Part shown: piece by piece, positions 1-64,000 of the stretch
How positions within the stretch are numbered: the stretch's first letter is position 1
How the letters are laid out: every line of letters starts with the position of its first letter
NCBI GenBank assembly: GCA_016784965.1
Contig: JADHTQ010000012.1
Coordinates: 1-64,000, forward strand
From: Bacteriovoracaceae bacterium
Lineage (GTDB): Bacteria > Bdellovibrionota > Bacteriovoracia > Bacteriovoracales > Bacteriovoracaceae
DNA length: 64,000 nt
Direction of reading: 5' to 3'
Made by a program: the position numbers and the translations under genes
Notes under the pieces: model-generated
Seen by the model: the letters and a program-made list of their open reading frames with translations, nothing else
Database searches by the model: none
What the model was told of the DNA's origin: nothing

Positions 1-295
1 TGTTATATTTATTTCTTTAAAAGCAAAAAGGAGTGAGTCAAGCGTCTATTTGGCCATTGAGGTGTAAGTTTTAATGTTGACAAAAGAGCGAATACAAGAA
101 CGATGTCAATTTTGGAGAGAAAAATACACGACAGTATTTGAATTTGACAATATAAGCAGGTTGTCCTCCATTAAGCAGCCAGGTAGCCAAACGTCATTTG
201 TTTTAATAACAATAATTTTTTAGCGACAATTATTCATTCAACGAGAGAGGCAACACCTCAAGAAATAACAAAATTTGATTATAGTTTTAATTTAA
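1..295. other. Leader region with no intact gene, possibly a damaged 5' end
   Basis: No convincing complete gene lies here. A 49-codon frame (74-223, ATG start, no clear ribosome binding site) reads to a stop and matches nothing I recognise. A second frame without a start codon is open from 187 to about 341. It runs alongside the start of the downstream gene, as if a reading frame had been shifted near 330-345. Either this is non-coding leader or it is the remains of the N-terminus (signal peptide region) of the next gene. Confidence 0.4.
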
Positions 296-1111
296 TTGGT
301 AACAAAACACAGATTGCAACACCTGCGGGGAGTTACTTATAAATTTACAAAAACTATTCCATTAAAGCGTGGATTTACTTTGCAATATATGATGACCAAT
401 GATGATGAAATCTTAGCCACAATCATAAAAGGTACCGGCCAACATGCAAATGTAAATTATGAAGTTGGAATTGGGGGAACAATATCATCTGAGTATCTTA
501 GTCAAAAATACAGAGAGGAGCTTGAGTTGAGTGCAGTGGCTTCATATTCTATTGCAAAAAAACCATCTCAACTTGCAGTAATTAATGGTGAGATTATCAA
601 TTATCTAATTACTCCAAAGCAACAGGGAGTAGTAATTATTAATAATCAAAATGGGAAGATTAGAATTCATAATCTCTCTACACTATCCTTAGAGATTGAC
701 GGGGAACACAAAGACCTCAACGTATTTGATATGTTTTCAGATTTTAGTTTATTTTCATCTTGGATGAAAACTCATAAATATGATGTTTTCCAATCTCATC
801 TTTTGTTAAGTGAGGGAGTTATTAGAGTAGATAAGACTTGGCAACAAGTAATTGATAAACGTAGAGTTCTTGCATCTTTTGAAACTTATGATAGTTTTGC
901 GCTTATTGATTTTGAACCTGCTATTTCGCTCTATGATGCTGCTTGCTTATCTAAAAATATTGATGGTGTAAAATCAGTTGTGAACTTAGATACTGGAATG
1001 TATGATATCGCAACTTTTGAATCAAGTACCGGAGATTTGGTTGAGCTTGGTACACCGGACAAAGCAAAGAAGGACAGTGCTACAAATAAAATTGTTTTCT
1101 TCTCGCGCTAA
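296..1111 (+). CDS. Possible phosphodiester glycosidase-like (NAGPA/DUF2233) protein
   Basis: This is tentative. The C-terminal half has the layout of the NAGPA/DUF2233 phosphodiester glycosidase family. It has a segment with a GVVI strand, then a 'vFQSHLLL' stretch, then 'SLYDAACLSKN' followed by the VNLDTG motif, which corresponds to the family's NLDGG, near the C-terminus. The first codon is a TTG directly after a stop, with no good ribosome binding site. ATG codons at 389 and 392 are alternatives. No signal peptide is encoded in this frame, although the family is usually exported, which fits a lost or frameshifted 5' end. The gene stands alone and converges on panD. It could also be a pseudogene. 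Confidence 0.45.
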   Translation: MVTKHRLQHLRGVTYKFTKTIPLKRGFTLQYMMTNDDEILATIIKGTGQHANVNYEVGIGGTISSEYLSQKYREELELSAVASYSIAKKPSQLAVINGEIINYLITPKQQGVVIINNQNGKIRIHNLSTLSLEIDGEHKDLNVFDMFSDFSLFSSWMKTHKYDVFQSHLLLSEGVIRVDKTWQQVIDKRRVLASFETYDSFALIDFEPAISLYDAACLSKNIDGVKSVVNLDTGMYDIATFESSTGDLVELGTPDKAKKDSATNKIVFFSR

Positions 1112-1120
1112 TTTTCGTTA

Positions 1121-1142
1121 AGGTTAAAATGCATTTTAATCT
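1121..1142. terminator. AT-rich palindrome between convergent genes
   Basis: A perfect 16-base palindrome (1124-1139, TTAAAATGCATTTTAA) with partly pairing flanks sits between the convergent genes ending at 1111 and 1214. Its location suggests a bidirectional terminator. The low GC content makes it weak. Confidence 0.35.
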
Positions 1143-1213
1143 ATAGTATTTCCAAAAACCAACACTTATCCATCATTTCTAAATTTGACATTCTTTCATT
1201 TACATGATGCCAT

Positions 1214-1564
1214 TTAGTTCATAGATTTAATTTCATTGTTCTCTTTTAACAGTACTACCAATGGTTTGTGGGTATGAGCATCTTTTTGATCTATTTGTCC
1301 ATAAGTGACCACAATAATTTGATCCCCTCGGTGGACAAGTCTGGCAGCGGCACCATTTAGACATATCTGACCCTCTTTTCCATGAATGACATAAGTTGAG
1401 AATCGATTGCCGTTGGTTATATTAAAAATTTCCACCTTTTCGTGCAAATGAAAGTGGGCGGCTTCACAAAGTTTTGGACAGATGGAAATGGAGCCTTCAT
1501 ATTCTAAGTCGGCTTCTGTTACAGTTGCTCGATGTAGTTTAGATTTAAGTACTGTTATTTGCAT
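1214..1564 (-). CDS. panD: Aspartate 1-decarboxylase PanD
   Basis: PanD is a pyruvoyl enzyme that decarboxylates L-aspartate to beta-alanine for pantothenate synthesis in the cytoplasm. The 116-residue protein has normal family length and starts with the expected MQITVLKSKLHRATVTEA-type N-terminus. The self-cleavage pair Gly24-Ser25 follows Tyr22, and Ser25 becomes the pyruvoyl group. The 'NGAAARL' loop and 'GDQIIVV' strand are also present. It is the last gene of the pan/coa operon, four bases after coaX. A PanM/PanZ maturation factor is not visible nearby, and most non-enteric PanD proteins do not need one. Confidence 0.97.
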   Translation of the reverse strand: MQITVLKSKLHRATVTEADLEYEGSISICPKLCEAAHFHLHEKVEIFNITNGNRFSTYVIHGKEGQICLNGAAARLVHRGDQIIVVTYGQIDQKDAHTHKPLVVLLKENNEIKSMN

Positions 1565-1568
1565 GATT

Positions 1569-2342
1569 TTATCCTCGATTCATTTTTAATGATTGATGTA
1601 TACCATTTAAAACTAGATCAGGTATATAAATGTCAAAAAGTTTTGAGTCATCATAGAGCCTAGCAAGCCCTCCGGTGCCTATTATTAATGGTCTGTTGTG
1701 TGCAAAGCATTCGCTGGTTATGCGAGATGTTACTTCTTTGACCATACCTAAATTGCCATAAAAAAGACCTGCCTGAATACTTTCAACTGTTGAGCGACCA
1801 CAAACATGAGGTGCTTTAACAATTTCAACCGTGGGAAGTTTGGCAGTTCGCTTTTCTAGGGCTTCCATGGAGATTTTAAGTCCTGCTACAATTGTACCCC
1901 CTAGGTAATCGCGGTCGGAAGAAATAGCACAAAAAGTTGTGGCCGTTCCAAAATCTACAATAATTATATTTTGATTGGGAAATTGCTCAATGGCCGCAAT
2001 GGAATTGGCAATGCGGTCAGCACCGACTTCAAGGGGATTGTGGTAACGAATATTGAGACCACTTTTCATGCCGGGGCCTATCATGAAAGGGGTAATGTTA
2101 AAATATCGTTTACAGCAGTTTCTCATAGAGTAAATGGTTTCAGGAACGACGGTGCAAAAGCCAATATTGCTTACATCCTGGGGATCGTAGCCATTTTCTC
2201 TTAAAATGTTGCGCAAAAATATGCCTAGCTCATCAGAGGAGACACTGCCCATAGATATTTTTCTAAACTGAAACTTTAATTTTCCGTCTATAAAAATACC
2301 ACCATAAAAATGGGTGTTACCAATATCAAGACATAGAATCAT
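1569..2342 (-). CDS. coaX: Type III pantothenate kinase CoaX
   Basis: CoaX phosphorylates pantothenate to 4'-phosphopantothenate, the first step from vitamin B5 to coenzyme A. The 257-residue protein has the ASKHA-fold signatures: N-terminal DIGNT phosphate loop, GADRIAN with the catalytic Asp, 'VDFGTATTF' and a C-terminal GTGG adenosine motif. The start codon ATG lies within the end of coaB (17-base overlap), which indicates translational coupling. Type III kinases are poorly inhibited by CoA, so this branch is probably controlled elsewhere; that is known of the family and was not seen here. Confidence 0.97.
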   Translation of the reverse strand: MILCLDIGNTHFYGGIFIDGKLKFQFRKISMGSVSSDELGIFLRNILRENGYDPQDVSNIGFCTVVPETIYSMRNCCKRYFNITPFMIGPGMKSGLNIRYHNPLEVGADRIANSIAAIEQFPNQNIIIVDFGTATTFCAISSDRDYLGGTIVAGLKISMEALEKRTAKLPTVEIVKAPHVCGRSTVESIQAGLFYGNLGMVKEVTSRITSECFAHNRPLIIGTGGLARLYDDSKLFDIYIPDLVLNGIHQSLKMNRG

Positions 2343-3006
2343 TTGAAGGTGCTCCTCGTGTAAGTGAAAACAGGGTTTTTGCTAACTCTAATTTTGTGTG
2401 TGTTGTTTTCAGTAAGTTATTTTTGTTATAAATACGGGCCTTGTGTTGGTCGATATTTATATCGGCTAAGTTATTGTGAACCAAGTAATCGACGACATTT
2501 TTATTTAGTACTTTGTTAACTGCTTGCTCGATTATATCCGAGCTTTGCGTGTTAGTGAGTTTAAAGCCAATTAAGGTGATCGGGTCTTGAGAATAGCTTT
2601 TTATATTATCAATAATTTTAAAATTATGTTTTAAATTGATTGATAATGAGGCAGTTGAGTCGATTTTTAAAGTTGAGTCAGGTTGTACTTTTTTCCCATC
2701 AACAACTAGGCAATCAACAGAGTAATCACTTACTGCAGCTAGGTGAATTACAGTATGATAAACACCTTCGCCGAGCAAAGACTGCAAAGAGCTATATAGG
2801 TCGACAAAATTTCTAAATGATACTGTTTTAATATCACTGTTGGTAGGTTTTACGGCCCGCTTTCCATGAACAAGGGTAACTTGGTCACCCTGGTTACTAA
2901 AATAATCGGCAATCACACTACCAGTTTTTCCCGTGCTAAAATTTGATAGGTAGCGTACCCCATCGATTAACTCTTCGGTTCCACCGGTGGTAATTAGTGT
3001 ATTCAT
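2326..3006 (-). CDS. coaB: Phosphopantothenate-cysteine ligase CoaB (stand-alone)
   Basis: CoaB joins 4'-phosphopantothenate to cysteine using CTP. The 226-residue protein starts with the typical 'TTGGT.E.ID.VRYLSN.STGK.G' segment and carries the 'HLAAVSDY' motif and a 'LIGFKLTN' strand. In most bacteria CoaB is the C-terminal half of a fused CoaBC (DNA/pantothenate flavoprotein). Here it is a separate gene that overlaps coaC by four bases upstream and coaX by 17 bases downstream. The split arrangement is known in some lineages (enterococci, streptococci). Confidence 0.93.
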   Translation of the reverse strand: MNTLITTGGTEELIDGVRYLSNFSTGKTGSVIADYFSNQGDQVTLVHGKRAVKPTNSDIKTVSFRNFVDLYSSLQSLLGEGVYHTVIHLAAVSDYSVDCLVVDGKKVQPDSTLKIDSTASLSINLKHNFKIIDNIKSYSQDPITLIGFKLTNTQSSDIIEQAVNKVLNKNVVDYLVHNNLADINIDQHKARIYNKNNLLKTTHTKLELAKTLFSLTRGAPSNDSMS

Positions 3007-3551
3007 CTAAATACCTCATTTTTAATTTTGGCAAAAACGTAGTCTGGTTCTACTAATCTGCCAAGGCCCTCTTCACCACAAGCAAGTACACCCTCTTCAG
3101 TAGGCAAAATCACACTGCCCCACTTTTGTAAAGTGACGATGGATTGTACTGTAGCAGGATGTGCTAGCATATTTGAGTTCATGGAAGGGGCAATCCAAAA
3201 AGGTTTTTTAAAGTTGTTTGCTAAAAACAAAGCACCAATCAAGTTATCGGCGATACCACCTGCTAACTTATTGATGGTGTTAGCACTAGCCGGGTAAATA
3301 ATAATCAAGTCGGCCCATCTGGCAAGGTTTATATGGTCAAGGTGTTGCCCATCTTCAAACATACTGCTGAGTACTTTTTTATGACTTAACCCCTCTAGCG
3401 TTGCTCTTCCAATAAATTTTTCACTACTGTCGGTTGTGATGCATTGGACTTCACATCCTTCTTTTTTTAGTGAAGAGATAAGGTAGCATGCCTTATAGCA
3501 AGAAATGGAGCCCGTAAGAGCAAATAGTATTTTAAACTTCGACATTGTCAA
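3003..3551 (-). CDS. coaC: Phosphopantothenoylcysteine decarboxylase CoaC (stand-alone)
   Basis: CoaC is an FMN-dependent decarboxylase that converts phosphopantothenoylcysteine to 4'-phosphopantetheine. In the 182 residues the HFCD-family features are clear: 'ALTGSIS.YKA' near the N-terminus, the active-site His in 'DHINLARWAD', 'PASANTINKLAGGIADNL', the 'PSMNSNM' flavin/substrate clamp and 'LACGEEGLGRL' with the reactive Cys. The start may be the first ATG (3551) or the ATG two codons later; both lie inside the end of panC, so the gene is coupled to it. It sits with coaB as an unfused pair. Confidence 0.95.
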   Translation of the reverse strand: MTMSKFKILFALTGSISCYKACYLISSLKKEGCEVQCITTDSSEKFIGRATLEGLSHKKVLSSMFEDGQHLDHINLARWADLIIIYPASANTINKLAGGIADNLIGALFLANNFKKPFWIAPSMNSNMLAHPATVQSIVTLQKWGSVILPTEEGVLACGEEGLGRLVEPDYVFAKIKNEVFR

Positions 3552-4281
3552 TTAACCTTACATTTGCGTAGTGGATAGCACCAAAGCGCCTTCCAAAGTG
3601 TTCTTCAATATAATCTACAACAAAGCCTTGCTCTGTTAGTTTAGTTTTAATTTCCTCTATGGAGGCATCAGCTTTTAAGTGGTGATAAAAGCTTGAAGCC
3701 ACCTCCAATTGCTCAGGGGTTAAAAGTAGGTTTCTAGAGCTCATCGCTAGGCCACTTACCTCTCTAACCGTTGGACACGGGATGATGTTTACGTCCATAA
3801 AAAAAGCTTGGACCATATCTTTGATTAAGATGTATTGTTGGTAATCTTTTTCACCAAAATAAGCGTTGGTTGGTTTGATAATGTTAAGTAGCTTCATAAC
3901 CACAGACAAAACGCCATCAAAATGCCCTGGGCGATTGGCGCCACAAAGGATTTTGGCCATTTTACAATCACTGACTTTATAGCGGTAATTATATGGGTAA
4001 AGGGCATCATAGTCTGGTGCAAAGAGATAATCTACCTTGGCCTTGCAAAGTAGTGCTAGGTCGCGTTCTAAGTCTTTGGGATAAGACTTTAAATCTTGTT
4101 TCTTATTAAATTGAGTGGGATTAACAAAGATACTCACAACTGTTATGTCATTTTCTTTTTTACTTTGGTGGATTAGTGACATGTGACCTTGGTGGAGCGC
4201 TCCCATGGTGGGCACTAAACCAATTTTTTGGTCAATATTTAATTGCGTCCATTTTTGAGTACTGTTAACTGTTGTGGTCAT
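3532..4281 (-). CDS. panC: Pantothenate synthetase PanC
   Basis: PanC condenses pantoate with beta-alanine using ATP to form pantothenate. At 249 residues it is shorter than E. coli PanC (about 283), mostly at the C-terminus. All catalytic motifs are present: 'PTMGALHQGH', 'FVNPTQF', 'RPGHFDGV', 'FGEKDYQQ' and 'SGLAMSSRN'. The start codon overlaps the panB stop by four bases and the 3' end overlaps coaC by 20 bases, so it belongs to the continuous pan/coa operon. Confidence 0.97.
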   Translation of the reverse strand: MTTTVNSTQKWTQLNIDQKIGLVPTMGALHQGHMSLIHQSKKENDITVVSIFVNPTQFNKKQDLKSYPKDLERDLALLCKAKVDYLFAPDYDALYPYNYRYKVSDCKMAKILCGANRPGHFDGVLSVVMKLLNIIKPTNAYFGEKDYQQYILIKDMVQAFFMDVNIIPCPTVREVSGLAMSSRNLLLTPEQLEVASSFYHHLKADASIEEIKTKLTEQGFVVDYIEEHFGRRFGAIHYANVRLIDNVEV

Positions 4282-5066
4282 TTATAACTTTCCTCTCTAG
4301 TTGGAAACTGCTCATTTCTAACTTCTTGGTGAAAACAGTTTAAGGACTCTAAAACCATAGAGTGGCCACTCATGAATTTTTTTAAAAACTTAGGGTTAAA
4401 ACTATCATCCATACCCAATAGGTCCTGTAATACTAAAACTTGCCCATCCACATCAGATCCAGCACCGATTCCAATTGTGGCGATATCAATATTTTCTGTA
4501 ATAATCTTGGCCACTGGAGCTGGGATACACTCAAGTACCAAGGCAAAACACCCAGCATCTTGCAAAGCTTGTGCTTGCTGTAGTAACATCTGGGCGGCGC
4601 CATCTTGTGTAGCTTGGACTTTGTGGCCTCCAAATTGATGAATTGACTGAGGAGTAAGTCCCAAATGACCCATGACGGGAACTCCAGATTGGGTAATATG
4701 TTTAACAATATCTTGGTGGCCATCAATTCCCTCAACTTTGATAGCATTTGCTCCAGAGGTCATAAGCTGCTCTACTGCATCCATGGTGTCTTTTAAACCC
4801 TTTCTAAAACTCAAAAAAGGCATATCGCTGACAATGAATTTAGAAGTTGCCCCGCGGACCACTGCTTTTGTATGAAGGGCCATCAATTCTACGGTTGCGT
4901 TCAAGGTGGACGGATATCCATGTACTACCATGGCAAGGCTATCGCCAACTAAAAGAGTATCAACATTTGAAGCATTTAAAATCTTGGCCGACCAAAAATC
5001 ATAGCAAGTACTCATGGTAATTTTAGTGCCCGCTTGCTTCATTTTATAAAAATCAAGTACATTCAT
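4278..5066 (-). CDS. panB: 3-methyl-2-oxobutanoate hydroxymethyltransferase PanB
   Basis: PanB transfers a hydroxymethyl group from 5,10-methylene-tetrahydrofolate to ketoisovalerate to make ketopantoate. The 262-residue protein has the family's 'TCYDFWSAKI' start, metal-binding Asp in 'LLVGDSLAMVVHGY' and 'SDMPFLS', the 'VKVEG'-type catalytic segment ('IKVEG'), 'VMGHLGLTPQS' and 'IGIGAG.DVDGQVLVL.D'. Its very strong ribosome binding site (AAGGAGGAGG) is part of the last codons of the upstream reductase gene, and the two genes share an ATGA junction. This couples ketopantoate formation to its reduction. Confidence 0.97.
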   Translation of the reverse strand: MNVLDFYKMKQAGTKITMSTCYDFWSAKILNASNVDTLLVGDSLAMVVHGYPSTLNATVELMALHTKAVVRGATSKFIVSDMPFLSFRKGLKDTMDAVEQLMTSGANAIKVEGIDGHQDIVKHITQSGVPVMGHLGLTPQSIHQFGGHKVQATQDGAAQMLLQQAQALQDAGCFALVLECIPAPVAKIITENIDIATIGIGAGSDVDGQVLVLQDLLGMDDSFNPKFLKKFMSGHSMVLESLNCFHQEVRNEQFPTREESYK

Positions 5067-5797
5067 GTCTTGCTTCCTCCTCCTTGATCGGGTTTGTATG
5101 CAGATAAAAAAGAGCTGTATACTTTTTGAAATGGATCACTCTCAAGTGCGCTTAAATTCTTATTTATTGTTTTTTGATCGTTTCTTGCAAGTGGACCTGT
5201 TAGTACGTTATCGCTGCTGTTTATTAAGTTTTGCATGGTTTGAGACAAGTAAGGGTAAAGAATCTCCTTGCTGATTCCCAATTTATATTCAAAGTCGCTA
5301 AATATTTTTTGCCATAGAATCGTCGAAAAATTGCCTCCCATCACACATAATGCGTGGTAGAGGGGTTTATCTGCAGAAGAGATTGAAATATTAGTATTTG
5401 GTAACTTGGGAAAAATATCTTTAAAGTCCAGAGAATTTTTTTCACATACAAAGGGGATTGATTTGTACGTATCGAGGTCATAAAGTTGATCACTAAATGT
5501 TATTAGTGGGTGAGTACTATGGATGTTTGGTAAGCTTAAGCACCCTGAAAAGTGGACTATGGTGTGGTGCTTAGTCAAAGCAAGGTGCTCATTTATAAAA
5601 CCTTCAATGGCATCGTCTGGAATTAGGATTAGTATTGTCTTGCAGGAGTTTAACAAAATGGGCAGGTCTATGCTGTCTGGTTCTATACTTCTTTTCGACC
5701 AACACAGATAGTCAATGTTTAAAAAATCAAAGTAGTGCTTTAAATGTCTGGCAACTTTTCCGTTACCGATAATTCCGTAAGGATCATAATTTTTCAT
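5063..5797 (-). CDS. DUF2520/PanG-type Rossmann reductase, probable ketopantoate reductase
   Basis: The 244-residue protein opens with a dinucleotide-binding strand and glycine loop ('GIIGNGKVARHL') followed by the architecture of the Rossmann/DUF2520 family. It has 'ILILIPDDAI', 'VHFSGCLSLP', a 'STHPL.TF' loop and a C-terminal helical domain with 'ALCVMGGNF'. It is the first gene of the pan/coa operon and overlaps panB by four bases. The operon otherwise lacks a ketopantoate reductase (no panE). A family of this kind, PanG, is known to replace PanE in Francisella and Enterococcus. I therefore infer NAD(P)H-dependent reduction of ketopantoate to pantoate. The family assignment is good and the substrate comes from context. 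Confidence 0.75.
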   Translation of the reverse strand: MKNYDPYGIIGNGKVARHLKHYFDFLNIDYLCWSKRSIEPDSIDLPILLNSCKTILILIPDDAIEGFINEHLALTKHHTIVHFSGCLSLPNIHSTHPLITFSDQLYDLDTYKSIPFVCEKNSLDFKDIFPKLPNTNISISSADKPLYHALCVMGGNFSTILWQKIFSDFEYKLGISKEILYPYLSQTMQNLINSSDNVLTGPLARNDQKTINKNLSALESDPFQKVYSSFLSAYKPDQGGGSKT

Positions 5798-5903
5798 CGT
5801 CTGGTACCTGTCTTAATATTTTTAGATCAAGTCCTAAGTAAGTTATGAAAAACAATTACATCTGTACTGTGTATATGTATATATGCGACGCATTGGGGTG
5901 GGT

Positions 5904-7406
5904 TTAGGCCATAAATTTTACATATATAATGCTTAAAATGACTACAACTAGAATTACCGCATAAATGATTAATTTTTTTTGCTTTTGCCTTTTTGGGCCC
6001 TCTTCATCTTCTTGCTCATGTTTGATATCAGTTTTTGTGCCATTAATCATTTCTTTTAAATCTTCATCAATTTCGGGTTTTGGTTCTTGTTTTGGTTTAA
6101 TTTTTTTAGGACCGTCTTTCTGTGGTTGTTTTTTGCTAGTAGCAGTTTTTTGTTGCCTCTGCCTCATTATAAAAGCACTGATCGTTTTATCCAAATCATC
6201 AGTTATGGAGGTGGAGCCAAATACCATCTGTTTTACAGAATCACGAATTGCATCGTTTAAGGCGTTTTGGTTTGATAGCTTTTGATATCTCTCAACAAAC
6301 TCTCTTTTTTTAGATACGCTGTCAGCGGTATCCATGCTACTCATGGTTTGTTCGTTTATACCTTTATTTTTTCTTGCTGCCAGCTCTTCCTTTAGGTCTT
6401 CTACAAAGGGAGCGGCATCAATCTCGCCAAACTTTCTTAGTTTTTTTTGGTTTTTACTAATTTCTTTTGCAAACATCTTTTGTAAAAAAGATTGCAAGTC
6501 ATTGGAGTTAAAGTCGGGATAATTAGTATAAAGAAACTTAGTCAGTGCTCTATTGAATTGATCTAAGTCCTTGTAACGCTTTTCGCGCTTTTTTGAAAGA
6601 CTTTTTAGTAAGATTTTTTCTAGTTCAGCTGGAATTTTAGGGTTTAGCTTAGTCGGCTTGGGAATTTTGCATTCGTAAATTTGCCGCAAGATCATCATAT
6701 CGTTTTTACCAGTAAACAACTGTTTTCCCATGAGAAGTTCCCATAGCACAAGACCTACAGCAAATTGATCATAGCGGTGGTCTAAGACAGTATTTTCTTG
6801 TAGGTACTCCGGCGCTAGATATGAAATTTTTCCCTTAATGGTACCAGCTTGTGTTTCTTCGGTATTAGATTGTGCTTTGGCAATTCCAAAATCTATGACC
6901 TTAACGATACCGTCGTAATCCATCATGATATTATGTGGGGAGATATCTCGGTGAATAATGTTGAATGCCAAGCCACTTAGCTTGTCTGTAAATTTATGGG
7001 CATAATCGAGTCCTTGGCAAATTTGAGAGGTCATATAGACCGCCATCTCGACAGGAAAAGATGTCTCTTTCTTTTTTAAGAGGTCCCCAAACTCTTTTAA
7101 ATTTTTTCCATCTACATATTCCAGTACTGCAAATAATTGATTATCACAATCGCCGTAATGGTAAGTTTGGGAAATATTAGGGTGAACAAGCCCAAAGGCA
7201 ACTTTGATTTCATCTAAAAACATATCTTTAAAGTCGCTATTTTGAGAATGCACCTCTTTGATAACTTTTATGGCAACAATTTTGTCTGCCACCATATTTT
7301 CACTTAGCTCACGAGCTCTGTAGATTGTGGCCATTCCGCCATCAACTAGGTGGTCCAATAGCAAATAGCGGTTAAATCTCCTAGCTTTAAATTCAGATTC
7401 GCCCAT
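5904..7406 (-). CDS. Tail-anchored eukaryotic-like Ser/Thr protein kinase
   Basis: The N-terminal 280 residues are a Hanks-type kinase: a glycine-loop segment ('LVDGGMATIYRA'), the lysine in 'VAIKVI', catalytic HRD in 'IHRDISPHN' (about residue 152), DFG (about 171) and an APE-like 'LAPEYL'. The middle is charged and low-complexity. A single hydrophobic helix (about 23 residues) ends the protein, so the kinase domain should face the cytoplasm on a C-terminal anchor. PASTA or other extracellular sensor domains are absent. I chose the ATG at 7406, preceded by GGAG five bases upstream, rather than an in-frame TTG at 7418. It is divergent from the coiled-coil gene. Targets are unknown. Confidence 0.9.
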   Translation of the reverse strand: MGESEFKARRFNRYLLLDHLVDGGMATIYRARELSENMVADKIVAIKVIKEVHSQNSDFKDMFLDEIKVAFGLVHPNISQTYHYGDCDNQLFAVLEYVDGKNLKEFGDLLKKKETSFPVEMAVYMTSQICQGLDYAHKFTDKLSGLAFNIIHRDISPHNIMMDYDGIVKVIDFGIAKAQSNTEETQAGTIKGKISYLAPEYLQENTVLDHRYDQFAVGLVLWELLMGKQLFTGKNDMMILRQIYECKIPKPTKLNPKIPAELEKILLKSLSKKREKRYKDLDQFNRALTKFLYTNYPDFNSNDLQSFLQKMFAKEISKNQKKLRKFGEIDAAPFVEDLKEELAARKNKGINEQTMSSMDTADSVSKKREFVERYQKLSNQNALNDAIRDSVKQMVFGSTSITDDLDKTISAFIMRQRQQKTATSKKQPQKDGPKKIKPKQEPKPEIDEDLKEMINGTKTDIKHEQEDEEGPKRQKQKKLIIYAVILVVVILSIIYVKFMA

Positions 7407-7617
7407 TACTATCTCCAAAATGGTAGATCATTAAGATCGGGTAATTCGTAACTATCTAAATTCTTGCATTTATAATATCATATTAGGTAGGGGGTATTAG
7501 TATAGGGCAATAATATCCCCTGTAGAGAAACTGACTAACTTGGACGTATAATATTGCTAGGATATTGTTTTCTTATTAAAATAAAACGTGGGTAATAAGA
7601 GATTAAAGGATTTGGCC

Positions 7618-9069
7618 ATGATGGAACAATCGACAGATAGCAAGAAAGTCTACGCAGGCTTTGAGGATCTTGTTGCTAGTAACAAGAATTTATTTAAATT
7701 GTTAGAAAAAAGCGCAAGAAAAGGTACTTTAAAGGCCATTTGGGATGCAAGGCAAGGGGAAATTGATCATTTAAAAACGACAATTGATAGCAAATCTGAA
7801 CAGTTAGAGCAAACAGAGCGCGCCATTGCTAAATTGAAAGAAGTTATGGAGATAGATGCAGCTGAAAATAATAAGTTGGTGCAGGAGCATTTAATAGCAA
7901 AACAAAAGGAAGAAGAAAAAAGTAAAAAGGCCTTGAGTGATGTGAGAGCTTTAAAGCAAAAATTAAAAGAAGCATTTGAAGATAAGAAAAAAGTGATCGA
8001 GATGATTCGGGCAGAAAAAACGAGTATTGAAAAGACCAAAGAAGAATCACAGACAATAAAACAGCAAGCTGAGCAGTTAAAAAATGAGGCGGAAAAAGTA
8101 AAACATGAAGCAGAAAAAATAAAACATGAAGCAGCACAAATTAAGCAGAAGGCCCATGAACATAAGTTAAATGCTGAGGAGCAAAGAGGGTTGGCCAAAA
8201 AAGAGATAAAGGAAGCAGAGCAGTTAAAAGACAAAACGAATCTTTCCCAAAGAGATGTGATTGAGTTAATGGATTATGTTGAGGAGTTGAAAAAGTATTC
8301 GGCCAAGACTAAGGAAAAAAACAAGGAACTGGTTAACAAAATAGGTCGCCTAGAAGATGAAAAACTTCAACTAAAAGTACAAACTGAACAGGCCTGTGAT
8401 GATCTAGATATTTACAAAGAAGATATTGAGCAAGCAAAAGTTCAGCACGAAAGGCTACGTGGGGATATTCAGAAGTTAATAGATTACTCAGAAAAACTTA
8501 AAATCCATATCAAAAAATCAAAACAACATGCCAATACCGCCAGGGAACATGCCAAGGCTTCAAACGAAAATGAGCAAAGATATAAAAAAGAGGCCATTAG
8601 GCTCAAAAAAGATTCTAAAGCGCAAAAAGCGGTGAATGACAAACTGGTCTCTAGTGTCAAAATTGCCAACATTGAGCTAATACAGACCAAGGAAGTTGTA
8701 AAGCGCCTAGAAGAGAAGTTACTCAAAGCACAAGAGGATTTAGGAACGGCTTTAAAATCTAAAAAGCAGTTAGAAGTAGATCTAGAGCAAGCAGCAAATA
8801 ATGCAGTAGTTTCTAAAACCCAGATAAAGCAACTTTGTGCCGATAATGACCGCCTGGCCCACGAATTGATCCAATTGGGTAACGCTTTTGAAGCAGTTAA
8901 AAAATCTATTGGTAAACTACAGGTGGATGTGGCAGATACAGGCAGCGTTTATCAGGCCACTAATGATATTTTGTTGGATAAACAAAATAAGGATAAGGAA
9001 CAACAAAAGGACTTTTTACAAAGGCAGAGATTTCGTTTATTCGATGAGTGGAATAACCAATCATTCTAA
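7618..9069 (+). CDS. Long coiled-coil protein of unknown function
   Basis: About 483 residues, almost all of it Lys/Glu/Gln/Ala-rich heptad sequence from about residue 40 to 440. There is no membrane segment, signal peptide or catalytic motif. It includes short tandem units of the type 'AEKVKHEAEKIKHEA' near residues 155-180. A short non-coil N-terminus and a C-terminal cap frame the rod. The ATG at 7618 has AAAGGA eight bases upstream and is preferred to the GTG at 7588. A terminator follows. It is divergent from the Ser/Thr kinase, so it could be a cytoskeletal or scaffold protein under the same control; that is only positional inference. Confidence 0.85.
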   Translation: MMEQSTDSKKVYAGFEDLVASNKNLFKLLEKSARKGTLKAIWDARQGEIDHLKTTIDSKSEQLEQTERAIAKLKEVMEIDAAENNKLVQEHLIAKQKEEEKSKKALSDVRALKQKLKEAFEDKKKVIEMIRAEKTSIEKTKEESQTIKQQAEQLKNEAEKVKHEAEKIKHEAAQIKQKAHEHKLNAEEQRGLAKKEIKEAEQLKDKTNLSQRDVIELMDYVEELKKYSAKTKEKNKELVNKIGRLEDEKLQLKVQTEQACDDLDIYKEDIEQAKVQHERLRGDIQKLIDYSEKLKIHIKKSKQHANTAREHAKASNENEQRYKKEAIRLKKDSKAQKAVNDKLVSSVKIANIELIQTKEVVKRLEEKLLKAQEDLGTALKSKKQLEVDLEQAANNAVVSKTQIKQLCADNDRLAHELIQLGNAFEAVKKSIGKLQVDVADTGSVYQATNDILLDKQNKDKEQQKDFLQRQRFRLFDEWNNQSF

Positions 9070-9089
9070 GACACAGCCGCGTCACGATA

Positions 9090-9125
9090 TAACGCTTAGA
9101 GCCGCCGAGCGTTAAAGATTTTTTT
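9090..9125 (+). terminator. Rho-independent terminator after the coiled-coil gene
   Basis: A perfect 7-base-pair stem (TAACGCT at 9090-9096 with AGCGTTA at 9108-9114) is followed by a T-rich run (9119-9125). It lies 21 bases downstream of the stop codon. Confidence 0.75.
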
Positions 9126-9271
9126 AGATAATCTGTAACAAGTTTGATATCCATTTGCACTACTATATGCGTATAATAACTAACTAAAAATTATAAAAAA
9201 CAAAAAATAATACATTTTATATAGGATTTAAGAATACTTTGAAGTGATACCTATAGGTTAAAGGAGTCGAG

Positions 9272-12200
9272 ATGAAAGATGTAAAGTACCCAGGAGATTT
9301 GGTAACTACCAATGGCAACCAGCTTGTAGCTCAAACAGAGGCAAGGATTTCAGATTGTGGAGTCTTTTTTCCAATTACCCCCAGCACTGAGCAGGGTGAG
9401 AATTTCGAAACTTCTGCAACCAATGGTACATTAACTGTATTTGGTGAGTCGGTAAAGGCCATTGAAACAGAGGGCGAGCATGCCGCTCAAGGAGGTGCAA
9501 TTGCAGTCTCTACTACGGGCAAAAGAGTTTCAAATTTTACTTCGGGCCAAGGGATTGTATATGGTTTAGAGCAGTACTACCACGCCCCAGGAAAATTATC
9601 GACTATGATTTTAAACGTAGGTGCTAGAGCACTTACTAAGCATGCTCTTAATGTTCACTGTGGGCACGATGATGTTATGTCAGCTCTGGATACTGGCTGG
9701 ATTATGCTAATGGCAAAAGATGCTCAGCAAGCTTGTGATCAGTCAATAATTCTAAGAAGAACAACTGAGCTTTCACTAACACCGGGAATAAACATTCAAG
9801 ACGGCTTTTTGACAACTCACTTGGAAAGAACCTTTCTTAGACCTGAGTCTGGTCTTTTGAGAGATTTTTTAGGCAGAGCAGATGATGAAATTAAAACTCC
9901 TACCCAGGAGCAAAAAAAGCTATTTGGAGATAAGCGAAGAAGAGTTCCTATTATGTACAACTTAAATAAGCCAGTCTTACTTGGGCCTGTACAAAACCAA
10001 GAACACTATATGACTGGAGTAATTTCAAGAGGAATTGCCTTCAACCGCTATATCTTGCAATTTCTAGAGGAGTCTTACAAATTATTTGGTGAACTTACCG
10101 GAAGAAGTTACGGTTTAGTTTCCACTTACAATTGTCAAAAAGCTGATACGGTCTTTTTAAGTTTGGGCTCAAGTGCTGAAAATATTGAAGCAGGTGTTAA
10201 CTACATTGCAAAAAAGCACAATGACCAGGTGGGAGTAATTCACCTAAACTGTATTCGTCCATTTCCTGAACGGGCGGTGATTGAAGCACTTAGAGGTAAG
10301 AAAAATGTTATTATCTTAGAACGTACTGATGAGCCAAATAGTGGTTCCAATCCAATCGCTCGAGACGTAAGAACGGCACTATCCAAAGCATTAGAAAATT
10401 CATGTGGTTTGGTTGATGATAGTCTTCCCTCTCTTAAACGTGAGGAAACACCTAGAATTTTTGAAGGCGTGTATGGCCTGGGCTCAAGAGATTTTAGACC
10501 AGAGCATATTATTGGAGCGTGGGAGTATGTACGAGAAAAAATAGGACGGACTGACGGCTCTAAGGCCTCAGATGGCAAGAGCTTTTTCTACCTTGGTACC
10601 AATCACCCATATTCAGTGGTTTCAAAAGAGACTCCAAGTTTATTGCCAGAATCAGCAATTGCCGTGAGGATACACTCTATCGGAGGATGGGGCGCTATTA
10701 CTACTGGAAAAAATATGGCAGAAATATTGGGACAACTTTCAACTGTGTCAAAATTTGCTAAAGAAACAAGTGATCAAGTGGTCCATATATCGGCCAACCC
10801 CAAGTATGGATCAGAAAAAAAAGGCGCACCGACGAATTACTTCCTAGTTGCAGCAAGAGAAAAAATTCGTGTTAACTGCGATCTCAAGCATGTTGACGTT
10901 GTGCTATGCTGTGACCCCAAAGCCTTTACTCATACAAATCCCTTAAGTGGCCTAAAAGAAGGTGGCTCTTTTGTTTGGGAATCTAATGAGAGTACCCAAG
11001 TGGTGTGGAGTAGAATACCAAGTAAATACCGCCAAGAGATAATAGATAAAAAAATTAAATTATGTACTTTGGCTGGCTTTGATATCGCCAAGGCCAAAAC
11101 ACCTAGTGTGGCACTACAAACCAGGATGCAAGGAAATAGCTTCCTTGGAGCTTTTTTTAAAGTGAGTCCATTTTTAAATGATCATGATATTGATTACAAC
11201 GTATTTTTAGATACAGTCTTAAAGCAATACAAAAAGAAATTTGGGCGCTTTGGTGAAGATGTAGTTGCCAGTAACTTAGAAGTTATGAAAGCGGGATACG
11301 AAGGGATTCGTTTTGTAGATTATGGCAAGATTGAAGATGCAGATCGCTCCACGATGAAAGGTGACGTGATTATGCCTAAAAATTTACCTTGTGCTACAAC
11401 TTGCAGCGGATGTGATCAAACCGAGCCAGTTTATAAGTTTGAAACTTTTGAAAAAGAATTTTATGTACCAGATCCAGAAAACCAAAAAGCAACTCCGATC
11501 ACCTCATTGGGGATGATACCAGTTGCCACTGGCGAAAAAAATAATAAGTTTGTATCCAGAATCGACACACCTGTTTATAACCCTTATGACTGTACAGCAT
11601 GTATGGCCTGTATCAACATTTGTCCCGATACAGCTCTTCCCAATACAGCTCAAGACCTTAATACTTTGGTTAAAACTGTTTTTAATCACTATATAAGTGA
11701 TGAAAAAGATAGGAGTACTTTGGTAGAAATGCATGAGCAGGTGGCGAACAAGGTGCGTGAGCAAATGCAAGAGCAGCTCTCCCAGAAAAAACCTGATGTG
11801 ACACCATTTGCTGAGTTATTAAATGAAGAAGTTAAAAGCACTAAAGTTAGTACTAATACCAAACAGGAGGTTGCAGATATAGTAAGCATTCTGCCTCTTG
11901 GCTATGGAAATACTAGATCGGTTTTTCAAATGCTAGAAAAGAAAAATCCGGGCTCTGGAGGCCTGTTTTCCATATTTGTCAGTGATAAGTGTAAAGGATG
12001 TGGCGAGTGTGTAAAAGTTTGTCCTAGGCAGACCGCCTTATCCATGGTGAAAGAAAATGATCAAATTAGAGGTAACAATATATCTGCAATGGAGTTTTTT
12101 AAATTGTTGCCAAATACACCACCGAAATTTTTGGGCCAATTTGATCCCAATAATTTAGAAAATGTTCGGGCCGCAGTTTTACAGAATCATTTAATGGTAC

Positions 12201-13879
12201 AGTCAAATTATGATGCAATTGTTTCTGGAGATGGATCATGTGCCGGGTGTGGTGAAAAATCTGTGTTGCGGGGAATTGCAACAGTGACCGAAGCTTTGAT
12301 GGCACCGTTATATGAGAAAAAAGTTCAAAGGCTGCGCGACAAAGTGCAACTGCTTCGCGAAAATGGAGTTAAGGCGCTAGAGCAGATTAGAGAATCTGAC
12401 TCAACGGCTTATCAAAATCTCCAAAGATCTGCACTTCACCTCATTATGGGATTGGGGGGAGACAGTTTTGAGGATACAAAAAAACGGATTGCCAATGAGT
12501 TTAAAGGTTCAGATAAAGATATCATTGATGCTCTGGTCATGGTGATGGAGACTGATGCCAATAACCACAGGAAACTTGAAGTTGTAGATGGTAACTTTCA
12601 AGGAATGAGTGTGATGGGTATGACTTCCAGTACGGGTTGTAATTCAGTTTATGGCTCTACAACACCCACTAACCCACATACTTATCCCTGGATGAACTCC
12701 CTATTTCAAGATTCTCCCACGATTGGTTGGATGATTTCAGAAGGCTTCATGCAAGATCATGCCCGAAGGTCAGTTCTCCCCGAGAGGATTGCCAATTTAA
12801 TTTTAGAAAAAAACAGCGATTTCAAAGAAGCAGACTATCATGCTTTAACTCATTTTGATGATACTCATATGACAGATTTGGAAATCTTGGAACTTCCTAA
12901 AGTGTGGGCAGTAGGTGGAGACGGTGCCATGGGAGATATCGGCTTTCAAAATGCCTCGAAAGTTATGACCCAAAACAGACCCAATATGCATATTTTAATG
13001 CTTGATACACAAGTGTACTCAAATACTGGCGGGCAAAACTCTGACAGTTCGGTAATGCCTGGTGGATTTGATATGAATCAATATAGTGAGTATCACGAAG
13101 GCAAGCTAACAGAGCGTAAAGAAGTGGCCCAAATTTTTACTTCAGGGCATGGGTCCCCCTTTGTTGCTTGTGTGAGCATGGCCAATATTCCCAAGTTTTA
13201 TAAAGCCGTTTTGGATGGACTTATGTACCGAGGTGGAGCGTTTATTCAGTCGTATACTTCTTGCCAACCAGAGCACGGGATCGCCGATGATGCATCGGCA
13301 GACCATGCAAAAATGGTTCGTGATTCCCGTTCAGTAGTTGAGTTTAGCTATGATCCAAAGCTTGGCGAGTTAGAAAGTGAGTGTTTTGATCTCAAGGGAA
13401 ATCCCAGAACAGCTTACGATTGGTCGGAGAAAAAAGATCCAGATGGCAATACTTATGAGTACATTATTCCCCATTGGGCCGCTTGTGAAAGCAGGTTTAG
13501 GAAACACTTTAAGAAGCTAAAACCAGAAGAAGAAAAGGTTGATGTAAATGATTTAATTCTAAGAATCACACAAAAAGATATTACTTATCGAAATTTTTTA
13601 GATCCATCCCATAGGTCCTTCATTCCCCAAAAAGGCGTGTATGTAGATTTGATAGGCAAAGGTGGCAAGAAAAAGCGCATGGGTATATCTCGAATGATGG
13701 TTTTATTTACTGTCGAGCGCAGAAAGAACTGGAGAAGGTTGCAAGACAAAGCCGGTATTATCAATAAGGATTATCAAGCACAGAAGTTATTGTTAAAGAA
13801 GTTTGATGCCAATGAAATTGAAAAAGAAAAATTCTTAAGTGATACTAGAAAACTTCACCAGGAGTTTTTAAACTCATAA
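9272..13879 (+). CDS. nifJ: Pyruvate:ferredoxin (flavodoxin) oxidoreductase, unusually long
   Basis: This is a single-chain 2-oxoacid oxidoreductase that oxidises pyruvate with CoA to acetyl-CoA, CO2 and reduced ferredoxin or flavodoxin. In order: the pyrimidine domain (1-260), a transketolase C-like domain (about 280-420), the gamma domain ('GGWGAITTGK', about 470-660), two 4Fe-4S motifs of the CxxCxxCxxxCP type (about 774 and 907), then the TPP domain with CAGCGE (about 989), TGC (about 1124) and GDG...VYSNTGGQ (about 1215). At 1535 residues it is about 300 longer than the usual 1170-1230. About 75 extra residues separate the two ferredoxin motifs and about 105 lie between CAGCGE and TGC. 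A CxxxCxxC precedes the ferredoxin domain. AAAGGAG lies before the ATG. 2-oxoglutarate cannot be excluded as substrate. Confidence 0.92.
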   Translation: MKDVKYPGDLVTTNGNQLVAQTEARISDCGVFFPITPSTEQGENFETSATNGTLTVFGESVKAIETEGEHAAQGGAIAVSTTGKRVSNFTSGQGIVYGLEQYYHAPGKLSTMILNVGARALTKHALNVHCGHDDVMSALDTGWIMLMAKDAQQACDQSIILRRTTELSLTPGINIQDGFLTTHLERTFLRPESGLLRDFLGRADDEIKTPTQEQKKLFGDKRRRVPIMYNLNKPVLLGPVQNQEHYMTGVISRGIAFNRYILQFLEESYKLFGELTGRSYGLVSTYNCQKADTVFLSLGSSAENIEAGVNYIAKKHNDQVGVIHLNCIRPFPERAVIEALRGKKNVIILERTDEPNSGSNPIARDVRTALSKALENSCGLVDDSLPSLKREETPRIFEGVYGLGSRDFRPEHIIGAWEYVREKIGRTDGSKASDGKSFFYLGTNHPYSVVSKETPSLLPESAIAVRIHSIGGWGAITTGKNMAEILGQLSTVSKFAKETSDQVVHISANPKYGSEKKGAPTNYFLVAAREKIRVNCDLKHVDVVLCCDPKAFTHTNPLSGLKEGGSFVWESNESTQVVWSRIPSKYRQEIIDKKIKLCTLAGFDIAKAKTPSVALQTRMQGNSFLGAFFKVSPFLNDHDIDYNVFLDTVLKQYKKKFGRFGEDVVASNLEVMKAGYEGIRFVDYGKIEDADRSTMKGDVIMPKNLPCATTCSGCDQTEPVYKFETFEKEFYVPDPENQKATPITSLGMIPVATGEKNNKFVSRIDTPVYNPYDCTACMACINICPDTALPNTAQDLNTLVKTVFNHYISDEKDRSTLVEMHEQVANKVREQMQEQLSQKKPDVTPFAELLNEEVKSTKVSTNTKQEVADIVSILPLGYGNTRSVFQMLEKKNPGSGGLFSIFVSDKCKGCGECVKVCPRQTALSMVKENDQIRGNNISAMEFFKLLPNTPPKFLGQFDPNNLENVRAAVLQNHLMVQSNYDAIVSGDGSCAGCGEKSVLRGIATVTEALMAPLYEKKVQRLRDKVQLLRENGVKALEQIRESDSTAYQNLQRSALHLIMGLGGDSFEDTKKRIANEFKGSDKDIIDALVMVMETDANNHRKLEVVDGNFQGMSVMGMTSSTGCNSVYGSTTPTNPHTYPWMNSLFQDSPTIGWMISEGFMQDHARRSVLPERIANLILEKNSDFKEADYHALTHFDDTHMTDLEILELPKVWAVGGDGAMGDIGFQNASKVMTQNRPNMHILMLDTQVYSNTGGQNSDSSVMPGGFDMNQYSEYHEGKLTERKEVAQIFTSGHGSPFVACVSMANIPKFYKAVLDGLMYRGGAFIQSYTSCQPEHGIADDASADHAKMVRDSRSVVEFSYDPKLGELESECFDLKGNPRTAYDWSEKKDPDGNTYEYIIPHWAACESRFRKHFKKLKPEEEKVDVNDLILRITQKDITYRNFLDPSHRSFIPQKGVYVDLIGKGGKKKRMGISRMMVLFTVERRKNWRRLQDKAGIINKDYQAQKLLLKKFDANEIEKEKFLSDTRKLHQEFLNS

Positions 13880-13888
13880 AGTGTATAA

Positions 13889-15055
13889 TTAAAATGAAAC
13901 TTCCTCGTCAAACAGGTCGTTTTCAGAATCAGGACCCTCTACATCAAACTCTTCAGAGGGTTCGAGTTCTGCAGGATTATCTATATTATAATCGTTATCC
14001 GCCAACGCATTATTGGCAAGGCTTTTTCTCCTTCTTCTAAATGACTTCGATTTACGAAAAGGGGTAGGTCTTTTTCGATTTCTTCTGCGGACAGTTGCTT
14101 TGGTTTGTCTATTTTTTGATCTTCTAGTTCTCAGCTTACCTTTTTTTGAATCGTTTACTTTTTTTTGCGTTTTTTTTTTTACTGGACTTAATTTATATAC
14201 TTTTGGATTATCTGCTTTTAAACTTGTTGTTGAATCCTTAGATTTTCTGCCAAGTTCATTAACTATGGCAACTAGCATAACAATGCATAAGATTACCAAG
14301 ATTGCTGGTATGAGGTATTTTAGCTTAGAAAATGAGTTCTTTTCATGAGCGGTAGGTTCTTCTAGAATCTTTTTATTCATTTGACTTTGTTGAATTTTAG
14401 AATTGCTAAGGGCCGCCAATTTTAATACGCCTACCTGTTGTGCCTCTTCTTGCACTTTTTTGCGCTTTATATCCTTCAAATGTGTTGCTTGAATTTCTTG
14501 ATGGAGGTTTATCGACTCAGGTAGTGGTGGTAAAGAAGTGGCCTTGTCTTGCAGCCTGCGATCGAAAGTTTTGACGTAATATACCTTGATCCAATTTACT
14601 CCCCCATCAACGGAGATTAGGTCTGTGGCCAGCAAAGTACCTTTGTCGAGTCTTGTGGTAATTTCTTTGGCAGAATATGGCCCGGCTTTTTGTCCCTCTT
14701 TTAAAATAAAGTGCTGATCATTTGCAGGTGCCTCGACATGTTCAAATTGTTCATCTTTTCCTACGATTTTAGGTTTTCTACGCTGGAATACTGGGTTGGT
14801 TGCAGCATGTGACCACATTTGCTCTTGTATGTTTTTTATAATGGCCGTGGTTTGGAATGCAGGATTTTTTCTAAAAAGAGCTTTTAGATCGCTTTTATGA
14901 ATAGGTCCTATTATGACGCCATCAACATTTATTTCATAAAGATCTTCTGGGGCTATCTCTTTTTCTTTTATTTTGGCCTCTGTCAACACTAGGCTTTGCA
15001 GAGTGTTGATTTCCATTACAGACTCGTCAATTTCTAATGTATTACCCACTTTCAC
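13889..15055 (-). CDS. GYF_2-like (DUF4339) membrane protein with basic and acidic tails
   Basis: Two N-terminal segments resemble the GYF_2/DUF4339 fold. The second (about residues 115-165) is the clearer: 'KEGQKAGPYSAKEI' followed by 'DLISVDGGVNWIKV'. One transmembrane helix lies near residues 245-268. Beyond it comes a very basic stretch rich in RRR/KR (about 290-350), then a Glu/Asp-rich tail ending in 'EEVSF'. The first start is GTG at 15055. A GTG two codons later (15049) is better spaced from GAGG. It converges on nifJ with only nine bases between stops. GYF_2 domains are thought to mediate protein-protein contacts; the role here is unknown. Confidence 0.75.
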   Translation of the reverse strand: MKVGNTLEIDESVMEINTLQSLVLTEAKIKEKEIAPEDLYEINVDGVIIGPIHKSDLKALFRKNPAFQTTAIIKNIQEQMWSHAATNPVFQRRKPKIVGKDEQFEHVEAPANDQHFILKEGQKAGPYSAKEITTRLDKGTLLATDLISVDGGVNWIKVYYVKTFDRRLQDKATSLPPLPESINLHQEIQATHLKDIKRKKVQEEAQQVGVLKLAALSNSKIQQSQMNKKILEEPTAHEKNSFSKLKYLIPAILVILCIVMLVAIVNELGRKSKDSTTSLKADNPKVYKLSPVKKKTQKKVNDSKKGKLRTRRSKNRQTKATVRRRNRKRPTPFRKSKSFRRRRKSLANNALADNDYNIDNPAELEPSEEFDVEGPDSENDLFDEEVSF

Positions 15056-15173
15056 ACCTCTAATCTTGCAAAGAAAAGGTTATTACTGTTATTATTTTCG
15101 GAAAGTAATTTTATTAGTTGATAAAATTAACTATAATATGTTCATAGTTAAACTTAAAAAGTAAGTATAGGAT

Positions 15174-16568
15174 ATGCATCAGATGAAATTGTTAATGGGG
15201 TTGTGCCGCGCAGTAAACGCGGTTAGGGGAGGGGCATTCTACCTATTCATGGTACTGTCGGCCTTTATTCCTTGGATAAAAAACAGATTAAAATTTGAGG
15301 GTAATAACCTAGCTGATCCAAATAGTAGGTCTTTTAAAAGCAGCAATGAAGAGGCATTTATTGCCTTTGAAGTTGCTAGTGAGGGAGAACTTGAGCAGGT
15401 GGCCCAATTATTAGAACGCTTTTTGTTATTGGGCAAAAAGGTCGAATTAATATACTCTTCTGGAAGTGTGCAACAAAAGTGTGATCAATGGGCAAATAAA
15501 TTTTCCCAAAATTTACGCGTCTTTCGCTTACCCCTTTTGTCATATTCATTTTTTAGTGGTGTTTTAAAAGGTCAAAATTTAAAAACATGGATTACAGCTA
15601 AGCGCTTGGTGTTGTGTCGTTATGATTTTTATCCAGAGCTTTTGCTTTATGGAGCTTCTCCCGACGTTTCGTTTTATCTTCTATCTGCTACTTTGAAAAA
15701 TAAAGAGTCATCTTACCGCAACAACAATTTTGTTAAACGTTGGTATTACAACTCACTTTATAATTTGTTTGAAATAATTGTACCATCATCTAGTGAGGAC
15801 ATCGAAAGATTCAAGCAGTTGGGAGTATCTTCAGCTTCAGTAAAAAATAATTTTGATTTGCGTACAGTCCAGATTTTAAAAAGGTTGGACAATTCACAAG
15901 CAAAGCTAAAAGAGATTACCTTTTTTAAACATTTTGAAAACTCACTCAAGCATATTCCACCCAAAAGACGCATTATGCTGGGAAGTATGTATCCTCAGGA
16001 GATGGAGATATTTGATAATCCTAACTTTCAAGATAGGATCAAAAGTGGAGACTTGTTTGTAACAGTTGCTCCGCATAAGTTAAAACCAGCATTTGTGGGG
16101 GCGCTGATCAGCACCGTTGGTCACATGGTTCCAGTTTATCTTGTGAGTGACAATATGGAAGATTCCGAGTTAGATGGTATTTTTAAAAAAATGTCACAGG
16201 TTCCAGGTTTGTTGATCATTGCAGTACCTGGCATTTTGTGTGAGTTGTATCAATTTTATGGACATATCTTCGTGGGGGGAGGGCATGCTGGGGTTGCAAT
16301 ACATTCAGTGCTAGAGCCATTCTTGGCCGGCGGTATGATTTATTGTGGACCTAAAATACACAGATCAACTGAATATGATCTCATTAAACAGAAGTCTTCT
16401 GACTCGATTTCGGTTATAGATAACTTAAATAGATTCTATGAAATATATGTCAGACAAGTTGATATTAGTTCAATCCAACCGAGGCAAATAGTAGAGGAGC
16501 TAAAACAAACCATGTCTTCAGACTTTGATAAAGTTTTTGCCTTTTTAAACACTGGTCACTTATGTTAG
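15174..16568 (+). CDS. WaaA/KdtA-like glycosyltransferase
   Basis: The 464-residue protein resembles 3-deoxy-manno-octulosonic acid (Kdo) transferase. It has an N-terminal hydrophobic anchor (about 18-36), then 'FEVASEGELEQV' in place of the WaaA 'HA.S.GE' motif with the catalytic Glu, and 'LCRYDFYPELL' for the conserved acceptor-site segment. The C-terminal donor domain has 'GSMYPQEMEI', 'VAPHKLK' and 'FVGGGHAGVAIHSVLEPFLAGG'. WaaA attaches Kdo to lipid A precursor at the inner membrane. Sequence is divergent, so this may be a paralogue with another acceptor. It overlaps the next gene by seven bases. Confidence 0.75.
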   Translation: MHQMKLLMGLCRAVNAVRGGAFYLFMVLSAFIPWIKNRLKFEGNNLADPNSRSFKSSNEEAFIAFEVASEGELEQVAQLLERFLLLGKKVELIYSSGSVQQKCDQWANKFSQNLRVFRLPLLSYSFFSGVLKGQNLKTWITAKRLVLCRYDFYPELLLYGASPDVSFYLLSATLKNKESSYRNNNFVKRWYYNSLYNLFEIIVPSSSEDIERFKQLGVSSASVKNNFDLRTVQILKRLDNSQAKLKEITFFKHFENSLKHIPPKRRIMLGSMYPQEMEIFDNPNFQDRIKSGDLFVTVAPHKLKPAFVGALISTVGHMVPVYLVSDNMEDSELDGIFKKMSQVPGLLIIAVPGILCELYQFYGHIFVGGGHAGVAIHSVLEPFLAGGMIYCGPKIHRSTEYDLIKQKSSDSISVIDNLNRFYEIYVRQVDISSIQPRQIVEELKQTMSSDFDKVFAFLNTGHLC

Positions 16569-17998
16569 CAAAGGATATTGATTCTTTAGTTATTGGCAAA
16601 AACTACTTGTCTCAGATTTTATCTTTGCAGCTGCTTGATAAGGGCAAATCAATTGTATTAGTAGATGACAGCCGTCTTCAGCTTGGTGAATTATTGACAA
16701 ATTTTATTTCACAAGCAGAATTATATTATCTAGAGACTCTAGGTGTACATATGGATATTGCACCTTTAAAAGTTATGGATCGTTACGTGACAGTCACACC
16801 GATGCAATTTGTAATAGATGATAAAATGATTCGCTTAGGCTGTACACCTTCTCGGAACCTTTGCGAGATAGTTAGAAAGTTATCTTTTTTATTCAATCAT
16901 GCAGGATTTGGTGTAGGTATCTCTAGTCATGAAAGTGTTGGATCAAAATTGATCAACAACATTATGTCCAATGACTCCGTAAAAGAAGAGTTTGATAAAG
17001 CAGTCAACCTATACAGTGAAGTGGTAGCGAGCAACCTGTATCTTAACCGAGAAATTGATAACTTACATGACCTGTACTTAAGCAATTGTCCTGTAGCGGT
17101 TATGACCTTATTTAACTCTTTTAAATATGCTTATAAAAATGCTTCACTACTGTCAGAGAGTGACAAGTGGACATTTAGAACTTTTTTGTATGCTTGCAGT
17201 GGTATATATCAACAGAACTTAGACTTTTCACTCAGCGAGTTTGAGTTGTTTCACATTTTTTTGTCATTGCTATCACCTCACTATGAATTAGATCATACTT
17301 CTTTACAAGCAGACCTAGATAAAGTTTGTGTTCTGCGCGGTGGCCATGTTAAAAAAGCACAAATTAATGAGCTGATCTCTGATCATGGGAAGACTTGGGC
17401 GGTTGAGCTTTCAACGTTTGACGGTATTATTAAACCACAATCAACATTTTTATTTAGTGGGAAATTAACACATGTGCCTTTTAAGTTATTGCCTGAAAAG
17501 AAATTTTATATTTGTTTAAATGTAAATATGCACGTACAAACCAATCTATTTGAAGATTTCGCCGGCGAAAAAGTGATTTTTTCATCCTCTTTGAGTGTAG
17601 GTACCAAATGGCCTTTATGGGTAGCTAGAGTCCATAAAAATTATATTAATTGTAAGGTATTTGTGCTCTATGAAAAAGGGACAAGGCCCTCATTTTTAGA
17701 AAAAGAAGTTACCAATAAATTGACCACCGACCTTTGTAATGTTTATCCAATTTCAAAAGAATTAATTAGATTTGGACCGATACATGAATCTTTTGATATT
17801 TTGTTTTGTGACGACTTCGAGCCGAACCTGACTACTAACACTAAAAGGATTTCTAAGGAAAAGATAGAAGTTTATGATTCAAAACTTGGGCGCCGATCAT
17901 CAAAGTTAAAACATACACATTATTGTGGTCCTCACGAGCGACTAAATCGTGGACCTTGGTCGTTATATATAGCGTTTAACAACTTTTTGGGTGTATAA
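16562..17998 (+). CDS. Rossmann-type, possibly FAD-dependent protein of unknown function
   Basis: The N-terminus has a beta-alpha-beta start ('DSLVIGKNYLSQIL' then 'GKSIVLVDD') that looks like a degenerate dinucleotide-binding loop. About 280 residues in, 'LRGGHVKKAQINELISDHG' resembles the central segment of amine-oxidase/phytoene-desaturase proteins. The classic GxGxxG is incomplete, so cofactor binding is uncertain. The 478-residue protein has no signal peptide. It overlaps the WaaA-like gene by seven bases and is almost certainly co-transcribed with it, which suggests a role in envelope glycan or lipid modification. I do not recognise a specific family. Confidence 0.55.
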   Translation: MLAKDIDSLVIGKNYLSQILSLQLLDKGKSIVLVDDSRLQLGELLTNFISQAELYYLETLGVHMDIAPLKVMDRYVTVTPMQFVIDDKMIRLGCTPSRNLCEIVRKLSFLFNHAGFGVGISSHESVGSKLINNIMSNDSVKEEFDKAVNLYSEVVASNLYLNREIDNLHDLYLSNCPVAVMTLFNSFKYAYKNASLLSESDKWTFRTFLYACSGIYQQNLDFSLSEFELFHIFLSLLSPHYELDHTSLQADLDKVCVLRGGHVKKAQINELISDHGKTWAVELSTFDGIIKPQSTFLFSGKLTHVPFKLLPEKKFYICLNVNMHVQTNLFEDFAGEKVIFSSSLSVGTKWPLWVARVHKNYINCKVFVLYEKGTRPSFLEKEVTNKLTTDLCNVYPISKELIRFGPIHESFDILFCDDFEPNLTTNTKRISKEKIEVYDSKLGRRSSKLKHTHYCGPHERLNRGPWSLYIAFNNFLGV

Positions 17999-18042
17999 TA
18001 GACATATGTTTATTGGTCTAACCTAATAACTTGAGGCATGTT

Positions 18043-18300
18043 TTGAAGTTGAAGAAACCCAAAAATAGTGGTCAGACTACTGTTGAATATATTTTGCTCT
18101 TGGCGGCGGTCGCCTTTTTAATTTTTTCTGTCATGGGTAAGTTAAAAATGTATCTACTGGGGGATGCAAAAAACTGCAATGCAAATTCTAAAAGTATAAT
18201 GTGTTCGTTTAGTAACAAAATTATGGCCACTTCTCAAGACGATAGTTGTGTTCCCATGTGTAACAAAATAGCTTATTGCTGCTTTCGCTTGATGAAATAA
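18043..18300 (+). CDS. Flp-type (type IVb) pilin-like protein
   Basis: A short charged leader ends in 'NSG', followed by 'QTTVEYILLLAAVAFLIF'. Cleavage after the Gly would put Glu at +5 and Tyr at +6, the signature of Flp/type IVb prepilins, ahead of a single hydrophobic helix. The C-terminal part has six cysteines, which is unusual for Flp. I chose TTG at 18043 with GAGG six bases upstream; an in-frame TTG at 18031 is the alternative. No tad/cpa assembly genes are in the window. The 3' end overlaps the convergent ankyrin gene by 28 bases. Confidence 0.65.
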   Translation: MKLKKPKNSGQTTVEYILLLAAVAFLIFSVMGKLKMYLLGDAKNCNANSKSIMCSFSNKIMATSQDDSCVPMCNKIAYCCFRLMK

Positions 18301-18935
18301 AATTCTATGGGCCAGAATGTGATGATAGATGTGCCCATGTCTTTTTCTTTGCGGTCTTGCTTAGCTTTAACATTTTTTAACTTACTACTTTGGGCAATGA
18401 TATTAGCGGCAGCAATGAACCTTCGCTCATCCTGAATACTCATAATGTTTTGCAGGTACTGTTTTGGTGTTTTTAGAATATCTATGATCTCTTGGTTACC
18501 CAAGCCCTCAGCAAGTTGCATTGCGCTGTCACCTTTATGGTTTACTGCATTTGGATTGGCGCCATGAAGTAGCAATACTTTTATGTTTTCAATACGTTGG
18601 GCCAAAACTGCGGCCATTAAAGCAGTATTTCCCTGTTTATTTTGATAGTTGCTGCTGACTCCCTCTTTGAGGATGCATCTTACTGTTTCGGTTGTACCTT
18701 CGAGGGATGCTCTTATTAGTGAGTTGCCAGAAATTATAATTTTTGGGAATGAGCTTCTGTAATTTTCGTGGGTTACATATCTCAGTTGGAAGTTTTGACC
18801 AGGAACCAAATCAAAGGTAATAGCTTCAGCACCCAACTGATCATTTGGTTTTGTAGTAGGGTGTTGAAGATGTGTAATCTTCGAACAAGAAAGTATAAGG
18901 GCAAAGGCCGCAAGGGGAAATAAAAATTGTCTCAT
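18273..18935 (-). CDS. Ankyrin-repeat lipoprotein
   Basis: A 15-residue hydrophobic signal ends in a lipobox (LILSC), so the mature protein should be lipid-anchored at Cys17. About residues 70-150 contain two to three ankyrin repeats, with typical 'QGNTALMAAVLAQ' and 'LLLHGANPNAVNHKGDSAMQLA' pieces. The C-terminal 60 residues are basic. It probably acts as a protein-binding element in the periplasm or outer membrane; the partner is unknown. It converges on the pilin-like gene. Confidence 0.85.
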   Translation of the reverse strand: MRQFLFPLAAFALILSCSKITHLQHPTTKPNDQLGAEAITFDLVPGQNFQLRYVTHENYRSSFPKIIISGNSLIRASLEGTTETVRCILKEGVSSNYQNKQGNTALMAAVLAQRIENIKVLLLHGANPNAVNHKGDSAMQLAEGLGNQEIIDILKTPKQYLQNIMSIQDERRFIAAANIIAQSSKLKNVKAKQDRKEKDMGTSIITFWPIEFYFIKRKQQ

Positions 18936-19182
18936 TAGTAGACAATCGGATAATTGATAGATAAACCTTAGGACCGCAACACATTTTGTCTAACTCCTTG
19001 AAAATAGAAAAAAAACAAAAAAAAGTGTAAAAAAAATACGCACCGCATAAAAATAATGATGACATTTTATTTAAATGTGATATAAAGGGAGCAAATAACA
19101 CACTGCGCTACCGGTGCGCGTAAATGAAATATTTTTGGTAGAGGGAATTGATAACAAACCAAAAAAAATCAAGGAGTTCATT

Positions 19183-20277
19183 ATGAAGGTTATAAATTTT
19201 AGATTAAAAGGAGTGTCGCTCATACTCCTGGTGACTTTGCTACTTGCAAAAACACCACTTATTTGGGCACAAGATGAACAATTATTATCAGACGCCGATG
19301 CAATTTTAAATTCTGAGCAGATTGACGTTGATGGCCAATGGGGAGCTGCTCCAAAGCGAGAAGTTTCTGATGAGGAAATTGTCGAAAACTCTAAAAAAAT
19401 TGCTAAGAGAAAAAATGTTGTAAGAATTGCTGATAAAATTAAGCAATTAAAAGTTCCAGAAAAGCAAATCAAAAAAATCACAAAAAATGAAGAAGCCAAA
19501 TTAGTTAAAAGCATTGAAGATGTTTTTAACAACGGGGAAGTTATTGAGCAAGATGCAGTACAAGTTAAGCAGGCTGCTCCAGTTGCTCCAAAAGTAGTTG
19601 CGGAAGTGGAAAAAGTTGATCCAGCACCAAAAAGGAAAGTTGCGAAAATTACTCCATACTTTGGAATTTTAAACATTCAAGGCGATGGCTTTGACTTTGA
19701 ATCTAAATCATCCTTTGGTGCATATATCGAGGCGCAAGTATCGCAGCGCTTTTCTATGGGGGTAGGAATTAATTATTCGACCCTAGATTTAACATACATA
19801 GATAGAAGCAGATACATGCCATACAACAATTTTACAAATGACTACAGGACCCGTTATGAATCTAGTAGAGAGATGACTTACAAACACCTTGCGTTGGAAC
19901 TTAACTCAAAGTTCTACTTCACTGTAGAATCAAGAGTTAGGCCATACCTTGGAGTATCATTATTATATAACCGTACGAATTTGAAATACAAAGATAGTGA
20001 AGATGAGCGGACTTATAACTTTAGTGGAACAATTTATGGGGATGAGCAATATACTTCTAACTATGTAGCTGGAGCACTAGGACTTGGCGCGGCATTTGCA
20101 TTTAGTGACACTTTAGATGCAAGCATAGAAGTGCGTTACGGTAAAGGTTTTACATCAGGATTTAATAATGAATCTACTGCATTCAACAATGATCAAAAAA
20201 ATCTTGATAGTCTTGGTGAAAAAATGAATGATGCTGGCTTTATGTCAATCAATGCTGGAGTTGGTATCAGTTTTTAA
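19183..20277 (+). CDS. Outer-membrane beta-barrel protein
   Basis: I chose ATG 19183 because AAGGAG lies eight bases upstream. Translation then begins with a basic end, a long hydrophobic core and a cleavage-like 'IWAQD', a signal peptide. About 130 charged residues follow, then a C-terminal region (from about residue 155) of alternating strands ('ITPYFGILNIQGDGF', 'FGAYIEAQVSQRF', 'LALELNSKFYF'). It ends in a strand finishing with Phe ('NAGVGISF'), the usual outer-membrane barrel end. The layout fits an eight-stranded OmpA/OmpW-type barrel with a periplasmic N-terminal extension. A terminator follows. Function unknown. Confidence 0.8.
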   Translation: MKVINFRLKGVSLILLVTLLLAKTPLIWAQDEQLLSDADAILNSEQIDVDGQWGAAPKREVSDEEIVENSKKIAKRKNVVRIADKIKQLKVPEKQIKKITKNEEAKLVKSIEDVFNNGEVIEQDAVQVKQAAPVAPKVVAEVEKVDPAPKRKVAKITPYFGILNIQGDGFDFESKSSFGAYIEAQVSQRFSMGVGINYSTLDLTYIDRSRYMPYNNFTNDYRTRYESSREMTYKHLALELNSKFYFTVESRVRPYLGVSLLYNRTNLKYKDSEDERTYNFSGTIYGDEQYTSNYVAGALGLGAAFAFSDTLDASIEVRYGKGFTSGFNNESTAFNNDQKNLDSLGEKMNDAGFMSINAGVGISF

Positions 20278-20356
20278 TATAGTGAATTAAACTGTCTGCC
20301 TGTAACAGAAATCTTTATGGTGGCAGGCACCTTTGCGCAGCGCTTCTTGATTTGTA

Positions 20357-20382
20357 GGGGGATAAGGATATTCCCCTTTTTT
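20357..20382 (+). terminator. Rho-independent terminator before rpsB
   Basis: A GGGGA stem pairs with TCCCC across a nine-base loop and is followed directly by six T residues. It ends the beta-barrel gene and insulates the rpsB operon. Confidence 0.8.
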
Positions 20383-20462
20383 ACTTGTGGAGTGCCATGC
20401 AGCAATGCCAGAAAAAGAAAGAAGTTACTTGCCCCTTTTACTCTCCTGTGTTAATCCTGTAG

Positions 20463-20580
20463 TCTAATCGACTAGGTTTCGATTTATAAAATAACAGTCA
20501 CTTAATGTTGATGGTCTACCATTTATGATTGGTAGTGCCTAAGTGATTAGATTAACCATCATTTTACTTTAGGAGTAATT
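20463..20580 (+). promoter_or_regulatory. Structured 5' leader of rpsB
   Basis: Several inverted repeats nest here: TCTAATC (20463) with GATTAGA (20545), CACTTA (20499) with TAAGTG (20540), and CTACCA (20516) with TGGTAG (20530) around an eight-base loop. GATGGT (20510) can pair with ACCATC (20555), which would cross the second helix as a pseudoknot or compete with it. The element ends just before AGGAG and the rpsB start. Leader structures bound by S2 control rpsB-tsf in other bacteria; a similar role here is inferred. Confidence 0.55.
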
Positions 20581-21369
20581 ATGTCAAAAGCGTTAGAATT
20601 AAAAGAGTTATTGGAGGCAGGAGCTCATTTTGGGCATCAAACCCACAAGTGTAACCCAAAGATGAAAAAATACATCTATGGAGAGCGAAACGGTATCCAT
20701 ATTATAGACCTTTCAAAAACAATTCCTCTGGCCCAGAAGGCATTTGATTTTTTAATTAAAGTTGCCTCTGAGGGAAAGCCAATCCTATTTGTGGGAACAA
20801 AAAGACAAGCTAGCGAAGAAATTAAGAATGCAGCTTCTGGTTGTGGAGCCTACTATGTTACCCATCGCTGGCTTGGAGGTATGCTTACAAACTATAAAAC
20901 TATCTCTTTATCAATCGATAAACTTAGAAAAGTTGAGAGAATGAAAGACAATGGAGACTTCGCCCTACTTACAAAAAAAGAGCGCGGTAAAATTGATAAA
21001 GATGTAATTAAGCTGGAGAGAAATCTCGGTGGCATCAAAGATATGAAAAAGATTCCAGGTGCAGTTTTTGTAGTAGATCCAACTTCTGAAAAAACGGCGA
21101 TCTTAGAGGCCAATACATTAGGTATTCCTGTTGTAGCCGTTACAGATACAAACTGTGATCCAACAGGGATAGACTACGTTGTTCCAGGAAACGACGATGC
21201 AATAAGATCAATTTCTCTATTTACTCAATATTTTGCAGATTCAGTGCGCAGCGGAAGTGGTAAACAGAAAAAGCAAGGTGATGATGAGCAGGTCAGAGAT
21301 GTCAGCCTTGAAAAAGAAATTTTATCTAAATTTGAAAATGATATCGATCTTAAAGAGGATGTAGAATAA
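20581..21369 (+). CDS. rpsB: 30S ribosomal protein S2
   Basis: S2 joins the small subunit late and is needed for S1 binding and translation initiation. The 262-residue protein has the standard signatures: 'LLEAGAHFGHQTHKCNPKMKKYI', 'VLFVGTK'-type 'ILFVGTKRQA', 'THRWLGGMLTN' and 'PVVAVTDTNCDP'. A charged C-terminal tail of about 35 residues extends beyond the conserved fold. AGGAG precedes the ATG. It is the first gene of the rpsB-tsf-pyrH-frr run. Confidence 0.98.
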   Translation: MSKALELKELLEAGAHFGHQTHKCNPKMKKYIYGERNGIHIIDLSKTIPLAQKAFDFLIKVASEGKPILFVGTKRQASEEIKNAASGCGAYYVTHRWLGGMLTNYKTISLSIDKLRKVERMKDNGDFALLTKKERGKIDKDVIKLERNLGGIKDMKKIPGAVFVVDPTSEKTAILEANTLGIPVVAVTDTNCDPTGIDYVVPGNDDAIRSISLFTQYFADSVRSGSGKQKKQGDDEQVRDVSLEKEILSKFENDIDLKEDVE

Positions 21370-21411
21370 GGTTGCTTCCATTTAAAATAAATTTAAAAAA
21401 GGATATGAGTT

Positions 21412-22059
21412 ATGGGCATTAGTGCAAGTGATGTAAAAAGTCTTAGAGAAAAGACTGGTGCAGGAATGATGGATTGTAAAAAGGCACTATCAGAATGTAA
21501 TGGCGATATGGAGAAGGCGGTTGATTTTTTAAGAACTAAAGGCCTTGCTGCTGCCAAAAAGAAGCAGGGAAGAGTTGCTGCAGAGGGAACAATTGGTTCT
21601 TACGTTCATGGCGGGCGAATTGGTGTCATGGTGGAAGTAAATTGTGAGACAGATTTTGTAGCAAAAAATGAAGATTTCAAAAGTTTTGTAAAAGATGTGT
21701 CAATGCATATTGCAGCTGCTGATCCTAAATTTGTCGAATCTAGTGAGATGGACGACTCTTTTAAAAATAGAGAAGCAGAGATCTATACTGCACAGTTAAA
21801 AGAGCAGGGAAAGCCAGATAAAATGATTCCCAAAATTGTTGAAGGGAAGATGAAAAAACTGGCGCAAGAAGTTTGCTTGTATGACCAGAAGTTTGTAAAA
21901 AATCCAGATATAACGGTTCAAGATTTGTTAAATGAGCTGACATTGAAGTTGGGTGAAAAAATTGTTGTTCGTCGGTTTGTAAAATACAATCTCGGTGAAG
22001 GGATTGAAAAAAGACAAGATAACTTGGCAGATGAAGTTGCCAAAATGGTCAATAAATAA
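21412..22059 (+). CDS. tsf: Translation elongation factor Ts
   Basis: EF-Ts is the nucleotide exchange factor for EF-Tu. The N-terminal UBA-like domain ('VKSLREKTGAGMMDCKKAL') and the 'CETDFVAKN' motif that inserts near the EF-Tu nucleotide site are intact. At 215 residues it is a short form (E. coli has about 283), lacking most of the second core subdomain, as in several other bacteria. It lies 42 bases after rpsB. Confidence 0.97.
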   Translation: MGISASDVKSLREKTGAGMMDCKKALSECNGDMEKAVDFLRTKGLAAAKKKQGRVAAEGTIGSYVHGGRIGVMVEVNCETDFVAKNEDFKSFVKDVSMHIAAADPKFVESSEMDDSFKNREAEIYTAQLKEQGKPDKMIPKIVEGKMKKLAQEVCLYDQKFVKNPDITVQDLLNELTLKLGEKIVVRRFVKYNLGEGIEKRQDNLADEVAKMVNK

Positions 22060-22122
22060 TTTTTATCTTTAGAGTAAAGACATTGGAAGCAGCATTTATT
22101 TTGACTAAGACAAGGATGACAG

Positions 22123-22830
22123 ATGAAATATAAAAGAATACTTCTTAAACTTTCTGGAGAGGCACTGGCCGGTGATGAAGGGTTGGGCATTTCTTCGAAA
22201 GTGTTGAATGTGTTTTCTCATGAGATAAAACAATTAGTAGAATTAGGAGTAGAGGTAGGTGTTGTGATTGGTGGAGGCAATATCCACCGGGGTGTAGCTG
22301 GTGCGTCTGAAGGGATGAACAGGACAACATCGGATCATATGGGTATGCTAGCCACAGTGATTAATGCATTGGCTTTGCAGGACGCACTAGAGAGACATGA
22401 TGTATGGACGAGAGTGATGTCTGGTGTTTCTGTTGACTCCATGGCAGAGCCCTACATAAGGCGCAGGGCGATCAGACATCTTGAAAAGAAAAGAGTTATT
22501 GTTTTTGCTGGAGGTACTGGTAACCCGTATTTTACCACAGATACTGCTGCTGCTTTGCGGGCCAATGAAATTGACGCTGAAGTAATCATGAAGGCAACCA
22601 AGGTAGATGGAGTCTATGACAAAGATCCCATGAAGCACTCTGATGCAAAAAGATTTCATAAATTGTCATATATGGATGTGCTACAGCAGGATCTGCGAAT
22701 AATGGATTCAACGGCCATTAGTTTGTGCAAGGATAACCAGATAGATATTATTGTATTTAATGTTTTTCAGGCGGGAAATATTAAAAAAGTTGTATGCGGT
22801 GAGGATATTGGGACGACAGTATCCAATTAA
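22123..22830 (+). CDS. pyrH: Uridylate kinase PyrH
   Basis: PyrH phosphorylates UMP to UDP. The 235-residue amino-acid-kinase-fold protein shows '[11 protein letters not shown]', '[12 protein letters not shown]', '[17 protein letters not shown]', '[17 protein letters not shown]' and 'DGVYDKDP', the complete family pattern. It occupies its conserved place between tsf and frr. Confidence 0.98.
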
Positions 22831-22852
22831 CAAACTTTAGACAGGAGTTAAC

Positions 22853-23410
22853 ATGCTTGATGAAATAAAGTTAAACTTAGAAGCATCAATGACCAAAACG
22901 ATTGAAAGCTTAAAGCATCAATTGACTAGAATTCGCACGGGAAGAGCGAGTGCTAATGTATTAGACAATATAAAGATTGATTATTATGGAGTTCCTTCTC
23001 CTTTGAATCAGGTAGGGCAGGTCTCTACACCAGAAGCGAGGCTGCTTCAAATTCAGCCTTATGATAAGAGTATGATTCCGGCCATAGAGAAGGCGATATT
23101 TGGCGCTAACCTAGGTATGACTCCTTCAAATGATGGCAATTTTATTAGAATTCCTTTCCCTCCACTGACAGAAGAGACCAGAAAAGTTCAAGTGAAAGAA
23201 ATTAAGAAGTTTGGAGAGGATGCAAAAATCGCCATTAGAAATGCAAGGCGTGAACAAAATGATATCGCAAAAAAAGCTGAAAAAGATAAGTTGATATCAG
23301 AAGATGAGTTAAAGAATTATCAATCTCAGATTCAAACAATTACTGATCAATATACAAAAAATGTTGATAAAATTGTTGAGAATAAAGAGGAAGAATTGTT
23401 GACGGTGTAA
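22853..23410 (+). CDS. frr: Ribosome recycling factor
   Basis: RRF splits post-termination ribosomes together with EF-G. The 185-residue protein has normal length and conserved 'RTGRASANVLDNIKIDYYG', 'PLNQVG', 'DKSMIPAIEKAI' and 'IPFPPLTEETRK' segments. It is preceded by AGGAG and followed two bases later by uppS. Confidence 0.98.
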   Translation: MLDEIKLNLEASMTKTIESLKHQLTRIRTGRASANVLDNIKIDYYGVPSPLNQVGQVSTPEARLLQIQPYDKSMIPAIEKAIFGANLGMTPSNDGNFIRIPFPPLTEETRKVQVKEIKKFGEDAKIAIRNARREQNDIAKKAEKDKLISEDELKNYQSQIQTITDQYTKNVDKIVENKEEELLTV

Positions 23411-23412
23411 CT

Positions 23413-24186
23413 GTGAATCAGGCTGAATCTACAATTAAAGCTCCAAATCATGTAGCTATTGTTATGGATGGTAACGGACGGTGGGCCCAGGATAGGCTGC
23501 ATTCTCGTGCCTGGGGACATATCAGAGGAGCGAAGGTAATATCTTCTATTGTGGAAGAGGCCATTGATCTGGACATCAAAGCACTGACACTCTATGCCTT
23601 TTCGACAGAAAACTGGAGTCGTCCTCTCCCAGAAATTAAAATTATTTTTTCGCTTCTTAAAAAATACTTAATTAAAGAAAGAGCACAAATCCTAAATAAT
23701 AATATCAGGTTTAATGTAATTGGCGATACTTCTAAACTTCCAGTAGAAACCAACCAGTTGATTGCCTCGCTTGAGCAGGATACAAGCTCCAGTGATGGTC
23801 TCAATCTAACATTTGCTTTTGGTTATGGCGGAAGAGCGGAGATAATATCTGCTGTAAATCAATTTATTAAAAGCACACCTGATAAGGTACCCATGACTGA
23901 AGAGGACCTTACAAATAATTTAATGGCCCCTCAAAATGGCGATGTGGACCTATTAATTAGAACTGGAGGAGACCAGAGGATTTCAAATTTTTTATTGTGG
24001 CAAGTGGCCTATGCAGAACTGTTTTTTACACAAACTAAATGGCCCAATTTTAACCGTTTTGAATTTAGAGAAATTTGCCAGCAATTTGGAACGATTGAGC
24101 GACGCTTTGGAGGTGTCGGACCAGGTCAATCCTATGAGCATGGCAGCAAACTGGCTCATTTAAATATGGATCGGGAGCTAATGTGA
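23413..24186 (+). CDS. uppS: Undecaprenyl diphosphate synthase (isoprenyl transferase)
   Basis: This cis-prenyltransferase builds the C55 lipid carrier for peptidoglycan and LPS. The 257-residue protein has the catalytic 'VMDGNGRWA' loop, 'GHIRGAK', 'LTLYAFSTENWSRP' and 'LLIRTGGDQRISNFLLWQVAYAELFF'. The start is a GTG two bases after the frr stop, with no strong ribosome site of its own, so it is probably translated by coupling. It overlaps cdsA by four bases. Confidence 0.96.
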   Translation: MNQAESTIKAPNHVAIVMDGNGRWAQDRLHSRAWGHIRGAKVISSIVEEAIDLDIKALTLYAFSTENWSRPLPEIKIIFSLLKKYLIKERAQILNNNIRFNVIGDTSKLPVETNQLIASLEQDTSSSDGLNLTFAFGYGGRAEIISAVNQFIKSTPDKVPMTEEDLTNNLMAPQNGDVDLLIRTGGDQRISNFLLWQVAYAELFFTQTKWPNFNRFEFREICQQFGTIERRFGGVGPGQSYEHGSKLAHLNMDRELM

Positions 24187-25016
24187 GCTCCAATACAAGC
24201 AAAAGAGTTTTTTCAGCTTTTGCTCTTTTTGGATTAGTTGCATTTTTATTTACTCTCGGTAAGCCTTACATTTTGGGGTTGCTGCTTTGCGTTGGCGCCA
24301 CAATTATTGATGAAATATTTGTTAATTTTTTACAAAAACCACAAGCGAATGTTCGCTTTTCACTGGCCTATATAGTTTGTCAGGTATTGTTGCTTTTACC
24401 GTTTATATCTTTTTATTACTTAAATATTGGCCTGTGGTTAACAGACGTTTTTGTTATTGGTGCAATTTTGTTAAATATTGTGTTGCTTATATATCTTTTT
24501 GGAGTCAGGCAGAACTCGCAGTTTATTGTAGCAATGGCACAAAAATACCCCTATTTTGCTTCTATTTTAATTCTTCTTCCCTGTGTATCCATGGGGACTA
24601 TCATGTTTCACGATAAGTGGAGGGAGTTAATTACCATTTTATTTTTCATCAATTTTGGAGTTGATACCGCTGCTTGGTTTGTGGGCAAAAATTGGGGAAA
24701 ACATAAGTTGTGGCCATCAATTAGTCCCAATAAAACCATTGAGGGATTTATTGGAGGTGTAGTCTTTGCAACTATACTAGGGGCAAGTCTGTGGGGCCTG
24801 CTTTTAGGTGAGTTTACTATTAAAATGGTTATATTTATGAGTGTGTTGGCAATTTGTGCTCAATTGGGTGATTTGGTGCAATCAAAATTTAAAAGACAAT
24901 TTCAAATTAAAGATAGTTCAGATTTAATACCTGGCCATGGAGGAGTTTATGATCGGGTCGATAGTCTACTATTTTTATCTCCACTATTTGCAGGGATGCT
25001 TCGCTATATTTATTAG
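24183..25016 (+). CDS. cdsA: Phosphatidate cytidylyltransferase CdsA
   Basis: CdsA makes CDP-diacylglycerol, the precursor of all phospholipids, in the inner membrane. The 277-residue protein has about eight hydrophobic segments and the C-terminal signature 'SPNKTIEGFIGG...GDLVQSKFKRQFQIKDSSDLIPGHGG..DR.DS'. The start GTG shares an ATGTGA junction with uppS. The gene normally found next, dxr, is missing; rseP follows after 32 bases. Confidence 0.95.
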   Translation: MSSNTSKRVFSAFALFGLVAFLFTLGKPYILGLLLCVGATIIDEIFVNFLQKPQANVRFSLAYIVCQVLLLLPFISFYYLNIGLWLTDVFVIGAILLNIVLLIYLFGVRQNSQFIVAMAQKYPYFASILILLPCVSMGTIMFHDKWRELITILFFINFGVDTAAWFVGKNWGKHKLWPSISPNKTIEGFIGGVVFATILGASLWGLLLGEFTIKMVIFMSVLAICAQLGDLVQSKFKRQFQIKDSSDLIPGHGGVYDRVDSLLFLSPLFAGMLRYIY

Positions 25017-25048
25017 TGAGTAAGTAGTTAGTGGTACACGAGGTATAA

Positions 25049-26599
25049 ATGGACTTATTTCCAGTAGTTATTATAAAAAACATTGCAATATTTGCACTAT
25101 TTTTATGTCCTTTAATATTTTTTCATGAACTGGGGCACTTTCTTTTTGCAAACCTTTTTAAGGTTAGAGTAGAAGTGTTTTCCATTGGTTTTGGTAAGAA
25201 GTTATTGAAGTGGAAGAAAAATCATACAGAGTATGCAATCTCTTTAATCCCATTTGGTGGCTATATTAAAATGTTTGGCGATGACCCAATGCAAAAAGAC
25301 AAGGTTGCAGTTGAAGATCGTCCCTTTAGCTTTACCCATAAGGGTAAGTGGGCACGTTTTTGGATTGTCTTTGGAGGGCCACTTGCCAATTTTCTTTTAG
25401 CATTTTTTATCTTTTTTGTGCTTTTATATATTGGTGAAAAAACTCCAGAAATTAAAATGTCGGTCGTCCCAAAAGATTCACAGTACTACAAGCTTGGTTT
25501 GTTAACAGGGGACGTTGTGGTTAAGGTGAACAACCAGGAGTTGCGCGGTCATGCAGATGTAGAGATTGATGAAAACATAATCGTAAACACTATCACAATA
25601 AAAAGAGCAGATAGCTACAAAACTCTAAAAATCAATATAGATAGTAAAACGTTCTTTGAAGGTATACGTCGCCTAAGTCCATTGCGAAAACCAATCATTG
25701 TAGATAAGTACGGCAAAAAATACACAATTTCCATAGACAAATTAAAGTATGCGCTGTCACTGGATGAGATGGCAGAGAGTTCTGGTAGTAAAACTATTCA
25801 TATTAAACCAATGTTAACCGGTGGTAGATCAGCTGTAACATTTGATCTAAACTTTACTGACCAAAAGCAGTTTTTTAATGCAATTTTACAGCGAGGATAT
25901 CTACCTCTAGACCTACAAGTTTTTAAGCTGAAAGACAATTCTCCGGCCCATCTTGCAGGTATGCAAAAAGGTGATGTTATTTTTGCATTACAAAACCGGC
26001 CGATCTCAAACTTTTTAGAATTAAAAGATACTCTGCAAAAAACAGCAGATGGTGAAGTTACTGTAGGAGTTTGGCGAGATGGAAAGAGTCAAAATTTTAA
26101 ACTTACTCCAAGCATTGAGGAACATGATGGATCGAAGCTAAAGCTTATCGGCGTTCATAGCGCCGTTGAATACCAAATGCCAAACTTAGTAACGACTAAA
26201 TCTAAGGGATTTCTAAAGGCAGTTACCCAAGGGATGCAAAGAAGCGTGGATACGCTGATGCGTACTTTTCGTGCTTTTAAGCAATTAGTCACCAACAAGG
26301 TTTCAATAAAAAATGTAGGGGGCCCAATAACCATTGCTAAGATTGCTGCAGATTCTTTTGATATGAGTCTATCTTATTTTTTCCAAATTATGGCCTTGAT
26401 TTCAGTTAACCTGGGCCTGATTAATCTATTTCCCATCCCAGTACTAGATGGGGGACATATAATGTTTATACTATTTGAGATAGTCAATAGGGGGCCTTTG
26501 TCTAAGAGAAAATTAGAAATTGCCCAACAAATTGGCCTCTCTTTACTTCTTCTACTAACAGTTCTTAGTCTATTTAATGATATTTCGAGACTTTTTTAA
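25049..26599 (+). CDS. rseP: RseP-type intramembrane zinc metalloprotease (site-2 protease)
   Basis: RseP cleaves membrane substrates such as anti-sigma factors or signal peptides. The zinc motif HELGH is at residues 26-30 in the first transmembrane helix, and the third ligand motif 'PVLDGGH' is near residue 455. Two PDZ-like modules lie between: the first about 125-200, the second about 290-370 with 'SPAHLAGMQKGDVIFALQNRPI'. At 516 residues it is about 65 longer than E. coli RseP because the periplasmic region is extended (about 190-290). No anti-sigma gene is adjacent. Confidence 0.94.
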   Translation: MDLFPVVIIKNIAIFALFLCPLIFFHELGHFLFANLFKVRVEVFSIGFGKKLLKWKKNHTEYAISLIPFGGYIKMFGDDPMQKDKVAVEDRPFSFTHKGKWARFWIVFGGPLANFLLAFFIFFVLLYIGEKTPEIKMSVVPKDSQYYKLGLLTGDVVVKVNNQELRGHADVEIDENIIVNTITIKRADSYKTLKINIDSKTFFEGIRRLSPLRKPIIVDKYGKKYTISIDKLKYALSLDEMAESSGSKTIHIKPMLTGGRSAVTFDLNFTDQKQFFNAILQRGYLPLDLQVFKLKDNSPAHLAGMQKGDVIFALQNRPISNFLELKDTLQKTADGEVTVGVWRDGKSQNFKLTPSIEEHDGSKLKLIGVHSAVEYQMPNLVTTKSKGFLKAVTQGMQRSVDTLMRTFRAFKQLVTNKVSIKNVGGPITIAKIAADSFDMSLSYFFQIMALISVNLGLINLFPIPVLDGGHIMFILFEIVNRGPLSKRKLEIAQQIGLSLLLLLTVLSLFNDISRLF

Positions 26600-27184
26600 A
26601 TGCCCAACTATTACCTTTTTATAGATACATCAGAAGTTTTAAAAGTTGGTTTATTAAACGAAAAACTGGCCTGGGTTAGTTTTAAAGAAACTGGTGAGAA
26701 AAAAACCTCGAGTATTGTCCATAAGGTGATATATGAAGTGCTAAAGGACCAACAGATAAATTTTATGGACCTCGGTGGCCTGTTTTTTTTGGCCGGACCC
26801 GGTTCTTATACAGGTATTAGGGTTTCAGAAGGGATTGCAGGGATTTGTACTTGGCAACAATTACCAGTATTTTCTTTTCATCATTTTGAAGTTCCTCAAC
26901 TTTTAGGACATAAGGCATATATTTGGTATAAAAATGCTTTTAAGGGAGAGTTTTTTGCTTATAAATGGGATGGGGTCAGCTGTAGTCATGAATTAATTAA
27001 AGATGATGCTTTAGAATTTTATCTGGACAATGGTGTAAATAATAATTATAGCTTATTTACTAGCGTTGACACTTCAAAGGAGATTATTAAATCCTCTGAA
27101 AAGCTATTTAAGGTGGTATTAAAGGATAAACTTTTACGTGCTCCTTATTATTATAGAACACTGGAGCAGGAGTTTCATCGATGA
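26600..27184 (+). CDS. tsaB: TsaB, tRNA threonylcarbamoyladenosine complex subunit
   Basis: TsaB pairs with TsaD to form t6A37 in tRNA. The 194-residue protein has the N-terminal 'LFIDTSE' strand and the 'GPGSYTGIRVSEGI' motif (about residue 66), diagnostic of the TsaB/YeaZ family. The C-terminal half is divergent and short. Its ATG follows the rseP stop directly and its end overlaps the next gene by four bases, so it is translated with the phospholipid genes around it. Confidence 0.88.
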   Translation: MPNYYLFIDTSEVLKVGLLNEKLAWVSFKETGEKKTSSIVHKVIYEVLKDQQINFMDLGGLFFLAGPGSYTGIRVSEGIAGICTWQQLPVFSFHHFEVPQLLGHKAYIWYKNAFKGEFFAYKWDGVSCSHELIKDDALEFYLDNGVNNNYSLFTSVDTSKEIIKSSEKLFKVVLKDKLLRAPYYYRTLEQEFHR

Positions 27185-27807
27185 CAAAAAGTTTCTTGCC
27201 AGCAAGGATTTATGTATTATCGCTAATACTCATAGTAATATTGCTATATATAGGCCTTTTTAAAGCTGCAATTTGTGTATTTTTATTTATAGCACTAATG
27301 CACCTTCTATTTAGAAAAAGTGATGTGTTTCCATATATCAGTAATGATGATGTGGTCACTGCTCCAGTTAATGGTTATGTCGTTTCTGTTAGAAGTAGTA
27401 TTGGCCATGATTTTTTTGGTGATGATCTACATGAAATCACCATTTTTATTCCATTTTGGAAAGTATTTGGAATATATTTTCCAACCAACGCTGAAGTCTA
27501 TGACTTCATCAAGGATGAAAAAGCTTCGAAGGCCTATAAGTTGATGGTGAAGCTAAGGCCCACCCATGGAAAAAGTATCGGGGTACAGCTTTCTAAAAAT
27601 TGGTTCATGCCTGTTCCTAGAATTTGGGTTTTACATGGAGATCGGGGACAAATGGGGGCCGGTTGGGGTTATCTGCCTTTTGGGGGTACTGTTAAGGTTT
27701 ATCTTGATAATAATTACAAAGTCTTAATCAGTAATGGCAAACAGGTTGTTGCAACCAAAACACAAATTGCTCAGGTGCCAACACCTACAGGTGGTGCAAA
27801 TGAATGA
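27181..27807 (+). CDS. Phosphatidylserine decarboxylase-like protein lacking catalytic residues
   Basis: The 208-residue protein has the size and layout of the short Psd family: two N-terminal membrane helices, a 'VTAPVNGYVV' segment (normally P.DG.V), an 'ITIFIPFWKVFGIYFP' segment and the C-terminal 'GYLPFGGTVKVYLD' strand-turn. In active enzymes the second carries a catalytic His (pldVHvnraP) and the third is FGS, whose Ser becomes the pyruvoyl group. Here the His position is Phe and FGS is FGG, so self-processing should not occur. It overlaps tsaB and pssA, where a Psd would be expected. It may be a non-enzymatic homologue or have another mechanism. Confidence 0.7.
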   Translation: MTKSFLPARIYVLSLILIVILLYIGLFKAAICVFLFIALMHLLFRKSDVFPYISNDDVVTAPVNGYVVSVRSSIGHDFFGDDLHEITIFIPFWKVFGIYFPTNAEVYDFIKDEKASKAYKLMVKLRPTHGKSIGVQLSKNWFMPVPRIWVLHGDRGQMGAGWGYLPFGGTVKVYLDNNYKVLISNGKQVVATKTQIAQVPTPTGGANE

Positions 27808-28579
27808 TAAGTCGAATGTGACATATTTTAAAAGGAAAAATACAGGTGATGCACGAAGGTTAACCTTTTTTCTACCAAACATATTTACTGCTTTAAATAT
27901 GGGGTGTGGCTTTAGTGCCATAATTTTTTCATGGCAAGGCAAGTTTCATATAGCGTGCATGATTTTATTATTGGGGGCAATATTTGATTCGGTTGATGGA
28001 CGAGTGGCAAGGCTAACTGGTACCGAGTCTTCATTTGGAGAGCAATTTGACTCACTTTCGGATGTGATATCGTTTGGGATAGCGCCTGCTTTAATATTTT
28101 ACAATCGCTTTTTAACAGACCTTGGAAGGTTAGGTTTGGTAGTTGCCTTCATCTATCTATTATGTGGAGCCCTGCGTCTTGCACGGTTTAATGCTAACAT
28201 TGATAGGGTAGACTCTGCCTATTTTCAAGGACTACCCATTCCAGGAGCGGCTTTGGCCATTATTGGGTATATATTGTTGTCCTTAGAGTTTCCAATATTT
28301 GTTGAGTTATCAATATTATCAGCAGTTTATCTGGTTTTTTATTCTTTTTTAATGGTTTCAAATATCTCTTTTTGGTCCATGAAAAATGTAAGTTGGCTTA
28401 AAACCCATAAAAAGCGTGTACTGTTGTTAATTTTTTTACTGTTAGCACTAATGTTTGTCTATGAACAATTGATGATAATCATTATAATAAAACTATATGT
28501 TGTAGGCTCGTTGACATACTACTTTATAAAGATTGGCAATCTACATGATGCTTTTTGGGGAAAAAGTGAGAGTGAGTGA
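27800..28579 (+). CDS. pssA: CDP-diacylglycerol-serine O-phosphatidyltransferase
   Basis: PssA forms phosphatidylserine from CDP-diacylglycerol and serine in the inner membrane. The CDP-alcohol phosphatidyltransferase motif DxxDGxxARxxxxxxxxGxxxDxxxD is complete ('DSVDGRVAR' to 'FDSLSD'). Six or more hydrophobic segments follow. I chose ATG 27800, which overlaps the preceding stop by eight bases; an upstream in-frame GTG/ATG region would run far into that gene. Some relatives use other amino alcohols such as threonine, so acceptor choice is not certain. Confidence 0.92.
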   Translation: MNDKSNVTYFKRKNTGDARRLTFFLPNIFTALNMGCGFSAIIFSWQGKFHIACMILLLGAIFDSVDGRVARLTGTESSFGEQFDSLSDVISFGIAPALIFYNRFLTDLGRLGLVVAFIYLLCGALRLARFNANIDRVDSAYFQGLPIPGAALAIIGYILLSLEFPIFVELSILSAVYLVFYSFLMVSNISFWSMKNVSWLKTHKKRVLLLIFLLLALMFVYEQLMIIIIIKLYVVGSLTYYFIKIGNLHDAFWGKSESE

Positions 28580-29489
28580 AAAGGTTTTTCGTTTTTTGCC
28601 CCTAATCATTTTATTAATTACATCACAGACCTACTCTAGTGATGGCTTTAAGCAACATTTACCACATCAATTAAAAGATGACCCCTCATTACAGCAAAAA
28701 GCCGGAAGTGATGAAATGAGTTATACTCTTCCAGGTAGTGCCAAAGGGTACTTAGATAAAGAGGGTGCGCTAAAGTCAAGTGTGCAACCTGTTAACCAGA
28801 AGCTTCCTGGTACATATCAAAATAGTGAAGAGCTAATTGAGGCAAAAAATTATAAATTACTTACTGAGATAAATGCAAAATCCACCAGTGCCTTCTCTAT
28901 CAATTACTTTTTAGACTCTGCAGATGATGGCAAGCGCAGTGCTCTTTTTAAAAAAATTTTTCAAGATAATGAGGACTCAGTTTCAACGGGATTGTTACAT
29001 GTTTCTATGAAAAAATATTTTTATAAAAATACAATTGATCTATCCTGGGGACTAGCAGGCGGGATAAGCTTTAATAGTGGCAAAGGCTATTTTGTATCAG
29101 GTATAGAGAGTTCGACAACTTTTAAGTTGTGGATGATTCCTATAGACTTCAGTCTTGGTGTTGATTTGCCAATCGGCAGATGGTTTAAATTGGGGTTTTA
29201 TGCAGGCCCGTCTATTATGGGTTTAATTCAAAATAGGGATGACTATTTATCTGATGAAGATGGAAAACGAGTGAGACAGGTTAGTTATGGGTATTTTGCT
29301 GGAGGTAATGCACAATTTTCACTTTCAAATATCTTTTCATCGATGGGTATTGTGATTTATAATCATTATTCTGCTTCTAATCTATTTTTGACACTTAATG
29401 CAAGGATGCACAATTATTCAAATTTCCAGGACGTGTTTTCTGTTACGGGATTTGTTTTGGGCGTTGGTTTTACCCTTGAGTACTTTTAA
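28572..29489 (+). CDS. Exported beta-rich protein, probably outer membrane
   Basis: Several starts are possible: ATG 28545 or 28548, GTG 28566 or GTG 28572. The last gives a clean signal peptide ('FRFLPLIILLITSQTYSS') and has GGGG upstream. The first 100 mature residues are polar. The remainder alternates beta-strands ('IDLSWGLAGGISF', 'FKLGFYAGPSIMG', 'SYGYFAGGNAQFSL') and ends in 'VGFTLEYF', a C-terminal aromatic barrel signature. It overlaps pssA by eight bases and contains the truA start, so it is part of the operon. No family recognised. Confidence 0.7.
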   Translation: MSEKVFRFLPLIILLITSQTYSSDGFKQHLPHQLKDDPSLQQKAGSDEMSYTLPGSAKGYLDKEGALKSSVQPVNQKLPGTYQNSEELIEAKNYKLLTEINAKSTSAFSINYFLDSADDGKRSALFKKIFQDNEDSVSTGLLHVSMKKYFYKNTIDLSWGLAGGISFNSGKGYFVSGIESSTTFKLWMIPIDFSLGVDLPIGRWFKLGFYAGPSIMGLIQNRDDYLSDEDGKRVRQVSYGYFAGGNAQFSLSNIFSSMGIVIYNHYSASNLFLTLNARMHNYSNFQDVFSVTGFVLGVGFTLEYF

Positions 29490-30252
29490 AATAAAACTTG
29501 CTTACAAAGGAACTAATTACTGTGGGTGGCAGATACAGGCCCAGGGTGAAAAAACTATACAAGGTGCACTAAATAGTGCCTTGGCCAGTATTTCCAAATG
29601 TAACATCTCACAAGTATCGACCCTGGCATCTGGACGTACTGACTCTGGGGTCCACTCATTAGGCCAAATAGTTAAAGTAACAACCCCCTTAGAAATTTCA
29701 AAAGAGGCATTGTTGAGGGCACTAAATTCCCATTTAGATAGTGATATTCGGGTACTAGAGGTCGAGGCAGCTTCTGAGAACTTTCATCCCATAAGGGATT
29801 CACTATGGAAAGAATACATCTATGTCTTTAGTAACCTCAAGCAGAGCGCCCCATTTTGCAGTGATATGATTCATAACCATCCATCTACAATTGATATAGA
29901 GTTAATGCATGAAGCCTCTAAGCAATTTGTAGGACATCACGATTTTAGCAATTTTTATTGTGTAGGAAGCGATGTTTTAACTTATGAGCGCACAATTTAT
30001 GAATGTGATCTAACCTTCAAGCAGTCAGATGGTTTTTGGCAGGCAGTCACACCTTCTTATTATAACTTTCGAGTAAGGGGAAATGGCTTTTTAAAACAGA
30101 TGGTGCGCCTGATGATGGGCACTTTGTGGGCCATTGGTAAAGGCCATGTGCCTATATCAAAGTTGCAGCAATCTCTTTCAGGGCTTGATACTGGCAAATT
30201 AGGTGATGTCGCACCCGCGTGTGGGTTGTATTTAAGTAAGGTTAAATATTGA
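29476..30252 (+). CDS. truA: tRNA pseudouridine(38-40) synthase TruA
   Basis: TruA isomerises uridines in the anticodon arm. 'IKLAYKGTNYCGWQIQ' opens the fold and 'ASGRTDSGVHSLGQIV' carries the catalytic Asp. The 'VRGNGFLKQMVRLMMGTL' motif lies near the C-terminus. A TTG at 29476, 14 bases inside the upstream gene, gives the normal length (about 258 residues). An earlier in-frame ATG (29398) would add 26 residues unrelated to the family. Confidence 0.94.
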   Translation: MSTFKIKLAYKGTNYCGWQIQAQGEKTIQGALNSALASISKCNISQVSTLASGRTDSGVHSLGQIVKVTTPLEISKEALLRALNSHLDSDIRVLEVEAASENFHPIRDSLWKEYIYVFSNLKQSAPFCSDMIHNHPSTIDIELMHEASKQFVGHHDFSNFYCVGSDVLTYERTIYECDLTFKQSDGFWQAVTPSYYNFRVRGNGFLKQMVRLMMGTLWAIGKGHVPISKLQQSLSGLDTGKLGDVAPACGLYLSKVKY

Positions 30253-30326
30253 CTTTCTGGGATGTTTTGGGCATCATCGGCCCCAATGCTTTAGGCTAAA
30301 ATTGATATTTATAAAAAGGATGACTC

Positions 30327-31607
30327 ATGTCTTATACAGTCGAAAATGTTAATAATTGTACCAAAAAATTTATTTTTAATCTAGATACTGCTGAGCTAAT
30401 GGTAGAAATCAATTCTGCACTGAATGAAAAGAAAAAAACAGTACAGGTAAAAGGATTTAGAAAAGGAAAGGCACCGATGAGTGTGGTTCGGGATCTATTT
30501 GGAGGTCAAATTGAGGAGCAAGCTGTTAACAAATTTGTGCAAAATAATCTTTTTACAGCTATTAATGAAAATAAGCTTCAGGTAGTTGGTTATGAGTTTG
30601 AAAAAACAAAATATGATTCGGGAAAAGAACTAAGCTTTGATGCAATCATTGAAACAATGCCTGAATTTGAAATAAAGAGCATGGATGAGCTTAGCTTTAC
30701 CAAAGATAAGGTGGAGGTAACTGATGAAGAAGTGGAAGAGGTGAAAAAGAACTATCTTGCTTCCAAAGCAGAAATGACTCCTGTCACAGATCTAAATACC
30801 ACCATTGAAAATGGCCTCTTTGGAGTACTTAACTTTCAAGGGATTATGGAAAATGGAGATGCTCCAGAAAACATGAAGGGACAAGAGTATTTGCTAGAAA
30901 TTGGAGCTGGACAATTTGTTCCAGGTCTGGAAGAAGGCATTGTAGGCATGAAGCAAGGAGAAGCTAGGGATATCAAAGTTACTTTTCCTAGCGACTATGG
31001 AGCAGAACACCTGCGAAACGCCGATGTCACTTTTAAAGTAGAGTTAGTTGAAATTAAGCAAAAAAATTTCCCAGAGCTTACAGATGAGCTTGCAAAAGAA
31101 TTTGAGTTTGAAAGTGTGGAAGACTTCAATAATAAAAACAGGGAGCAGCTTCTAACACAAAATGAAAAAAAATCAGCACAAAAGTTGCATCATGACATTA
31201 TTACAAAACTAGTTGCAGAAAATAGCTTTGACGTTCCAAAGGCATTAATCAAGCAGCAAAAAGATGCATTAATGCAAGATATGTTAAAACCTCTATCGCA
31301 GCAAGGTTTTACAGATGAGATGATTAAAGAGTACATGGATAAATGGGGGGATGAGCTGGATGACAAAGCTGCATTTCAAGTACGCTCAGGACTCATTTTA
31401 GGGCAGTTAGCTAAGCAATATGAGATAGAGTCAACAGAAGCTGATTTTGATGCCAAGATGAAAGAAACGGCACAAATGATGGGTAAGGATTTTGAAGAAG
31501 TTAAAAAAACTTATACTTCAATGCCTAACTTTAAAAACCAGCTAATGAATGGCATCCTAGAAGAAAAAGTATTTAGTAAATTGATATCAATGCTTAAAAT
31601 TGATTAG
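30327..31607 (+). CDS. tig: Trigger factor (ribosome-associated chaperone, PPIase)
   Basis: The 426-residue protein has the three trigger-factor parts. The N-terminal ribosome-binding domain has a 'VKGFRKGKAPMSVV' motif, matching the GFRxGKxP signature that docks to L23. The FKBP-type domain spans about 150-240 ('FVPGLEEGIVGMKQGEARDIKVTFP'). A helical C-terminal chaperone domain follows. AAAAGGA precedes the ATG. clpP/clpX, often downstream, are not here. Confidence 0.97.
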   Translation: MSYTVENVNNCTKKFIFNLDTAELMVEINSALNEKKKTVQVKGFRKGKAPMSVVRDLFGGQIEEQAVNKFVQNNLFTAINENKLQVVGYEFEKTKYDSGKELSFDAIIETMPEFEIKSMDELSFTKDKVEVTDEEVEEVKKNYLASKAEMTPVTDLNTTIENGLFGVLNFQGIMENGDAPENMKGQEYLLEIGAGQFVPGLEEGIVGMKQGEARDIKVTFPSDYGAEHLRNADVTFKVELVEIKQKNFPELTDELAKEFEFESVEDFNNKNREQLLTQNEKKSAQKLHHDIITKLVAENSFDVPKALIKQQKDALMQDMLKPLSQQGFTDEMIKEYMDKWGDELDDKAAFQVRSGLILGQLAKQYEIESTEADFDAKMKETAQMMGKDFEEVKKTYTSMPNFKNQLMNGILEEKVFSKLISMLKID

Positions 31608-31615
31608 TAGGGCAC

Positions 31616-32344
31616 ATGCAGTTAATACTATCTAGCATTAAAGAGACTCTTTCTATCTTTAGAAAAGATAAGGTCGTTTTACTATTTAGCATGTTACCGA
31701 TTTTTATCGGAATTATGCTATACTCCCTTTTTGGAACACTCTTATTTGGCGGTGTTTTTGAGTACGGCAATTCTTGGATACATCAAGCAGTTGCTGGAGG
31801 CACTTGGGGGTCAATTCTTTCTTATCTGCTCATTGGAATGTTGTCGGTTATTTTATTTTTTACCATAAATTTTACATTTTTTTTATTTGTTTCTATTATT
31901 GCCTGCCCCTTTAATGACCTCATTAGTGAGCGCGTTGAAAGATTGGTGGGGGGGCAACCTCCAATTAGTATGGGCGAGTCTATTTCTAAAATGTTTAAAA
32001 GATTTTTTAAAGTACTGCTAAATGAACTTAAAAAAATATCTTTAATCCTTGTTTTGGTTTTAATTGCCTTTGGTCTTAGTTTTATACCTATTTTTGTTCC
32101 AGTTAGTATTGGGATAACTGCACTGCTTTTGGCCATTGAGTTTTTAGATTATAGTTGGGGAAGGCACGGACTCACATTCTCCCAGTGCTTTTTAAACCTA
32201 AAAAGCTCTATCTTTTTATATATAATCTCAGGATGTGGATTTTTATTTTTAATGTCCATTCCGGTGATAAATTTACTATCAATTCCCATGGGTGTGATCT
32301 ATTTTACGATTCTCTACACCAAAAATCTTCAAAAGCAGGTCTAA
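31616..32344 (+). CDS. EI24/CysZ-like integral membrane protein
   Basis: The 242-residue protein starts with an amphipathic segment, then four to six hydrophobic helices. It has the EI24-domain landmarks 'IACPFNDLISERVE' after the second helix pair and 'FLDYSWGRHGLTFSQC' in the later loop. CysZ of this superfamily takes up sulfate in E. coli, but most members are uncharacterised. It starts nine bases after tig and is probably co-transcribed. Substrate unknown. Confidence 0.8.
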   Translation: MQLILSSIKETLSIFRKDKVVLLFSMLPIFIGIMLYSLFGTLLFGGVFEYGNSWIHQAVAGGTWGSILSYLLIGMLSVILFFTINFTFFLFVSIIACPFNDLISERVERLVGGQPPISMGESISKMFKRFFKVLLNELKKISLILVLVLIAFGLSFIPIFVPVSIGITALLLAIEFLDYSWGRHGLTFSQCFLNLKSSIFLYIISGCGFLFLMSIPVINLLSIPMGVIYFTILYTKNLQKQV

Positions 32345-32347
32345 TCT

Positions 32348-32617
32348 TTGCATTCTCCAGAGTTTAAATATGCAGGTGACCTTAATAAAATTGTTGAAGC
32401 TGCTCTTGATAATTTAGGGCGAGATAAAAGCTTTTTATTAAACTCACTAAATGGTGGTAGAGAAAAAAAACTTCAGATAGATAATTTATCATTTTTTGAG
32501 TGGTACGAAATATGCCAAATTCTCTATTTACCCCTGGATTGTATTTCTTTTGGATATAGTAAATCTATGCACGATGCAAATATTATAAAAGCTAGGGGCA
32601 AAAAGGCACCCAGTTAA
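32348..32617 (+). CDS. Small protein, possibly a degenerate HTH
   Basis: This 89-residue frame begins with TTG just after the EI24 gene, with AGGT seven bases upstream in the end of that gene. It contains 'LSFFEWYEICQILYLPLDCISFGY', which resembles the last helices of Cro/CI-type HTH proteins. The next small gene ends with a similar pattern. No recognition helix is obvious and no family is recognised. Coupling to the upstream gene supports expression. Confidence 0.5.
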   Translation: MHSPEFKYAGDLNKIVEAALDNLGRDKSFLLNSLNGGREKKLQIDNLSFFEWYEICQILYLPLDCISFGYSKSMHDANIIKARGKKAPS

Positions 32618-32655
32618 GAATTCTTAACCGCAAAACCCGCAAACTTAACTGTTAA
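32613..32655. promoter_or_regulatory. Twin palindromes, candidate operator
   Basis: A perfect 16-base palindrome (GTTAAGAATTCTTAAC, 32613-32628) is followed 16 bases later by TTAACTGTTAA (32645-32655), which repeats its GTTAA half-sites. They lie 70-110 bases upstream of a small HTH-like gene, where a promoter would sit, so they may be binding sites for that protein. No regulator has been linked to them. Confidence 0.4.
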
Positions 32656-32723
32656 ATAATAAATTTTTATGGGACAATTGTGCTATGCGTCAAAAGTTTA
32701 AGGATGCCTGGCTAGGAGGGTAT

Positions 32724-32936
32724 ATGAATGAGCAAATTTTTAATAGTAAGATGTGGAACAACCTAATGGTATTCCAGAGAGAGTACAATTTAAACAATGA
32801 ATCTATGGCCTCCCACTTATTATTAGAACCAAATGATTTTATAGAAAAGAGGGATAAAAATGACTCTTTGCCACTTGTTGCCGTTATTGCATTTTGTAAA
32901 AAGTTTAATCTATCCTTAAAGAATATTATAAACTAA
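32724..32936 (+). CDS. Small XRE-like helix-turn-helix protein
   Basis: Of the in-frame ATGs, 32724 has GGAGGG just upstream, while 32685 has none, so the protein is 70 residues. 'LMVFQREYNLNNESMASHLLLEPNDFIEKRD' followed by 'VAVIAFCKKFNLSLKNIIN' fits the Cro/CI helix pattern, with a typical 'sLknII' end. It probably binds DNA, perhaps its own upstream palindromes. Its stop overlaps the convergent radical SAM gene. Confidence 0.6.
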   Translation: MNEQIFNSKMWNNLMVFQREYNLNNESMASHLLLEPNDFIEKRDKNDSLPLVAVIAFCKKFNLSLKNIIN

Positions 32937-34540
32937 GTAGCTTCCCAGTTATCCACCATCGAGGCGACGGCCTTTGCTCCTCCTTTTAGCAGTTGTGATA
33001 TTATTCTTTTTTTGAATTCTTTGGGTTTTATGTTTCCCATTAAGGATAACATATATGAGGAATCGTCGAAATCGGTGACAATGCCAAGTCGTTCGACTAA
33101 TTTGTTAAATTCAGCACATTCTGCAAACAGTTGAGGCACCGATTTACCATTTAAACTATACCCCAAATTATCCCAACTAGTTTTAGGTAGTAGAAAATCT
33201 AGGTTTTTATCAATCATGTTAAATAGATACTTTTTTCTATCAATCCCTTTTTCAAACTTAAAACCGTACTCTTCCATATTATGCCACCACTGTGACCAAG
33301 GGCTTAAAAATGGGGGTAAAATCATTACTGATCCATGAGTTGATCTTGAAAAAATATTTTTTATTAAATCATAAGTTTTATTTTTTGTATCATTAGTTTC
33401 AAAAGGAGATGGAATAATAAAAGATAGGGTAATAAAAATATTGTTCTCCATTGCTTTTTGGGCAGTACTAATAATGTGTGGGATGCTGATATTGTTTTTT
33501 TTATGTACTTTTTTTAAAAACTGCATATCACCAGACTCAATCCCATAAAAAATACTACACAATCCTGCTTGTCGGAGCATGGGGAAGTCTTGTGCATTTA
33601 CATTGTTCATGGAAGAAAAGATAGAAAAGTAGACCTTCAAATTTCTGTGAATAAGTTCTCTGCCTAAGGCAACAATAAATGGCCATGGTGGATTTGAACC
33701 AGATAACCGAAAGTAGTCAATCCCGTCTTCTTCGTGAAGCCTTTGTATTTCATCAACAACTGGCCCGAGGCTTCTTTGGCGTACGCCATGTCCACTAAAA
33801 TGGGAGTGAGAACAAAAAGAGCAGTTGTTAAAGCAACCTCTACTTTCATCAATGATTCTTATTTTATAAAAAGTGTCAATGGTGGGGTAAATATCTTTAT
33901 CGTAAGTGGGGAAGGGAATGGAGTCTAAGCTATCTTCAAAAACTCTTTTGGAGTTTAGAAAAAGAGGCAAGGAATTTATGTTACTTGAAAGTATTGATAA
34001 AATACTTTGTTCTGCCTCACCATGAATTATGTGGTCAAATGCATGAGAGTACTCTTTTAGGTAATCCCCTAAATATTGAACAGCAGGTCCTCCTGCCACT
34101 GTTATAACATTAGGGCAAGTGCTCTTAACTTCTTTTACCATCTTATTTATATGGTTAATTGCACTTCCCATCCATAACTTAAAGCCAATTAAAGTTATAT
34201 TTTCCTCTTTAATTTTTTGGATAAGATATTTTAATTTTTTGGCAATAAATTTTTTCTCTGCTTGTGCCTTACAGTGGCGGTATTTAGCAATCGCTTTCAA
34301 GTCTGGTTCTGCACAATTGTCTAAAGATGAAATGATGTCTAAAGAATAATCCTTCTCGGCATATTCCATGACACTGCCAAAGTCAAAAGGGTTTTGTAAA
34401 TCAATAATTTCAACGTTTATTCCCGATTGCCTTAAGACCCCTGCTAAAGTACCCAGTGAGTTATCAGGAATAAATGTATTGGTTGTCAATATTTGTCCAG
34501 AATAGTTGACGAGCAAAACCCTTTTGGTTACGGTATGCAC
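32933..34540 (-). CDS. B12-binding-type radical SAM protein
   Basis: The first 200 residues form a cobalamin-binding-like Rossmann domain ('TLAGVLRQSGINVEIID', 'ITLIGFKLWMGSAI', 'VITVAGGPAVQYL', 'HIIHGEAEQSI'). The radical SAM domain then carries the cluster motif CxxxCxxC (about residues 235-242, 'RGCFNNCSFC') and 'FYGIESGDMQFLKKVHK'. The 535-residue protein has a C-terminal extension of about 120 residues. GTG start at 34540, with GGAG seven bases upstream. Enzymes of this class methylate or rearrange unactivated carbons, often in natural products or RiPPs. It is divergent from the GNAT-like/YcaO genes. Substrate unknown. Confidence 0.85.
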   Translation of the reverse strand: MHTVTKRVLLVNYSGQILTTNTFIPDNSLGTLAGVLRQSGINVEIIDLQNPFDFGSVMEYAEKDYSLDIISSLDNCAEPDLKAIAKYRHCKAQAEKKFIAKKLKYLIQKIKEENITLIGFKLWMGSAINHINKMVKEVKSTCPNVITVAGGPAVQYLGDYLKEYSHAFDHIIHGEAEQSILSILSSNINSLPLFLNSKRVFEDSLDSIPFPTYDKDIYPTIDTFYKIRIIDESRGCFNNCSFCSHSHFSGHGVRQRSLGPVVDEIQRLHEEDGIDYFRLSGSNPPWPFIVALGRELIHRNLKVYFSIFSSMNNVNAQDFPMLRQAGLCSIFYGIESGDMQFLKKVHKKNNISIPHIISTAQKAMENNIFITLSFIIPSPFETNDTKNKTYDLIKNIFSRSTHGSVMILPPFLSPWSQWWHNMEEYGFKFEKGIDRKKYLFNMIDKNLDFLLPKTSWDNLGYSLNGKSVPQLFAECAEFNKLVERLGIVTDFDDSSYMLSLMGNIKPKEFKKRIISQLLKGGAKAVASMVDNWEAT

Positions 34541-34709
34541 GCTAAATCTCCATGTTTAAACGTTGATTGCTTGCTGTCAATTTTACGGCCTTTTTAATGG
34601 AGAATGAAAGTAAAGATAAGTTAATAATATTTAACTGGATTTAATTCAAAGAAAAGCAAATCATATATGAATAAATTTCTTGTTGGAATTTTGTTGGAAG
34701 GAAAGATTA

Positions 34710-35375
34710 ATGAAAGTGAGTGCATTGAAATTGAAGTCACCTGTCAAGCAATCAGAAGGTTCAGAAAAACTATCAACTGACTTGTGGGATTTAAATTGGC
34801 AAGAGCATCTTCCTATTACAATACCTTTGAGTACAGGAGGTACTGCTGATTTTAAGTCGTGTAGTTCACATGTTGCATTTGAATTTTTGAAAAAAAATTA
34901 TGATCAGTTATTTACTGAAAATGAAAAGCATTCGAGCTTTTTATTTACAGATGGGCATCCTGCTAAATTTGATTTTTACAGTAGATGTTGTGATGTATTT
35001 TGTTACTCAATAAAAGGTACAACGATTGGTATACTGGTTGCAAATCCTGTTGACTGGAGCAGTTATTACATACGATACATTAATATCCTTCCAGCTTATA
35101 GAGGTAATAAGTTATTTGAAGTGGCCTTGCAATGTATTTTAGATCTACTGTCTGACCATGATCTAAAAAGGGTTACAATAGAGGTTTCACCATCAAACCT
35201 ATATCAAATCCAGAGATTGACCAGATTAAATTTTAACATTACAGGGACCTCTAATTCAGAGAGGTGGGGAGCACTTTTACAGTTAACAAAATTTCTTGAT
35301 GAAACTCATGAAAGTTCTTTTTTACAACATTTTTGTGTGGGACCTAGGCCACAGTTGATAAATAATTTACACTGA
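34710..35375 (+). CDS. GNAT-fold acetyltransferase-like protein with N-terminal extension
   Basis: Residues about 120-200 have a GNAT core: 'YYIRYINILPAYRGNKLFEVALQCIL' includes the R.GN.L acetyl-CoA loop, followed by 'VTIEVSPSNLYQIQRLTRLNF', the usual beta5/alpha4 segment. The first 60 residues are polar, with no known domain, and include a Gly-Gly at residues 54-55. The ATG at 34710 has GGAAGGAAAG upstream; an in-frame start at 34680 is less likely. A micro-ORF and ycaO follow on the same strand, so it may acetylate a peptide product or an enzyme. No substrate evidence. Confidence 0.65.
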   Translation: MKVSALKLKSPVKQSEGSEKLSTDLWDLNWQEHLPITIPLSTGGTADFKSCSSHVAFEFLKKNYDQLFTENEKHSSFLFTDGHPAKFDFYSRCCDVFCYSIKGTTIGILVANPVDWSSYYIRYINILPAYRGNKLFEVALQCILDLLSDHDLKRVTIEVSPSNLYQIQRLTRLNFNITGTSNSERWGALLQLTKFLDETHESSFLQHFCVGPRPQLINNLH

Positions 35376-35391
35376 TACAAGGAGGTATGAG

Positions 35392-35424
35392 ATGAAGAAA
35401 AAATTCGCATTGTTATCATTTTAG
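35392..35424 (+). CDS. Ten-codon micro-ORF with a strong ribosome binding site
   Basis: ATG at 35392 is preceded by AAGGAGGT at six-base spacing, the best Shine-Dalgarno in this region. It encodes MKKKFALLSF and then a stop. A strong hairpin follows eight bases later, then the YcaO gene. It could be a leader peptide controlling ycaO through the hairpin, a very small peptide substrate or signal, or the remains of a longer gene. Translation is likely from the signal; function is unknown. Confidence 0.45.
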   Translation: MKKKFALLSF

Positions 35425-35431
35425 AAAAAAC

Positions 35432-35464
35432 GATGCTTACTTTTTATAAAAAAAAGTAAGCATC
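35432..35464. terminator. Perfect 14-bp hairpin between micro-ORF and ycaO
   Basis: GATGCTTACTTTTT (35432-35445) pairs perfectly with its complement at 35451-35464 around a five-base loop. An A-run lies before the stem, but no T-run follows on the plus strand. It is 43 bases upstream of the ycaO start. It could be a terminator/attenuator or an mRNA-stabilising element. Confidence 0.55.
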
Positions 35465-35506
35465 AACAACTTTATTAAATTAATTCCACTATCCAAGAGA
35501 TGCCCT

Positions 35507-36532
35507 ATGATAGAAAGTTGTATATTTGAAAATGAAAACCTTGTTACTTCTGCAAATTGGAGCAGGCCAGAGTTTTTTGAGGATTGTTTGGAAATAGATG
35601 ATCTGGTTATAAAACTTGCTGGTATCTCTACAAAAGCAGATTGTGGCCAGATCCTCACAGGTAGTGCCGGAGATATTCATGAAATTCCAAAACAGAGAAG
35701 TTTTTTAGAATTGCTGGAGAGAATTGCAACATTTGAGGCAATCACAAGTGATAAACATTACCAAGTGATTGATCAAAACGGCCGACAACTGACAAAGGTT
35801 GCAAAAGACGATCTGTTTTTTATAAATAGTAACAAAGATTGGAGTTATTCAAAGTCAAATGGAATTGCTTTACATTTTAATTATTATGAAGCTTGTCAAA
35901 GTGCTAAGTATGAACTAATTGAAAGAGATAGAATCCTGAGGTCTTGGTATGGCCAATATGCTCCTGAAAAGATTGAATTAAATTTAAACCAGTCAAATGC
36001 CCTTTGCCCTCAGTTTCAAAGTAATTATTACGACTTTGAGTATTATCGTTTTGTCAATAATATGGATGAGAGTGAGGTCTGTGTGGTAGGTATGTTTGCC
36101 TTTGCTAAAAACGATGATCTAAGTCCTCTCGTTTATGGTTTTGGCGCACATGTTAAGTTTACTGAGGCAGTTGAACATGCCCAAAGAGAATGCTTTCAAC
36201 GATTAGGATTTTTATGGGGGGAAGATTTTAGTAGTCAGTTACCATCTTTTTCACCGACTCCAGATTATAATCAAGAATATTTTCTAAGAAAAAACAATCA
36301 TTGCTTAATTAGAAATTGGTTGGCAGCAACACACAAAAATATTGGGAGTTTTGTCACAGATTTTAGTAAGGAAAATATTGTTTATGTTGATCTTACCCCA
36401 AAGCGCTATAAGGGGAGCTATGTAGTAGTGAAGGCAATTTCAGACAAAAGAGTTCCTTTGATATTTGGCAGAAGATATGAAGTTTTTGGAAATCAGATAC
36501 CAAAAGAATTAATGATTCACCCGGTTGTCTAA
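35507..36532 (+). CDS. YcaO-domain protein
   Basis: YcaO enzymes use ATP to activate peptide backbone amides, forming azolines, thioamides or amidines. The ATP-site motifs are visible: 'RSFLELLERIATFEA' (about 64-78), 'SNGIALHFNYYEACQSAKYELIERD' in two parts (117-141, with the ElxER pattern) and 'AVEHAQRECFQRL' (about 222-234). 'VYVDLTP' and 'YVVVKAIS' near residue 295 match the family's C-terminal core. At 341 residues it is compact and lacks the PxPxP tail of many azoline cyclases. No TfuA or E1-like partner is nearby. The weak ribosome site suggests coupling or attenuation. It overlaps the response regulator gene by 24 bases (convergent). Confidence 0.85.
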   Translation: MIESCIFENENLVTSANWSRPEFFEDCLEIDDLVIKLAGISTKADCGQILTGSAGDIHEIPKQRSFLELLERIATFEAITSDKHYQVIDQNGRQLTKVAKDDLFFINSNKDWSYSKSNGIALHFNYYEACQSAKYELIERDRILRSWYGQYAPEKIELNLNQSNALCPQFQSNYYDFEYYRFVNNMDESEVCVVGMFAFAKNDDLSPLVYGFGAHVKFTEAVEHAQRECFQRLGFLWGEDFSSQLPSFSPTPDYNQEYFLRKNNHCLIRNWLAATHKNIGSFVTDFSKENIVYVDLTPKRYKGSYVVVKAISDKRVPLIFGRRYEVFGNQIPKELMIHPVV

Positions 36533-37189
36533 CAAAAACCACTTTCCAGGCTCTTTGCATTCAATCAATAGACCATATGGTTTAATTTTTCTTCTTAGGT
36601 TGTGAAGATGGACGTCAACAGTTTTGGGTAGTACGGTAGTTTGTCCCCATACTTTTTGTAATAGATCCTCTCTGGTTACACATTCATCGTGCTTTTCTAC
36701 AAATAATGACAGAATATTTATCTCTTTTAGAGTTAACTCAATCTGATCTAAACAGTAAGTAGTAATATCTTTTTTACTTGCATTGTAAGTTGGTGTCCTT
36801 GCTTGCAGTGCTTGTTCAACCTTGACAATAAGTTCTGATTTTTTAAATGGTTTTAAAAGGTAATCAAAGCTTCCTTCACTATAACAAAAACGCATAACAT
36901 CCATATCTTCTAGAAAAGAAACAACAATGAAGGGGGTTTTGCCAAAAAGTGGAGCTGTTTTTTGCTCAGAGAGATATTCTAAAAAATTGCCGTCTTCTAA
37001 GCATAGGTCTGCAATTATAAGATTTGGTAAAATTGTTGTGTCCTGTAATGCCTCCCTAAATGAGCTGATTTTTTTGAAATAACTTGTATGATATCTCACT
37101 GCAAGTGTTGTCCGATATATAAAAAGATATGCGGGATCATCTTCTAGAATCCAGATAGTCATCTCTTTATCGATAAATTTTGCATCCAT
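36509..37189 (-). CDS. OmpR/PhoB-family response regulator
   Basis: The receiver domain has acidic residues D17/D18, the phosphorylation site D61 ('LIIADLCLEDGNFL'), S91 and K113 ('LLKPFKK'). The C-terminal winged helix has 'LTLKEINILSLFV', 'VTREDLLQKVWG' and 'KTVDVHLHNLRRKIKP', typical of DNA-binding OmpR proteins. It lies 49 bases downstream of the histidine kinase gene, with which it should form one operon. Its 3' end overlaps that of ycaO, so the two transcripts are antisense at their ends. Confidence 0.93.
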   Translation of the reverse strand: MDAKFIDKEMTIWILEDDPAYLFIYRTTLAVRYHTSYFKKISSFREALQDTTILPNLIIADLCLEDGNFLEYLSEQKTAPLFGKTPFIVVSFLEDMDVMRFCYSEGSFDYLLKPFKKSELIVKVEQALQARTPTYNASKKDITTYCLDQIELTLKEINILSLFVEKHDECVTREDLLQKVWGQTTVLPKTVDVHLHNLRRKIKPYGLLIECKEPGKWFLLDNRVNH

Positions 37190-37238
37190 GGCTTATCCTC
37201 TTATATGCAATAAATTATATGACAATAATCATATTTGA

Positions 37239-38861
37239 TCAACTATGAACTCGCAAAGATAGTTTGAATGTAGTGCCGAGATTTATATTGTTGTTAAAAA
37301 TAGTAAGCTCACCTTCATGTCTTTCAATTAGCCTTCTGGTTAACCTCAGTCCAAGACCTTTTCGAAATGATTTTTGATCTTTGTGGATTAGTTTATAATT
37401 CGTTAATTCTTCAAAAGTCTGATTGGTAAGGCCACTACCGTTATCTTGAATTAATATGGAAAGATAGTTGTTTTCTTCATTGAAAATAAGTGTTTTTATC
37501 AAAGGATTCTCTACTTTGTGATCTAGAAGGTTGGTGACACTATTTTTGTAAAGGTTATAAAGTACATGAACTAGGCTCATTTGATCGATATTTAATTGAT
37601 ATCTACCAAGTTTATCGTCAAGTACAAATGCAATTTGTTCAAAGTCCGACTTTAAAAACTGACCTTTCAGTAGAGTCTTGACGTATTCTTGAACAGTAAT
37701 GATGTTGCAAATGACGTCATCTTGTTTTATAGGATTTTTAAGGTATGCTCGTAGAGACTCAATGAGTTCAACTGCTCGGTTAGTATTAATTAACATTTGT
37801 TGCATATATTCTGGATCTAAAGCAGTTTGTGGATTATCATTGATACCTTCAACGCAAAATTGGAGGGCATTAAGTGGTGCGACTAGGTCGTGAGCAATCA
37901 ATCCCGAAATTTCACCAAATTCACGTATATTACTCTGCTCAGTCTCATAGATGGCCCATTGTTTAATCTCCTTTTCTCTTAGCTGTAGTGTGCTGCTTAG
38001 GCTGTTAAAAGTATTTTCAAACTTTGCCAGAAGTGAGGAGGTGTGTATGGGTAAGATTTTTGGTTCTCTACTGTACTCTAAAGAGTCGAATGTGTTAAAT
38101 ATATTTTCCAATCCTCCAAGAAAGTAAGTTCTATTTAAATAGTAAAGTCTACCAAGACATACCAGGCCTGGTATCAAGACTCCCAGTGTTTTCCAATTCT
38201 TATACTGAGCAATTGTTTGCTGGTCATAATTGGCAACAAATACAAGAATTACTATGGAAATTGTTAATGATAAAAGGGCAATAGACTCCTGTCTGAAAAA
38301 ATCTTGACGTTGGCCGATAATTTGTGTTTGTTCAAAAGCTTGTTGCCAGTTTAGTTTCTGATGCCATTGTTCAATCTTTTTTGATGCAAAGTTGTGTGTT
38401 TCAATAAAAACTATTCCCGAAAAAAAAGATAGGATTAAAAACTCCATTGACCAAAACTTTACCCATAGCTGAAGATAGTCAGTATGATTATATTCCCAAA
38501 AATATACCACAACGATACCTGCTGGAATGACCTTTACTAAATTGGCAATAAAAATATACAATGATCTTCTGCGGGGAAAGAGGGAGAGGCTTATCAATAA
38601 TTGCTTAACCCTAGGCGTGTCTAATTCTGCTATAATGTCATCTTTGATAATTGGAAAATATGCTTTGCAGTCAGGAAACATTTTCTTGTACAACTTCATG
38701 TCTACTAGATGATGAATTGCCAAAAATGCTAAAAAATCGACAAAAACCATAATGAGTAACTCTAAAATACTTGGTTCAAATAGGACAACAAACATAATGA
38801 TGCCATTAGTGGCAAAAATTGCAATACTGTTAGTTGACATAACGTTTACAAAATTTTTCAT
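37239..38861 (-). CDS. Membrane sensor histidine kinase
   Basis: The 540-residue protein has about six hydrophobic segments in the first 260 residues, a linker, a dimerisation domain with phospho-acceptor His near residue 323 ('LIAHDLVAPLNALQF'), and a HATPase_c domain ('NLYKNSVTN', 'IQDNGSGLT', 'GLGLRLTRRLIERHEG'). No periplasmic loop is large, so it may sense a membrane or membrane-passing signal. GGAG precedes the ATG. It is upstream of its response regulator and divergent from the second radical SAM gene. Confidence 0.93.
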   Translation of the reverse strand: MKNFVNVMSTNSIAIFATNGIIMFVVLFEPSILELLIMVFVDFLAFLAIHHLVDMKLYKKMFPDCKAYFPIIKDDIIAELDTPRVKQLLISLSLFPRRRSLYIFIANLVKVIPAGIVVVYFWEYNHTDYLQLWVKFWSMEFLILSFFSGIVFIETHNFASKKIEQWHQKLNWQQAFEQTQIIGQRQDFFRQESIALLSLTISIVILVFVANYDQQTIAQYKNWKTLGVLIPGLVCLGRLYYLNRTYFLGGLENIFNTFDSLEYSREPKILPIHTSSLLAKFENTFNSLSSTLQLREKEIKQWAIYETEQSNIREFGEISGLIAHDLVAPLNALQFCVEGINDNPQTALDPEYMQQMLINTNRAVELIESLRAYLKNPIKQDDVICNIITVQEYVKTLLKGQFLKSDFEQIAFVLDDKLGRYQLNIDQMSLVHVLYNLYKNSVTNLLDHKVENPLIKTLIFNEENNYLSILIQDNGSGLTNQTFEELTNYKLIHKDQKSFRKGLGLRLTRRLIERHEGELTIFNNNINLGTTFKLSLRVHS

Positions 38862-38915
38862 ATTGCTCCATTTTAAGTTTGTTTTTCTTAACTTTACATA
38901 TAGTACCAGTAGTTG

Positions 38916-38938
38916 GGTATACTTAATATACTAATACC
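38916..38938. promoter_or_regulatory. Nested palindrome between kinase and radical SAM genes
   Basis: GGTAT (38916) pairs with ATACC (38934), and inside it GTATA (38917) pairs with TATAC (38927). The site is in the 107-base divergent intergenic region, 55 bases from the kinase start and 31 bases from the radical SAM start. It could be an operator for the neighbouring response regulator. Confidence 0.35.
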
Positions 38939-38968
38939 GACTTAAACATGGAAGCTTTCGGAGGACAT

Positions 38969-40384
38969 ATGTCAAAAATATTTTTTATAAAACCCGACTC
39001 ACCACTACCCGTAGATTTAAAAGTACCACCGCTTGGAATGCTCTATATCGCATCGGCCTTGCGCAAAAGGAACAAGGGACATGAGGTTACTTTGCTAGAT
39101 ATGAAAGAGAAAAAAGTAAGTGTGCAAAGTGTAGTTGATAAGATTTTAGAGTTTAAAACTGATGTCGTGGGGATAGGCTGTATGACGAGCGAGTACCCTA
39201 CTGTTGAGAAGCTGGTGCGTGAAATTAAAAGCAGAGACCAAAAGATTATTACAGTTATCGGAGGACCACATATTGTTCTAAGTCCTACGGGGCCACTGTC
39301 AAATGCGGACATTGACTATGTTATTGCAGGAGAGGGAGAGGAGACTTTTCCAGAATTAGTAGAGGCATTGGAAGCGGGCAAAGATCCGAGCGGAGTACAA
39401 GGTATCGGATTTAATTTAAATGGAGAGGTAATATTAACTGCAACTCGCCCATATATTGAAGATCTCGATCAGCTTAGTTTTCCAGCTTGGGATTTAATTG
39501 ATCTTGAAGATTACTATAAAGTTCCACTTTCCCATAAGATGCTTACTGTCGATTCACGGTTTATGACCATCTTTACTTCTCGTGGTTGCCCATATCAGTG
39601 TGCATATTGTTTTAAAGTTTTTGGCAAGAAGGCAAGGCTTAGATCTGCCCAGAATGTATTTGAAGAGATGCAGACCCTTAATCGACGCTATGGAATTAGT
39701 AATTTTATCATAATAGATGATGTGTTTAATATCAATCCACAAAGAGTTGAGTCACTGTGTGACCTAATCATAAGTAGTAGTTTGCAGCCGAAATTGGCCT
39801 TTCTGGGTGGGTTTCGCGGTGATATAGTCACAGAGAGATTGATCAAAAGGTTAAAAGAAGTTGGTACCTACAATATTAGTTATGCAATTGAAACTTCTTC
39901 TATGCGACTTCAAAAAGTTATTAAAAAAAATGCAAAAGTTGCAAGGTTAAAGGAAGTAATTGCTTATACAAATAAATTGGGAATATTTACCACAGGCTTT
40001 TTTATGATGGGCCTACCAACAGAAACATTGGGAGAAGTAAAGGATAATATTCATTACGCTTTATCCAGTAAATTAAACTTGGTCATCTTCTCTATTTTAA
40101 CTCCATTTCCAGGAACACAAATGTATGACGATCTAAAACGTGATGGTTATAAAATTGATAGCAAGCATGAAAATATTAGTTTTTATAAACCGACTGTTAC
40201 CACCAATGAATTGGGGGCAAAGCGCATTCACTTGATGCTGACTTTTGCATACTTCAGGCTGCTACTAAATCCTCGCCGAATTATCAATACTTTTTTGATT
40301 TTACCCAAAAGACGAAAAATATTTTCATTCCTCTATTTTTATTTTAAACGTCTAAGAATATCTGTTGCAGGTATCATAAATTAA
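38969..40384 (+). CDS. Second B12-binding-type radical SAM protein
   Basis: GGAGGA lies just before ATG 38969, so this start is preferred to an ATG 21 bases earlier. The N-terminal B12-binding domain ('PPLGMLYIASALRKR', 'VVGIGCMTSEYPTVEKL', 'VIGGPHIVLSPTG', 'DYVIAGEGEETFPELVEAL') is typical of the BchE/hopanoid-methylase-like class. The cluster motif CxxxCxxC is at about 207-214 ('SRGCPYQCAYC'). The C-terminus has two basic/hydrophobic segments that may touch the membrane. It is about 471 residues. It differs from the radical SAM protein at 32933-34540 in its C-terminal part. Substrate unknown; a role together with the YcaO locus is only suggested by proximity. Confidence 0.88.
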   Translation: MSKIFFIKPDSPLPVDLKVPPLGMLYIASALRKRNKGHEVTLLDMKEKKVSVQSVVDKILEFKTDVVGIGCMTSEYPTVEKLVREIKSRDQKIITVIGGPHIVLSPTGPLSNADIDYVIAGEGEETFPELVEALEAGKDPSGVQGIGFNLNGEVILTATRPYIEDLDQLSFPAWDLIDLEDYYKVPLSHKMLTVDSRFMTIFTSRGCPYQCAYCFKVFGKKARLRSAQNVFEEMQTLNRRYGISNFIIIDDVFNINPQRVESLCDLIISSSLQPKLAFLGGFRGDIVTERLIKRLKEVGTYNISYAIETSSMRLQKVIKKNAKVARLKEVIAYTNKLGIFTTGFFMMGLPTETLGEVKDNIHYALSSKLNLVIFSILTPFPGTQMYDDLKRDGYKIDSKHENISFYKPTVTTNELGAKRIHLMLTFAYFRLLLNPRRIINTFLILPKRRKIFSFLYFYFKRLRISVAGIIN

Positions 40385-40535
40385 CCTTTGTTTGGATAGC
40401 AAGGCCTGTAAAAACAACCAACCTGAAACAGTTAATAACCGCCAAATTTAAGTGACTTAAACTGAAAGAGCAACACTCCCAAAACTTAGGTAAAATTCAA
40501 AGAGGGTGAATTCCAAATATTATATTCTAATTACC
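40385..40535. promoter_or_regulatory. Intergenic region with 15-base palindrome
   Basis: TTTAAGT-G-ACTTAAA (40447-40461) is a perfect palindrome in an otherwise gene-free stretch upstream of the 28-codon ORF and PilZ gene. It could be an operator. No clear promoter hexamers were found. Confidence 0.35.
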
Positions 40536-40622
40536 ATGTCAGCTAAAGAAAATTATAGAAGTTACGATAAAGCCATCAAGGTAGGGGTAAGGGATATCAA
40601 TTTTTTAAAAAGACTACTATGA
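40536..40622 (+). CDS. Short 28-residue ORF coupled to the PilZ gene
   Basis: An ATG-started frame of 28 basic residues ends in a TGA that overlaps the ATG of the PilZ gene (ATGA). It is preceded by GAGGGTGA at long spacing. The overlap suggests it couples or regulates translation of the PilZ protein. It may be a real small protein, but it has no recognisable family. Confidence 0.4.
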   Translation: MSAKENYRSYDKAIKVGVRDINFLKRLL

Positions 40623-41290
40623 AAAGAATCTGGGATAAAGAAAAATTAATTGGCTCCAAGGATTTCAACAAAAGAGATAATCCTAATGACATCGTTGCAT
40701 TTTTTAAAAATGTGGCAAGGCGCTGCTCCACCATTACGATATGGCAAGATACGCTTTCAAAAGGACAGATAAGCTCTGAGGTTAAACTCTATGTTTCTAA
40801 TCAAGAAAAAGGTGAAGTAGCAATTTTTCCCTGCAACGAAGAGGAAAAAGTAGTCGACTTTAACGAGAACATTCCCCTTGGCCTTTTTTCAAGACACGAC
40901 CAAACCGTTGCAGAAGTTAAGATTTCTTATATTGGTCAAAGATATATGGTAGTATTCTTTGCTAAAGAAATTTTTGTTAAAGATTGTAGAGAGGCACTGC
41001 GCGTAATTCCTTCAACTCCCGGTAAAATGGTTTCAATTGTTAACAAACAGCAAACAGAGCAATTTCCTCTAATAGATATTTCTGCAAGAGGGGTTGCAAT
41101 TTTGATCCCTCCGGATTCGTCAAAGTTTTTTAAAGATGCCCAAGAAGAAGTTATAATTGCCAAAATCCCCACCGATAACGGTGAAGAGGAAGTCAAGGCC
41201 CGTGTTATTTATATTAAAAAAATGGATAGTAGTGGCCACTGCCGAGTAGGTATCAAGTTTCAAACAAAACTAAATATAATTTCAGTTTGA
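40619..41290 (+). CDS. PilZ-domain c-di-GMP-binding protein
   Basis: The 223-residue protein has an N-terminal YcgR-like beta domain and a C-terminal PilZ domain. The RxxxR motif is 'REALR' (about residue 124) and the second motif DxSxxG is 'DISARG' (about 152), with the closing strand 'CRVGIKF'. Both nucleotide-binding motifs are intact, so c-di-GMP binding is expected. It is cytosolic, with no membrane segment. The partner is unknown. Confidence 0.88.
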   Translation: MKRIWDKEKLIGSKDFNKRDNPNDIVAFFKNVARRCSTITIWQDTLSKGQISSEVKLYVSNQEKGEVAIFPCNEEEKVVDFNENIPLGLFSRHDQTVAEVKISYIGQRYMVVFFAKEIFVKDCREALRVIPSTPGKMVSIVNKQQTEQFPLIDISARGVAILIPPDSSKFFKDAQEEVIIAKIPTDNGEEEVKARVIYIKKMDSSGHCRVGIKFQTKLNIISV

Positions 41291-41294
41291 TTTA

Positions 41295-42683
41295 TTAACC
41301 ATGAATGGATTTACCATTTGCTGCCATTGTGGCTTCTGCCAACCACTCACCAAGGGTAGGATGTGGATGGATAGTGTTGATTAACTGTTCTGCAGTGCCA
41401 TTCATTGATTGCAATAAAGCAAATTCATGAATTAACTCAGTGGCCAAGTTGCCTACAATATGAGCACCAAGTAGTTTTTTTTCTGTACTTAGTAGGACTT
41501 TACTAAAGCCATCTTTTTCGTTACTGGCCAAGGCCTTGCCGTTAGACATAAAAGGCATTTTACCCACCGTATACTTAATTCCTTCAGTTTGAAGTTGTTT
41601 TTCTGTATAGCCAATTGATGCCACTTGTGGCTGACAATAGGTGCATCCTGCAATATTTTTTTTGTCAATTGGGTGAGGGGTAATTCCTCCAATGACAGAA
41701 GCGGCAATAATTCCTTCATGAGATGCTACGTGGGCCAAAAGGGGAGGGCCGCTTACATCACCGATAGCGTATATATTGGGGATGTTAGTTTGGTATTTAT
41801 CATCAACTTTAATAAATCCTTTTTCTACTGCAACGCCAATGCTCTCAAGTCCTATGCCTTCTATATTTCCTGTCATACCTGTGGCAATTAAGCACTTATC
41901 AAAGTTAAGTTGTGATGTTTGACCATTTTTTTCACTGGTAATGGTGACGTCGTTGCCATTGTTGGTTGCACTGACAGAGGAGATTCCAAGAGAAGTTTTA
42001 ATTCCATATCTACGGTAGGAGCGCTCAATTTCTTTGCTGGAGTCTTCATCCTCCAATGGTAGAAGGTGAGGTAGCAGTTCGAAAATGTGAGTTTTTACCC
42101 CAAAAGCATTATAAAAGTACGCAAACTCTACACCGATCGCTCCTGCACCGATAATGGCAATTGACTCGGGCATCTGTTCCATTTTGATTGCTTCCCAGGC
42201 ACCGATCAAGCGGTCTCCATCGTGCTCTAGACCTGGGAATGACTTATAATGTGCCCCTGTAGAGATAATGATTTGGTCTGCTCCAACAGCTTCGACCTCA
42301 TTATTACTATTTGTAACGGAAATGGCCGTAGTGCTTAGAAGCTTTCCAACTCCCATGAGTACTTCCACTTTATTATTTTTCAACAAAAATGCAATACCCT
42401 TAGCTACTCGTTCTGAGACACTTTTTGCCCTTTTAACTGCCTGGCCTCCATCTAAGGATTTAAGCTCGACATTAATTCCTAGGTTTTTTAAGTTTTTTAA
42501 TTCATGAACACTATGAGCTGACTTTAATAATGCCTTGGTTGGGATACACCCCTTGTTTAAACAAACTCCACCAAGATGCTCTTTTTCAATGATGGCAACT
42601 TTTTTACCAAGCTGTGATGCCCTGATAGCAGCTACATAGCCCCCAGGTCCAGCACCTAATACTACAACGTCAAATTTTTTCAT
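41295..42683 (-). CDS. lpdA: Dihydrolipoyl dehydrogenase
   Basis: E3 subunit of 2-oxoacid dehydrogenases: it reoxidises dihydrolipoyl groups using NAD+. The 462-residue flavoprotein has 'VVLGAGPGGYVAAIRA', the redox-active pair Cys41/Cys46 ('GVCLNKGC'), 'IGAGAIGVEFAYFY' for NAD and the C-terminal His-Glu active site in 'HPHPTLGE'. It stands alone; no E1/E2 genes are near. AAGGAT precedes the ATG. The same window carries PFOR, so both oxidative and ferredoxin-linked pyruvate routes may exist. Confidence 0.96.
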   Translation of the reverse strand: MKKFDVVVLGAGPGGYVAAIRASQLGKKVAIIEKEHLGGVCLNKGCIPTKALLKSAHSVHELKNLKNLGINVELKSLDGGQAVKRAKSVSERVAKGIAFLLKNNKVEVLMGVGKLLSTTAISVTNSNNEVEAVGADQIIISTGAHYKSFPGLEHDGDRLIGAWEAIKMEQMPESIAIIGAGAIGVEFAYFYNAFGVKTHIFELLPHLLPLEDEDSSKEIERSYRRYGIKTSLGISSVSATNNGNDVTITSEKNGQTSQLNFDKCLIATGMTGNIEGIGLESIGVAVEKGFIKVDDKYQTNIPNIYAIGDVSGPPLLAHVASHEGIIAASVIGGITPHPIDKKNIAGCTYCQPQVASIGYTEKQLQTEGIKYTVGKMPFMSNGKALASNEKDGFSKVLLSTEKKLLGAHIVGNLATELIHEFALLQSMNGTAEQLINTIHPHPTLGEWLAEATMAANGKSIHG

Positions 42684-42744
42684 ATTCTTTATATCCTTAT
42701 TCTGATAAAAAGCTCACAATAGCAAATAAGTACTGGAAAAAAAA

Positions 42745-43626
42745 TTGAAAAATGAACGGCCTCAATTAACGTTAACCACCGAGGAGAAAGCATTGCTGTT
42801 TAATGCTTTTCCAGAAGGCCTTGTGGCCTTTGACTTAGAAACTACAGGGCTTTCGTCGCTTGTAGATAAAATTGTTGAGATTGCCGCCGTCAAAATAACT
42901 CCACAGAATCCTCATGGGGAATATTTTAGCTATTTAATCAATCCAGGGATTTTAATTCCTCAAGTAACCATTGATATTCATGGGATAACCGACGAAATGG
43001 TCAAAGACTCTCCAGTTATAGAAGATATTCTGGACGATTTCCTTGGATATGTAGGCAACTTGCCCATTGTCGCCCATAACGCCAGGTTTGATATTGGGTT
43101 TTTGGTATTTGCTATCCATCAATTTCAAAAAGAGCTGTCGCACTCTAAAGTATATTGTAGCTGTCAACTTGCCCGGGAATGTTTAAAAAAAATGCCCAAC
43201 TTTAAACTGGGAACTTTGGTTAAGAATTTGGATATCCCCATTGAAAACCATCATAGAGCACTTGATGATGCTATTGCCTGTCTATTAATTTTGGTAAAAA
43301 GCATCATTACCACAGAAAATGTAGCAACTGCACTAAAGAGAAGTTATCAATTCTCACTTGGTGACTTCATGCGAAATAGTGATTTTGAAATCCCTCCACA
43401 TTTGCTCCTTTTAAAGCAGAAGGTAGTGCATCAAGAAGTTGTAGAAATTAAGTACCAAGGGGGAACCATTAGAAATATTTTTAGGCCCATCAGGCCCATT
43501 GGCCTTCTTCCGGTACCTGGTAAAAATATTCTATATGCTCAGTGTTTAACCAGTAATATGTTTAAATCCTTTATTCTCAGTAAAATATCAGAAGTTAGAG
43601 AAGTACCCAAAAAAAATATTTCATGA
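42745..43626 (+). CDS. DEDDh exonuclease with C-terminal WYL-like domain
   Basis: The N-terminal 190 residues are a DnaQ-type 3'-5' exonuclease: 'FDLETTGLSSLVDKIVEIAAV' (DxE), 'VAHNARFDIGFL' (second Asp) and 'HRALDDAIA' (His and last Asp). The last 75 residues ('VEIKYQGGTIRNIFRPIRPIGLL' and 'LYAQCLTSNMFKSFILSKISEV' in outline) look like a WYL-type ligand-binding fold. Start is TTG at 42745. Free-standing exonucleases of this type act in repair or as polymerase III epsilon-like proofreaders. The fusion suggests nucleic-acid-sensing control. Confidence 0.82.
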   Translation: MKNERPQLTLTTEEKALLFNAFPEGLVAFDLETTGLSSLVDKIVEIAAVKITPQNPHGEYFSYLINPGILIPQVTIDIHGITDEMVKDSPVIEDILDDFLGYVGNLPIVAHNARFDIGFLVFAIHQFQKELSHSKVYCSCQLARECLKKMPNFKLGTLVKNLDIPIENHHRALDDAIACLLILVKSIITTENVATALKRSYQFSLGDFMRNSDFEIPPHLLLLKQKVVHQEVVEIKYQGGTIRNIFRPIRPIGLLPVPGKNILYAQCLTSNMFKSFILSKISEVREVPKKNIS

Positions 43627-43674
43627 ACATATAATTTAGTATATAAGGGCACTACTTTTGACTGGAGGTGTGTG

Positions 43675-44856
43675 ATGAACTATGAAGATTTAAAAACAGT
43701 AGAAGACCTTGATGGTCTATATCCCAAACATATCTTAGATAAATTTCCCAGTGCGGGGCAGAATGCATTTGATGATGTTTCCAAAGACGAATGGAATAGT
43801 TGGAACTGGCAATTACAAAATAGAGTTGTAGACTTGGATGCTCTAGAGAGCATAATCAACTGTAGTGCAGATGAAAAAAAATCTTTTATAGAGAGTACCG
43901 AAAAATTTAACATGGGCATTACCCCATACTATGCCAATTTAATGGATAAATTAGATGTTACCTGTCCCATCAGAATGCAAGCAGTACCAAATCTGGGTGA
44001 GCTAATTATTCTAAAAACGGATTTGGAAGATCCCCTGGGAGAAGAAAAGGACATGCCAGTTTTGGGGCTTACCCATCGCTACCCCGACCGAGTACTATTT
44101 TATGTAAGCAACAACTGTCCAATGCTCTGTCGACATTGCACCAGAAAAAGAAAGGTGGCAGCACCATCTTCTGCTGCACAAAATAAACAAATTGAAGATG
44201 GACTAAAGTATATAAAAGAGCATAAAGAGGTTAGAGATGTGATCGTCTCTGGTGGAGATCCTCTGGTTTTAAGCAATGATAAAATTGACTATATTTTAGG
44301 AGAACTAAGAAAGATACCTCATGTGGAAATTGTACGCCTGGGTACCAGAACTCCAGTAACTCTACCTCAGAGGATGTTAGATGATAAGCTTATTGAAATT
44401 TTAAAAAAACATGGGCCAATTCATTTAAATACTCACTTCAATCACCCAAAAGAGATGACTCGTGAGGCACTACTTGCCTGCACTCGTTTAGCTTTGGCAG
44501 GCGTTGCCTTGGGCAACCAGTCGGTCCTACTTAAAGGGCTCAACGATGATGCAAAGATCATGACTTCAGTGTGTCACCGGCTGCTTTTAATGAGGGTGCG
44601 ACCTTATTATATTTATCAATGCGATTTAGCAGAGGGAATTTCTCACTTTAGAACTAAAATTACAAAGGGTATAGAAATAATCGAGAAGATGCGTGGGTGG
44701 ACATCAGGTCTGGCCATTCCTCAATTTGTGGTCGATGCTCCTGGAGGGGGTGGCAAAATACCTGTGAATCCTGAGTATATTGTAAGTAGAGTTGAGAATA
44801 AGGTTACACTGAGAAATTATAAACAAGAACAATACGAGTATTTCGAACCATCTTAA
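43675..44856 (+). CDS. kamA: Lysine 2,3-aminomutase family radical SAM enzyme
   Basis: KamA interconverts L-lysine and L-beta-lysine using SAM, a 4Fe-4S cluster and PLP. The cluster motif CxxxCxxC lies in 'CPMLCRHCTRKR' (about 148-159), 'SGGDPL' follows, and the PLP-binding Lys is in 'DAPGGGGKIPV'. The length (393) and C-terminal region fit KamA more than the EF-P modifier EpmB. GGAGG six bases before the ATG at 43675 makes that start clear. No lysine-fermentation or beta-lysine acetyltransferase genes are adjacent. Confidence 0.88.
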   Translation: MNYEDLKTVEDLDGLYPKHILDKFPSAGQNAFDDVSKDEWNSWNWQLQNRVVDLDALESIINCSADEKKSFIESTEKFNMGITPYYANLMDKLDVTCPIRMQAVPNLGELIILKTDLEDPLGEEKDMPVLGLTHRYPDRVLFYVSNNCPMLCRHCTRKRKVAAPSSAAQNKQIEDGLKYIKEHKEVRDVIVSGGDPLVLSNDKIDYILGELRKIPHVEIVRLGTRTPVTLPQRMLDDKLIEILKKHGPIHLNTHFNHPKEMTREALLACTRLALAGVALGNQSVLLKGLNDDAKIMTSVCHRLLLMRVRPYYIYQCDLAEGISHFRTKITKGIEIIEKMRGWTSGLAIPQFVVDAPGGGGKIPVNPEYIVSRVENKVTLRNYKQEQYEYFEPS

Positions 44857-44882
44857 GCTTTTTTAAATTATGGATTCAAATA

Positions 44883-45425
44883 ATGAATGATGACCTAATC
44901 GAAGTTGGACAATGCCATAAACCTCACGGGATTAAAGGTGGTTTTAGTTTTAGTTTAGCGGCCCATGATGAGAGTGTACTTCAACACGTAAAAACTATTC
45001 TTTTATTTCCAAAAGGTCCATCAAGCACTCTTTGCGCCTCAGGTGTAGAGTATACTATTGAGCAGATTTCGTTTGGCAATAAAGTGATTGTATATTTAGA
45101 TGGAATATCTACTCGCAATCAGGCAGAGGAATTAATTCCCTTTGTTATTAAAGTTTCCAGGTCCGACTTTGCTCCCATAACCGCAGATGGCGAATTTTAT
45201 ATTGCCGATTTATTGCACACTAAGGTGTTTGACCACTTAAGCGGCAAAGAAATTGGTGTAATTTCTAGCTTCTATGAAAATAATGCTCAGACCGTTTTTG
45301 TCATTCAAAATAGCAGTGGAGGTGAGTTAATAGAGCTACCATTTGTAGACCATTTTTTCCCAGTTGTCGATTTGGACAACAAGCGAGTGGAAATTCTGCT
45401 TCCTGAGATAATTAATGACAAGTGA
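44883..45425 (+). CDS. rimM: Ribosome maturation factor RimM
   Basis: RimM assists 30S head assembly near S19. The 180-residue protein has the N-terminal 'VGQCHKPHGIKGGFSF' strand set and C-terminal PRC-barrel ('LIELPFVDHFFPVVDLDNKRVEILLP'). It overlaps trmD by 11 bases. rpsP, the usual first gene of this operon, is not upstream; kamA is. Confidence 0.93.
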   Translation: MNDDLIEVGQCHKPHGIKGGFSFSLAAHDESVLQHVKTILLFPKGPSSTLCASGVEYTIEQISFGNKVIVYLDGISTRNQAEELIPFVIKVSRSDFAPITADGEFYIADLLHTKVFDHLSGKEIGVISSFYENNAQTVFVIQNSSGGELIELPFVDHFFPVVDLDNKRVEILLPEIINDK

Positions 45426-46185
45426 CCAAACTTTAAGGCCTGTTTTTAAGATTTGGATTATTACTCTGTTTCCAGAGTATTTTGACCCTTTGTTAAATTG
45501 TGGCGTTACAAGTAAGGTCTGGGACTCAAAGCGTGACAAGTTGTTTGAACTAAACTTAGTTCAACTTAGAGATTATTCTCTAGACTCTTATAAAGGAGTT
45601 GATGATTCCCCATTTGGTGGAGGCCCTGGCATGGTTATGAGGGCGGATATATTAAAGAATGCTCTTTTTTTAGGGGTTGTTGAAGCTGGAGGGTATGGAG
45701 ACAGTTACAAAGATAAGTTACATGTAATTTGTCCTAGTCCACGGGGGAAGCTATGGGATAACCAAAGTTGTATGAGCTTTGCAGAGCGTTTTTGGCAAAA
45801 ACCGGCCAAAGATCTAGTCTTTATTTGTGGCAGGTACGAAGGAATTGATGAGCGTTTTATCCAAAATTATGTGGATGAGGAAATTAGTGTTGGAGACTTT
45901 GTGCTTACAGGGGGAGAGTTGGCGGTGTTAACTATTATTGACTCTGCTATTCGCTTTGTCGATGGGGTTTTAGGCAATCAGCTGAGCACTGTTTGTGAAT
46001 CGTTTCAGGGGGGACTTTTAGAAGCACCTCAATACACAAGACCCCAAACGTTTGAAAATCAAGTAGTACCCGATGTTCTTCTTTCAGGGCATCATAAAAA
46101 GATTGAAGAGTATAGACAAAAACAAAGAGAGAATATAACAAAGAAATTTCGTCCCGACCTTTTTAAAAATGTAGGTAAGAAGTGA
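45415..46185 (+). CDS. trmD: tRNA (guanine-N1-)-methyltransferase TrmD
   Basis: TrmD makes m1G37 with SAM. The 256-residue protein has 'FGGGPGMVM', the knot segments 'ICGRYEGIDERFI' and 'IGDFVLTGGELA'-type 'VGDFVLTGGELAVL', and the C-terminal 'PQYTRPQTFENQVVPDVLLSGHHKKI'. Normal length. It shares a GTGA junction with the next gene. Confidence 0.97.
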   Translation: MTSDQTLRPVFKIWIITLFPEYFDPLLNCGVTSKVWDSKRDKLFELNLVQLRDYSLDSYKGVDDSPFGGGPGMVMRADILKNALFLGVVEAGGYGDSYKDKLHVICPSPRGKLWDNQSCMSFAERFWQKPAKDLVFICGRYEGIDERFIQNYVDEEISVGDFVLTGGELAVLTIIDSAIRFVDGVLGNQLSTVCESFQGGLLEAPQYTRPQTFENQVVPDVLLSGHHKKIEEYRQKQRENITKKFRPDLFKNVGKK

Positions 46186-46775
46186 TTAAACAAAAACCAA
46201 TTAGGCCTAATCTCTATTTAGGGCTTGTCCACTACCCAATAAATAACAAAAATGGAGAGGTCGTCACGACTTCCGTAACAAACCTTGATATTCATGATAT
46301 TGCAAGAAGCTGTCGCACTTTTGGTGTTGCCAAGTATTTTATTGTAACCCCTTTGAAGGCCCAGCACGAATTAGTTTCGCGCATTTTAGGGCACTGGGAA
46401 GAAGACAAGGCCTCAGCATATAATCCTGACCGGCAGGATGCGTTGTGCATGGCCAAGTTGGCAATGAGCATCGAAGTTGCCGAAAAAGAAATTGAAGACA
46501 TTGAGGGAAAAAAACCACTGCTGGCGGTTACAGGCGCTGGATTTACTGCCTGTGACGGGGACGAAGTGTTATTAAATGAGAAGATCTTGCTTGACAATTT
46601 GCCGTGTTTGCTATTATTTGGTACAGGTTGGGGATTGAATGCCTCCGTTGTAGAACGGGCCGATTATAAATTAGCACCTATTGAGGGTTATCCTATGGGT
46701 GGTAATGATTATAATCATTTATCTGTTCGTTCTGCTGTGGCGATCTACCTAGATAGACTGAGACGAGGCCTCTGA
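46182..46775 (+). CDS. SPOUT-family RNA methyltransferase (TM1570-like)
   Basis: The 197-residue protein has the alpha/beta-knot RNA methyltransferase pattern of the TM1570/COG4752 family: 'LYLGLVHYPI..K.GEVVTTSVTNLDIHDIARS' at the N-terminus and the SAM-binding knot 'LLLFGTGWGLNASVVERADYKLAPIEG' near residue 140. It starts with a GTG overlapping the trmD stop, the same position the gene has in some thermophiles and deltaproteobacteria. Its RNA target is not known to me. Confidence 0.88.
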   Translation: MIKQKPIRPNLYLGLVHYPINNKNGEVVTTSVTNLDIHDIARSCRTFGVAKYFIVTPLKAQHELVSRILGHWEEDKASAYNPDRQDALCMAKLAMSIEVAEKEIEDIEGKKPLLAVTGAGFTACDGDEVLLNEKILLDNLPCLLLFGTGWGLNASVVERADYKLAPIEGYPMGGNDYNHLSVRSAVAIYLDRLRRGL

Positions 46776-46852
46776 ATCTAATAAAATTTATCTTCGCAAT
46801 GCCCTATAGATAAGGGCCTCTGGGGGAAATCTAAGTTAAAGGAGTTCTTAAA

Positions 46853-47218
46853 ATGAACCTTGTTGATGTCGTGAATGAAGATCACGAAAATCCTAATGTT
46901 AAAAAATATCCAGATTTTCGAACCGGTGATACTGTTGCCGTTCATGCCAAAATTACTGAAGGCGCCAAAACGAGAATTCAGGTTTTTCAAGGTGTGTGCA
47001 TCTCTATCAAGAAAAAAAATACTGTCAATGGACATTTTAGAGTCCGCAAAACCTCAAATGGTATTGGGGTTGAAAGAGTTTTTCCCTTTCACTCACCCAA
47101 TATAGCCAAAATTGAAATCGTAAGACGCGGTAAGTCTAGACGCGCCAAGCTATACTATCTACGTCAACGTTCAGGTAAAAGCGCGCGAATTGCAATCGAC
47201 TACGATCGTAGTAAATAA
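46853..47218 (+). CDS. rplS: 50S ribosomal protein L19
   Basis: L19 lies at the 30S-50S interface. The 121-residue protein shows '[29 protein letters not shown]', '[33 protein letters not shown]', the standard sequence. AAAGGAG precedes the ATG. A short GCCCT/AGGGC hairpin (46801-46817) lies upstream and may be part of an L19 leader. Confidence 0.97.
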
Positions 47219-47226
47219 AATAAGAA

Positions 47227-47988
47227 ATGCTGTTTGACTTAAATTGTGCCAGGGAATTCTTGGCACATAACGGTAAGTGTCCCCGTAATCTTGTGCTAGC
47301 TGGTTGTGATGAAGTTGGACGGGGACCCTTGGCCGGACCAGTGGTCGGAGCATCTGTTTTTTTGAAAATTTCCAATTGTGAGACCTCTGAGCAGATTATC
47401 AAAGATCTTTGTCGCAAATATAGCGATTTGGGCGTCACTGATTCTAAAAAGTTGACTCCTAAAAAGAGACAAATTATCTTGAGTAGTATCGGTGTCGATA
47501 TCTCTAAGGTGTCGAGTGCAATTTTTGAGCTCGAGCGGCAACAAAATTACACACTTTCATTTTCAGTTAGTGAAATATCAAATACTTTGATTGATGAAAT
47601 CAATATCCTGAATGCTTCACTACAAAGCATGAAACAATCATTTGAAAAATGTCTAAAATGTAGTAGGGACACAGGTATAAGGGGAGTATTACTCGTTGAT
47701 GGTAACAAGTCGCTGCCAGATATTATACCCAATGTAAGTGTTTTGCCGGTCGTAAAAGGTGACAGTAAATCAATTTTGATAGGCCTTGCTTCGATAATTG
47801 CAAAGGAGTACAGGGATAGGCTAATGTTGGCCATGGATACCACATATCCAGGTTACGGCTTTAGTAAACACGCAGGATATCCCACCCAAGTACATCGAGA
47901 TGCAATAAAGGTGCAGGGAGTCACTCCAATCCATCGCAAGTCGTTTAAAGGAGTCAAAGAGTTTTGTCTAACAGGGAAGCGGCCATAA
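47227..47988 (+). CDS. rnhB: Ribonuclease HII
   Basis: RNase HII removes ribonucleotides from DNA and RNA-DNA hybrids. The 253-residue protein has 'LAGCDEVGRGPLAGPVVGASV' (catalytic Asp-Glu plus GRGPLAGP), 'LLVDGNKSLP', 'SIIAKEYRD'-type segment and 'YGFSKHAGYPTQVH'. It sits in its usual place after rplS and overlaps yraN by 25 bases. Confidence 0.96.
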   Translation: MLFDLNCAREFLAHNGKCPRNLVLAGCDEVGRGPLAGPVVGASVFLKISNCETSEQIIKDLCRKYSDLGVTDSKKLTPKKRQIILSSIGVDISKVSSAIFELERQQNYTLSFSVSEISNTLIDEINILNASLQSMKQSFEKCLKCSRDTGIRGVLLVDGNKSLPDIIPNVSVLPVVKGDSKSILIGLASIIAKEYRDRLMLAMDTTYPGYGFSKHAGYPTQVHRDAIKVQGVTPIHRKSFKGVKEFCLTGKRP

Positions 47989-48281
47989 ATGGTGAACAGC
48001 TAGAGCGCTATTTTTCTAAGGAGGTTCATCGCATGGGCCTGCCACTGCTGATTTCACCGCTATGTTTGCGCGATTATGGATGTGGTCAAGTCGATTTGGC
48101 CAATATGCAGCGTGTAGACCGTCAAATGATTATCAACTTATATGAAGTAAAAAAATCATTGCGTGTCAATTGGATACAAAACATGAGGCTAAAAAAGTCA
48201 TCCCAACTTTTAGGGATGATTTTAGGTCTTAACGTTATTATTACATATTTGACCCCGAAAAGAACTTTGCCAAAAAGGTAA
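47964..48281 (+). CDS. Divergent YraN/UPF0102 nuclease-fold protein
   Basis: The 105-residue frame starts at TTG with GGAG upstream, inside the end of rnhB. It keeps a 'NGEQLERYF' helix, a 'GQVDLA' Asp and an 'LYEVKKS' Glu/Lys strand, the PD-(D/E)XK outline of YraN. Position after rnhB is conserved in many genomes. Spacing and several residues differ from typical YraN, so the identification rests partly on context. Confidence 0.65.
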   Translation: MSNREAAINGEQLERYFSKEVHRMGLPLLISPLCLRDYGCGQVDLANMQRVDRQMIINLYEVKKSLRVNWIQNMRLKKSSQLLGMILGLNVIITYLTPKRTLPKR

Positions 48282-48301
48282 ACCTTAATTATCCTATAGT
48301 T

Positions 48302-48778
48302 ATGAAAAAGTTTATTTATGTAAATTTTGTAAAAGTTATTTTAATTGGAACTATGGTTATTTCATATATGGCCCCGGCTCATGCATTGTCTCCGAAGGGC
48401 AAAGCAATACTAACAATGGCAGTGTATGGAACAGTAGGAGGTGCCTTGCTTGGAACTTCTATGTTTTTGGCAATAGGTGGAACTTCTAGATCAATTTTTC
48501 AAGGAGCTTCCTTAGGGTTATATGCAGGGCTTTTATTTGGTGCTTATGTGGTAGGCTCACATGCAATGAAGAAATTTAAATGGAATAAGGATTCGGGCAA
48601 AGATGATTACTACGGTCCCCCCATGGGATCTGGAGGGACATCTGCACCTGCCGGAGATGATTATTATCGCCACATAAATCATTCTTTTGAACCTACATTC
48701 AGGAGGGATCTCCCAGGAAAAAAGAACTATAAAAATATGCCTTTATTTTATATAAATCTGATAAACTATCAGTTTTGA
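48302..48778 (+). CDS. Exported small protein with glycine-rich membrane segments
   Basis: A signal peptide (to 'APAHAL') is followed by two Gly/Ala-rich hydrophobic stretches (about 35-90, 'GTVGGALLGTSMFLAIGG' and 'GLYAGLLFGAYVVGSHA') resembling glycine-zipper segments. A polar 60-residue C-terminus follows. No strong ribosome site was found before the ATG. It converges with the STAS gene, overlapping ten bases. No function can be assigned. Confidence 0.65.
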   Translation: MKKFIYVNFVKVILIGTMVISYMAPAHALSPKGKAILTMAVYGTVGGALLGTSMFLAIGGTSRSIFQGASLGLYAGLLFGAYVVGSHAMKKFKWNKDSGKDDYYGPPMGSGGTSAPAGDDYYRHINHSFEPTFRRDLPGKKNYKNMPLFYINLINYQF

Positions 48779-49155
48779 AAGGTTTTTCTTCTATTTCCAA
48801 ACTTGATATTGAGCTTTTCGGTATCATCATCGTCAAATTGTTGAATAAGTGAACTTAATGCATCAAAATCGTATAGTTTAAAAACTCTTAAGAATTCGGT
48901 TTTCACATTCGCCAAACGTATTTGGGCCTTCAATTTATTCAAGGATATAATTGTTTCAACAAATAAACCGATGCCAGATGAGCCGACAAAATCTAGTGAA
49001 TCCATGTCTAGAGTTATTGTTGAGGTTGGATTTTCTTTAGTCAACATCTCTAACTCTTCTCTAAATGGCACACCTGTGTTGTAGTCCAGTCCCCCTTGCA
49101 TGTGGACAGTTATATCTCCGTTGGAATTTGTGTGTACTACGGCCTTCATAGACAT
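48769..49155 (-). CDS. STAS-domain protein (anti-anti-sigma factor-like)
   Basis: The protein is a single STAS domain: 'VHTNSNGDITVHMQGGLDY' and then 'ITLDMDSLDFVGSSGIGLFV' with the serine pair where SpoIIAA-type proteins are phosphorylated. An acidic tail follows. The ATG at 49155 has GGGA upstream and is preferred to an earlier in-frame start. No anti-sigma kinase or sigma factor is adjacent, so the partner is unknown. Confidence 0.88.
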   Translation of the reverse strand: MSMKAVVHTNSNGDITVHMQGGLDYNTGVPFREELEMLTKENPTSTITLDMDSLDFVGSSGIGLFVETIISLNKLKAQIRLANVKTEFLRVFKLYDFDALSSLIQQFDDDDTEKLNIKFGNRRKTFQN

Positions 49156-49310
49156 ATCTTTTTCCCTTTTTAAAGAAGACAACTAATTAGTCTTCGACAC
49201 ACTAATTATACCACATACTGCAATTGTTTTTACCAAACGGAAAGTTTTTCTGTTTGTAACAATTCTGGTAGAGTAGAGTAGAAGAAGAATGCAAGTAGGA
49301 GCAGTTTAAG

Positions 49311-50153
49311 TTGGGCACTTTGACTTTAGTGACATTGCCAATAGGGAATTTAGCAGATATTTCCAAGCGTGCTAAGGATGCTATTTCTGGTGAGGGATAC
49401 TTTTTTTGTGAGGATACCAGAGTATTTCGCTCCCTTTTGTCGCATTTAAAGATAGATTCAAGTAATAAACAGATAGTATCCTGCCATGGGTATTCTACAG
49501 CTAGTAAAATTACCAATATATTAGACTTACTTGACCGGGACGAGTTGGTATATCTTGTTTCTGATGCTGGCAGTCCAGCCATTTCAGATCCGGCCTATCC
49601 AATTATTCAAGAAGTTTTAAAAAGTGGACATGAGCTTGAGACCTATCCGGGTGTTAGCTCTCCAATTGTAGCACTGGAGCTTAGTGGACTACCTGCTATC
49701 CCTTTTCACTTTCACGGTTTTTTGCCAAGAGATGATAGTAAAAAAAAGGATACCTTTAATCTTCTTTGTCACACATATGGAACACATATTTTTTTTGAGG
49801 CACCTACACGAGTGATAAAAACTCTTAAGCTTATGTGTTTGACCCTCAAAAACACAAACTTGGTGGTTGTGAGGGAGCTGACTAAGAAATTTCAGTCTGT
49901 TTATCGCTTTAACTCTGACCATTTTGATAAGAATTTAGGTGACATCGTACCCAAGGGAGAGTTCATCATTTTGCTGTATGTTTCAAAAGAGCAGATGATC
50001 CAAGCCAGCTCATGGCAGACTAGTGAGAAAAAGCTGGAAAAGTTGGCCTTAGAATATATGGAAAAAGGAGCAACTCCCAAACGAGTATCAAAAATAATAG
50101 CTGAAATATTAAATCGGTCTTCCAAAGAAATATACTCAAAATTGGTAAAATGA
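49311..50153 (+). CDS. rsmI: 16S rRNA (cytidine-2'-O-)-methyltransferase RsmI
   Basis: RsmI makes the 2'-O-methyl of C1402 in 16S rRNA. The 280-residue protein has 'TLVTLPIGNLADIS.RA', 'EDTRVFRSLL', 'YLVSDAGSPAISDPAYPI', 'YPGVSSPIVAL' and 'HFHGFLPR', the complete family pattern. It starts with TTG, with GGAG ten bases upstream. It is divergent from the STAS gene. Confidence 0.95.
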   Translation: MGTLTLVTLPIGNLADISKRAKDAISGEGYFFCEDTRVFRSLLSHLKIDSSNKQIVSCHGYSTASKITNILDLLDRDELVYLVSDAGSPAISDPAYPIIQEVLKSGHELETYPGVSSPIVALELSGLPAIPFHFHGFLPRDDSKKKDTFNLLCHTYGTHIFFEAPTRVIKTLKLMCLTLKNTNLVVVRELTKKFQSVYRFNSDHFDKNLGDIVPKGEFIILLYVSKEQMIQASSWQTSEKKLEKLALEYMEKGATPKRVSKIIAEILNRSSKEIYSKLVK

Positions 50154-50255
50154 CACAAACTATTGGTAAAACACCTTTATCTGGAATAAAATATCTATAA
50201 GTTAACTTTGTTTTTAGTTTTTACTAGAAGGTAAATTGCTAAAGAAGGAAAATGC

Positions 50256-51020
50256 ATGCTAGTCAGAATAGTCGGTGGTAATGGGGGTTTAGCGCCAGGC
50301 TTTAGGAATACATCATACCTAATTGATGGAAAATTATTGATTGATGCAGGTTCTGTTGCATCAGGTCTTAGCCTGGAAGAACAACTATTGGTGGAAAATA
50401 TTATTATTTCTCACCCTCACCTGGATCACATTTCAGATTTGGCCTTTTTGCCTGACAACTGTTTTGGACTAAAGGGCGTGCCGTTTGAGGTGTACACGAG
50501 CAAAACGGTCAGGAATGCAATTAAGAAACATCTAATGAACGACTTAATTTGGCCAGATTTTTCGAAATTGCCATCAGAGGAAAACCCCACAATCAGGTTT
50601 CATGATTTAAAACCTGAGCAGATGATTGTTCTTGGAGATTACAAGGTCTTTCCTGTGAGAGTAAACCATTTTGGAGATGCCGTAGGCCTCATTATTGAGC
50701 GAGATGATGCTGCGATTTTGTTTACTCAAGATACAGGACCTACAGAGAGGATTTGGGAGGTGGCCAAAAGTTATAAAAATCTAAAGGCCATTTTTTCAGA
50801 AGTGAGCTTCCCCAATAAAATGCAAAATGTGGCAGATGCTAGTTTACACTTGACTCCTCAGTCGGTGTTTAAAGAGATTGCAAAGATGCCACCTACAATT
50901 CCAATTTTTCTTGGCCATATTAAACCTAATTATAAATCAACTATTTATCAAGAGATTGATGAATTAGGGTGTGAGCGCATTACACTATTTTGTTCCGACG
51001 ATACCCACTTTGTGTTTTAA
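50256..51020 (+). CDS. MBL-fold protein, class II cyclic-nucleotide phosphodiesterase-like
   Basis: The metallo-beta-lactamase metal motif is 'SHPHLDHISDLAFL' (about residue 52), with further ligands in 'FTQDTGP' (Asp) and the C-terminal 'FLGHIKP' (His). The start 'NTSYLIDGKLLIDAGS' and the L.DHI.DL.FL.DN spacing fit the class II 3',5'-cyclic nucleotide phosphodiesterase (CpdP) family. It would hydrolyse cAMP or cGMP in the cytosol; no signal peptide is seen. Other MBL hydrolase functions are possible. Confidence 0.75.
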   Translation: MLVRIVGGNGGLAPGFRNTSYLIDGKLLIDAGSVASGLSLEEQLLVENIIISHPHLDHISDLAFLPDNCFGLKGVPFEVYTSKTVRNAIKKHLMNDLIWPDFSKLPSEENPTIRFHDLKPEQMIVLGDYKVFPVRVNHFGDAVGLIIERDDAAILFTQDTGPTERIWEVAKSYKNLKAIFSEVSFPNKMQNVADASLHLTPQSVFKEIAKMPPTIPIFLGHIKPNYKSTIYQEIDELGCERITLFCSDDTHFVF

Positions 51021-52243
51021 ATCCCAGGCGCAGACCAAATATCGGGCATTCTTGGAGGCGGGTATTCTTGAGGCATCCCACCTGGAGACATATAGGGCCT
51101 TTGGCCTGGGAGTTGTTGGCGGGGAGGTTGGCCTGCTTGAGCTACTCCACATGCCCCATCAACTTCTATCTGGGTTCCGTCTGTTGCGACAAAGATAACG
51201 TCAATTGAATATGCGCCACCGCTAACTTTATTGGCAGTTACTTGCTTAAAGGTTACTTTGCAATTTTTACTCTGGACCTTTTGTTTGTTTGCAGTTTTGT
51301 CTTTGTTTTTTTGCTCTTCACCTTCATCTTCATCTTTATCTTCTTCTTCGTTCTCTTCATCTTCGTCACTATCGCCGCATCCATTTATTATAGTTTTTTT
51401 GATATCTAGTTGGGCGGTCACACTTTCAAATGTTATATTTTTGTCCTCAGATTCAAACTCTATTGGGCATGTAACTTTGTTAGACTTGCTATTTTTTTTA
51501 TCTTCATCTTCTGTATTTGCGAAAAAAAAGTTAAATTTATCGGGATTGAGGTTTGTTTTTTTCAAGGCAGCAATTGTTAGTTTATTTGAAACTAAATCAG
51601 TTGTTGTGACTGGATTTTCTGAGGCAGGTTTAAAGGTAGCATAAACAGTATAATCTTTATTTTTGCGTGTAAAAATAACTTTCTCTTTTCCGTTAAACTT
51701 GTCATCATCACATTCATTTTTAACTGGTGTTGCTTGTGTGCAGTGCCAAGATAACTTACCATCGCCTAGGTCTGCTATAGTGGTGCCTTCTTCTCCCCTG
51801 ATCGCTTTTATTGTGATTTTGTTTACATCATCAGCATCTACTTTCCCAGTAATTTTAATTGATTTTTTGATATTTAAATAAACATTAAGACCAGCTAAGA
51901 GTTGTTCAATGTCATTTAAAGTGTTATTTGAGGAGAAGGCAGTTAAAAATGCTTTGTTTTGGCAGGGACCCCCATCTGTCGGAAAGTACTTTGTATTTTC
52001 AAAGTCGAACTCGCCATTTTTTAAAAGATTTCCACATTTCTCTTGGTTGGCGTTACTAAATGTTTTTAGCTTTTTATAGGTCTCCGCTTTGGATAGAGGT
52101 GTTTCTTTTTTCTTAGCCTTTAGTATGGTCTGAATTCTTGTGTGCAAACTTTGGGAGCAATTGCTGGAGAAAGCTTGAGGTCCTAATAAAACAATAAAAC
52201 TCAATAATGTACATTTGAACCACTGGTATTTTAAAAATTTCAT
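51017..52243 (-). CDS. Secreted acidic protein of unknown function
   Basis: ATG 52243 has AGGT and GGAG upstream and begins a signal peptide ending near 'AFSSN'. The 408-residue protein has two or three repeated beta segments with the pattern 'vtcpIeFes.dknITFesVtAqldiKKTI'. A run of about 30 Asp/Glu residues is at about 300-330. A proline/glutamine-rich C-terminus follows. Several Cys pairs are present. The 3' end overlaps the MBL gene by four bases, convergently. No family recognised. Confidence 0.65.
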   Translation of the reverse strand: MKFLKYQWFKCTLLSFIVLLGPQAFSSNCSQSLHTRIQTILKAKKKETPLSKAETYKKLKTFSNANQEKCGNLLKNGEFDFENTKYFPTDGGPCQNKAFLTAFSSNNTLNDIEQLLAGLNVYLNIKKSIKITGKVDADDVNKITIKAIRGEEGTTIADLGDGKLSWHCTQATPVKNECDDDKFNGKEKVIFTRKNKDYTVYATFKPASENPVTTTDLVSNKLTIAALKKTNLNPDKFNFFFANTEDEDKKNSKSNKVTCPIEFESEDKNITFESVTAQLDIKKTIINGCGDSDEDEENEEEDKDEDEGEEQKNKDKTANKQKVQSKNCKVTFKQVTANKVSGGAYSIDVIFVATDGTQIEVDGACGVAQAGQPPRQQLPGQRPYMSPGGMPQEYPPPRMPDIWSAPGI

Positions 52244-52313
52244 GTTACCTAATCTCCCATTTACCAGTCGGAAATTTTGTGACAAAGCTTGAGTATTTTG
52301 TACACACTCATTG

Positions 52314-52342
52314 TGACCCGATTACTGCCTTTAATCGGGTCA
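52314..52342. terminator. Perfect 10-bp hairpin
   Basis: TGACCCGATT (52314-52323) pairs with AATCGGGTCA (52333-52342) around a nine-base loop. No T-run follows. It lies 71 bases upstream of the acidic protein gene on the minus strand. It may be a structured RNA or binding site rather than a terminator. Confidence 0.45.
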
Positions 52343-52456
52343 TAGATAGACCTGATTGTACCATGTTTTCGGATCAGGGAGCAAAAACACATGTGATTTC
52401 AGGGTGTTGCCGGTGTGGTATCCATTGGTCATCAAGTCAAGAATCTTTGCAAATTT

Positions 52457-52495
52457 AAAAAAAGCAGGCACACACTCTTGCCGACTTGCTTTTTT
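52457..52495. terminator. Bidirectional rho-independent terminator
   Basis: An A-run and AGCA pair with TGCT and a T-run, with an inner GGCA/TGCC stem and eight-base loop. It ends in TTTTTT on the plus strand and has the matching A-run for the other direction. It is followed by a 15-base palindrome TTAAAC-TTA-GTTTAA (52503-52517) before the yihY gene. Confidence 0.6.
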
Positions 52496-52584
52496 AAGCA
52501 TGTTAAACTTAGTTTAATAGACTCCATTCCAATTCTACATTAGAATTTTAATAGGCTTAAAAAAGTTTTAGGGAAGGTAGTTAG

Positions 52585-53430
52585 ATGTTGAAGTCTAGTA
52601 CAAAGTTTACAGTGAAATATGGTAAATTGTGGCATGAAAATGGAATTTTATTTCACTCGGCGGCCCTTTCTTACTACAGCATTTTATCATTGATACCTGT
52701 TGTTTTTCTTTTGTTTAGTTTTCTGCTTATATTTAAGGGGTGGGGAGAAAGTACGGATGTACAAGGTTATATACGGCAATTTTTATTGCAAAACTTAAGC
52801 ACAAGTGCGGGGCCTTCGGTCGCCAAATTTATTGAGACTTTTATTGATGGGATCAACTCTTTAAATGTAAGCTTAATCAGCATCCCATTTTTGTTGATAA
52901 CAGTTTTGGGCCTGTTAACCAATGTCGAAATATCATTTAATGAAATTTGGGATATCAAGACTCATCGCTCGTATTTGCGAAGGTTTTTGGGGTACTTAGC
53001 TATTAGTGTTGTGGGTATTATATTTGCGACGGTGAGTATAGTTATTGGAGTTAGAGTACATCAACTACTAGAAACTACGGTACTTAATAAATTTGAACAT
53101 ACCGTCAGTGTCACCTTTTTAGAGCAAATGTTTATGTTTGGTTTTCCCTTGTTTTTAACTTTTATTACTTTTACTTCGATGTATAAGTTTATTCCTAATA
53201 AAAAAGTACCTTGGAAGGGGGCAGTCCTTGGCGGCCTGTTTTGTGGGGTTTTGTTTGAAATTTTTAAAAATAGTTTTACCATTTATATGACCAGAGCAAT
53301 TCTTTATAAAGAAATTTATGGCTCCTTTGTCTCGATACCATTTTTTTTCATATGGATTTATACTGTTTGGATCGTAATACTCTCAGGTGCAGTACTTTGC
53401 AGGGTGATTAATGAAAAACCTTGGGAGTAA
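52585..53430 (+). CDS. YihY/virulence factor BrkB family membrane protein
   Basis: The 281-residue protein has six hydrophobic helices and the YihY pattern: 'AALSYYSILSLIPVVFLLFS' near the N-terminus, 'LGLLTNVEISFNEIWDIKTHRSYLRRFLGY', 'LTFITFTSMYKFIPN' and 'FVSIPFFFIWIYTVWIVILSGAVL'. It is an inner-membrane protein. Family members were once called ribonuclease BN in error; function remains unclear. GGGAAGG precedes the ATG. Confidence 0.92.
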   Translation: MLKSSTKFTVKYGKLWHENGILFHSAALSYYSILSLIPVVFLLFSFLLIFKGWGESTDVQGYIRQFLLQNLSTSAGPSVAKFIETFIDGINSLNVSLISIPFLLITVLGLLTNVEISFNEIWDIKTHRSYLRRFLGYLAISVVGIIFATVSIVIGVRVHQLLETTVLNKFEHTVSVTFLEQMFMFGFPLFLTFITFTSMYKFIPNKKVPWKGAVLGGLFCGVLFEIFKNSFTIYMTRAILYKEIYGSFVSIPFFFIWIYTVWIVILSGAVLCRVINEKPWE

Positions 53431-53432
53431 AG

Positions 53433-54506
53433 TTAGAATTGATATTTTGTTAAGCTTTGATCAATCATCGTACCTAGTTTGTCTAAAGAGATGCTCATAA
53501 ACTTGTCGATCCACTCAATAAGATCATTTGGCAGTGGAGAGCGAAAAGTTTTTGGTTTATTTTGGTACTCTATCTTTAAAGCTAATGCATGTAGGGCATG
53601 CCGGGGAATTTGTAGTAATTCATGGTCTTCTTTTGTGGCCAATTTATCTTTGAATCTTTGAAAAACTTCAAAGCCCCTTAAGTAAATTTTATCGCCAACA
53701 AGAGGAAGGCCATGAACTTTGGCGTGTACTCTAATCTGGTGTTGGCGACCGGTTTTAGGAAATGCAAGACCTAAGGCGTGATTGTTTTCAATGTGTAGTA
53801 GGTGAAAATCAGTTTGGGCCATTTTGCCCTCACTTGAGTCCTGTGGGAAGGGTAAAATTTCTACTCGTTTAATACCTTTATCATCAAGTGCCCGCAATCT
53901 TTGAGAAGCAGTGAAAGTGAGTTTGCCATTAAATGTGTCGGTATTTATTTTGGAGATGAAAAAATAACATTTTTGAGGTTTTGCGTTTTCAAACTGGTTA
54001 GTTATCACACTAGCAATTTGCGAGTTTTTAGCAAAAAGCAGCACTCCTGAGGTTTCGCGATCTATGCGATGAATTGACTTTATTTTGCAATTGCTGTGAG
54101 TTTCTAGATAAACGGTCGCACAGTTAAAAATATGTCGTCCGGTGGGATGGGTCGCCATATATGGAGGTTTGGAGATTACTACAATGAATTGATCTTCATA
54201 AATAATTGTAGGAGTTAAGTTAAGCTTAATTTTTTTACCATGCCAATATTCATCTTCGTGAATTGTTTTGTGGATGGTTAAAGAGACGATATCACCTGAG
54301 TGGATAGTTGTAGAAGGCTTGTGAGAACCTATGCGCCCTTTAATATAAATCTCTTTGTTGGTAATTTTTGCTTGTATTGTTTGTCTGGAAAAACAATTTA
54401 GATAGAGTCCAATGAATTTATCTAATCTCATTGCATGGTGCTCATCGCTAGCTAAATAAGTTACTTGATAGGAGTTTTGAGAAAATTTTTTATCAATGAT
54501 GGTCAT
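53433..54506 (-). CDS. RluA-family pseudouridine synthase
   Basis: The 357-residue protein has an N-terminal S4-like RNA-binding segment ('MRLDKFIGLYLNCFSRQTIQAKI'). The catalytic domain follows, with Asp in 'HRIDRETSGVLLFAK', then 'TGRQHQIRVHA' and 'LVGDKIYL'. This fits RluC/RluD-type enzymes acting on 23S rRNA or tRNA; which uridine is not evident. It starts 18 bases after prkA and converges on yihY with two bases between. Confidence 0.92.
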   Translation of the reverse strand: MTIIDKKFSQNSYQVTYLASDEHHAMRLDKFIGLYLNCFSRQTIQAKITNKEIYIKGRIGSHKPSTTIHSGDIVSLTIHKTIHEDEYWHGKKIKLNLTPTIIYEDQFIVVISKPPYMATHPTGRHIFNCATVYLETHSNCKIKSIHRIDRETSGVLLFAKNSQIASVITNQFENAKPQKCYFFISKINTDTFNGKLTFTASQRLRALDDKGIKRVEILPFPQDSSEGKMAQTDFHLLHIENNHALGLAFPKTGRQHQIRVHAKVHGLPLVGDKIYLRGFEVFQRFKDKLATKEDHELLQIPRHALHALALKIEYQNKPKTFRSPLPNDLIEWIDKFMSISLDKLGTMIDQSLTKYQF

Positions 54507-54524
54507 GAATTACAATATGTTTTA

Positions 54525-56729
54525 CTAATATCTCTTTTTTATAATGTACTTAAGTAATGTGATCGCTCCAGCTCGGGTATAGTTATATGAATCCATCAGA
54601 TTTGTCAAAATCGTTTCTATTTTTTTTCGATTTTCTTTAGAAAGAGGTGTGGCCATGCTCTTTAAATCGTGTGAGTCGCCAAGTTCTGCTTCATAAAAAA
54701 CTAGGTTATTGGCGATATCTTTAATAAACTTGCTCTGCTCTTCTTTAAAAGATTGCTGTAATCTCCTGGTGATATCGGGGAATACTTCACAGTAAACAAT
54801 CTCCTTGCCTGCATTATCTAGGGCATAGGCTCCTAGTTTTGAAATGAGGTGAGAGCGAAATGCTGTGGCATCTTCTTCTAAGTGAATAGTTTTTTCAAAT
54901 TCTGTGATTAAACTTGTATTACAACTTTCAAATTGGCCGGTGATTGCACTTTTTATTTTTTCACCCTTTATTAGAGCATTAATATTTACAATGTATTGGC
55001 CAATATATGCCTCATATGATCGATCATCGATTAGTCCAAGCCCCTCTCGTAGCTCTTGGTCGAAAGTATCTAAACAATAGTTTGTAATTAGAAGTAGAGA
55101 CCTTGAAGGATTTTGGTAGTCACCTTGTGGAGTCATATTTAAAAAATCGTGCTCATGTCGTTTTTTAATAAAAGAGCTGAGGTATTCTAAAACTTCGACA
55201 AAAGTAACATTTCTGTGTTGTGAGCTCAAATGATAGATAAGGTTTTTCACCAAACGGGGTGAGACTCCAAATTTCCCCTCATAATTGCTATCACTATCAA
55301 ACTCTAGAGTGACCTTGTCTTTATGATGTTTAATAATTTGCTTAGATTCGACGTCTAATTTATTAGATAAATAATCATCGGCCAAAAACCTGGCCTTTTC
55401 TAAAGGATCTAGACTGGTAACAATTGTTGCCAGCTTGCTGTCTTTATAGTTATTTTTTTGAGGTGCTCTTAGTCTACTTAAAATGGAAAAAAGGCACAAA
55501 GCTGTAAGGGCATGAGGCTCCCAAATGGCCTTACTTTTTAAACCTTCAACCTGTTTTTCATAGATCGATCTTTCTTGGTTATAGTTGAGTAGATATGGGA
55601 CTTTAACAATATTAAATCTTCCTTTGAATGATTTGAAATCTGGGTGCTGCTTAAAAGCATCGTAGTGCACTTCATTTGAAGTTCCCACAAAGAAAATATC
55701 CAGTTCTGTTAAAATTCCTTGTAGGTTGATGGTACCGGTTTCCATGGTCATTAATAAGTATTTATAGGCATCAATGGGCCGCTTTAGCAAATCTGAGTAT
55801 TCTAATATCCCGCGGTTTGCAAGTACCAACTCACCTTGCATAGAAAAAAGGTTAAGAGATTGTAAGCTTGGAGGAAGGCTGGCCAGCCTTTTATCCATGA
55901 CGATCTGTTGTAATCTCGCATCAACATGCAGTTGAGGCTCAATGGTAACTGCGCCTGTAGAATAACGTTTGCTAATGTAGACACGCTCTACCCGAATGTG
56001 TTTTAGAACTTCGTGATAGTTACCCTGATAACTTTTAAGGAGAGCATCAAAAATCATACGATTTTTTTTCGAGAGGTCTCCGGTATATAAATAGGACTTT
56101 TTGACAGAACTAAGTGTTGTTGGGTGGTCATTGAGTAATTTATCTATGATGGGTTGACGGTGCTTTTTGGGTACGGCCAAAAGAGGATGGTCTTTTAGTT
56201 CAGAGGTTAAAATGGCATTGATGTCTTTATCTTCTAAGTGGGCAAATGACTTAAGGTTGTACTCGCCTTTAGTAGTATTTGCAGCAAGACCCAAGGTGCC
56301 CTTGATGTAGTTGTCAATGGGAAACACCCAACTAAAACTAAACAGGCTACCGTGATCAGACATTGAATATTCTTCAGCACCCTTCATAAATTTTCGGACA
56401 ATGCTTGATTTTGAGGAACCATTGGGACCAACAAGAAGAATGAATTTGTTATTAAATCCCTCTTCTCTAAAGTTTAGCAAGTTTTGATAGAGAGACTGTT
56501 GGGTGTTAAGTTGTCCAAAAATTGGAGGTGAGTCTGTGTGCTCTAGCTTAAAAAGATTGAAGTGTCCTTCGGCGTCTTGTTTGAAATAATCCAACATGTC
56601 AATAAGATACTCATAAGTGGGCCTGCACTCTCGCGCAGGGTTACTCTCCAAAATGTTCATGTATTCCAAAAAGGAAATGATTTTATTTTGCTCTTTGTTT
56701 TCATTATTTGCTTCTTCGATCCAATTCAT
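54525..56729 (-). CDS. prkA: PrkA-family AAA+ serine protein kinase
   Basis: The 734-residue protein has the PrkA/YeaG layout: an N-terminal AAA+ domain with Walker A 'GPNGSSKSS' (about 101-109), 'ELDIFFVGTSNEVHYDAF' and a C-terminal kinase-like domain. It is about 90 residues longer than E. coli YeaG. YeaG works with YeaH and YcgB (SpoVR) in nutrient stress; those genes are not in the window. GAGG precedes the ATG. It is divergent from the FGE-like gene and upstream of the pseudouridine synthase. Confidence 0.92.
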   Translation of the reverse strand: MNWIEEANNENKEQNKIISFLEYMNILESNPARECRPTYEYLIDMLDYFKQDAEGHFNLFKLEHTDSPPIFGQLNTQQSLYQNLLNFREEGFNNKFILLVGPNGSSKSSIVRKFMKGAEEYSMSDHGSLFSFSWVFPIDNYIKGTLGLAANTTKGEYNLKSFAHLEDKDINAILTSELKDHPLLAVPKKHRQPIIDKLLNDHPTTLSSVKKSYLYTGDLSKKNRMIFDALLKSYQGNYHEVLKHIRVERVYISKRYSTGAVTIEPQLHVDARLQQIVMDKRLASLPPSLQSLNLFSMQGELVLANRGILEYSDLLKRPIDAYKYLLMTMETGTINLQGILTELDIFFVGTSNEVHYDAFKQHPDFKSFKGRFNIVKVPYLLNYNQERSIYEKQVEGLKSKAIWEPHALTALCLFSILSRLRAPQKNNYKDSKLATIVTSLDPLEKARFLADDYLSNKLDVESKQIIKHHKDKVTLEFDSDSNYEGKFGVSPRLVKNLIYHLSSQHRNVTFVEVLEYLSSFIKKRHEHDFLNMTPQGDYQNPSRSLLLITNYCLDTFDQELREGLGLIDDRSYEAYIGQYIVNINALIKGEKIKSAITGQFESCNTSLITEFEKTIHLEEDATAFRSHLISKLGAYALDNAGKEIVYCEVFPDITRRLQQSFKEEQSKFIKDIANNLVFYEAELGDSHDLKSMATPLSKENRKKIETILTNLMDSYNYTRAGAITLLKYIIKKRY

Positions 56730-56818
56730 AGCGTATCCTCTTAATTAAATGTGCCAAATAACCATTTAAGTGTAATAATTGTATCGTGAATTAAAAACTT
56801 AGTCATGGAATATGTACT

Positions 56819-58168
56819 TTGAGTAAAGACAAAATTAGGTTTCGAGATTTACTCGGGTTTTTTGTATTATTTATATTTGCGGCTTCAATATTGCTATTGG
56901 CCCGGCAGTACATAATCTTGAAGAACCAAGAAGGTTTGTTGGCCAAAAAGAAAACGTTAGAGCTTCTTCTTGAGGCCTCTAATAAATTAAAGAAGTTGTG
57001 GCATGAAGGAGATTCTAAGAATGTGTGGAAAAATGGGTTGGTCAAGTTTGACGTATATCTTGGTACGCCTGAAACAACAGATGACAGTTATTTACGTTGT
57101 AATCCCCATTTTTTGGAGTTATATTTTTCGCAGTATAAGGCCTTTGGAAAAAGGCAAGACGCACATTTTGTTATATACTCAAAAAAATATAGGTATCTAG
57201 TATTTGCTAAGCCTGTTTGGTTCGATCGGGCCGTTGATGGTAGAAGCAAGCGGCATTATAAGATTGTCACAAAATCAAACAGCAGCAGAGCTATAATTCC
57301 AAATTATGCAGTATATGTTGAGCTGTATCTGCCTCATAACAAAGAGGTAACGCTTCCGGTTTTATTGGAAGACTCATGTCATGATGTTTATCTTCCACAA
57401 AGAGTGTATGGCGTAGGTCCTTACAAATTGGGAGGCAAAAAAAAAGATTGGACATGGGATAACTTTGGTAGGGATATTTATATAGACAAATATCTGGTAA
57501 CTTACAGAGATATCGCCGAATGGATTGAGTACTCAAATGACCTAGAAAACCAACAACTGCATGAGCTTTTACCCTCAACAATTGAACAATTCCCAAGGCC
57601 TGCAACTAACCTAACAGTGGCCCAAATGAGACAATTTTGTGCATTTAAAGGAAAACATTTACTTGAAGCCCATATATTTGATGCGGCGAGCTTCTATCCC
57701 TTTGATATAGATGAACCTAAGGCCCTAAATGTTTTAAGAGGACCATATCCTTGGACAGTCAGAAGAAAAAAATTCTATCTTGCAAGACCTAAAAAGGGAG
57801 AAAAAAATAAATTACAAAAGGAATCAGTTGAGATCTCTAAGATATGCTCTAAAGTTTATGCTAAGGAGTGCTTCAAGGAATATAAATTGAAAAACTTTTA
57901 TACTGACAGTGTAACCTGGACAGGCATTTTTCAAGTCATGGGTGGCAACTTTGAGTATCTCAGAAATCCAATTAATTCAAAAAATAATTTGAAGGCCTCC
58001 AGTCATCACTTTTCTTATTTAAATGATTGGCACCAATTAGGGGTGAGGGCCTTTTGGGATGGATTAGGTCATGGAGTTAATAATTTTCACTTTCAAAATG
58101 GTGATACTCCAAGTGGTCAGCATCAGTTGGGAGTTGGATTTAGATGCATGAGGTTTGTAGCTAAATGA
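56819..58168 (+). CDS. Membrane-anchored FGE-fold (SUMF1-like) protein
   Basis: One N-terminal transmembrane helix (about 12-32) is followed by about 180 residues of unknown fold and a C-terminal formylglycine-generating-enzyme-like domain (about 215-449). That domain has 'DIYIDKYLVTYRDIAEWI', 'PATNLTVAQMRQFCAFKGKHLLEAHIFDAA' (split motif), 'VMGGNFEYLRNP' and 'LGVGFRCMRF'. The catalytic CxxxR segment of true FGE is not visible, so it may be a non-enzymatic FGE-fold or lectin-like protein. Start is TTG with GGAA nine bases upstream. It overlaps the next gene by four bases. Confidence 0.75.
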   Translation: MSKDKIRFRDLLGFFVLFIFAASILLLARQYIILKNQEGLLAKKKTLELLLEASNKLKKLWHEGDSKNVWKNGLVKFDVYLGTPETTDDSYLRCNPHFLELYFSQYKAFGKRQDAHFVIYSKKYRYLVFAKPVWFDRAVDGRSKRHYKIVTKSNSSRAIIPNYAVYVELYLPHNKEVTLPVLLEDSCHDVYLPQRVYGVGPYKLGGKKKDWTWDNFGRDIYIDKYLVTYRDIAEWIEYSNDLENQQLHELLPSTIEQFPRPATNLTVAQMRQFCAFKGKHLLEAHIFDAASFYPFDIDEPKALNVLRGPYPWTVRRKKFYLARPKKGEKNKLQKESVEISKICSKVYAKECFKEYKLKNFYTDSVTWTGIFQVMGGNFEYLRNPINSKNNLKASSHHFSYLNDWHQLGVRAFWDGLGHGVNNFHFQNGDTPSGQHQLGVGFRCMRFVAK

Positions 58169-59211
58169 ATATATTGAAGAACTTATTTTTATTATTTTTT
58201 ATCTTTTCGATTTTAATAGTCTCATGTAACCCAAACAAGTTGATTAACAATGAGCTAAAGCTTTTTGCTGCCCGAAATTATATAAATTGGTTTTCTACAA
58301 TGGAGGTAACGATTTTAGCAGATGATTTTGTAAATAGTGGAAAACTACTCGATCGTCCAAATGCAACCTGGTGGCCCCTTGTAATGCTTACTTTTTTAGG
58401 ACCCAAAGCTGGCTCTAATAGAGTTCAGTGCTTAATATACAAAGTACCATATATCAATGTGGAAAACTCTATAAATAAATATGGAGTGTTAAAAGTAGTA
58501 GAGATTACACCTGATGACAACTGTAAGAATCACTTTAGTGCCAAAGAGGTAACAAGTGTGAGTGGGATAAAAAATTTACGTATATATTTGACCGGTGAGA
58601 GTAAAAAAATGGGTAGTGGGAAAAGAACAATACCGTCTTTTACCATGGGTGTAAGTTTGAATAGATATGAAAATAATACTTGGAGTGAAACTAAGTGGAT
58701 CTATTTTCCCTTAATGAATGCAGAGGCCAAAAGTTTAAAAAGTGCCAAGCAAAAAAAGAGCAAAAAATTGTCATATGTAAAAAAACGATATCACTCAAGT
58801 ATTGTTAAACGTAAAAATCCAGGTGTTTTATATTTTCCCTTGAAAGATTATCTTGAAGGCCCTGCTGAAATATCATCAGAGTTACTTGGAACCATAGATG
58901 ATAGTTACCCCGATAAGACGTCCATACAATGCCATAAAGTTGATGGAAACTGTCAAACTATTGGCGATTATATTTGTGATCGATGTCGTTATGGTTGGTA
59001 TGAAGTGGTAGGTTCTGCTTGTAGTAAAGTAAAAAATAAGTACTGTGGCCCTAATAAGTGTGGACAAAGAGGTTGGCCCGCATGTCCCAGAGGATATCAA
59101 TACAGTCGATATATTGTTACTGCTGGCTGCTATGCCGGCAATCAATCAGGCTTTTGCCAAGAAAATCTTTCAACTTATTGTGATGAAAATAAGGTGTTGG
59201 TTTGTTTGTAG
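58165..59211 (+). CDS. Cysteine-rich lipoprotein
   Basis: The signal ends in a lipobox (LIVSC, Cys21). The central part is mixed alpha/beta. The last 90 residues hold about 14 cysteines in an EGF-like arrangement ('CDRCRYGWYEVVGSACSK', 'CGPNKCGQRGWPACPRG'), suggesting a disulfide-bonded extracellular module. ATGA overlap with the FGE-like gene indicates that the two are made together and may form a surface complex. Family unknown. Confidence 0.75.
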   Translation: MNILKNLFLLFFIFSILIVSCNPNKLINNELKLFAARNYINWFSTMEVTILADDFVNSGKLLDRPNATWWPLVMLTFLGPKAGSNRVQCLIYKVPYINVENSINKYGVLKVVEITPDDNCKNHFSAKEVTSVSGIKNLRIYLTGESKKMGSGKRTIPSFTMGVSLNRYENNTWSETKWIYFPLMNAEAKSLKSAKQKKSKKLSYVKKRYHSSIVKRKNPGVLYFPLKDYLEGPAEISSELLGTIDDSYPDKTSIQCHKVDGNCQTIGDYICDRCRYGWYEVVGSACSKVKNKYCGPNKCGQRGWPACPRGYQYSRYIVTAGCYAGNQSGFCQENLSTYCDENKVLVCL

Positions 59212-59391
59212 TTTACTACTGAAAATAAAAAAGTAAAAAACGCCCGAAAGAGCTTTGTAGTCAGGTATTGTGCGCTGGAAAATAAGAAGAAATATTTTCT
59301 TACTTTTCCTAACTCCTCTCTACAATTGTTTTTTAATCATGTACGATCCGCTCAGGTGTAAAAAAAATTATAAAACAATATGGAGGTTCAT
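59212..59391. promoter_or_regulatory. Intergenic region before the protease gene
   Basis: Contains an AT-rich hairpin (TAAGAA/TTCTTA around 59283-59302) that may terminate the upstream pair. No clear promoter was recognised before the protease gene. Confidence 0.3.
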
Positions 59392-60678
59392 TTGAAACTA
59401 TTAATTTCAAAAATGATTTTGTTTTTGTTTGTGGCCAATACGATGAGTGTATTTGCTACTACAAACCTACATGAGATTAAATCAATACATCTTGGATCAG
59501 TAGATGTATATAAAGCTCACTACCAAGATGTGATGAGTGAAAAGTTGGGATCTGCCCCACGCTTTGCTGTGGCCCATGAGGTAAACATTGATCCGATGAG
59601 TTCTACAAACTTACAAGAAACAAAAGATGGGTGGATCTGGAGATATAGAGTTATTGCTGACAATGCGGTTTCTTTAAATTTTGCTTTTTTTGATTTTAAT
59701 ATGTCAAAAAACTCTAAGCTTAGTATTTACTCCAGTGATTACAAGCATGCGATTAGGCCCTTTACTCACAAAGATAACAATTCTTCTAAACAACTTTGGA
59801 CACCAATTATTCTCTCAAATGATGTAGTAATTGAACTGTACATACCCACAGATGAAATTGATTTTGTTAGTTTGAAATTTGCAAGGATCAATCAAGGTTA
59901 TAGAACATTTTCACAATCAACTGATAAGTCCGGTAGTTGTAATGTTGATGTAGTTTGTACAGAAGGTGATGAGTGGCGAGATGAGATTAATTCTGTCGCT
60001 GTAATTTCTACTGGTGGTACAACTTTTTGTACTGGCTTTATGGTCAACAACACAAGTCAAGATAAAACACCTTATTTTATGACGGCAAATCACTGTAGAA
60101 TTAACAAATGGAATGAATCTTCTCTAGTTACTTATTGGAACTATCAAGCTTCAGTATGTGGTGGAACAAAAGATGGCAACTTGGAGCAGTTTAATACTGG
60201 ATCTACCTGGTTGGCCTCCAGTAGAAAGTCAGACTTTACTTTAGTACGTCTGACGAATCCACCAGAGGATGAGTGGAACGTAAATTTTGCTGGATGGGAC
60301 CGATCAGGTGAAGATGCAATCTCCGCTGTGGCCATTCATCATCCCAGTACTGATGAGAAATCGATTAGCTTTGAAAATGAACCTACAACAATCACTGCTT
60401 ACTTAAAAGAAGAGGTGCCTGGTGATTCTACTCATATAAGAGTTGAAGACTGGGATGTAGGAACTACTGAACCTGGTTCTTCAGGATCTCCACTTTTTAA
60501 CCAGGATCATAGAGTTATTGGACAACTGCATGGAGGATATGCATCTTGTAGAAGCCAAACATCTGATTGGTATGGTAGTATCCATTCTTCCTGGGAAGGT
60601 GATGGGCAACCAGCTTCGGGTTTAAAGAGCTGGCTTGACTCTGCAGAAACTGGGGAGTTGTTTGTAGACACAATTTAA
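59392..60678 (+). CDS. Secreted trypsin-like serine protease, lysyl-endopeptidase type
   Basis: TTG at 59392 follows GGAGG by five bases and begins a signal peptide ending near 'SVFATT'. The ATG at 59380 would place the Shine-Dalgarno inside the gene. The catalytic triad is visible: His234 ('MTANHC'), Asp281 ('SDFTLVRL') and Ser364 ('GSSGSPLF'), with 'CTGFMVNN' before the His. The layout resembles Lysobacter/Achromobacter lysyl endopeptidase, with an N-terminal pro-region of about 160 residues. It is exported, as expected for a predator or scavenger. Confidence 0.9.
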   Translation: MKLLISKMILFLFVANTMSVFATTNLHEIKSIHLGSVDVYKAHYQDVMSEKLGSAPRFAVAHEVNIDPMSSTNLQETKDGWIWRYRVIADNAVSLNFAFFDFNMSKNSKLSIYSSDYKHAIRPFTHKDNNSSKQLWTPIILSNDVVIELYIPTDEIDFVSLKFARINQGYRTFSQSTDKSGSCNVDVVCTEGDEWRDEINSVAVISTGGTTFCTGFMVNNTSQDKTPYFMTANHCRINKWNESSLVTYWNYQASVCGGTKDGNLEQFNTGSTWLASSRKSDFTLVRLTNPPEDEWNVNFAGWDRSGEDAISAVAIHHPSTDEKSISFENEPTTITAYLKEEVPGDSTHIRVEDWDVGTTEPGSSGSPLFNQDHRVIGQLHGGYASCRSQTSDWYGSIHSSWEGDGQPASGLKSWLDSAETGELFVDTI

Positions 60679-60697
60679 AGTATGCGTTGTGTTGTTT

Positions 60698-60729
60698 AGG
60701 GCACACTGACACTAGTATCATTGTGCCCT
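60698..60729 (+). terminator. Hairpin after the protease gene
   Basis: AGGGCACA (60698-60705) pairs perfectly with TGTGCCCT (60722-60729) across a 16-base loop. It starts 20 bases after the stop codon. The following bases are not a strong T-run, so this is a possible terminator. The rest of the gap to 60875 shows only a good AAGGAG before the next gene. Confidence 0.5.
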
Positions 60730-60875
60730 TACAATACCCTTTTATAATTAATTTATTTCCAAAAAACTTCGATACTTAACGTGCAGTGTTTATTGGCCAC
60801 ACTTGGCACTACCTTTGCTTCTAACCTGATACTGGATTAATACCATCAACTAACTTTTGGGATAAGGAGAATTTA

Positions 60876-62720
60876 ATGAAGAGCATTACGAAATTGTGCA
60901 GCGTGTTTGCTGTTTTGGTTTTTATTTTTTTGGCCATGAATGTGTCAGGTACCGACACACTAGAAAATGAAGAAAAAGACTTTTTGTATGAGGGACAGAT
61001 AACACAAAACTTTGTGTTAGAAAATGTATTAACACAAACTCGTTATAGGGATGAAGAGATTGATGATACATGCACTCGTGAAGTACCTTATACCGAAGAA
61101 GTGTGTGATTATCAAACTAGTTATAGGAGTGAATGCCGGGATATTCCAGGTCAGCAAGTGTGCGACGATGTCCCTTATCAAGAATGTACAGATGTAACCA
61201 GGTATAGACGAGAATGTAGTGAGGGCCCATCAACCAGGGAGTGTCACCGCGAACCAGATAGAGAAGTTTGTCATAATGAACCAGATCGTAGGGAGTGTAG
61301 TACAGGGCCATCGACCAGGCAGTGTCACCGTGAAGCAGATAGACAAGAGTGTAGCCGAGCTCCAGGAAGGCAAGTTTGTCGCGATAAACCTGCTCGTGAA
61401 GTCTGTGAAACAAAACCAGCGCAAAGAGTATGTGAGCAGATAAACGGCAGAAGAGTCTGTAGAAGGATTCCAGGGGAGAGAGTCTGCAGGACTGTACCAG
61501 GTGAGAGAGTATGTACAACTGAGCCTGGGCAGAGGCAATGTAGGACGATACCAGGTGAGCGAGTTTGCAGAGATGTTCCAGGGCAAAGAGAGTGTAGAAC
61601 TATCCCGGGTGAGCGAGTTTGTACCACAGTTGTTGGACAAAGAGTCTGTAATGATGTTCCTGGAAGAAGAATTTGCCAAAGAGTTCCATATACTGATCAA
61701 GAATGTACTACCCAGACCAGGGAAGAGTGTAGCTGGCTACCAGGAAGAGAAGTTTGTGAAGATGTACCCTACCAGGAGTATGTTTGCAATGATGAAACTC
61801 GCTATAAACCTGAAACCTATGCTTGTACTAGAACCATCCAAGTTCCCTATACTGTAGTTGTTAAAAAGCTTAGAGCTAATGTGCAATTTACTTTTGACAA
61901 TACTTTAGAAGATGTTGTGGTAGATTTTAAAGTCATACTTAATCGTGATGGAAGAGTTGAGGTATCTGCTGTGGACCAATCTGAAACAGCTGTGATTGTA
62001 CTTTTAGAGCAAACAATTGATGTAGTTTCAAGGCAGAATGAGGATCACATTAATGCAAAATTTGCTGTTTCTTTTGTCAACAAGGATAGAGTCTTGTCGC
62101 CACTATCAAAAGAAATTGAAGATGTGGACTTTAGCAGTGAGCAGCTCAAGTTTGCAATTGGCAAAGTTGAAAATCATAATCACCTAAGAGTAAAAGTTTC
62201 GATTAATAAAAGAGGGGAAGAGCTTTTTAGTAAGCTTTTAACTAGTGATGATTTTGTGCAGGAGTCTTCTGGTGATGAGTCGCAAGTTATAGTTTCTTTG
62301 AAAGAGGCAAACTTAGGAGAGTTAAAAGGAGCTTATGATATCACTATTGACCTAAAGGCTCACCTTGAAGGCAAGGTACTAAATGTTGATGCTGGTGAGC
62401 TAAAACTATCAAACAGCTTTAGAAAAAAGTTTCACACAGATAATACTCCAAATGTTGAAAAAGTTTTAATTCTGTCTAATCTTTCAATGGATGCGATTTT
62501 AATTTTTAGAAAGCTTGGCAGAGAGGCCACCAAGGAAATGATAAAAATTAAGGCCTCTGATCTTTTGTATGAAGCAGAAATTACCGGTTTTGTACAAGCT
62601 GTGAAGTTAAATACAGTTAATCATAGTATTATTTTAGAGCTAATAGTTACTCAAGATACAACAGATGCTCAATTAGAAGAAGCAATCAAACATGATTGGT
62701 ACGATATTACTATAATTTAA
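60876..62720 (+). CDS. Secreted protein with cysteine-ladder 9-residue repeats
   Basis: A signal peptide (about 1-25) is followed from about residue 65 to 325 by 28 cysteines spaced almost uniformly. Seventeen consecutive gaps are exactly nine residues. The clearest units read C-x-x-[IV]-P-G-[EQ]-R-V. The region is rich in Arg and Glu and has few hydrophobic residues. The last 280 residues are a different, cysteine-poor beta-rich domain, including a strand set starting 'LRANVQFTFDNTLEDV'. The Cys count is even, allowing full disulfide pairing. AAGGAG precedes the ATG. No homologous family recognised. Confidence 0.75.
   Translation: MKSITKLCSVFAVLVFIFLAMNVSGTDTLENEEKDFLYEGQITQNFVLENVLTQTRYRDEEIDDTCTREVPYTEEVCDYQTSYRSECRDIPGQQVCDDVPYQECTDVTRYRRECSEGPSTRECHREPDREVCHNEPDRRECSTGPSTRQCHREADRQECSRAPGRQVCRDKPAREVCETKPAQRVCEQINGRRVCRRIPGERVCRTVPGERVCTTEPGQRQCRTIPGERVCRDVPGQRECRTIPGERVCTTVVGQRVCNDVPGRRICQRVPYTDQECTTQTREECSWLPGREVCEDVPYQEYVCNDETRYKPETYACTRTIQVPYTVVVKKLRANVQFTFDNTLEDVVVDFKVILNRDGRVEVSAVDQSETAVIVLLEQTIDVVSRQNEDHINAKFAVSFVNKDRVLSPLSKEIEDVDFSSEQLKFAIGKVENHNHLRVKVSINKRGEELFSKLLTSDDFVQESSGDESQVIVSLKEANLGELKGAYDITIDLKAHLEGKVLNVDAGELKLSNSFRKKFHTDNTPNVEKVLILSNLSMDAILIFRKLGREATKEMIKIKASDLLYEAEITGFVQAVKLNTVNHSIILELIVTQDTTDAQLEEAIKHDWYDITII
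61452..61694 (+). repeat. 27-base tandem repeat coding for 9-residue Cys units
   Basis: Nine consecutive in-frame 27-base units encode R-x-C-x-x-x-P-G-x variants. Flanking units on both sides are more diverged, so the array probably grew by duplication in the middle. Confidence 0.85.
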
Positions 62721-62733
62721 TATACTCACTTTT

Positions 62734-62797
62734 ATGGATTGGTGTGGCCTTATTGCTACACCAACTCCATTATGATAAGATAAAGTTAGTATCATAA
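62734..62797. promoter_or_regulatory. Two consecutive hairpins upstream of a PilZ gene
   Basis: First: ATGGA with TCCAT, containing TTGGTGT (62739-62745) with ACACCAA (62758-62764). Second: TTATGATA (62770-62777) with TATCATAA (62790-62797), perfect and AT-rich. The first may terminate the Cys-ladder gene; the second lies 34 bases before the PilZ start and could be an operator or mRNA element. Confidence 0.4.
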
Positions 62798-62831
62798 GAT
62801 GAAACCACCCTTTGCGGGGGAGGGATAGTTT

Positions 62832-63686
62832 GTGCGAAAGAGGCCAAAACTAATTCAATTGATCGCCCTGATATATCTTTTTTTACCACTTGTTAAAATT
62901 TTACTTGATTTTTTTGTTTTCGACTACTTTGAACAATTTGATGATCTTGTACGGCTTGTGAGCCTAGTGAGAGATTCGTGGGGTATGTATGGCCAGGCAA
63001 AAGATAACCATCAATTTCTTATCGCACTTGTAACTAGGATTGGTTTTTTGCCTAGGTTTTTTAGTTACTTTTTAATATATCCCTTGATGGGATTTGCAAT
63101 TTACAGAGTAACAAAGTGGAGCTTCTCTGTGATCTTGTTGGGTAAATTGTTTGTTGTAATTATGAGCTTTGAATATTTAACGAACCTACCATTTGTTCAT
63201 GACTTCCAAACTATGATTACTGCGGACTATTTTTTAAAGTTATACTTTGTTGATGATTTACAAGGCATTTTTACAATTTTGTTCATTTTATTAAATTTAT
63301 TAGTATTGTTGTACTTATTTAGGCCCCATATTAAAGAGCTATATTTTGATCCCAGCAAAAGATGGTGGGCCCAAATGACTCGCTTTAGTACAAATATCCC
63401 CTGCGTGATTGAAAGTGTAATCAAGGGTACTATTTTGAACTTATCTATCGGGGGAGCATATATAAATTTAGAAGATATTGCTTTACCAGAGGTTTTTAGG
63501 CTTGCCTTTGAAGAGCTTGGTTTTAATATTAATACCAAAGTAGAACTTGTTCATCGTCACATACACGACGATGGGACAATTATGATTGGTGTGAAATTTT
63601 TTGAAGTTACAGAGCCTACAAAAAATAAGTTATTAGCACTGATGAATGACTTAAAAAAGTTTAATGAATTATACCATAAAAAGTAA
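62832..63686 (+). CDS. Membrane protein with C-terminal PilZ domain
   Basis: Four hydrophobic segments fill the first 165 residues, followed by a PilZ-like domain. That domain has 'RWWAQMTRF' (arginines not in the exact RxxxR spacing) and 'ILNLSIGGAYINL' with the N-x-S-x-x-G motif, then a closing 'IMIGVKFFEVTEPTKNKL'. c-di-GMP binding is plausible but weaker than in the soluble PilZ protein of this window. GTG start with GGGGGAGGGA upstream. Function unknown, perhaps motility or envelope control. Confidence 0.75.
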   Translation: MRKRPKLIQLIALIYLFLPLVKILLDFFVFDYFEQFDDLVRLVSLVRDSWGMYGQAKDNHQFLIALVTRIGFLPRFFSYFLIYPLMGFAIYRVTKWSFSVILLGKLFVVIMSFEYLTNLPFVHDFQTMITADYFLKLYFVDDLQGIFTILFILLNLLVLLYLFRPHIKELYFDPSKRWWAQMTRFSTNIPCVIESVIKGTILNLSIGGAYINLEDIALPEVFRLAFEELGFNINTKVELVHRHIHDDGTIMIGVKFFEVTEPTKNKLLALMNDLKKFNELYHKK

Positions 63687-63691
63687 TAATC

Positions 63692-64000
63692 CTAAGTATC
63701 TAATGAAATCTGTCTGGTGATGGTTTGATTAATAATCGAGGTAGTGTGCAGTAATAGTTCTTTAAAACAGTTCTCTAGCATTATAAGGTTATTGATGACT
63801 TGTTCTAGGTCTGAAGGAGAAGGCACTTTCACCATCTGCAAAAACTGCGATATGGGAGTATTATCAATGGAAGACAAGATGAATTCGATAAAAGATAATG
63901 TTGCTGGTGTGGAATAAATTTGCAGTACAGCATGATCTTCAGAGTATACTTCTAAGTAATGATTGCCATCTTTGGATTTTGTCAGAGAATGAGTATAGTT
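63692..64000 (-). CDS. 3' end of an unidentified gene (runs off the window)
   Basis: The minus-strand frame is open from the right edge to a TAG at 63692, giving the last 102 residues. The visible part is helical and polar ('LEQVINNLIMLENCF') with no recognised domain. The real start lies beyond the window; an internal TTG at 63877 is not likely to be the start. Confidence 0.6.
   Translation of the reverse strand, partial: NYTHSLTKSKDGNHYLEVYSEDHAVLQIYSTPATLSFIEFILSSIDNTPISQFLQMVKVPSPSDLEQVINNLIMLENCFKELLLHTTSIINQTITRQISLDT

Follow-up and report, generated by a model that had tools for sequence, protein, structure and literature searches.

A conserved 10-codon mini-gene as the candidate precursor of a proposed YcaO-linked RiPP pathway in Bacteriovoracaceae

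The locus raises the question of what its YcaO enzyme modifies, and with the help of which partners. The window, i.e., the whole stretch of 64,000 nucleotides analyzed here, belongs to the 4.59-Mb draft genome of a Bacteriovoracaceae bacterium, which its relatives likewise place in or near this family of Bdellovibrionota. A preliminary description had listed in it two B12-type radical SAM genes, a GNAT-like gene, a 10-codon ORF followed by a hairpin, a YcaO gene and a response regulator/histidine kinase pair, all of which were located in the window where that description had placed them. The Pfam domain scan covered nine window proteins. The locus comprises the following features:

32933-34540, minus strand: rSAM1, a B12-binding radical SAM enzyme (PF02310, E 7e-13; PF04055, E 1.3e-12), divergent from the GNAT operon
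34621-34635, plus strand: candidate response-regulator box TTAA-N6-[CT]TAAC, upstream of GNAT
34710 (ATG)-35375, plus strand: GNAT-family N-acetyltransferase (PF00583, E 4e-6)
35392-35424, plus strand: mini-gene of 33 nt (10 codons and a stop), with the proposed precursor MKKKFALLSF
35432-35464, plus strand: 14-bp hairpin (z -8.9), 3' of the mini-gene
35507-36532, plus strand: YcaO-domain enzyme of 341 aa (PF02624, E 2.7e-17), ATP-dependent and predicted to be peptide-modifying
36509-37189, minus strand: OmpR/PhoB-type response regulator (PF00072, PF00486), convergent with YcaO
37239-38861, minus strand: membrane histidine kinase (PF02518, PF00512)
38948 (or ATG 38969)-40384, plus strand: second B12/radical SAM gene, not part of the conserved unit

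The response regulator gene overlaps the 3' end of the YcaO gene by 24 nt, and Rfam reports no RNA family in the window. Near the end of the window (60876-62720), a 614-aa protein contains an extended series of degenerate, Cys-rich repeats (..PGERVCRTVPGERVC..).

The assignment of the enzyme to the YcaO superfamily is based on a PF02624 match above cut-off, on the conserved ATP/Mg residues and on the fold: the AlphaFold model has a pLDDT of 88.6 and its top fold matches are YcaO structures. Residues E68, E71, R72, E136, E139, R140, E228 and Q231 are invariant in 20 homologues, and the solved sequences closest to the profile include TruD, LynD, MusD and McbD, with the methanogen YcaO MJ1094 also matched. 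PxPxP is the C-terminal motif used as comparison for the classical azol(in)e enzymes; the window YcaO ends in IHPVV and not in PxPxP. The preliminary description held that a place in the stand-alone E. coli-type group would speak against a peptide substrate. In the YcaO tree, whose branches are long and whose forks are mostly unstarred, so that we used only the E. coli-type split, the window enzyme lies outside that clade with a support of 100. An E. coli-type YcaO, with about 590-770 aa, is present in most relatives; the window's genome has four YcaO matches, all of them outside this type. The absence of a TfuA gene, noticed earlier from the locus, extends to the whole genome, with no PF07812 match by a search which detects TfuA in Methanosarcina. 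No E1-like/ocin-ThiF or RRE partner is present among the nine window proteins or among the families conserved at the loci, and neither a protease nor an exporter is seen in the locus. Since none of these partners is seen, the pathway proposed below has to assume a YcaO acting independently, which counts against it.

Comparing the neighborhood across genomes, many of which are draft metagenome assemblies, showed which genes belong together. Relatives of the YcaO reach 39% identity within the family, and a broader set lies at 26-37%; its profile finds a match in 16 of the 369 genomes of the window's phylum, and 7 of 379 genomes sampled from Myxococcota, the phylum of the Polyangiaceae locus L082, match as well. 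The genome-wide scan with this profile gave 23 loci, the weakest of which are other YcaO types. The conserved unit consists of GNAT, mini-gene and YcaO in the same direction, usually with the response regulator and the kinase (convergent with YcaO in Bdellovibrionota), and with either a B12-radical SAM or a heme-oxygenase-like (HO-like) enzyme. The clustering of the genes listed at the outset is non-random for GNAT, the 10-codon ORF, YcaO, response regulator and kinase, which recur together in many divergent relatives, and for rSAM1, found in four of them, but not for the second radical SAM gene, present at no other locus. Seen in the window only, the latter was dropped as a cluster member; its product is BchE-like (NCBIfam BchE, E 1e-57, below cut-off). 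The earlier proposal, in which YcaO belongs to a peptide-modifying system and the kinase/regulator pair is linked to it, is supported without this gene, given the gene order shared by relatives, a YcaO that is not of E. coli type and the absence of TfuA.

The 10-codon ORF, which the preliminary description gave merely as an item and with no substrate named, turned out to be conserved and is now the best substrate candidate. In the window it reads ATG AAG AAA AAA TTC GCA TTG TTA TCA TTT TAG, directly downstream of a strong AAGGAGGT-type ribosome site. We found 24 distinct mini-ORFs at YcaO loci of Bdellovibrionota and Myxococcota, almost always preceded by a purine-rich ribosome site, encoding (a leading V stands for a GTG start) MKKKFALLSF, MKKRYATLSF, MKKRYALVTW, MKKYGFVTV, MRKKYAHASM, MKKQFALICF, MKKRYATISF, MRRKFALYSF, MKKKFAQHCL, MKKKFAQISF, MKKFAQYCI, MKKKYAKICT, MKKKFAQLSF, MKKRFAQSCI, MKKRFALGTL, MKKRFALNCL, MKKFALGTL, VKKKFAHMSF, VKKKFACITF, MKIKFAAICF, MKKFAQMSF, MRKKFALACY, VKKFARTSL and MKKFATGTF. 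Their general form is M-[K/R]-[K/R]-([K/R/Q])-[F/Y]-A-x-x-[S/T/C]-hydrophobic-stop, with a total of 9-10 residues and a fixed spacing from the aromatic residue onward, [F/Y]-[A/G]-x-x-[S/T/C]-x-stop. The penultimate residue is Ser, Thr or Cys in all 24 peptides (10, 6 and 8, respectively), a rule only partly independent of the search because some seeds came from a pattern demanding S/T/C. Most peptides contain a single S/T/C, at this fixed place, and a separate leader is absent.

Several observations indicate that these short ORFs are genes. At core position 2 (Ala), pairwise codon differences affect the first, second and third positions in 0%, 8% and 71% of cases, as for a selected protein. 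The first five versions, that of the window among them, were spotted by eye and the others through pattern searches; a tail-free control pattern recovered the same 24 sites with no stray match in 1,125,848 bases on both strands, and Markov sequences gave 0.0015 matches per slot. A fixed pattern declared beforehand matched in four of four fresh Myxococcota loci, in three of them at the declared position upstream of YcaO; in the fourth, L118, the mini-gene is flanked by GNAT and the HO-like gene, downstream of YcaO. Overall, a mini-gene is present in 24 of the 27 YcaO loci with readable flanks. No mini-ORF was seen by eye in the three others (L077, L084, L088), where GNAT and the two alternative second enzymes are missing as well. 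The start of the mini-gene and the stop of GNAT share 4 nt in six loci (L020, L081, L098, L102, L117, L119), an arrangement typical of co-translated genes. Away from any YcaO match, the window's genome holds one further match to the pattern of a ribosome site followed by ATGAARAARNNNTWYGC (..ATGAAAAAAATATTTGC; L137, G000:C19:1985-2012).

Taken together, a candidate ribosomal precursor gene is linked to modifying enzymes at 24 loci, a linkage which is one of the general features of RiPP systems. We propose, with a probability of roughly three in four, that these loci encode a minimal RiPP pathway, in which the 9-10-mer would be the entire precursor, modified by YcaO with its partner enzymes. 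From the gene content we infer that the mini-gene peptide is the substrate, as well as each of the chemical steps and the regulation by the kinase pair discussed below.

A strong ribosome site and a short ORF, with a stable hairpin right after it, are also the layout of a leader-peptide attenuator, and arrest peptides can show sequence conservation. According to such a scenario, ribosome stalling on MKKxFAxx[STC] would switch the hairpin and the genes downstream, and the YcaO substrate would be elsewhere. RNA folding of the hairpin downstream of the mini-gene gave a z below -2 at 18 of the 24 loci (mean z -3.3), but the hairpin is weak or absent in L075, L082 and L120, which argues against a switch. 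Furthermore, the peptide stays constant while the gene that follows it varies (YcaO in the window type, the HO-like gene mostly, and in L118 it is YcaO that precedes the mini-gene), and an interchange limited to S/T/C would suit the chemistry of an azoline-forming YcaO better than stalling. We consider attenuation quite improbable. The hairpin, conserved as a structure and not as a sequence, behaves as expected of a terminator yielding more precursor than enzyme message, and is likely a partial terminator or a 3' stabilizer.

In the RiPP pathway that we favor, the 33-nt gene (35392-35424) would provide the complete precursor MKKKFALLSF without a long leader. As the peptide is too short for a leader beyond M-K-K-(K), its recognition would occur through the basic N-terminus and the [F/Y]-A motif. 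Azoline-forming YcaO enzymes act on Ser, Thr or Cys, and the exchange of these three residues at one fixed position, beside a YcaO with intact Glu/Arg/Gln motifs, is what such an enzyme would require. Most likely, YcaO would use ATP to cyclize the penultimate residue onto the preceding carbonyl, placing an azoline next to the C-terminal hydrophobic residue. YcaO enzymes also produce thioamides and amidines (PMC6511847, PMC8442711), and the match to MJ1094 would be in line with such a product on the 10-mer, a variant contained in the probability given above for the main reading. It appears unlikely, given that TfuA is absent from the genome and that a strict S/T/C position favors attack by the side chain.

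A second modification, probably oxidative, would be carried out by the B12-radical SAM enzyme in the window and by an HO-like enzyme in most relatives. The HO-like gene usually sits between the mini-gene and YcaO and encodes 220-240 aa that match Haem_oxygenas_2 weakly, under the Pfam cut-off; His/Glu/Asp motifs are recognizable by eye and the enzyme is probably diiron. The window-type loci with rSAM1 (window, L017, L018, L095, L100) lack the HO-like gene. Counted per locus, shared descent being ignored, rSAM1 occurs in 5 and the HO-like gene in 18, never together, and L117 has neither. This either/or distribution suggests that the two perform one oxidation, with or without O2. BchE and AcsF are known to substitute for each other in chlorophyll synthesis, and the clusters described here would provide a comparable natural pair, with a heme-oxygenase-like enzyme and a B12-radical SAM enzyme apparently replacing each other.

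The third enzyme, GNAT, likely acetylates, judging from its AlphaFold model (pLDDT 86.7). Its structural matches, including PatZ/PAT, PaiA, RimI, RimJ and RimL, are protein, N-alpha and small-molecule acetyltransferases with similar scores; in the proposed pathway, the peptide would be acetylated probably at its N-terminus or at a Lys. Strong GNAT orthologues are restricted to genomes having a YcaO of the family described here, and the stand-alone, weaker GNAT paralogues of Bdellovibrio-like genomes have no adjoining mini-ORF. In L100, a different acetyltransferase-like ORF, recognized by eye, occupies the GNAT position, which speaks for acetylation being required. The C-terminal tail of GNAT, which displays an FC motif (..HFCVGPRPQLINNLH, ..QFCL), was considered as a fused core peptide and rejected, the motif being absent in L105, L102, L117 and L118.

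The operon would be controlled by the convergent kinase and response regulator. Orthologues of the regulator adjoin YcaO in L017, L018, L020, L095-L097, L099, L100, L102, L103 and L105, and a TTAA-N6-YTAAC box precedes GNAT in six loci (window, L018, L020, L095, L101, L104), with about 10 to 15 matches elsewhere in 802 kb on both strands; this candidate box fits control by an OmpR-type regulator. Further sequence elements lie nearby: two small ORFs (89 and 83 aa) with no family match at 32348-32936, ahead of the cluster, a palindromic TTAAGAATTCTTAAC at 32614-32628 matching the pattern of the GNAT promoter box, and two 11-nt direct repeats, TTGTTGGAA(TT/GG), at 34683-34704, just 5' of the GNAT start. 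Hydropathy of 13 orthologues gave the kinase up to six membrane segments (fewer were called in some, that of the window included) and no large outside domain, so that it could sense the peptide or something in the membrane. Some peptide-sensing kinases have the same architecture, and GNAT and the mini-gene adjoin nearly always; from this, the peptide might be a signal activating the kinase, unmodified or only acetylated, with YcaO acting on a protein or a small molecule. Such a signal would leave the penultimate S/T/C rule unaccounted for, as well as the joint loss of the mini-gene and its partners where YcaO stands alone. Moreover, the Polyangiaceae carry a different, co-directional kinase of ~1,800 aa, a Ser/Thr-kinase/GAF hybrid whose L082 copy comprises Ser/Thr kinase, AAA, GAF, histidine kinase and receiver domains. 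We thus regard this possibility as very improbable.

How does the YcaO-modified 9-10-mer compare with known systems? The closest parallels differ in different ways. In the thiovarsolin cluster (YcaO-TfuA-VarO, PMC6511847), a YcaO and an HO-like enzyme, VarO, tied to dehydrogenation, also act on a short ribosomal peptide, and the end product is N-acetylated; that cluster has a long repeating precursor, TfuA, an ATP-grasp ligase and a transporter, whereas the present loci have a precursor of 9-10 residues, no TfuA and their own GNAT and kinase pair, with a B12-radical SAM replacing the HO-like enzyme in the window. Biarylitides (PMC13417212, PMC12951456) share a precursor too short for gene finders, the five-residue product of the 18-bp gene bytA, which adjoins its modifying enzyme; that enzyme is a cross-linking cytochrome P450, in contrast to the YcaO, GNAT and HO-like or B12-radical SAM enzymes found here, and the window locus has no P450 and a precursor of 9-10 and not five residues. 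RiPPs with a stand-alone YcaO of the streptamidine type (PMC8442711) similarly combine a YcaO without a fused partner and a nearby precursor, but one of 31-89 residues without S/T/C-rich regions, with other partners and in Actinobacteria and Firmicutes. As for the classical azol(in)e enzymes (TruD, LynD, MusD, McbD), they have in common with ours the YcaO fold and an S/T/C in the peptide, but require an E1-like or RRE partner and a leader peptide, neither of which is seen here: the locus has no E1-like/ocin-ThiF/RRE partner and no precursor made of a leader and a Cys/Ser/Thr core. The thioamide class is defined by a TfuA partner, which the window's genome does not have. With the defining features of the named classes tested absent, we file the system, on its gene content, as a putative RiPP variant outside them. 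A search of the literature on YcaO enzymes with very short or leaderless precursors, HO-like partners, myxobacteria or Bdellovibrio, in which subscription journals were thinly covered, retrieved no description of it.

The same genome contains three YcaO loci of another type (L005, 641-6322; L006, 7362-12307; L007, 7434-12347), with similar ones in L022 and L024. Their gene order is a small protein (about 60-130 aa), an SBP_bac_5 binding protein, YcaO, sometimes a nitroreductase, and a histidine kinase with a receiver-like C-terminus; the small protein is hydrophobic at its N-terminus and, in some cases, ends in a short tail with Cys. These loci look like a second YcaO peptide or sensing system in the family.

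If the proposed pathway is true, it would constitute an undescribed RiPP class whose precursors, with 9-10 residues, are among the shortest known and far below the 31-89 residues of another YcaO-linked precursor family (PMC8442711), which would explain why such clusters were missed. It would also supply an enzyme and a substrate that can be tested directly, one YcaO with a synthetic 10-mer. More tentatively, and we hold this to be possible if doubtful, the modified 9-10-mer may serve predatory-type bacteria as a secreted pheromone: YcaO and GNAT would mature it together with either the O2-dependent HO-like enzyme or the B12-radical SAM enzyme, the two being interchangeable, and the membrane kinase would be its dedicated receptor. 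In that case, the locus would encode a complete signaling system based on a modified peptide, with a precursor too small for gene finders to detect, which hints at a possible use of such peptides as signals by predatory bacteria.
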